IMG/VR virus record: IMGVR_UViG_3300022693_001499
Location: 1 to 22,293 of that record
Origin: a virus
Strand: one strand, 5' to 3'
Length of the DNA: 22,293 nt
The notes under the pieces: model-generated
Database searches by the model: none
The model's input: only the letters and a program-made list of their open reading frames with translations
What the model was told of the DNA's origin: nothing
Shown here: in pieces, positions 1-22,293 of the stretch
Position numbering within the stretch: the first letter of the stretch is position 1
Layout of the letters: each line of letters starts with the position of its first letter
Position numbers and translations under genes: made by a program

Positions 1-1299
1 TAAAAGTTTGGATAAATTCCTAACTTTACCCAATTGACGGGAAGCCGTTCTTGCGTTTCCTCTTACTTCATCCCGTACAGCCGCATCACTCCTGGCCCCT
101 AATTTTTCGCTTTCCTTTTGAAAGGTTTGTACGTTTACCAGGGAATCCGCCCTGAGAGCCTTCGCCATACCAGCAGTTCGCTGTTGCTCGTTTATCCGGC
201 CAGCAGCAAAATCAGCGTTTAACTTGGCAAGCGGGGTTAGTGGCGCACCCGGTTTTCTTATCTCTTCCCTTATTGTGGCTTGTTCTTCTCTAAGTCCCTT
301 CCTTTTGGCAACCTCCTCTACTAAAAGAATTTTCCTAGGAGTGTTATCAAGAACCAGTTTTTCCAGCTTCAAATTAACCAGGTCAGGATTGGGTTCATTC
401 GACAATTCCACCAATTCTTTGACTTCATTTTGCGAATAAAGATCGCTTTCCACTAATTGCTTGATGCCTACATGAAAAAGAAATGGGCTCTTTTTGATCT
501 GGTCTTGCAGAAATAACCCACCCCTCAAAAGCCTGCCCGTGCGATTGCTCTCCTGCTGCAACTTAAAATCATTGGCTTTTGAAAGAAAGTTTAGGATGGG
601 TGCTGATACCGATGGATTTATGGCGACAGCTTCTGAAAAAGCTTTTCTCTGTTTTTGGGTAAAGGTAAAATTTGTCTTTCGTCCCGGCCCCCTTCTCTCT
701 GTACCTGGCGTCGGGTCCCTGGTGAACGCTGGTTGGGCTTGTTGCAAAAATTTTTGCGTTGACGCGCCTGTGCTTGATCTAGCTTTTGCTGCTTCTATAG
801 CTTCCTGCTCTGAATTAAAGCCCGGCAAACCAAAACCGCCTCTCTCTCTAAACCTATTTATAGCAATATTCATTTGTTCATTTGTGAGTCTTTCGTTTCC
901 TGCTGCAATACCAGCAGGATCAATTTGGCCTTTAACTAAAGTTGGTAAATTAAAAAATTTGCCATCCATTTGAATTGTTGTGCTTCTTTCTGTTGAAGTC
1001 GTACCATCTGGATTAGAAAAAAAACCAAGTTCCCCGGTTAAAGGATCACCGGGAATTCCCCTCTGTCTTAATTCAGTGCCCTTGCCCAGATCAATGCCAA
1101 GAGATTGCTCAATCGACAATGCCAAGTCCTCCCTATCTGCTAGTTCCTGTTCACGTTTGAGTTCGGCAGCCCTCAAAATATCCTGTCGCTTCTGAAATTC
1201 AAGCTGTATAAGTTCTTGGCTCCTTTTCCTTTCTTGCGCTTGATTGAATGCCGCAAAGAAATTCTGTGCTCCTCTTGTCAGCGGCCGGTTCTGTGCCAT
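1..1299 (-). CDS. Ejection/internal virion protein, gp20/gp16-like position (3' end outside window)
   Basis: The frame is open for 433 codons from the ATG at 1299 to the window edge, so the C-terminus is missing. The start overlaps the stop of the preceding gene (TAATG), which supports translational coupling. The N-terminal ~60 residues are Q/E/R/K-rich and look helical. Residues ~75-125 hold a segment with NPDGTTSTERS followed by GKFFNLPTLVKG, a pattern I recognise from virion-associated proteins of podoviruses. The rest is charged, mostly helical and has no signal peptide or membrane segment. It follows the gp7-like gene, where P22 has its other ejection proteins (gp20, gp16). I infer a DNA-ejection or internal virion role from position and composition. 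No enzymatic motif was seen. Confidence 0.7.
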   Translation of the reverse strand, partial: MAQNRPLTRGAQNFFAAFNQAQERKRSQELIQLEFQKRQDILRAAELKREQELADREDLALSIEQSLGIDLGKGTELRQRGIPGDPLTGELGFFSNPDGTTSTERSTTIQMDGKFFNLPTLVKGQIDPAGIAAGNERLTNEQMNIAINRFRERGGFGLPGFNSEQEAIEAAKARSSTGASTQKFLQQAQPAFTRDPTPGTERRGPGRKTNFTFTQKQRKAFSEAVAINPSVSAPILNFLSKANDFKLQQESNRTGRLLRGGLFLQDQIKKSPFLFHVGIKQLVESDLYSQNEVKELVELSNEPNPDLVNLKLEKLVLDNTPRKILLVEEVAKRKGLREEQATIREEIRKPGAPLTPLAKLNADFAAGRINEQQRTAGMAKALRADSLVNVQTFQKESEKLGARSDAAVRDEVRGNARTASRQLGKVRNLSKLL

Positions 1300-2243
1300 T
1301 ATGCAACTCCTTCGAGAACGAGTTCACTCTCGATTTGGTCCAGCAATCCGCTGTAATTCACACAATCAAATCCACATATTTCTTTAACAAATTCAGGGAA
1401 ATGCTGTTTGACCTCATCAGCAACAAATCCCATCGTCGGGAATGTGTTGATGATCATATCTTTAGTTTCTGGAATCCAGTCCCATTGATAAAGAGTTAAT
1501 GCTCCAATTCTTCCAATGGGCTCAATGTTTTCTTTGAGATTGCGATCGCTAGAAAAGAAGGTTCCTTGTGCGTTCCGGAGATTCGATCCAATACCTGGAA
1601 TACTCGGAAGGGCACCACCGCCTCCACCCAAACCGCTTCCCAAACTACCCCCTATACTTGCGCCAAGAGGGCCACCAAGCACACCACCCCCAATAGTTCC
1701 GGCAAAACCTAAAACATCACTGAAAAAACCGCCTCGGCTTTGAGCGTCTTGTTGAGCCCCTGAAATCAAGTTTGCGCCTTGGCCGGAAAGCAAGCTCGCA
1801 ATATTTGCAGAACTTTGACCTCCTATTCCCCCTAACCCAAGCGCTGCGTTTTGTCCTCCACCGACCAGGTTTGCTGATCGGCCTGTCAACAGACTTTCAA
1901 TAGCTAACCCCAAATCCTGGGGGATTGCTGAAATTTCCTGCAAAGCCGTTCCAGAACGCGTCAGACCCCCAGCAGCTAATTGGCCCTGCGCAGCCCTGGT
2001 TCGCTCCTCAATCAATGGGTCCAAGGCTCCCGAACTGAATATACGAGCCAATCTTGCGCCAAAGCCTTCTGCCGTTGCTCCTTCTTCCAAGGCTCCCAGT
2101 TGTCCTATACCAGCCTGGATAAAAGGGTCTACATTGGCCTGGGTAACATCAAATTGTCGCCTTAATTCATCAATCCCCTGCTGAGAAAGCCTGTTTGCTT
2201 CTTCCGCTGCCCTCGATCCTGAATCATCACTGCCTTTACCCAT
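1299..2243 (-). CDS. gp7-like DNA ejection/pilot protein with C-terminal S74-type chaperone domain
   Basis: The protein has 314 residues. The N-terminal ~125 residues are helical and rich in Q, A and E. Residues ~125-215 are a low-complexity Gly/Ala/Ser stretch with hydrophobic runs, a pattern seen in phage pilot proteins that enter the host membrane. The C-terminus begins with SSDRNLKENI (~231-240) followed by YQWDW, GFVADEV and VNYSGL. This is the signature of the intramolecular chaperone (Peptidase S74) domain; S232 and K237 fit its Ser-Lys self-cleavage dyad (S-D-x-x-x-K). The start has GAGGTGGAG just upstream. The neighbours (gp14-like before, a second ejection-type gene after) match P22 order around gp7. 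S74 domains usually end fibres and spikes, so its place here is notable. The domain call is firm; the ejection role is inferred. Confidence 0.78.
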   Translation of the reverse strand: MGKGSDDSGSRAAEEANRLSQQGIDELRRQFDVTQANVDPFIQAGIGQLGALEEGATAEGFGARLARIFSSGALDPLIEERTRAAQGQLAAGGLTRSGTALQEISAIPQDLGLAIESLLTGRSANLVGGGQNAALGLGGIGGQSSANIASLLSGQGANLISGAQQDAQSRGGFFSDVLGFAGTIGGGVLGGPLGASIGGSLGSGLGGGGGALPSIPGIGSNLRNAQGTFFSSDRNLKENIEPIGRIGALTLYQWDWIPETKDMIINTFPTMGFVADEVKQHFPEFVKEICGFDCVNYSGLLDQIESELVLEGVA

Positions 2244-2257
2244 GACTCCACCTCACA

Positions 2258-2611
2258 TTACAGTTGTTTTTTGTAAAACCTTTTATTATCTTTCGTATGG
2301 GAATATTGCATACCAGCCCAACTCGCCACATAACACGCAGGTTTTTTATCCACTGGAATCCCCGCATAAATATTTCTCGATCCAGTATTATCTGCAATCC
2401 ATTTAAAAGCCCGTTTTGCACTCTCAACCGCTTTTCTTCCCCTGCATTCCAAACTCATCTGAGCGTGAATCATCCAACCGTCAATATACCGTTCAAACGC
2501 CCATAGATTAACCTTATCATCAAGCAAGTAGATGGCATTTTCACTGGAAATCATAGGCTTCCAGGGTGCCAGTCTACACACCTTCCGATAATCTAAAGTT
2601 CTTTCAATCAT
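2258..2611 (-). CDS. gp14-like DUF2824 (GNAT-fold-like) protein
   Basis: I place the start at the ATG at 2611, giving 117 residues. It overlaps the previous stop as ATGA and has GGAG about 9 nt upstream; an alternative upstream start would overlap the previous gene further. The sequence has RTLDYRKV near the start, then AQMSLECRGRKAVESAKRAFKWIADNTG (described here in part) and a C-terminal PVDKKPACYVASWAGM. This arrangement resembles DUF2824, the family of P22 gp14, which has an acetyltransferase-like fold. P22 gp14 assists ejection-protein assembly, and the gene sits directly before the gp7-like gene as in P22. No clear acetyl-CoA site can be shown from the sequence alone. The family call is moderately sure; the function is inferred. 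Confidence 0.6.
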   Translation of the reverse strand: MIERTLDYRKVCRLAPWKPMISSENAIYLLDDKVNLWAFERYIDGWMIHAQMSLECRGRKAVESAKRAFKWIADNTGSRNIYAGIPVDKKPACYVASWAGMQYSHTKDNKRFYKKQL

Positions 2612-2904
2612 GAAATGATTGCTCCGTCCGTTACTCTGTGCCAATCAGATCCTCTTGAAAAAGCAGGAACGGCACCACTTGCTTCATCAGTGACAAAAAT
2701 AATACTGTTCGGATTATCACTAGCATCAGGAACATCAGCAACCGCATAAGAAAACCCGGACAAATTTAAACTATCCCCTATCAAACTGTTTAATATTCTT
2801 TCGGTGTCATCAAAAAATAAATTATATTCAGCAGATGCCGGTGTTTCGCCCGATTCTTCAATAGACTCAGCGTGCCTTGGTCTGCTTGCAATTTTTTCTG
2901 TCAT
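2608..2904 (-). CDS. Short phage structural protein in the gp26 position
   Basis: The product has 98 residues. Its ATG overlaps the stop of the gp10-like gene (ATGA), and its own stop overlaps the next start, so it is in the middle of a coupled string. The N-terminus is acidic and probably disordered. The last ~40 residues contain SIIFVTDEASGAVPAFSRGSDWHRVTD in part, a small beta-rich motif of the type I know from many phage structural proteins, where it forms a trimming or decoration module. In P22 the tail needle gp26 lies here. This protein is much shorter than gp26 (233 residues) and has no long coiled coil, so it is not an obvious needle. It may be a tail or fibre accessory protein. Confidence 0.6.
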   Translation of the reverse strand: MTEKIASRPRHAESIEESGETPASAEYNLFFDDTERILNSLIGDSLNLSGFSYAVADVPDASDNPNSIIFVTDEASGAVPAFSRGSDWHRVTDGAIIS

Positions 2905-4304
2905 GTTGTTAATTTTCCCTGAGCATCTACTGTTAAATAATCGTTAGAAAATGCGATATCTTCTGCGCTGGATATCTCATAGCCCATAAATCCTTGAAAT
3001 GTTCCTAGCCCCCCATAATAATTCCATCTCAGGATATTGCCATACTCACCCAAATCACCAAGATTTCTTATTAGTGGGTCCCCAAATTGCACGCCATCCC
3101 GGCTTAATCTTAAAGATACCGATCCTATTTCAGGGTTTACCCCCTGAACAATCCCGACTTGTATTTCCTGAACCGAGAAAAAATCATTATCTAGTTGTTC
3201 AATCCCGCCAACAATCTTTCTAGTAATACGCTCATTATAATCAGTATTGATCTTAGAAAATTTACCAATTCTTTCCTCAAAAGCTGTGAAATATTCACCT
3301 TCAAATTGAGCAATAAAACCAGCTCCCCAAGGCCTGGAAATACCACCAAATAACGTTTCAAGAGTAAACCAATTGCCCTTCAAGAATCCAAAGGAATCAC
3401 GCCTTAAGGCAAATGTGGCGATATCATTTCCTCTCCAATTTATACGGCCAGGAATAGCCTCGGAAAGTTCTTCAAGAGTGTATGTAGACAATAACAAGTC
3501 AATGGTCTCATTGGATATTTTTGGGGCAGTACCTTGTCCAATAGCAAAAACACCAGAAGATTGATTTTTCTTCCTTCCAATAAAAAGAAAGGTGTTGTCA
3601 TATTCTAAGAGCCCACCAATAAAACCATTATCTATTGCCCCGCCTCCACGCCTGATAAATGGTACAGGGGTTGTGCCTTGATCAACAAACAACTCAATGG
3701 AATCTGTACCCATTATGTAAAGCGTATTTCTGAAATTGAAAACAGCATTATTTTTATCTGGTAAAACCTGTGCATCAAAGAAGCTCAATACTTGGACAGT
3801 GCCAGCATCCCCAACATCAGAGAAAAAAGCAGGGCTTCCATCGGCTGGGATATACACAAAACGATCATTTATGAAAGCGACATCCACGCAAGATGCGAAC
3901 CTGGGGTTTCCTGTTTGCAAAACACCGTTCCATATCTCAACAAGATTGTCCGCATCATCCAGAGTATAAATACTTCCTGCTGTGCCTTTGGCAACTAGGA
4001 CCGCCTCATTGAACCCTATAGCCGTTTCTATAACTTGTGAACCTGCTATTGTTCCAATCACAGAAAATGCGCCTGTTGATGTGTCTGTTATTTTTATTAA
4101 TTGTTGAGAAAAAACCATGTAAAGAGAACCGTTCCGAACAAAAGCCCCCCTAGCATCGCTATCCGGCACAGTATTCAAACCCAAAATTCCGGGTCGGTAC
4201 AATAAACGACCCTCGCGATTCTTAAAAATATTCTGCAAAAGTCGCTTGGTTCTGGGTAAGTCTTCTGAGCCCTCAAGGCCATTTGGATAGGGTATTCTAG
4301 CGAT
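2901..4304 (-). CDS. P22 gp10-like packaged-DNA stabilisation (tail hub) protein
   Basis: The conserved part (445 residues from a TTG at 4238) reads as a repeated beta-rich propeller-like protein with QNIFKNREGRLLYRPGILG near its start and a long series of beta blades, as in P22 gp10 (472 residues), which closes the head below gp4. The frame stays open 22 codons upstream of that TTG and reads ARIPYPNGLEGSEDLPRTKR, which continues the protein sensibly. The upstream frame starts with ATC at 4304-4302, with GGAGG 8 nt before it. There is no ATG, GTG or TTG between the upstream stop and this ATC. I therefore take 4304 as the likely start and 4238 as the fallback. With it the length is 467 residues, close to gp10. 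The family call rests on position, length and fold pattern. Confidence 0.78.
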   Translation of the reverse strand: MARIPYPNGLEGSEDLPRTKRLLQNIFKNREGRLLYRPGILGLNTVPDSDARGAFVRNGSLYMVFSQQLIKITDTSTGAFSVIGTIAGSQVIETAIGFNEAVLVAKGTAGSIYTLDDADNLVEIWNGVLQTGNPRFASCVDVAFINDRFVYIPADGSPAFFSDVGDAGTVQVLSFFDAQVLPDKNNAVFNFRNTLYIMGTDSIELFVDQGTTPVPFIRRGGGAIDNGFIGGLLEYDNTFLFIGRKKNQSSGVFAIGQGTAPKISNETIDLLLSTYTLEELSEAIPGRINWRGNDIATFALRRDSFGFLKGNWFTLETLFGGISRPWGAGFIAQFEGEYFTAFEERIGKFSKINTDYNERITRKIVGGIEQLDNDFFSVQEIQVGIVQGVNPEIGSVSLRLSRDGVQFGDPLIRNLGDLGEYGNILRWNYYGGLGTFQGFMGYEISSAEDIAFSNDYLTVDAQGKLTT

Positions 4305-4349
4305 TAGACTACCCTCCTTCCATGATTAGTCTGAAAAAGGCGCTTTGTT

Positions 4350-4799
4350 CTAGCCACTTAATTCTTCTCCCTCTTCAAAGAATATCCTATTTCTAAGGCC
4401 ATTGATATTCCCCTGGCCTCTTGGCGTTGTGCTGGATATCTGGATCGATGGGACAATGAGTTCCCTATATATTTGTTTGACCTGGGCAAATGTTACCCTT
4501 GCATTTCTTCTGAGATCAGGGGAAACAGTTGCGGAAGCGCCGTTGCTGAATCCACCAGAAACGTCAATGGCCAAATTGAATATAATTGCTTCTGTGGTAT
4601 CTGCGGGTTCTGATAATTCGTCACCGGGTGCGTCCAATGGAGAAAATGGAATCTTTATCCCCCAACTGAACCACCTTTGAAGCATTTTATTGAGTCGATT
4701 CGCAGTGTTTTGTATTGCTTCAGGAGTAGCAGGAGCCGCGAGCGAATGCGCCCCGATTTCCTGTAACGCCGATTGAACAATAAAAGTTCCTGAACTCAT
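4350..4799 (-). CDS. P22 gp4-like head-tail connector / tail accessory factor
   Basis: The protein has 149 residues, close to P22 gp4 (166). The N-terminus (SALQEIGAHSLAAPATPEAI, then NRLNKMLQRWFSWGIKIPF) has the pattern of the P22_Tail-4 / phage connector family: a helix with IG, a short loop and a helix ending in hydrophobic aromatic residues. A central AIIFNLAIDVS and VTFAQVKQIYRELI follow. gp4 binds the portal ring and is the first of the head-completion proteins. Its position between coat and gp10-like genes matches P22 exactly. An AAGG sits upstream of the ATG at 4799. P22 gp4 also has muramidase activity; no catalytic residues can be assigned here. Confidence 0.8.
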   Translation of the reverse strand: MSSGTFIVQSALQEIGAHSLAAPATPEAIQNTANRLNKMLQRWFSWGIKIPFSPLDAPGDELSEPADTTEAIIFNLAIDVSGGFSNGASATVSPDLRRNARVTFAQVKQIYRELIVPSIQISSTTPRGQGNINGLRNRIFFEEGEELSG

Positions 4800-4801
4800 T
4801 T

Positions 4802-5044
4802 TTAGTTACCTTCTGGTTTATAAAGGGTGGTTCCCTGGCCTCCAGGGATTGCCATATTAACGCCCTTACCTTTTTTCCCGGGATCAGGGTTTTTTTGCGG
4901 TCTTGGCTTTTTATCCCGCCCTTCGTCAAAAGGAGCATCCGCAACCGTTCTATCTCTTTTCAGAACCCAACCTCCCGCCATCTTTTCTTTAACCTCATCT
5001 TCATTAAACAATTTTCCTTCGCCATTCTTAAACAACCAAATCAT
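4802..5044 (-). CDS. Small basic phage protein between coat and connector genes, function unknown
   Basis: I choose the ATG at 5044 (80 residues) because GAGGA is 6 nt upstream of it. A second ATG at 5050 touches the same GAGGA directly and is a worse fit. The N-terminus is compact (IWLFKNGEGKLFNEDEVKEKMAGGW), with the look of a short folded module. The middle is a long Lys/Pro/Arg/Gly-rich tail (DKKPRPQKNPDPGKKGKG). The gene follows a terminator-like hairpin after the coat gene and precedes the gp4-like gene by 2 nt. P22 has no direct equivalent in its core, but many relatives carry a small gene here. I cannot assign a function. Confidence 0.7.
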   Translation of the reverse strand: MIWLFKNGEGKLFNEDEVKEKMAGGWVLKRDRTVADAPFDEGRDKKPRPQKNPDPGKKGKGVNMAIPGGQGTTLYKPEGN

Positions 5045-5078
5045 TTTCATTCCTCAAAAAAAGTTTAAGAAAAGAAGG

Positions 5079-5094
5079 GAGGCCCGAAGGCCTC
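5079..5094 (-). terminator. Terminator-like hairpin after the coat gene (UUCG tetraloop)
   Basis: On the minus strand GAGGCC-TTCG-GGCCTC forms a perfect 6-bp stem with a stable UUCG tetraloop, 18 nt after the coat stop codon. It is followed by CCTTCTTTTCTT, a pyrimidine-rich run that is not a clean U tract. This suggests a leaky terminator or a 3' end stabiliser that raises coat message over downstream genes. The hairpin is seen directly; its activity is inferred. Confidence 0.6.
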
Positions 5095-5111
5095 ACCCCC
5101 TAGATTAAAGG

Positions 5112-6413
5112 TTAAACCTGACCGCCGATCAACATACCGCACATTTCGGGTTCAAGGACATTGCCCCTGGCCCACATAAGGATGCGGTATTTGGTTTCGA
5201 TGTTGTTGATGTTTGAACTCTTCATCAACACAAGCTCAATCCCTGAATCGGTAGCTCTACGCATGGTAGCAACACCACCACTGTTCATATCTGCCATTGC
5301 CAGCGAACCGTGAACAATTTCCACAGCCTCATTAACAAAGAAGATATTGGTCAATGCGTCAGTGGTATTCAAGAAACTGATGACAGCGGTATCATTCGCC
5401 TCATCACTGCAATTGGCATATTCCAATTCAGCACCGTCAGGTGTAGGAGTTGCCGTTAGGTTATTGGTGATAATGGGCGGTGTAATCTCCCATTCCGTCG
5501 CAGAATTCACAGCTATAATCCTGAAAGTCTGCAATTGCAGAGTATCTTTCTTGTTGATTTTACCTATGGCATTGATACCCGCAATCGTGAATGCATCACC
5601 AGCCGCGCCGCCTGTTCCGGTTTGAACTGTCAACAACATGGTGCGGTTATCAACATTGTTGCCGCTGGCATCTTTGGCGGTTGGAATAAACTTCTGGTTG
5701 CCATTCACCGTATAACCCGATGCTGTAGTTCCAGGCAATGAAGGAAGGAAATTTGCCTTAAATGAATCATAGGTTGCTATCCGGGGAATCATTGAACGCT
5801 CAAAAGCAGTCAATGACACTCCCGATGGAGGGGCATCCCTATTGGCAAGATTTGCGGAAATACCGTTCCAATCAATTGCATTCATGATTATGGTTCGTGG
5901 ATCCATAAGAGGGACACCGCGAATCGTCATTAGAGATTCTGTACCAACTACCTGGCTGTAATTGGTAATGTTCGTAGTTTCAGCCACAACAATTGAACCT
6001 TTTAATGCAATTTCTTCTGCTATCGAAATATCCAAATCGGATGATAGCTTTTGCACTGCACTTGTAACAATTCTATCCCTCTGCAATGGATCATTGAGCT
6101 CAACTGCATTCATAGAGAACGCATTTGAAATCAAGTCCGATGGGTCAGAATCGTTAAAGTTCAGTGAAGAAGGCACAGACAATTGCGTTCGACTGCTAAA
6201 GTCTGCATCAACTAAAACTCTCCCCTTTTTACTGACACCACGATAAGCCAAGGGTCTGAAAATCTGTTGAGTGGTATTGTTACCGGTCCTGGCACCTGTC
6301 AGTTCCGGCATTTTGAATTTAGCGACCTGGCGTGCTGTGATATTATTATCGTTGAACGCCGTAATCAGGTCGTCAAACATAACTCTTTCTTCTGTTACAA
6401 AATCATTAGCCAT
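5112..6413 (-). CDS. Major capsid (coat) protein, P22 gp5 family
   Basis: The length of 433 residues is almost that of P22 gp5 (430). The pattern follows gp5: an N-terminal helical segment, a stretch at ~100-135 with NDPLQRDRIVTSAVQKLSSD (compare the P22 RRRIQSAARKLANN region), an inserted domain around residues 210-325 with TVNGNQKFIPTAKDASGNNVDNR (P22 VSGAQSFKP...NVDNR) and EWEITPP (P22 HVEITPK), and a C-terminal ILMWARGNVLEPEMCGM (P22 IALWYGVNATRPEAIGV). The coat builds the icosahedral shell around scaffold. It has a strong ribosome site (AAGGAG, 8 nt) and a hairpin right after its stop, both fitting high expression. Homology to gp5 is well supported by several motifs in order. Confidence 0.93.
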   Translation of the reverse strand: MANDFVTEERVMFDDLITAFNDNNITARQVAKFKMPELTGARTGNNTTQQIFRPLAYRGVSKKGRVLVDADFSSRTQLSVPSSLNFNDSDPSDLISNAFSMNAVELNDPLQRDRIVTSAVQKLSSDLDISIAEEIALKGSIVVAETTNITNYSQVVGTESLMTIRGVPLMDPRTIIMNAIDWNGISANLANRDAPPSGVSLTAFERSMIPRIATYDSFKANFLPSLPGTTASGYTVNGNQKFIPTAKDASGNNVDNRTMLLTVQTGTGGAAGDAFTIAGINAIGKINKKDTLQLQTFRIIAVNSATEWEITPPIITNNLTATPTPDGAELEYANCSDEANDTAVISFLNTTDALTNIFFVNEAVEIVHGSLAMADMNSGGVATMRRATDSGIELVLMKSSNINNIETKYRILMWARGNVLEPEMCGMLIGGQV

Positions 6414-6447
6414 AATATAGGCTCCTTAAATTAAAACGCCTACCCAT

Positions 6448-7452
6448 CTACCAAGGCAAATACTTTGCTTTTTCTGCCTTCAATCCCGTTCTGTGTTCAT
6501 CCATGAAATCAGAATAAATTGATTGATCATCTGTTTTCTGTGCCTTTTCCAGCATCTTGAGTCGTTTTGCCTCAAAACCTGTTACAGCCGTTGGTGATCC
6601 ACCGGGCAATGGTGTATCCGGGTTAGGAGTTGGTTTGTTAGTTTTAGGTTTAGGCTTCAAGCCCCTACTTGCTCTTTCCAGCAACCGAACCGCTAAAACA
6701 TGGTCTTTATTTTCCATCGCATCCGCAACTTTCCAGGCCATGTCCTCATCAGCACCAAGTTGATAAATAATTAAATCGGAATCATCAAAGTTTGCAATGA
6801 TATCTTTAATGCTTTCCACTCCAAGAATGTCTTTAGCGGCGTCTTCTTTCTCCTCATAATCGCTGTTGCCTTGAAGGGCTTTACGATAATGGTCTCTCTG
6901 CTTACGTTCTGTTTCACGTTGCAGGTTGCCATTGTTGACAGTCTCTTGGGTGCTCTTGGTCTGTGTTTCAACTTCCCGTTTGATTTCTTGCTGATTTTCA
7001 GCCCTTAAATACTCCTGAAATTTCTTGATGTATTTAGGGTCATGAACACCCTCTTCAAAATCATTGGGACTCGGTTCAACCGGTTGAGTGGCATTCCTTT
7101 TCTGATTATTTGCAAGCTGAAGGATTTCTATTCTTTGGTTTGCAATGGCAAGCTGGTTTTTAAAATTCTGCTTGCCAGCCTCAGATTGGGATAAATCACC
7201 TCTCAATTGTCTGATTCGGTTACTGATTCTAAACTGTCCTTCTTTTTTGTCTCGCTGCGATTTACTCGCCTCTTGTCCACTTTCGCCGCCGGATTCTGAC
7301 TCTTCATCTTTTGAGCCTTCCGCTTCTGAACCTTCTGCCTCCGTTCCCTCTGGTGCCTCGCCTTCTGTCTGGCTGTTGTCTTCACCATCCTGAACTTGGT
7401 TTTCTTGCTCATCGGTTTCCTGTGATGCAAGGTCTTGAACTTGTTCGTTCAT
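6448..7452 (-). CDS. Scaffolding protein, P22 gp8-like
   Basis: The best start is the ATG at 7452 (334 residues), with AGGA 6 nt upstream; a further upstream in-frame ATG at 7479 has no such site. The first ~65 residues are strongly acidic and disordered (E, D, G, S, Q). The middle is a coiled-coil-like region (ISNRIRQLRGDLSQSEAGKQ, then QNFKNQLAIANQRIEILQLA) followed by a charged helical part. The C-terminus is basic (RTGLKAEKAKYLPW). P22 gp8 (303 residues) also uses a basic C-terminal helix-turn-helix to bind coat. Position directly before coat and after portal (once the methyltransferase gene is set aside) supports the assignment. It should act inside the procapsid and leave it before DNA packaging. 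Confidence 0.85.
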   Translation of the reverse strand: MNEQVQDLASQETDEQENQVQDGEDNSQTEGEAPEGTEAEGSEAEGSKDEESESGGESGQEASKSQRDKKEGQFRISNRIRQLRGDLSQSEAGKQNFKNQLAIANQRIEILQLANNQKRNATQPVEPSPNDFEEGVHDPKYIKKFQEYLRAENQQEIKREVETQTKSTQETVNNGNLQRETERKQRDHYRKALQGNSDYEEKEDAAKDILGVESIKDIIANFDDSDLIIYQLGADEDMAWKVADAMENKDHVLAVRLLERASRGLKPKPKTNKPTPNPDTPLPGGSPTAVTGFEAKRLKMLEKAQKTDDQSIYSDFMDEHRTGLKAEKAKYLPW

Positions 7453-7591
7453 TGTGCTTCCTTTCATAGATTCTGGCAATATTGCCCTCGGTTTTAACGT
7501 TCCGGCGAACGGTACTGGTTTTATGATCCAGAAATCATGTTAATCAGGCAGTCCTTTGCCTTTTAACTTTGGAACTGTTTTTATATAAATT

Positions 7592-7644
7592 CTGTATGGC
7601 TTTGGGTTTTTAAGTAACCCTTTCATACAGAAACTGTATGGGTT
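7592..7644. promoter_or_regulatory. Three-arm repeat able to form two mutually exclusive hairpins, upstream of scaffold
   Basis: A CTGTATG arm occurs at 7592-7598 and 7634-7640, and its complement CATACAG lies between them at 7624-7630. The same arrangement holds for GGGTT at 7604-7608 and 7640-7644 and AACCC at 7616-7620. The middle arm can pair with either outer arm, but not both. The right hairpin has a 3-nt loop and a TTT bulge; the left one has an internal loop. The site lies in the long leader before the scaffold and coat genes. It could be a switch or an operator. No U tract follows it in the minus direction. Confidence 0.5.
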
Positions 7645-7710
7645 TTAGTCTGTTTCCAATATTTCTTCATACATTTTTTGTATTGCATATATATCTACCA
7701 TTCCAGCCAT
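7645..7710 (-). CDS. Possible 21-residue ORF after the methyltransferase
   Basis: An ATG at 7710 opens 21 codons ending in TAA. The product begins MAGMVDIYAIQKMYEEIL and looks like one acidic amphipathic helix. It starts 6 nt after the methyltransferase stop and has no clear ribosome binding site, so it could only be read by reinitiation. If the methyltransferase were deleted through its flanking repeats this ORF would directly follow the portal gene. It may equally be chance; the codons look plausible but the length is too short to judge. Confidence 0.25.
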   Translation of the reverse strand: MAGMVDIYAIQKMYEEILETD

Positions 7711-7714
7711 ATCA

Positions 7715-7727
7715 TTTTAAACTGGTA
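7715..7727. repeat. 13-bp direct repeat, copy at the methyltransferase stop
   Basis: TTTTAAACTGGTA on the plus strand is identical to 8786-8798. On the minus strand it encodes the last residues (PV) and stop of the methyltransferase. The two copies bracket the methyltransferase gene. Confidence 0.85.
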
Positions 7728-8757
7728 ATGAATCACGTTTAAATATCTCTTGAGCCTGTTCTATGCTTGCGGGGATACCGTCAACCTCAAAATGATCCCC
7801 CTCACTTAAACGATAACGTTCTTCTAAGGTGTGTCTGATTAATTTTATTGCAAGCACGCCAATATCACATCCAATCCATTTCCGTTTTAATTTATGTGCC
7901 GCATAAATAGTCGTACCACACCCGCAGAAAGGGTCGAAGACAACATCCCCCTTGTCAGTTGCTGCCTCTATAATTCTGTCCAATAGAGCGATGGGTTTTT
8001 GAGTAGGATAACCAAGGCGTTCTTTTGACATTGGATTGATAATAGGGATTGACCATACATCACTCATAGACCTCCCATCCATACTTGAATAATGCACCTT
8101 ATATTTATGGCTCTCTATCATTTTTTTTACTTTTGGGAGGTGTTTATTATAAACAACCAAACCCTTGCTTCCGCCACCGCCGCCAATTAAATAACCTTTT
8201 TCATATTTCTTTTTTAAATTATCAGTTAATATTTTTAGATTGTTAAACTTTGTCTTATTTGATTTCCCAAAAACTAAAATCACATCATGATTTTTTTGAA
8301 ATTTATTGCTTTTTGCAGACCATTTTTCATAATGCCAAATGATTTCATTCCTGAAGTTGGCGTGTCCGAAAATTCCGTCCATCATGACTTTAATATAATG
8401 ACTTGCCGTGGGGTCGCAATGTAGGTAGATACTGCCCGTGTCTTTAAGAACGCGCCGACACTCACGAAGACGATTTGCCATATAACTCAAATACGCAAGG
8501 TTTGCACCTTCGCCCAGAATACGGCGTAATCCTTCCATGACCGGAGCAAGTTCAACGCCCCCTGCCACCGCATAAAAATCATCACTAGCCTCATCCCATT
8601 GCCACGTATCATCGAATGCGACCCATTGCACACCGCCCATAGAAGCGTTGTAGATTCGTTTCGAATTGAAAGGAGGATCAAGATAAATAAGATCAACACA
8701 GCCTTTCGGCATATTTCTCATTATTTCTAGGTTATCTCCGTAGTAGAGCTTGTTCAT
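7717..8757 (-). CDS. Beta-class DNA methyltransferase (N6-adenine or N4-cytosine), inserted in the head module
   Basis: The product has 346 residues and transfers methyl from AdoMet to an exocyclic amino group in DNA. Catalytic motif IV, LDPPF, is at 27-30, right after YYGDNLEIM. The AdoMet motif FDPFCGCGTT is near 274-283, and PTQKP lies before it at ~251-255. Motif IV before motif I defines the beta class, like Mod subunits and many phage methyltransferases. The middle (residues ~140-225), which should recognise the target, is Lys/Asn-rich and its DNA is visibly AT-rich. No restriction gene is near, so it is probably an orphan enzyme protecting phage DNA. It interrupts the usual portal-scaffold order and is flanked by 13-bp direct repeats, which suggests insertion. 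The specificity cannot be read from sequence. Confidence 0.92.
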   Translation of the reverse strand: MNKLYYGDNLEIMRNMPKGCVDLIYLDPPFNSKRIYNASMGGVQWVAFDDTWQWDEASDDFYAVAGGVELAPVMEGLRRILGEGANLAYLSYMANRLRECRRVLKDTGSIYLHCDPTASHYIKVMMDGIFGHANFRNEIIWHYEKWSAKSNKFQKNHDVILVFGKSNKTKFNNLKILTDNLKKKYEKGYLIGGGGGSKGLVVYNKHLPKVKKMIESHKYKVHYSSMDGRSMSDVWSIPIINPMSKERLGYPTQKPIALLDRIIEAATDKGDVVFDPFCGCGTTIYAAHKLKRKWIGCDIGVLAIKLIRHTLEERYRLSEGDHFEVDGIPASIEQAQEIFKRDSLPV

Positions 8758-8785
8758 ACGGCGACCATATCTATAAATTTTCTCC

Positions 8786-8798
8786 TTTTAAACTGGTA
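8786..8798. repeat. 13-bp direct repeat, copy at the portal stop
   Basis: TTTTAAACTGGTA here matches 7715-7727 perfectly. On the minus strand it encodes the last PV and stop of the portal protein. Recombination between the two copies would remove the methyltransferase gene and leave the portal stop codon intact. Confidence 0.85.
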
Positions 8799-10926
8799 TC
8801 TGATCCAATGGCCTGAACACTGATTCCCTTATTTCTTTCAGGGTCTTGGCTTCATTCACCCTGATATCGGATGCAGTTTTAGCCTGATCCATCTGGATAT
8901 CAGATAGTGTTTTCATGGTTTGAGCCGCTTTCAATTGGGCACCCTGAATCTTTTCAGCACTGGCTGCATCAAGGTTTCTGGCTTCTGATAATTGCTGTTG
9001 AGTAACAGCCTCGGCCAACCTCTTCTGAGTATCGTTGCCCTCCTGTTGCTGTCGATGTTGAGCCAAAAATTGTTCTTCCTCATCATTCTCTGGTTCAATC
9101 GTTCCCTGTAATATTCTGATTCTACGATTCAGTTTCTTGATAGATTCAAGCCCCGTCCCAGACATATTCTCTATAACAATACCGCCCAATTCAGGCAGGT
9201 ATTGTTGCATGGCCGGAATATCTTTCCAGGATTCCATTAATTGAATCGAAGTATCAGTGGTTTCCTGTCTTTGGGTCTCGTATTGTGGGCCAACATCAGA
9301 ATAAGCCTTGAACTTCTTGCCACCAATATTATTGGTCTCAACAAAACGCCCGGTCTTGTTGTCCTGCTCCATTTTCATCAACTGGACAATGTTTTCGGAA
9401 CCATCCTCACCAATAATTCGGATCATACGTTTTGTGGTGTATAATTCCGCGGCCTTTGATTCGTAAATCACACCCAACCACTCAACACCGGTACTTATAT
9501 TCTCCATAACAGGTTGAGTCGTTAGATTCTGAATCTTCCTTGCCTCTTGAATTGCTTTGCCAGATGCATCAGGGTTTTTAACTTCTACCGGGTTTATGCC
9601 GGTAAAACTCTGAATCAGTTGTGGAATAGCGGTCATTAAAGTTGCCGTACTTCCATCCAATTGTCCAGGCTCCACATAACCAAGAGGCCCCGCATGAATT
9701 ATTTTGCCATCACTGTCCCTCAGTGCGTTGGCAAGGAAATAAGCATTGCTCGTTGGCTTTGCCCAAATCTCTTTACCTATACCTTCCATTTGGTCTGGAT
9801 CAAAAATAGGTTTTCTGTCGGAACTGGACGCAGAGTTTTCAGACAGCTTTGAAAGCAACTGATTCAATAATCGGGAAATGTCCTTTAAATCCCTGACAAA
9901 GCCCTTCCACCATTCAACACCACCGACAAAAATTCTCTCGCCATAAAACGGAGCAACGGGAATAAATCTGCCTGATATCCTTCTAGGTTCTTCAAAGAAT
10001 TTCACACCCGTGAACACAGATTTTTCTACTGTTTCAGAAACAACCTCACGTTTTCTGCGCAAGGTCAAGCCTCTTGCCTTGATATCTTCGGCCAACTCCT
10101 CATTCTGTTTCTCATTAAAGGTTTCAATCTCACCTATACTGAAATTATCATAAACAAAAATCGTTTCCTTGATTTCCACCTTTTCATATCTGGTCGCAAC
10201 AAATATCGCCTCTCCCTGATTCGTGATATTGTTATCCAATTGCCGATTATGGGGCTGATATGCGGATACTGGGTCTTCACCAGGAAATTCTTTTAAGAAT
10301 GATTTGCGTGTATACCTCTTTAAGATAGTGCATCGAGTGGCATCACTCTTGTCAATTGACTGGGCGCTCTCATCCCAAAACACAGTGTTATAGGCATTAA
10401 CAAGAGGCCTCAATTCTATTCTTTGCAGGTCATTTTCAGGATCGCCATCCTCAAACCTTTCAGCAACCAACACCGCACCATACCCGCAATGCATAACCTC
10501 TAAAACAGCGTTGTCGATCGCCTTTTTACCTGTGCTTCGATTCCTGAAATCAGCACGCCACAGTCCATTTAACAGTTTGGCATCCTTATCTGACGTGTTT
10601 TCATCATCACCAGGCTTGTACTCGACACTCACCCTGTTCATATTCCATTCGGCTATTACATCCCTTAGAAATTTAGCAATCATTGGAAATTGTAGCTTGA
10701 CGCGGTTCTGTAGTTTCTGTTCATAGAATCCGCCCCACATACCACCAATGACATTCAGGAACCGCAAATCATCTTCCGATTGATCACTCTGGGCATCAAC
10801 AGTTTCTGCATCGATCGTGATATCACTCCTAAACCTTTGAAGCATATCCTCGGTGCTTTCACCAATTTGCTCTTCCGGTTTCTCTTTTGGTGTTGCACTC
10901 TTATTTTTCTTGTTCTTTTTAGCCAT
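8788..10926 (-). CDS. Portal protein, P22 gp1-like
   Basis: At 712 residues this is close to P22 gp1 (725). It starts with a Lys-rich tail (MAKKNKKNKSATPKEKPEEQ), then an acidic helical region and a core containing QFPMIAKFLRDVIAEWNMNR, then AVLEVMHCGYGAVLVAERFE and ELRPLVNAYNTVFWDESA, a pattern I know from P22-type portals. A segment with FVRDLKDISRLLNQLLSKLSE follows. The final ~120 residues are a Q/A/E-rich helix that would form the long barrel seen in P22 portal. The portal forms the dodecameric ring at one vertex, binds terminase and is the channel for DNA. It sits between large terminase and scaffold. AAAGGA lies 5 nt before the ATG. Confidence 0.93.
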   Translation of the reverse strand: MAKKNKKNKSATPKEKPEEQIGESTEDMLQRFRSDITIDAETVDAQSDQSEDDLRFLNVIGGMWGGFYEQKLQNRVKLQFPMIAKFLRDVIAEWNMNRVSVEYKPGDDENTSDKDAKLLNGLWRADFRNRSTGKKAIDNAVLEVMHCGYGAVLVAERFEDGDPENDLQRIELRPLVNAYNTVFWDESAQSIDKSDATRCTILKRYTRKSFLKEFPGEDPVSAYQPHNRQLDNNITNQGEAIFVATRYEKVEIKETIFVYDNFSIGEIETFNEKQNEELAEDIKARGLTLRRKREVVSETVEKSVFTGVKFFEEPRRISGRFIPVAPFYGERIFVGGVEWWKGFVRDLKDISRLLNQLLSKLSENSASSSDRKPIFDPDQMEGIGKEIWAKPTSNAYFLANALRDSDGKIIHAGPLGYVEPGQLDGSTATLMTAIPQLIQSFTGINPVEVKNPDASGKAIQEARKIQNLTTQPVMENISTGVEWLGVIYESKAAELYTTKRMIRIIGEDGSENIVQLMKMEQDNKTGRFVETNNIGGKKFKAYSDVGPQYETQRQETTDTSIQLMESWKDIPAMQQYLPELGGIVIENMSGTGLESIKKLNRRIRILQGTIEPENDEEEQFLAQHRQQQEGNDTQKRLAEAVTQQQLSEARNLDAASAEKIQGAQLKAAQTMKTLSDIQMDQAKTASDIRVNEAKTLKEIRESVFRPLDQIPV

Positions 10927-10934
10927 GATTTCCT

Positions 10935-12314
10935 TTATCTACCCCCATATCCAAAACCTTGAACCTGCGGAACGGTGTAAATCTTGTGAGTGTCTTTTTC
11001 TTTTTTAGTCAAACCAGGGAACAATTCATAGATAGCCCACACAAACCAATCAGCCCGGTTGGGTGATCGACTCCCGGTGTAACCTAGAGTCGTAAATGCA
11101 AGCAATTCATCCTCTAAATCATTGAACCGTCCGACCATTTTAATCTTGCCATTTTCATGCAACAAGCTCACAGGATCGGCTCTGACATGTTTAGCCCTAG
11201 ATGCCTTGACAGATTTATAGGAAACTATGCAGTTTTCTTTTTCTGCTGCTCCCTTAACAACATAATCAACCATGGCCCCACCAAAGTTGTCTTCCCCAAC
11301 CACTCTATCGGCGTCATGCCTCAGATAAGCTGAAATGGCCACAGAGCCCCATTTCGCCGGCCCGGCATGAAGGGTCAGATCCTCAATAACATAGGCGATC
11401 CCATCAGTTCCAAGGCCAACCACGCCTATTCCAATGTCGTCGTTATTTTCTTCCGGGTCATCACTCGCTCCTGATGGGTCAATAGCCACCACTACCCGGA
11501 TTAAAGTCACACCCTCCGGTATACAAGTGACCCTCGAACGTTCAATAATATCAATGTTCCATAAGGCATTCTCGGTCTCATCAGCAAATTCACCCAGATA
11601 GAACCGGTCTCGCTTCCTCTTTGGCAGTTGGTCCAGTATCTTAAGATAGGACTCTGGTAGATTCTCCTTGTTATCAACGGGGTTCATCAAAAGATGAGCA
11701 TAATTCTCCGGTTCTTTTAATGCCGTCCTTGCTTCTGGCTCTTTCTTTTCAATGAATAACTTGTGTGTCCAATGACCTTTAGCCGGAGGATTTTCGTCAT
11801 AATACATCTTGAGCCTTAACTCATGCATGACCCCGTCCCTTTGATATTCGCACTTCTGGGCCAGCCTGGTTAAAAGTATTGTCCGGGAATGATAGGAAAG
11901 CTGGGAGCACTCGTTTAAAAAGATAGTGCCATACTCATTGCCAAGGATTTTCTCTGTCCTATCCTTATCGTCCAGGCCCGTGAACCATATCTGGGAACCG
12001 TTAGGAAATTCAGCGAACCAGTCCGATTTGTTTAAATTGTAGTCGCAATCCGGGAAGCAAAGATTCATAACCTTTGGGAAAGTATCGTAAACAATGGATG
12101 CCTTGACATGATTGAACCGAAACCTGGCTATCAAATGCCTGGATTGAGCGGCAGCAAACGCACGGATAACCGTGGAACGAACAAAAGTAAAGGTTTTAGT
12201 AGACCGTGACCCGCCATACAACAGAATGTGCATAGCATCAGAGCTAATTAAATCAATAGCTTCTGCTTGACGGTCTGTTAAAACAAACTCTTTCTTTTCA
12301 GAGATTGCCAGCAT
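10935..12314 (-). CDS. Terminase large subunit (ATPase-nuclease)
   Basis: The protein has 459 residues and drives DNA into the procapsid and cuts it at the end. A Walker A-type loop GGSRSTKT is at 34-41; a Walker B-like IFLNEC is at 131-136, where the usual acidic pair is N-E. The C-terminal nuclease (RNase H fold) shows AIDPSG at D279, GEDNFGG at 340-346 and ADWFVWA with D420, the acidic residues expected to bind metal. It overlaps the small subunit gene by 17 nt and is followed 8 nt later by the portal gene. Length is a little shorter than P22 gp2 (499). The packaging strategy (headful or cos) cannot be determined here, although P22-like relatives use headful packaging. Confidence 0.93.
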   Translation of the reverse strand: MLAISEKKEFVLTDRQAEAIDLISSDAMHILLYGGSRSTKTFTFVRSTVIRAFAAAQSRHLIARFRFNHVKASIVYDTFPKVMNLCFPDCDYNLNKSDWFAEFPNGSQIWFTGLDDKDRTEKILGNEYGTIFLNECSQLSYHSRTILLTRLAQKCEYQRDGVMHELRLKMYYDENPPAKGHWTHKLFIEKKEPEARTALKEPENYAHLLMNPVDNKENLPESYLKILDQLPKRKRDRFYLGEFADETENALWNIDIIERSRVTCIPEGVTLIRVVVAIDPSGASDDPEENNDDIGIGVVGLGTDGIAYVIEDLTLHAGPAKWGSVAISAYLRHDADRVVGEDNFGGAMVDYVVKGAAEKENCIVSYKSVKASRAKHVRADPVSLLHENGKIKMVGRFNDLEDELLAFTTLGYTGSRSPNRADWFVWAIYELFPGLTKKEKDTHKIYTVPQVQGFGYGGR

Positions 12315-12648
12315 CTTTTTTGCCTATCGTAATATTAAATCCACCGGGGACTAAAAGCTCTTGCTTATCCTTCCAGCCCGCACGGTTCTTTAAATAAAAA
12401 ATCATTGAAGTGTTATCGCCATCTCTGGCCTTCTCAAATAGTTTGTTGGTTACCACAGCGACACCCTGGGCTTGTCCCTTTTTTATGGCGTCGGAAAAGT
12501 CGGAAAATTCCTTCTTCTTTTCGTTCAGGGTATCCCTGTGTATTCCTATAACAAGAGCTATTTGCTCCAATGTAAGGCCCTGTGCAGCGAAGGATTGCGC
12601 CTTCCTACAAAGAGCATCAGTTATCTTAATGGGGGGTCTTCCAATCAT
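12298..12648 (-). CDS. Terminase small subunit
   Basis: The start is best placed at the ATG at 12648 (116 residues), which overlaps the previous stop as TGATG and has GAGGA 8 nt upstream. The codon before it is TTG. Residues ~10-45 form a helix-turn-helix pattern (ALCRKAQSFAAQGLTLEQIA then LVIGIHRDTL), followed by a helical linker with KKGQAQGVAVVTNKLFEKA and NTSMIFYLKNRAGW, a motif very common in small terminases. The short C-terminal tail is likely to contact the large subunit. It recognises the packaging start on the phage genome and stimulates the motor. The next gene is the large terminase, which confirms the call. Confidence 0.9.
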   Translation of the reverse strand: MIGRPPIKITDALCRKAQSFAAQGLTLEQIALVIGIHRDTLNEKKKEFSDFSDAIKKGQAQGVAVVTNKLFEKARDGDNTSMIFYLKNRAGWKDKQELLVPGGFNITIGKKDAGNL

Positions 12649-13142
12649 CAACCAATTCCTCTTGATAGCTGTCTAGCTAATGCTTTAATATTACTCTCAA
12701 CATATTTGAGGTTTTTGTAAGTCGCGCCACTCATCTTTACAATATCCAAGCAGTCAGGACCTGGGGATAGATCATCAGGCTTCGCACAGTCAAACCCAAA
12801 CCACCAAATGTCATCAGGTTCTCCTTCCTTAACCTCATGACAAATTAAATTTTCTGCTTTTTCGCCTAGTTCACATTTCGCAGAATAAGAAAGCTCCTTT
12901 TGAATATTTATACCGGAACCGTCGAATGGCTCATAAACAATATCAGTATATTGTTTCTCATAAAAGGGATGTGTACGATCCACGCCAACATAGCCGCAAA
13001 AATGGCCCGCTCTTTGACGCCTCTTTACTAAACAAGGGAGCCCTGTTTCCTTATCTTGCCATTGCTTTTTGTCGATCTCATCGTTCCATTCGCCGCGAGG
13101 CCACAGGGATTTATCAATGCTTCTATATTCAATTGTTTTCAT
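12648..13142 (-). CDS. Conserved phage protein upstream of terminase, function unknown
   Basis: The product has 164 residues and is soluble, with no signal peptide or membrane segment. It is rich in W, C and G motifs: GPHC-like GHFCGYVGVDRTHPFY at ~46-61 and DIWWFGFDCAKPDDLSPGPD at ~110-130. I recognise this combination (a GYVGV...HP core and a WWFGFDCAH-like core) from hypothetical proteins in many phages, usually near terminase genes. The repeated Cys, His and Asp could bind a metal, but no catalytic motif can be named. The gene is coupled to the 31-residue gene before it by ATGA and to the small terminase by TGATG. I do not assign a function. Confidence 0.82.
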   Translation of the reverse strand: MKTIEYRSIDKSLWPRGEWNDEIDKKQWQDKETGLPCLVKRRQRAGHFCGYVGVDRTHPFYEKQYTDIVYEPFDGSGINIQKELSYSAKCELGEKAENLICHEVKEGEPDDIWWFGFDCAKPDDLSPGPDCLDIVKMSGATYKNLKYVESNIKALARQLSRGIG

Positions 13143-13234
13143 ATAATCTTCCCTTTCCTTACAGTGCCATTATCTTCAGAAGATATGCGGAAAATCAGGT
13201 CGCCTAAAACATCGTCCAATGTCACGCCTATCAT
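13139..13234 (-). CDS. 31-residue small protein coupled to both neighbours
   Basis: An ATG at 13234 overlaps the stop of the methyltransferase fusion gene (ATGA), and its own TGA overlaps the ATG of the next gene (ATGA). It fills the whole space between them. The product starts MIGVTLDDVLGDLIFRIS and ends with a basic tail (VRKGKII), so it resembles one short helix or hairpin with a charged end. The strict coupling on both sides suggests a real gene, as chance ORFs rarely have both. There is no known family I can name. Confidence 0.6.
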   Translation of the reverse strand: MIGVTLDDVLGDLIFRISSEDNGTVRKGKII

Positions 13235-14403
13235 GAATTCAGTGTCCTCACTTCTTTTTCAGGAAAAAGGCTTTTATATCGCTCAACAATCACATCGCAG
13301 TAAGACGGATCAATCTCCATCATGTGGCATTTGCGATTCAACTTTTCACAAGCGATCAGGGTGGAACCGGAACCGCCGAATAGATCAAGAATGCTCTCGC
13401 CTTCCTGGCTGGTCTCTGTCAGAACATCTTCCTGTAATTTGATGGGTTTTTGATTGGGGTGTACTCTTTTCCCCGCCTCGCCTTCTTTAGCGAACCCCAT
13501 CCAGACACAATCAAATTTATGCACTCGTACCCCTTCAATATTTGACCAGGCTAATTCGCAATGCGACAAACGCATTCCCTGCCCCATATGTTTATCCCAA
13601 ACAAACCACCTGCCTCCTCGGGGTAAAAGATGGGCGAAATAGTTGCCACCCCACAAAAATACTTTGCTAACACCCAAATCAAGAATGAAAGCCGGATTAA
13701 ACTCTTTATCATCACCAATCACGGGTTTGAATTTTGTTGCTGGATGCTTTTTCCCTCCTCCTTTCGTCCTGTGTTTATCTATCAGGTTAATTCCATAAGG
13801 CGGATCAGTTAAAACCATGTCCGCCTGCTCCCCATTCATCAGCTTTTCTACTTGAGACTTATCCGTTGAATCGCCGCACATTAAACGGTGTGGACCCAGT
13901 TGATAAATCTGGCCCGGTCTCGTTACCGCCTTTTCAGGGGCTTCCGGGGACTCATCTTCGTCTTCCAATAGTCCAATATCGGACAAATCCAACAATTCGT
14001 CTAATTCCTGTGGCTGAAATATATTTTCCAGCATCGCTGGAAGTTCTATATCAATATCCTTGAGAACATCAATATCCCAGTCTGCCAACTCTGCGGTGCG
14101 GTTATCATAAAGAGCTAGTTTTTTCTTCTGATCGTCACTCAATCCTGTCCTTTGAACTGCTATCAATTCATTTCCATTAGCCTGGACCACTCTAACTTTT
14201 TCAATCCCGCATTCACCTAATGCCTCGACAATCCCATTTCCAGCTAGTACAATGCCATCTTCATCAATAACAATAGAACGACCAACCCCAACTTCACCGA
14301 CAGATTTAACAATCATGCCGATGTTGCGAGGATTATGCTTTCTTGCATTCTTAGGGTCCAAAGTTAAATCAGCCAATGAACATTCTTTATCTTGTTGGGC
14401 CAC
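13231..14403 (-). CDS. ParB-like / beta-class DNA methyltransferase fusion
   Basis: I prefer the GTG at 14403 (390 residues), with AAGGG 5-6 nt upstream. An earlier GTG at 14478 keeps the frame open but lies in the tandem repeat and has no ribosome site. The N-terminal ~110 residues resemble a ParB/Srx-like domain, with NARKHNPRNI and DGIVLAGNGIVEAL in the positions of its conserved boxes. A linker with an acidic DEDESPEAPE stretch follows. The C-terminal part is a methyltransferase with DPPYG at ~200-204, NQKP at ~317 and LDLFGGSGST at ~340-348. Motif IV before I is the beta class. ParB-methylase fusions are common in phages. No restriction partner lies nearby. It probably protects phage DNA or affects the packaging signal near the terminase genes. 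Confidence 0.92.
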   Translation of the reverse strand: MAQQDKECSLADLTLDPKNARKHNPRNIGMIVKSVGEVGVGRSIVIDEDGIVLAGNGIVEALGECGIEKVRVVQANGNELIAVQRTGLSDDQKKKLALYDNRTAELADWDIDVLKDIDIELPAMLENIFQPQELDELLDLSDIGLLEDEDESPEAPEKAVTRPGQIYQLGPHRLMCGDSTDKSQVEKLMNGEQADMVLTDPPYGINLIDKHRTKGGGKKHPATKFKPVIGDDKEFNPAFILDLGVSKVFLWGGNYFAHLLPRGGRWFVWDKHMGQGMRLSHCELAWSNIEGVRVHKFDCVWMGFAKEGEAGKRVHPNQKPIKLQEDVLTETSQEGESILDLFGGSGSTLIACEKLNRKCHMMEIDPSYCDVIVERYKSLFPEKEVRTLNS

Positions 14404-14418
14404 TTTAACCCTTTCACG

Positions 14419-14492
14419 TGGGTAGCTGGTTATCCAGTGGCGCGGCTTTTGCCTCCGCGTCGGCTTGGGTGTCTGCACACCCGGGCCTACTC
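14419..14492 (+). repeat. Tandem cloverleaf repeat, copy 1
   Basis: This 74-nt unit matches 14505-14576 with a period of 86. As plus-strand RNA it folds with GGGUAG/CUACUC closing three arms: CUGG-UUAU-CCAG, GGCGCGG/CCGCGUC with a 9-nt loop, and GGGUGU-CUGC-ACACCC extended by GGC/GCC. It looks like a tRNA in outline, but the first loop is only 4 nt and there is no T-loop sequence, so it is not called a tRNA. It overlaps the optional N-terminal extension of the methyltransferase fusion on the other strand. Confidence 0.6.
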
Positions 14493-14504
14493 TTATCTTT
14501 TTAA

Positions 14505-14576
14505 TGGGTAGCTGGTTATCCAGTGGCGCGCGTTTAAGTCGCGTCGGTTCGGGTGTATCAGGCGCCCGGCCTACTC
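14505..14576 (+). repeat. Tandem cloverleaf repeat, copy 2
   Basis: This 72-nt unit keeps the same four stems as copy 1. The third arm is GGGUGU-AUCAG-GCGCCC, where two A-to-G changes turn U-A pairs into U-G pairs; the extension is GGU/GCC instead of GGC/GCC. These changes keep pairing only when read as plus-strand RNA; on the minus strand they give C-A mismatches. The repeat lies between the 25-residue gene and the methyltransferase fusion. Confidence 0.6.
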
Positions 14577-14579
14577 ATA

Positions 14580-14657
14580 CTACTTCCTAGGTTTCCTAGG
14601 CTTTCTCGGTTTCGTAACTTTCCTACCTTTGGTGGTTCCGTTCTGATGTTTTGGCAT
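14580..14657 (-). CDS. 25-residue Lys/Arg/Pro-rich peptide
   Basis: An ATG at 14657 has GAGGT 9 nt upstream and opens 25 codons. The product starts MPKHQNGTTKGRKVTK and ends in PRK repeated three times, each encoded by a 9-nt direct repeat that includes CCTAGG. It carries no acidic residue. This composition suggests binding of nucleic acid or an acidic partner, but there is no named family. It begins 23 nt after the stop of the previous gene. A longer in-frame ORF that starts at 14831 would overlap that gene extensively, so I reject it. Confidence 0.55.
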   Translation of the reverse strand: MPKHQNGTTKGRKVTKPRKPRKPRK

Positions 14658-14680
14658 TTTCTTTACCTCTAAGTTATGGA

Positions 14681-14998
14681 TCAAGCCCACGCCGAACTGA
14701 CATGAAATCTTTTCGGAATCTGGCGTTCCTGATCGGTTGAAGAATTGGTCAATATCCCAGTCAAATAATAGGGTGAATCGGTGCTGACATCCAAAGCCCC
14801 GGTTTCCGTTGAAGTTAGAAACCCTTCCCAAACCCTGTCCCCAGGCGGTATCACCCTTGATATCAAAGCCGCATCATCCGGGTAAACCTTGACCTCGATA
14901 GTACAAACCCAGCCCGTGATATCTTCACCATCTAAATCAAAAATAAATTCAAGGTCCTCACCCTGCCGGATTGTGGTAATTTTAGCCACTAAAACCAT
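14681..14998 (-). CDS. Small phage structural-like protein, function unknown
   Basis: The product has 105 residues. The N-terminus reads VAKITTIRQGEDLEFIFDLD, then GEDITGWVCTIEVKVYPDD, ending with YYLTGILTNSSTDQERQIPKRF. This is a beta-sandwich pattern resembling the N-terminal module of baseplate or fibre proteins that begins with a flexible alternating strand (BppU-like). ATG at 14998 has GGGAGG only 1 nt away; a GTG at codon 4 (14989) has a 10-nt spacing and may be the true start. It follows the fibre-like gene block, so a virion accessory role is likely. I cannot name a family. Confidence 0.65.
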   Translation of the reverse strand: MVLVAKITTIRQGEDLEFIFDLDGEDITGWVCTIEVKVYPDDAALISRVIPPGDRVWEGFLTSTETGALDVSTDSPYYLTGILTNSSTDQERQIPKRFHVSSAWA

Positions 14999-15017
14999 GC
15001 CTCCCTATTCACCGCCA

Positions 15018-15326
15018 TCATGTTCCACCGCTCTCGGCCGCATCCTCATCATCAGGCTCAAACTCTTCCGGCATTTCGTCATGTTCAGTATAGCCTGACA
15101 TCAAAGCGGGCATGAGATCATCCATTGTCATACCTAACCTTTCTTCAGGCTTGTAAAATCCGCAATCATTGTTTTTGTTCGACTCGACAACAAAATCCCA
15201 TGTGTCCATCCTATAGCCATTTTCAGCCCTATATGGGCACCCATACACGTCATTGATTGATGCTAAAGATTCTTCCGCGTCTTCTTGCTTTTTCCAAACT
15301 AAAAATGTCATGGTATTTTTTCTCAT
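15018..15326 (-). CDS. Small acidic phage protein after the fibre gene, function unknown
   Basis: The protein has 102 residues. Its ATG overlaps the stop of the fibre-like gene (TAATG) and has AAGGA close upstream. The N-terminus (TFLVWKKQEDAEESLASIND then YGCPYRAENGYRMDTWDFVV) has the pattern of a small alpha/beta protein, and the C-terminal ~20 residues are almost all acidic (EEFEPDDEDAAE). Such short partners next to fibre genes often act as fibre assembly factors or caps. Here this is inferred only from coupling and position. Confidence 0.7.
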   Translation of the reverse strand: MRKNTMTFLVWKKQEDAEESLASINDVYGCPYRAENGYRMDTWDFVVESNKNNDCGFYKPEERLGMTMDDLMPALMSGYTEHDEMPEEFEPDDEDAAESGGT

Positions 15327-16378
15327 TAAGTCCTTAAAATATCACCAAACTTGCCTGCTGCTAAAAACGCTGCATTAACGGGGTTAGATAAATCAGTGGT
15401 TCCTTCCTCGACCACTAACCAGGAACGAAATCCAGATGCTGCGGGTGGTAATTGAGGATTTTTTATAAATGGTTCTGTATTGATCGCTGCCAACGCAGCG
15501 GCCAGATTCGCGTATTCCGTCTGTCCATAGTGGACGACAGTAATAAGGGCTTCGGGGAACCAGTACAGGCGCTGTATTGTAAATTGATTATTTGCAACCG
15601 TATTGAGCGTCCCTGTGCCATCATCCCAAAAATTCGGATCAATATTGGGACTAGGGGGAACAGCTATAAAGCCACCCACGCCGTCCTGATAAGTATAAAA
15701 AACAAGAGGCACCGGCGCTTGAGCTAAATCATTGGTCATATTGGGTGTTTTTTTAGAATTATGATAATTACCACCGAGAAAAAATGATCCACCGCTAGAC
15801 TTATTTATTGTTAGATTACTATTACCACTATATACATTTCCTTCCGCCACGTTTATCTGCCCCAGAACCTCGCGCATATCATATAACGCTTGTTGCCCAT
15901 CCAAAGCCCACGCATAAAAAGGTGATAAACTTTGAATGGCCACCCCAGTAGTATGCCCAGCCAAGGACAAAGGAATGAAGTCCCTGCGCTGCGAGGCACT
16001 AAAAATTGGATTCTGTATGACAACAACCGCTGTCCCAGATGACAAGTCCAAACCAAAATTTGTGAAAAGCTCTGTTGTCAAATTGAGAACAGGCTGTGCT
16101 AAGAAAGTCGACCAGGAGACTTTTAGTCGAACCGGGTTTTGTGGGTCCGTGAAATTATCGGCATAGAACCCTTCACCCGCAGAAATGTCAACGGCGGTGG
16201 GGTCCCCTGCGTTTATCGTAACGATCCCTCCAGTTATCAATCCTGTTGAAAAACGGGTGTTGACAACATCCGCAGTCACCACATAATCGCGCATATCCTG
16301 CGGGTTGATAGACCCCGCAGGTTGCCCATCAGCAAAAATGCTTAAAAGTTCTGCTTTACTTCTTTCGGTGTCTGCCAT
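15326..16378 (-). CDS. Tail fibre / receptor-binding-like structural protein
   Basis: The product has 350 residues and no signal peptide. The N-terminus SKAELLSIFADGQPAGSINP then QDMRDYVVT is a motif I know from phage tail-fibre and appendage proteins, where it precedes a trimeric beta-structure. The middle and C-terminal parts are rich in G, T, S, N and aromatic residues in alternating beta patterns, with FYAWALDGQQALYDMREVLG and a C-terminal ANLAAALAAINTEPF segment. The gene lies between the split receptor-binding copy and a small coupled gene. The exact receptor is unknown. AAGG lies 9 nt before the ATG. Confidence 0.7.
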   Translation of the reverse strand: MADTERSKAELLSIFADGQPAGSINPQDMRDYVVTADVVNTRFSTGLITGGIVTINAGDPTAVDISAGEGFYADNFTDPQNPVRLKVSWSTFLAQPVLNLTTELFTNFGLDLSSGTAVVVIQNPIFSASQRRDFIPLSLAGHTTGVAIQSLSPFYAWALDGQQALYDMREVLGQINVAEGNVYSGNSNLTINKSSGGSFFLGGNYHNSKKTPNMTNDLAQAPVPLVFYTYQDGVGGFIAVPPSPNIDPNFWDDGTGTLNTVANNQFTIQRLYWFPEALITVVHYGQTEYANLAAALAAINTEPFIKNPQLPPAASGFRSWLVVEEGTTDLSNPVNAAFLAAGKFGDILRT

Positions 16379-16418
16379 AACGGATTACCTTTAATGTTGT
16401 TAAATTTAAGAGCGCACA

Positions 16419-17195
16419 TTAACTGAAATCTGATGAAAAATCAGAACTGAACGCAAAGGGAAAAGTGAGACTTATTCCCCATTTATTGATGAAATAAGTA
16501 TGGGCCTCATCAAGCTCTGTACTCGTTAATATGCGGTTCCAAATTGCCATCTCACCCAAATCCCCATCAAAAGGACGATTTAAACCAGCGCTATTCCCAA
16601 CAACCATTTCTCCCGTTCCGTCCTGAATGACACCGCTTGGCCCAGAAAATCTAAGAGTTGCTGTCTCCAATACCCCATCTCTATAAAAATTAGGGACGTT
16701 GGCCACGTCAGAGCCATCATACGTAATAGTTGAAATAAGTGTGGTGTTCAATCCATGGGGCGAGAACCAAATAGCGTTACTGATAGAAAACTGTGTATTA
16801 ATGTTGATCTCGCTACCATTGTTTTCTAGAAATATCTCCACGTGGCCCTGTAGATTCATGGTACGAGGGAAATCACTCCCAACGTTACGTGATACAAACA
16901 TGATGGTTGCCCCTGTAGAAAATATCCCAGCCAGGGATGCCGTTGCCGGAACAACCAAGGCGTCATTACTACTGTCCCAGGTAATCGCATCCACTCCATT
17001 CAGACTGCCACCGGTTTGTGGCTGCATGGTCCCCGTTGTTTGTACTGCCTCATTCCCAGTACCACTCTTATCCCCCCACTGAGAAACGAATCCGCCAGAT
17101 TCTATTGTTCTGGCAGAATCGGTAGCATCCGACCAGAATTGCAATCCAGCAATCTTGTTAGGAGAAAATGCCTGCGATGCAATAATTCCTGTCAT
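16419..17195 (-). CDS. Split receptor-binding-like protein, C-terminal half (LamG/ConA-like)
   Basis: I place the start at the ATG at 17195 (258 residues), which overlaps the previous stop as ATGA and has GGAGA 6 nt upstream. The pattern is of a LamG/concanavalin-like lectin domain: AGLQFWSDATDSARTIES, then SQWGDKSGTGNEAVQTTG and QPQTGGSLNGVDAITWDSSN, a middle with TIMFVSRN, and a C-terminal GEMAIWNRILTSTELDEAH. It is homologous to residues ~118-355 of the single gene at 17615-18682. A C-terminal FSSDFSSDFS tail is absent from the other copy. It probably binds a cell-surface sugar or displays a variable tip, together with the 119-residue product. Confidence 0.75.
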   Translation of the reverse strand: MTGIIASQAFSPNKIAGLQFWSDATDSARTIESGGFVSQWGDKSGTGNEAVQTTGTMQPQTGGSLNGVDAITWDSSNDALVVPATASLAGIFSTGATIMFVSRNVGSDFPRTMNLQGHVEIFLENNGSEININTQFSISNAIWFSPHGLNTTLISTITYDGSDVANVPNFYRDGVLETATLRFSGPSGVIQDGTGEMVVGNSAGLNRPFDGDLGEMAIWNRILTSTELDEAHTYFINKWGISLTFPFAFSSDFSSDFS

Positions 17196-17551
17196 GCAAG
17201 GTCTCCGATCAATCTCCATTCATCGGTATCAATCTTTTTCAAAGTGGCCGCAGAAAACTGGGCTCTTAGGGACAATAAGCTGTCTCTGGATTGAACAACG
17301 GCCGCTCCAGACACAGCGAAGGTAACGGTTCCCACGTCTTCTCTTACAAATTCCATTTCAGCCCCGATCGGAAAACCTTCGGCGGCGTTGTCTGGAATAG
17401 TGATGGTTTGAGCCGCCACATTATCCATGACAAAGAATGTTAGATCATCGGCAACAACAAGGTTTTTGGCTGTACCGGTAAATATTTCTACAGGGAAAGC
17501 TCCACTACCACTGCCCCCGCCCGCACCCCCCTCATCTATTTGGATAGACAT
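17192..17551 (-). CDS. Split receptor-binding-like protein, N-terminal half
   Basis: The 119-residue product is a paralogue of the first ~118 residues of the gene at 17615-18682. Shared parts include the Gly/Ser-rich linker GGGSGSGAFPVE, FFVMDN, TIPDNA, PIGAE, SGAAVVQSRD and DEW. It is beta-rich and likely to anchor or cap the fibre. The stop overlaps the next start as ATGA; both codons lie in a 17-nt insertion compared with the fused copy. AAGG is 8 nt upstream of ATG. The domain is probably the attachment part of the receptor-binding protein. Confidence 0.75.
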   Translation of the reverse strand: MSIQIDEGGAGGGSGSGAFPVEIFTGTAKNLVVADDLTFFVMDNVAAQTITIPDNAAEGFPIGAEMEFVREDVGTVTFAVSGAAVVQSRDSLLSLRAQFSAATLKKIDTDEWRLIGDLA

Positions 17552-17614
17552 CCCTGATACCTTAATTAAATTTTATAATTGCAAATACTTTATTAAGAAA
17601 CAGCATGACTCCAA
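17552..17614 (-). other. Short spacer with a GCATGA hairpin after the fused gene
   Basis: GCATGA-TTGGAG-TCATGC at the stop of the fused gene makes a 6-bp hairpin that contains the stop codon. The spacer ends with AAATTTAATTAAGG, which also precedes the fused gene, so the duplicated unit includes this leader. No clear gene was found; a 14-codon ORF within it is probably chance. Confidence 0.45.
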
Positions 17615-18682
17615 TCATGCGATACCCCATTTGTTTTTTAAAATGCTTTCGACAGCGAGAATCTCACCGAGACTCACATCCCTCCCATAAACAACCAATT
17701 CGCCGGCGGTCATAACGGGAAATATCTCGATTGAGCCTCGGCCAATACAAAAAAACCCAGATGAAGCCAATGCGCCATTATAGGTGTCCGTGGCAATGTC
17801 CACGCCATTGATGCGTAAATTTACGGACCCATCGCCCGCCGATAATCGATACACAATAAGCGTATCCAGACCTGTAAGATCAGTAGGACTTTGGGGCTCG
17901 TTGGTGGTCGCCCCCAACCCGTTAGAAATAAATTTTGCCCGAAACTCGTTAGGGACGCTGCCGTCTCTAATATTAAAACCTCTAACGAGTGGGTCGGTAT
18001 AGCCCATAACAGAGTCGAAAGTTAAGGAGGCGGTAACATTCATAACCAGGAAAAACGTGATGCTGGCTGGCAACGCCAGTGAGGTTACTGCAAGGAAATC
18101 ATCGTCCCCATCGAATCCAAGCGCATTGAGACCATTAATTGTAGCTACCCCTGTTGTCGGCTGGTCAGAGGAGGTAGCTTGGACGAAATCATTTGCATTC
18201 CCGGATTTGTCCTGCCAGGTGCTCACAAACCCAGGAGTGTCAGCTTCTAAAATAGTTGCTGGGTCTGCACCATCATTCCAGACAACTAAATCAGAGAAGC
18301 TCGCTGGAGAAAATACTCCTGATGCAAGATCCCCGACCAACTCCCATTCATCGATGCCAATCTTTTTTAGAGAGACCGCAGAATATTGGGCGTTGATCGA
18401 AAATAAGTTGTCCCTGGATTGAACAACGGCAGCCCCAGAAGCCAAAAAATTAACGCTCCCCACGCCTTCCCTGATAAAATCGATTTCAGCCCCGATCGGC
18501 AAAGCTTCGTCAGCGTTGTCTGGAATGAGGACGGTCTGAGTCACCGCATTGTCCATGACAAAGAATTTCTTATTGCTACCGAGATCAAGAACTTTAGCCG
18601 TATCGGTAAATAGCTCTACAGGAAAAGCTCCGCTACCGCCACTCCCTCCGCCCGCAGTTTCTGACTCTACTTGAATTGACAC
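17615..18682 (-). CDS. Fused receptor-binding-like protein (attachment module plus LamG/ConA-like module)
   Basis: The product has 355 residues and starts from a GTG with GGGGAA upstream. Residues 1-118 match the 119-residue paralogue downstream and 118-355 match the downstream 258-residue one, so this is the single-gene form of the same pair. The N-terminal part includes a Gly/Ser-rich linker (GGGSGGSGAFPVE) and a beta-rich domain. The second part contains SWQDKSGNANDF-like STWQDKSGNANDFVQA, GLNALGFDGDDDFLAV, ITFFLVMNVTA and a final AGELVVYGRDVSLGEI, which is the LamG/ConA lectin pattern. It would sit on the virion and bind the host surface. The tandem arrangement points to recent duplication. 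Confidence 0.8.
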   Translation of the reverse strand: MSIQVESETAGGGSGGSGAFPVELFTDTAKVLDLGSNKKFFVMDNAVTQTVLIPDNADEALPIGAEIDFIREGVGSVNFLASGAAVVQSRDNLFSINAQYSAVSLKKIGIDEWELVGDLASGVFSPASFSDLVVWNDGADPATILEADTPGFVSTWQDKSGNANDFVQATSSDQPTTGVATINGLNALGFDGDDDFLAVTSLALPASITFFLVMNVTASLTFDSVMGYTDPLVRGFNIRDGSVPNEFRAKFISNGLGATTNEPQSPTDLTGLDTLIVYRLSAGDGSVNLRINGVDIATDTYNGALASSGFFCIGRGSIEIFPVMTAGELVVYGRDVSLGEILAVESILKNKWGIA

Positions 18683-18705
18683 ATCTTCCCCGTCTTAATT
18701 AAATT

Positions 18706-18963
18706 TCAAAGAAGAGCATTGTAGAATGCAATCCCTTTAGATGTTTTCGACCTTACCCAAACAGCCGTTGCCTCTTTGATGATCGTGGCAGACTTAGCAG
18801 GCAAGAGCCTTTTCCCTATCTCCGCCGCTTCAGGTTGAGCCACCACTTGCTGAAGAAATAAGTCTGCGGTATTAACATTCTGAAAAGAATATGTAACGCC
18901 CGTTACCAACCCAAGAATTTCTTGCCAATCTTTAGAAAAAGTTTCTTTTATCGTGTCGCCCAT
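18706..18963 (-). CDS. Small phage protein before the receptor-binding genes, function unknown
   Basis: Two ATGs are adjacent. The second, at 18963, has AGGAG 6 nt upstream, so I choose it (85 residues); the first overlaps the previous stop. The sequence contains TYSFQNVNTADLFLQQV, then PEAAEIGKRLLPAKSATIIK and VWVRSKTSKGIAFYN. It reads as a small beta-sandwich of the kind found in head or fibre decoration proteins. It is soluble and has no signal peptide. It follows a membrane protein and precedes the receptor-binding gene; a virion accessory role is the likely guess. Confidence 0.65.
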   Translation of the reverse strand: MGDTIKETFSKDWQEILGLVTGVTYSFQNVNTADLFLQQVVAQPEAAEIGKRLLPAKSATIIKEATAVWVRSKTSKGIAFYNALL

Positions 18964-19253
18964 CATTTACTCCTGTATTTTTTAAACATCAGATTTTCTA
19001 TCCTCGTTATAGACTTAGAGAGCTGCTCAATTTTTGTTTCCATTCTCACCAAGTCTTCATGAACTCTTAATATCATCTCTCTGTTCGGTATTTGCTCCTC
19101 TATCAAAGTCGTACGAATTTTGAGAGAAGTAAAATCAGAGCTGGACACGGTCTGCATTTGTAGAGCCCACACCAAAATGCCAATAATAAATAAAAGTACA
19201 GGCCAAAACGTTCGGACTATTTCCAGAAGACTTGGTTTTTCTACTTTACTCAT
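18963..19253 (-). CDS. One-TM coiled-coil membrane protein, possible lysis-related
   Basis: The protein has 96 residues. A short charged N-terminus is followed by one clear transmembrane segment (FWPVLLFIIGILVWALQ, ~16-33), then a long charged helix predicted as a coiled coil (LKIRTTLIEEQIPNREMILR, then VRMETKIEQLSKSITRIEN). The end is basic. Its place in the same block as the endolysin suggests a holin-like or spanin-like part, but it has neither several TM segments nor a lipobox. It may instead anchor in the inner membrane with the coil in the periplasm. AAGG lies 5 nt before ATG. Confidence 0.7.
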   Translation of the reverse strand: MSKVEKPSLLEIVRTFWPVLLFIIGILVWALQMQTVSSSDFTSLKIRTTLIEEQIPNREMILRVHEDLVRMETKIEQLSKSITRIENLMFKKYRSK

Positions 19254-19291
19254 TTCACCTTGCCTATTTTCTTTTCAAATGACATTGGTTT

Positions 19292-19708
19292 TCAAGGTGC
19301 ACACAGTACTTCCTTCGGGCGATGCACCGCCGCACCCCCAAAGCCCCTCACAGACTTATAAACATACCAAGCACGAAAACGGCTCATGCCATCCTCCAAA
19401 CAGATGCGTTCTAAGGTTTCATCCGCAATCTGTCTCCATGGGTCTTCGTCCAAACATTCATTGCGGATCAGTTGATACAAACCATCATGAACAAGTGATC
19501 CCCGCATAAAATTGGCGGTGTCAAACGTAGGGCCGCTCGGTCCATCCCAGCAATAACCATTCAGAATCGTCAAAACTCCGGTTTCAGAGAAATGCAAATA
19601 CCGTCCGCAATAAATTTCTTCATTCGGGTACTCGTCAATATCAACACTATAATCCTCATACAGTTGATACTTGAACCCCTGCTTATATTTTATCGTTACG
19701 GTCGTCAT
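19292..19708 (-). CDS. DUF1353 family phage protein
   Basis: The product has 138 residues. The start overlaps the stop of the endolysin (TAATG). The central GYCWDGPSGPTFDTANFMRG and SLVHDGLYQLI stretch (~51-81) is the DUF1353 signature: a W-D-G-x-S/T box followed by H-D-x-L-Y. The family is found in phage and prophage lysis or tail regions and its biochemical role is not established. The C-terminal part is helical with several Arg residues (SRFRAWYVYKSVRGFGG). The coupling to endolysin suggests shared expression. Confidence 0.8.
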   Translation of the reverse strand: MTTVTIKYKQGFKYQLYEDYSVDIDEYPNEEIYCGRYLHFSETGVLTILNGYCWDGPSGPTFDTANFMRGSLVHDGLYQLIRNECLDEDPWRQIADETLERICLEDGMSRFRAWYVYKSVRGFGGAAVHRPKEVLCAP

Positions 19709-20193
19709 TATTTATTCCGCATTGCCCGCAACACATAAAATTTATAATTTTCTATAAACCCTTGAACCGTCCCAGCCCCTCTACTCGTGTTGTAGTGGGC
19801 CTTCCAATATTCAGCTAATGCTCCCACATCATCGTGGGCAGGTAGAGCCTCTGGCACCATCAAGTACCGCACTCTTGCCATGATGACAGCAAAACTCATA
19901 TTGCCGATCACCTGACGCTGAATACCTTGCCTTGTTGTGAACTGTACTATTTTTTCGTACAGTTCTTTCTTGTCTTCACGCCGAAGGTAACGAAAATAAA
20001 TATCGTCAAGGGTCGCGGGTTCGATCTGAAACAGACCAAGGGCAGGGCCACCACCTTTTTGTTTCAGGTAGGTCAGCCTTGATTCCTGAATAGCAGTACC
20101 AAGCAATAGGTTCACCGCCGATTCCGAATACAGGTCAACGGCTTTCAGCGTGGGGCCGAGAATCAAGTTTTTGAAATTTTGAATGTCGAGCAA
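19708..20193 (-). CDS. Lytic transglycosylase-type endolysin
   Basis: The protein has 161 residues and starts from TTG at 20193, with AGGAG 8 nt upstream. It has the core of a lysozyme-like transglycosylase: TAIQESR with the likely catalytic E37, then PALGLFQIEPATLDDI (~50-65), the GLFQI segment that follows the catalytic Glu in this fold. A C-terminal EYWKAHYNTSRGAGTVQGFI segment closes the domain. It would cleave peptidoglycan glycan strands for host lysis. No signal peptide or TM segment is visible, so release would need a holin. The ribosome site is inside a potential hairpin (20192-20240), which could reduce translation until late in infection. Confidence 0.85.
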   Translation of the reverse strand: MLDIQNFKNLILGPTLKAVDLYSESAVNLLLGTAIQESRLTYLKQKGGGPALGLFQIEPATLDDIYFRYLRREDKKELYEKIVQFTTRQGIQRQVIGNMSFAVIMARVRYLMVPEALPAHDDVGALAEYWKAHYNTSRGAGTVQGFIENYKFYVLRAMRNK

Positions 20194-20240
20194 GCAGAAA
20201 ACTCCTGTCAGGATTACAGGACTAAAAAACTCTTCTGCTT
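20192..20240 (-). promoter_or_regulatory. Hairpin covering the endolysin ribosome binding site and start
   Basis: On the minus strand AAGCAGAA (20240-20233) can pair with TTCTGCTT (20199-20192), and inside it TCCTG (20221-20217) can pair with CAGGA (20207-20203). The inner 3' arm holds most of the AGGAG ribosome binding site, and the outer 3' arm reaches the first two bases of the TTG start. The structure is visible in the sequence; its regulatory role is inferred. Confidence 0.5.
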
Positions 20241-20266
20241 ATAATTTAAGCGTGAACCACAAGGAA
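20238..20266 (-). promoter_or_regulatory. Weak sigma70-like promoter candidate before endolysin
   Basis: On the minus strand TATAAG (20243-20238) lies 17 nt after TTCCTT (20266-20261). The -10 has 5 of 6 consensus bases, but the -35 has few. It is in the only sizeable gap of the region (20194-20306), before the lysis block, so a promoter here would make sense. Confidence is low. Confidence 0.25.
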
Positions 20267-20280
20267 GGAAAGGGGAAAAG

Positions 20281-20322
20281 ATAGTGGTGGTATAGTGGTC
20301 GGATCACTATACCATAGTGGTT
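20281..20322. promoter_or_regulatory. Palindrome with ATAGTGGT direct repeats, possible operator or terminator
   Basis: GGTATAGTG (20289-20297) and CACTATACC (20305-20313) form a perfect 9-bp inverted repeat with a 7-nt spacer. ATAGTGGT occurs at 20281-20288, 20292-20299 and 20315-20322 in direct orientation. The stop codon of the preceding gene lies inside. It could be a repressor operator, or a weak terminator since the minus strand continues into ATCTTTTCCCC. No clean U tract follows. Confidence 0.5.
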
Positions 20323-20552
20323 TCATGTGAAACCTTTTCAGGCATTCGCCTTTGTGCAGCCTTTGTAATGATGTCCCATTTTCTGATCTCTATTCTCCTG
20401 GTGGATTTGTCAGAAAACGATTTCTCCCATTCCCTGGAAAACACGGCCTCAAAGTCTTTGCCATATCTTTTATTCATCTTCACCCAAAACTCGTGAATCG
20501 AGTCGTAGACATCGCAGTATTTTTCCCGCTCTAGTCTTTCTGATTCATTCAT
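20307..20552 (-). CDS. Small charged protein, function unknown
   Basis: I place the start at the ATG at 20552 (81 residues), with GGGTGG a few bases upstream; a longer frame from 20579 would be less well supported. The sequence is charged and helical: SERLEREKYCDVYDSIHEFW, then KMNKRYGKDFEAVFSREWEK and RRIEIRKWDIITKAAQRRMP. It has no membrane segment or known motif. It looks like a compact helical DNA- or protein-binding protein. The stop codon lies inside the palindrome at 20281-20322. Confidence 0.65.
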   Translation of the reverse strand: MNESERLEREKYCDVYDSIHEFWVKMNKRYGKDFEAVFSREWEKSFSDKSTRRIEIRKWDIITKAAQRRMPEKVSHETTMV

Positions 20553-20565
20553 AATCCACCCTTTT

Positions 20566-20716
20566 TCATCTGAAATCATAATCCATACATTTATAAATAT
20601 CGGCAGGGCTCATCCCTAGCTTAACCGATTTAAAATCAATGGTGAATTTGGGGGAAAACTTTTCGCCCAACTATTTTTAAACGCGCAGCAACCTTGGCAT
20701 GATATGTGCTTGTCAT
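20566..20716 (-). pseudogene. Possible small gene broken at a C5 run
   Basis: An ATG at 20716 overlaps the stop of the HExxH gene (ATGA) and opens 26 codons, ending at 20636 (MTSTYHAKVAARLKIVGRKV then a short tail). Another frame stays open to a TGA at 20566, ending with KLGMSPADIYKCMDYDFR, which looks more like protein and ends close to the next gene's ribosome site. The frames join if one C is removed from the C5 run of the minus strand (20650-20654), giving ~49 residues. This may be a frameshift mutation, a sequencing error or +1 frameshifting at CCC_C. The original gene is plausible, not proven. Confidence 0.35.
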
Positions 20717-21060
20717 TTTTCATACCCCTCAAATATCACACGCGATAATATCTGTGCTGCCTGCTCTTCAACAAGATGCTCCGGCGTTCCGACAATAATA
20801 TCAATCCCAGAAAGATGTAAGTGAATAAGCTCGTGGATAATTCTAAGGGCCAAATCTATCTTATGCACAGGATTCCCTCCTGCCGAGTCCCTGGCTAACC
20901 GAATGGTGGAGAAAAGATACTTGTAGTCATAAGTAACATCAGCCCCCGCCCCATCAGGCAACTCACTGGAATTAACTATCTTCAGCTTCACGTCCCAATG
21001 GTCAAGCTTCAACCTCGTCTGCCACTTAGAAAAGAGTTTAGTTATTTGCTCGTCTTTCAT
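20713..21060 (-). CDS. HExxH zinc metallopeptidase-like protein (SprT/ImmA-like)
   Basis: The start at 21060 (115 residues) has GGGG 6 nt upstream and is preferred over an ATG four codons earlier. Residues 70-82 read DLALRIIHELIHLHL, with the HExxH zinc site at H76, E77 and H80; an acidic residue around E98-E99 (HLVEEQAAQ) could be a third ligand. The N-terminal half (LDHWDVKLKIV, ADVTYDYKYLFSTIRLA) resembles the beta-sheet part that precedes the active helix in SprT-like and related small phage peptidases. It is soluble. Phage examples may act on host proteins, but the target is unknown. It overlaps the previous gene by 23 nt. Confidence 0.72.
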   Translation of the reverse strand: MKDEQITKLFSKWQTRLKLDHWDVKLKIVNSSELPDGAGADVTYDYKYLFSTIRLARDSAGGNPVHKIDLALRIIHELIHLHLSGIDIIVGTPEHLVEEQAAQILSRVIFEGYEK

Positions 21061-21235
21061 AATTAACCCCATTTAGGTTTGTGGGCTTTGCCAATTCACC
21101 CAAAACCTTGTTCATAATTTTCCTAGCTTCTCCAGGGTCATCGGGCAAGTTGAACGATTTATAAGTTTTAAGGTCTTCTTCAATTTCCCACAGGATTTGT
21201 TTGGCCTCTTCTTCTGACATTTCTATATCATCCAT
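21038..21235 (-). CDS. Small acidic helical protein, function unknown
   Basis: I choose the ATG at 21235 (65 residues), which has GAGGAG 8 nt upstream; the codon two positions before is TTG. The N-terminus is highly acidic (DDIEMSEEEAKQILWEIEED), and the C-terminal part reads NLPDDPGEARKIMNKVLGEL before a short polar end. It looks like two or three helices. There is no known motif. Its end overlaps the start of the HExxH gene, so both are probably co-expressed. Confidence 0.6.
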   Translation of the reverse strand: MDDIEMSEEEAKQILWEIEEDLKTYKSFNLPDDPGEARKIMNKVLGELAKPTNLNGVNYERRANN

Positions 21236-21237
21236 AA

Positions 21238-21450
21238 TCAAATCTCCTCCAAATCGATATTACCGATAAACCCAGGCCAAGCCCTTTCTACTTTTCTGTG
21301 CTTTAGTTGCGGGGCTGGACATTCGTGGTCGAATGCCGTGCAGGTGCATGCGCCTCTTTCCATGTCTCCAGTTCCGGTTAAGTAACCAAACCCTGATGGC
21401 GTATACTGCATCGTGCCGAAAACGCCACAATCAATATGGTGATTTCTCAT
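21238..21450 (-). CDS. Small Cys/His-containing protein, possible metal binding
   Basis: The ATG at 21450 (70 residues) has AAGAGG 7 nt upstream, and I prefer it over the TTG two codons earlier. The protein has C8, C35, C37, H42 and C44 in CTCTAFDHEC, a spacing that suits a small zinc or iron site, and NHHID near the N-terminus. No family can be named. The stop is directly upstream of the next gene, whose ribosome site is in its last codons. Confidence 0.6.
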   Translation of the reverse strand: MRNHHIDCGVFGTMQYTPSGFGYLTGTGDMERGACTCTAFDHECPAPQLKHRKVERAWPGFIGNIDLEEI

Positions 21451-21452
21451 TT

Positions 21453-21532
21453 TCAAACCTCTTCAATGGTTAGCGGAGCTTCAAGTCCATGTAATAATTT
21501 CCTTTTATTTTTTGGGTGCCTGCTACACTCAC
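21453..21532 (-). pseudogene. Possible 26-codon gene broken at an A6 run
   Basis: A GTG at 21532 overlaps the stop of the nuclease gene (GTGA) and has AGGAGG 8 nt upstream, one of the best ribosome sites in the window. The frame reads only 20 codons and stops at 21470. If one A is added to the A6 run (minus strand, 21508-21513), it joins a frame ending in NKRKLLHGLEAPLTIEEV and stopping at 21453, just before the next gene's start, where its codons contain that gene's ribosome site. This fits a ~26-residue gene with a 1-nt deletion, or a -1 frameshift at the A run. Confidence 0.4.
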
Positions 21533-21864
21533 TTTCTCAACCTCCTCTTCTTAAGAATTGCGATCACTTCATCCAGGGTCGTGACCTGATAATAAAGTCC
21601 CCCGGCTCTTTCAATTCTATATTTGTGGTCATCCTGGGAATCCCTTAATTTCTCTTTGGCAGTCTTCTTCACTTCAAATTGGATAAAGATGCCCCCCCAA
21701 CAGCACAGGACATCCCCAAGGCCACTCATTTCAGGGTTCTTACGGTACACATCAGGGCGCCCCTTAATGGGGATGCCTGCGATATTCGTCACCACACCAT
21801 ATCCTCCCATGGTCTCAATATAATGGGCTATATCAGCTTTGATTTGCGCCTGGGTGAGTTTCAT
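21529..21864 (-). CDS. VRR-NUC-like endonuclease
   Basis: The start at 21864 (111 residues) overlaps the stop of the preceding gene as ATGA. An in-frame upstream start at 21915 would overlap that gene by 55 nt. The core resembles the VRR-NUC family of PD-(D/E)xK nucleases: GRPDVYRKNPEMSGLGDVL then FIQFEVKK and EKLRDSQDDHKYRIERAGGL. D51 and the E64-x-K66 pair are the likely metal-binding and catalytic residues. Phage versions are thought to process branched or recombining DNA. It is short and has no extra domain. The family call is good; the target DNA is unknown. Confidence 0.82.
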   Translation of the reverse strand: MKLTQAQIKADIAHYIETMGGYGVVTNIAGIPIKGRPDVYRKNPEMSGLGDVLCCWGGIFIQFEVKKTAKEKLRDSQDDHKYRIERAGGLYYQVTTLDEVIAILKKRRLRK

Positions 21865-22292
21865 TTTGGTAATTCCGGTAATGGCATCCAGTCGCTTAAT
21901 CTGTAATCTCCCCAATTGTAAAGCCGCATATTGGAAACCTTTGCCACGGTTTGGGCAAATTGAAGAACAGCAGGATAGAGGTTTTCAGGCTTGGTCTCGA
22001 TATAAAGGTTTCCGTTCTCTTCATAAACGTGGTTCTCGGACAGTATTTTATTAAAAATACGCTCTTTGTTTGGCGTATCAACATCAAACGAATAGGACAG
22101 GCGCATTAGCGTCATGGCATGATCGCAGATACGTATATTATTTCCATTGCCATCTTTTGATTCCAGAAAAATATCGACCATATCGCCATCTTCATGATAG
22201 AGCGGCGCATAAAGTTGCGTTACACCCGGGCGTTTCTCCTTGAAAGATATCCGGTTGTTAAATTGTGCCTTCAAAAGATCAAGATAATTCAT
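21861..22292 (-). CDS. DUF1828-like protein
   Basis: The product has 143 residues, with the ATG at the window edge (22292), so its upstream control lies outside. The sequence has LYHEDGDMVDIFLESKDGNG then IRICDHAMTLMRLSYSFDVD and a helical C-terminus (YPAVLQFAQTVAKVSNMRLY). This matches the shape of the DUF1828 domain, which has a strand pair followed by LTDxG-like and helical segments; the CDHAMTL box is in the same place. DUF1828 proteins occur in phages and mobile elements and their function is not known. The gene is coupled to the nuclease gene. Confidence 0.7.
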   Translation of the reverse strand: MNYLDLLKAQFNNRISFKEKRPGVTQLYAPLYHEDGDMVDIFLESKDGNGNNIRICDHAMTLMRLSYSFDVDTPNKERIFNKILSENHVYEENGNLYIETKPENLYPAVLQFAQTVAKVSNMRLYNWGDYRLSDWMPLPELPK

Positions 22293-22293
22293 T

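Follow-up and report, generated by a model that had tools for sequence, protein, structure and literature searches.

The window (the whole stretch of DNA analyzed, 22,293 nt) is a 22.3-kb virus fragment with a P22-type portal gene, other head genes, a terminase gene, and tail fiber genes. All of these lie on the minus strand, as do the two genes that flank a pair of tandem repeats. One flanking gene, here called gene B, encodes a DNA methyltransferase and starts at a GTG (position 14403) 17 nt from the first repeat unit; the other is a tiny basic gene. When upstream regions are compared, the start region of gene B (14401–14419) is found to occupy the position at which relatives of the repeats have a plus-strand promoter. 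Elsewhere in the window, positions 17194–17521 and 18322–18649, which are 1128 bp apart, are 77–78% identical and belong to tandem paralogous virion or lectin-type genes. The features of the locus are as follows.

13231–14403, minus strand: gene B, ParB-like/N6-N4 DNA methyltransferase (PHROG 498, E 5e-82; Pfam N6_N4_Mtase)
14401–14419, minus strand: GTG start of gene B (14401–14403) and its likely ribosome-binding site, abutting the 5′ end of unit 1
14420–14492, plus strand: unit 1 of the putative cloverleaf RNA, 73 nt (fold, family structure, covariance model R1 at 68.2 bits)
14420–14424/14488–14492, plus strand: P1 of unit 1
14425–14429/14434–14438, plus strand: P2 of unit 1, loop UUAU
14439–14444/14456–14461, plus strand: P3 of unit 1
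14462–14472/14477–14487, plus strand: P4 of unit 1
14493–14505, plus strand: T-rich spacer between the units, 13 nt (TTATCTTTTTAAT; from the sequence)
14506–14576, plus strand: unit 2 of the putative cloverleaf RNA, 71 nt, with the same four helices (fold, R1 at 80.4 bits)
14580–14657, minus strand: tiny basic gene on the other side of the repeats, 25 aa (MPKHQNGTTKGRKVTKPRKPRKPRK), no homology established

Both units were used in building R1, and their scores should be read with this in mind. The units start 86 nt apart, and T-rich 3′ flanks like the spacer are seen after many family members. The initial annotation, made from sequence alone, had described two tandem repeats whose differences preserve pairing, that fold better as plus-strand RNA, and that lie antisense to flanking genes that are all on the minus strand. 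Each of these points held: the differences are real, and on the plus strand each unit folds into a perfect four-way junction, with energies of −38.9 kcal/mol for unit 1 and −35.5 kcal/mol for unit 2 and z-scores of −3.86 and −3.55 (0 of 200 shuffles as good). The minus strand folds worse, with z-scores of −2.5 and −1.0, respectively, and the block of both repeats taken whole gives −6.3 on the plus strand versus −2.2 on the minus strand. What did not hold exactly is the closing stem, given initially as GGGUAG/CUACUC. Comparison with the family refines it to 5 bp, GGGUA/UACUC, with G6 instead forming a wobble pair with U20 at the base of arm 1, which leaves the junction without an unpaired base; pairing in arm 3 continues through GG(C/U)..(G)CC as far as the junction.

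The element resembles a tRNA only in outline, as had been proposed. ARAGORN finds no tRNA gene in the window, and the arms carry UUAU, variable, and variable loops. Rfam 15 gives no match at or above the gathering score in the window or in 15 homologous loci, and none at E ≤ 5 around the repeats. A BLAST search of the element against known phages and plasmids likewise returned no homologue.

Database searches did recover about 70 further copies, carried by related uncultured phages, by prophages in 6 of 77 Nitrospinota genomes, by 44 other viral contigs, and by prophages of the phylum to which a Desulfuromonadales genome belongs. Phylum assignments follow the titles of the records from which the searches started. 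An exact 25-mer search yielded two more viral contigs, each having a single unit in a different gene setting. Looser patterns for the 5′ half and the 3′ half gave nine element-bearing contigs in all (L002–L004 and L006–L011), two of them with a second copy (G001 and G007), and a further pattern retrieved L025, a very divergent member whose four helices all keep pairing but with different bases. L025 is syntenic with L010, and in both the element precedes a Dam gene. L005 and ten other pattern matches were judged to be chance.

When 84,980 bacterial and archaeal genomes were scanned, true matches occurred only in Nitrospinota. There a covariance model placed the element in regions resembling prophages, ahead of com-like genes, Dam/Dcm genes, or both. 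No P22-like portal was found in the Nitrospinota genomes, and the host of the window thus remains unproven. A wider model located the element in two genomes of the phylum that includes the Desulfuromonadales genome; one of the two has two copies. The 16-base conserved core of these copies, used as a plain pattern with no structural demand, brought in 53 new viral contigs, and 44 of the 53 match model R2, whose training set did not include them. The final model matches 7 of 63 genomes in the class to which G432 belongs; further copies in this class are L181–L184, which have promoter-like sequence and the fold, and L188, which has the fold. For the R3 matches L185–L187, the locating step settled on other places, and these three were left out of the counts. 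None of 399 Pseudomonadota genomes matched R3, nor did R3 match near the Dam genes of 12 known phage and plasmid records, including phage B3 with its com-Dam pair. Searches with the small gene B proteins reached few loci, only one of them new and that one without the element. The carriers are phages of different types with at most two copies per contig, and a packaging or nuclease signal, an alternative raised at the outset, finds no support.

Retrieval by pattern predetermines part of the core. In the Dam-linked viral contigs, it exerted no selection on P3, P4, the 3′ strand of P1, or the promoter. Contigs that are related do not count as independent and form 24 clusters at 80%. Alignments built with the model lean toward the model, and some checks were made on MAFFT alignments instead.

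The family fold is a cloverleaf of about 68 nt in which four helices meet without linkers or nearly so: P1 of 5 bp, to which the Dam-linked group adds GCGGA/UCCGC; P2 of 5 bp with a UUAU loop; P3 of 6 bp with a variable loop; and P4 of 9–11 bp with a variable loop. The conserved core reads GGUAGC..GGUUAUCC..GU. With 11 copies, 98.2% of cells were paired and 9 pairs had changed on both sides; with 20 copies, compensatory changes were present in 15 pairs; and with 61 distinct copies, 96% of pair positions were paired and 22 of 25 pairs were compensated (0 of 500 shuffles at each stage). The covariation score for the 61 copies was 0.544 versus 0.195 ± 0.010, and structures slid along the alignment scored at most 0.08, with paired cells dropping to about half or less. 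Re-pairing is seen in P2 (CUGG/CCAG, CGGG/CUCG, CGAG/CUCG), in P3 (GGCGCG/CGCGUC, GGCCUG/CAGGUC, AAGCG/CGCUU), and in P1 (U-A, U-G, C-G). RNAalifold recovers the same four helices from the Dam-linked group alone in its own alignment. The covariation in relatives that the initial annotation had named as a check is therefore present, and its suggestion of a folded plus-strand RNA, possibly a new noncoding RNA, is supported.

This pairing is kept on one strand only. Wobble pairs on the structured strand numbered 88 G-U versus 1 A-C in the first 20 copies and 184 G-U versus 4 A-C in a second count; G-U pairs make up about 18–22% of paired cells and sit at fixed junction positions. Because neither a structure on the other strand nor a symmetric duplex-DNA structure would give such a G-U bias, both are disfavored, and the covariation and wobble bias together point to a strand-specific RNA fold, with single-stranded DNA less likely. 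Sequence comparison thus shows a four-way-junction cloverleaf of about 68 nt maintained by compensatory changes on a single strand.

In the Dam-linked group, the structured strand also has its own promoter, TTGATT-N17-TGC-TAtaaT, of the sigma-70 type with an extended −10, which ends 14–54 nt before the element. This pattern is present in 22 of 24 cluster representatives, compared with 0 of 24 on the other strand and 0.9% of random windows. The pattern was composed after inspecting the sequences, there are no transcript data, and the promoter is established for this group only. Most of the Nitrospinota group keeps an extended −10 (TGATATAAT, TGATAAACT, TGGTAAACT, TGCTATACT). No sigma-70 promoter or terminator was recognized on the plus strand beside either unit of the window, and most window-type phages have no −10, the ribosome-binding site of gene B occupying its place. 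The RNA interpretation is supported in this respect by the Dam-linked relatives and not by the window itself. A T-run of at least 3 follows the closing stem in 16 of 24 Dam-linked representatives versus 20% at random; it is short, and in many copies, including unit 2 of the window, it is short or absent. A scan for intrinsic terminators called none.

The gene context is nearly constant. In almost all copies, gene A is followed by the element in reverse orientation and then by the ribosome-binding site and coding sequence of gene B, so that the element, intergenic throughout, lies immediately upstream of an accessory gene and opposite to it. This arrangement is shown by sequence comparison. The identity of gene B varies: of the 47 cases found recently, about 44 have a Dam methyltransferase (two counted by eye); elsewhere it is com-Dam or Dcm in the Nitrospinota prophages, and a small membrane protein or an unknown gene in other phages.

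Several loci bear on how the unit moves. The closely related phages L008 (8401–8760) and L009/L009a (2241–2581) have in common gene A (about 80% identical DNA) and the element and have unrelated genes B, making the element the point of gene exchange in this pair. In G004, the element occupies the site at which the homologous position of the window holds a membrane-protein gene. The two copies in G001 agree at 96% over the unit, with a single inserted base between them, and have unlike flanks, which indicates that the unit was copied exactly. The suggestion of a mobile repeat, also made at the outset, is to this extent borne out. Copies truncated at the 5′ end occur as well (G007b, G009b, and G012). 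The copies at L009 4167–4234, L050 3305–3347, and L059 521–583 have lost the 5′ end and kept the 3′ end, and in all three a TATAAT on the other strand adjoins the element; the flank AATTATACCTT is common to the first two and to the intact copy of L011/L050. Retrotransposition was considered for the 5′-truncated copies and rejected, as three cases are too few and no enzyme is linked to them.

We consider it likely that the repeats belong to an undescribed family of small structured RNAs borne by phages and prophages of several bacterial groups, most often directly ahead of a DNA-methyltransferase or lysis-type gene, although no transcript has been seen and the function is inferred. The conserved strand-specific fold and the promoter aimed at it in most relatives are probably those of a small RNA gene, again in the absence of expression data. 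We predict that transcription of the RNA begins at a promoter of its own and runs away from gene B, that the closing stem and U-rich tail form its 3′ end, and that the cloverleaf itself is the functional product. Its most likely role would then be that of a small RNA of an accessory (moron-like) slot between tail genes and lysis or modification genes, damping or timing expression of the late A-B mRNA by divergent or antisense transcription and pairing. Because the −10 of the window appears to have been replaced by the ribosome-binding site of gene B, another source of transcription would be needed there, either an unrecognized promoter or longer plus-strand transcripts. An antisense effect on gene B alone leaves the strongly conserved core without explanation, which suggests a partner acting in trans, and we predict that a protein binds this core. 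Since gene B varies among methyltransferases, com, membrane proteins, and unknown genes, there is no single common target gene.

Known systems offer partial parallels. Like the small regulatory RNAs encoded by phages and prophages (reviewed in PMC12197685), the element is short, structured, intergenic, and located on mobile genomes, and in the Dam-linked group it has its own promoter. Unlike them, it has a four-way-junction cloverleaf with no Rfam match to any described RNA, its conservation extends over phages from two or more bacterial phyla, and it has a fixed antisense place before gene B. In Nitrospinota prophages, the element precedes a Com-like zinc ribbon gene and a Dam gene, the position of the late modification operon of phage Mu. 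Com is a translational activator that binds RNA (PMC6483171), and at mom Mu carries a divergent promoter, momP2. The element differs from com-mom, however, in that its structure is on the strand opposite the com/dam mRNA and most carriers lack com. It resembles integron attC sites and REP sequences in having structure conserved more than sequence, one folded strand, exact units, and an intergenic location in fixed orientation, but it is a cloverleaf rather than a rod, is rich in G-U pairs, and is promoter-driven in the Dam-linked group. The attC boxes R″/R′ (RYYYAAC/GTTRRRY) were not found at the element ends when alignments A3 and A11 were read by eye. The GTAG tetranucleotide of REP sequences is present before arm 1 in most copies, though the L011/L014 copy reads GCAG and L025/L036 is also different.

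The main rival to a small RNA gene, which we regard as unlikely, is a folded single-stranded DNA site, attC- or REP-like, for recombination or transposition of accessory genes. The strand that folds is the one that serves the late genes as template. In favor of this rival, the exact unit ends in G001, the exchange of gene B between L008 and L009a, the replacement in G004, and the truncated copies are all as such a site would have them. Against it, the share and fixed placement of G-U pairs are RNA-like, G-T being weak in DNA; a conserved promoter is aimed at the element in the Dam-linked group; R-box motifs were not seen; and plain homologous recombination at a conserved noncoding stretch also explains the gene exchange. 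Also unlikely is a structured terminator that keeps antisense, plus-strand transcription from entering the late operon. The lengthened closing stem and T-runs of the Dam-linked group and the T-rich flanks of several Nitrospinota and phage copies fit this idea, but the T-runs are inconsistent, the scan finds no terminator, and termination would require neither a conserved UUAU loop, nor the junction, nor a promoter of its own 20–50 nt upstream.

A riboswitch-like leader that regulates gene B in cis from its sense mRNA would account for the fixed place beside the ribosome-binding site and start codon in nearly all copies, and a sense-strand TATAAT does lie just before the element, in only four isolated or truncated copies. 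On the sense strand, however, the closing stem no longer forms, no more than 16 of the 25 pairs survive, and G-U pairs turn into A-C; moreover, at most loci this strand is the interior of a polycistronic late mRNA. We consider a sense leader very unlikely and reject it because of the wobble bias and the missing closing stem. An origin in chance inverted repeats, in a relic tRNA, or in coding constraint could be entertained because the element is GC-rich (about 65% versus 44% for the contig), but the lack of any tRNA or Rfam match, the roughly 70 homologues with compensatory changes, and the intergenic location throughout all but exclude them.

The small RNA reading thus remains the one we favor, and it describes a well-supported, previously undescribed structured RNA in unrelated phages of little-studied bacteria. 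Its fixed link to methyltransferase, com, and membrane-protein genes raises the possibility that phages use a dedicated small RNA to time or protect anti-restriction and lysis functions, and the covariance model would permit annotation of uncultured phage contigs and mark a point of accessory-gene exchange. A bolder reading, which we consider less likely than not, is that of a widespread RNA family acting in trans via a dedicated protein or a target in the host, such as a counter-defense RNA or superinfection RNA that is paired with the anti-restriction locus Dam/Com. Under this bolder reading, the RNA could be expressed in lysogens from its own promoter, and it would constitute a four-way-junction class unlike any described.

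A link to diversity-generating retroelements (DGRs) holds for only part of the loci. As with the DGR target hairpin, the element follows a variable-protein-like gene A ending in GARAVLVP in 8 loci, and a reverse transcriptase (RT motif) is nearby in 5 loci, all with such a gene A. Unlike that hairpin, the element is a 68-nt four-way junction, and most carriers, including the window, show no DGR. On the reverse-transcriptase motif, the element does not qualify as a DGR target hairpin, and the link was set aside. In L114, L115, L116, L140, and L166, the element and Dam lie within an apparent DGR cassette comprising a variable protein ending in GARAVLVP, an Avd-like gene, and a reverse transcriptase.

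Individual loci show further variation. In L100 8907–9777 (G022), com is gone and its start and first four codons remain before Dam, a remnant of gene deletion. The Dam gene is truncated or frameshifted and the RNA element intact in two Nitrospinota prophages, L101 (G040) and L099 (G011). In L181–L184, L136, and L117, the presumed 5′ RNA leader contains UCCGC or CCCGC, a complement to the GCGGA/GCGGG in the closing stem, and it is possible that a leader hairpin and the closing stem form a switch in these copies.
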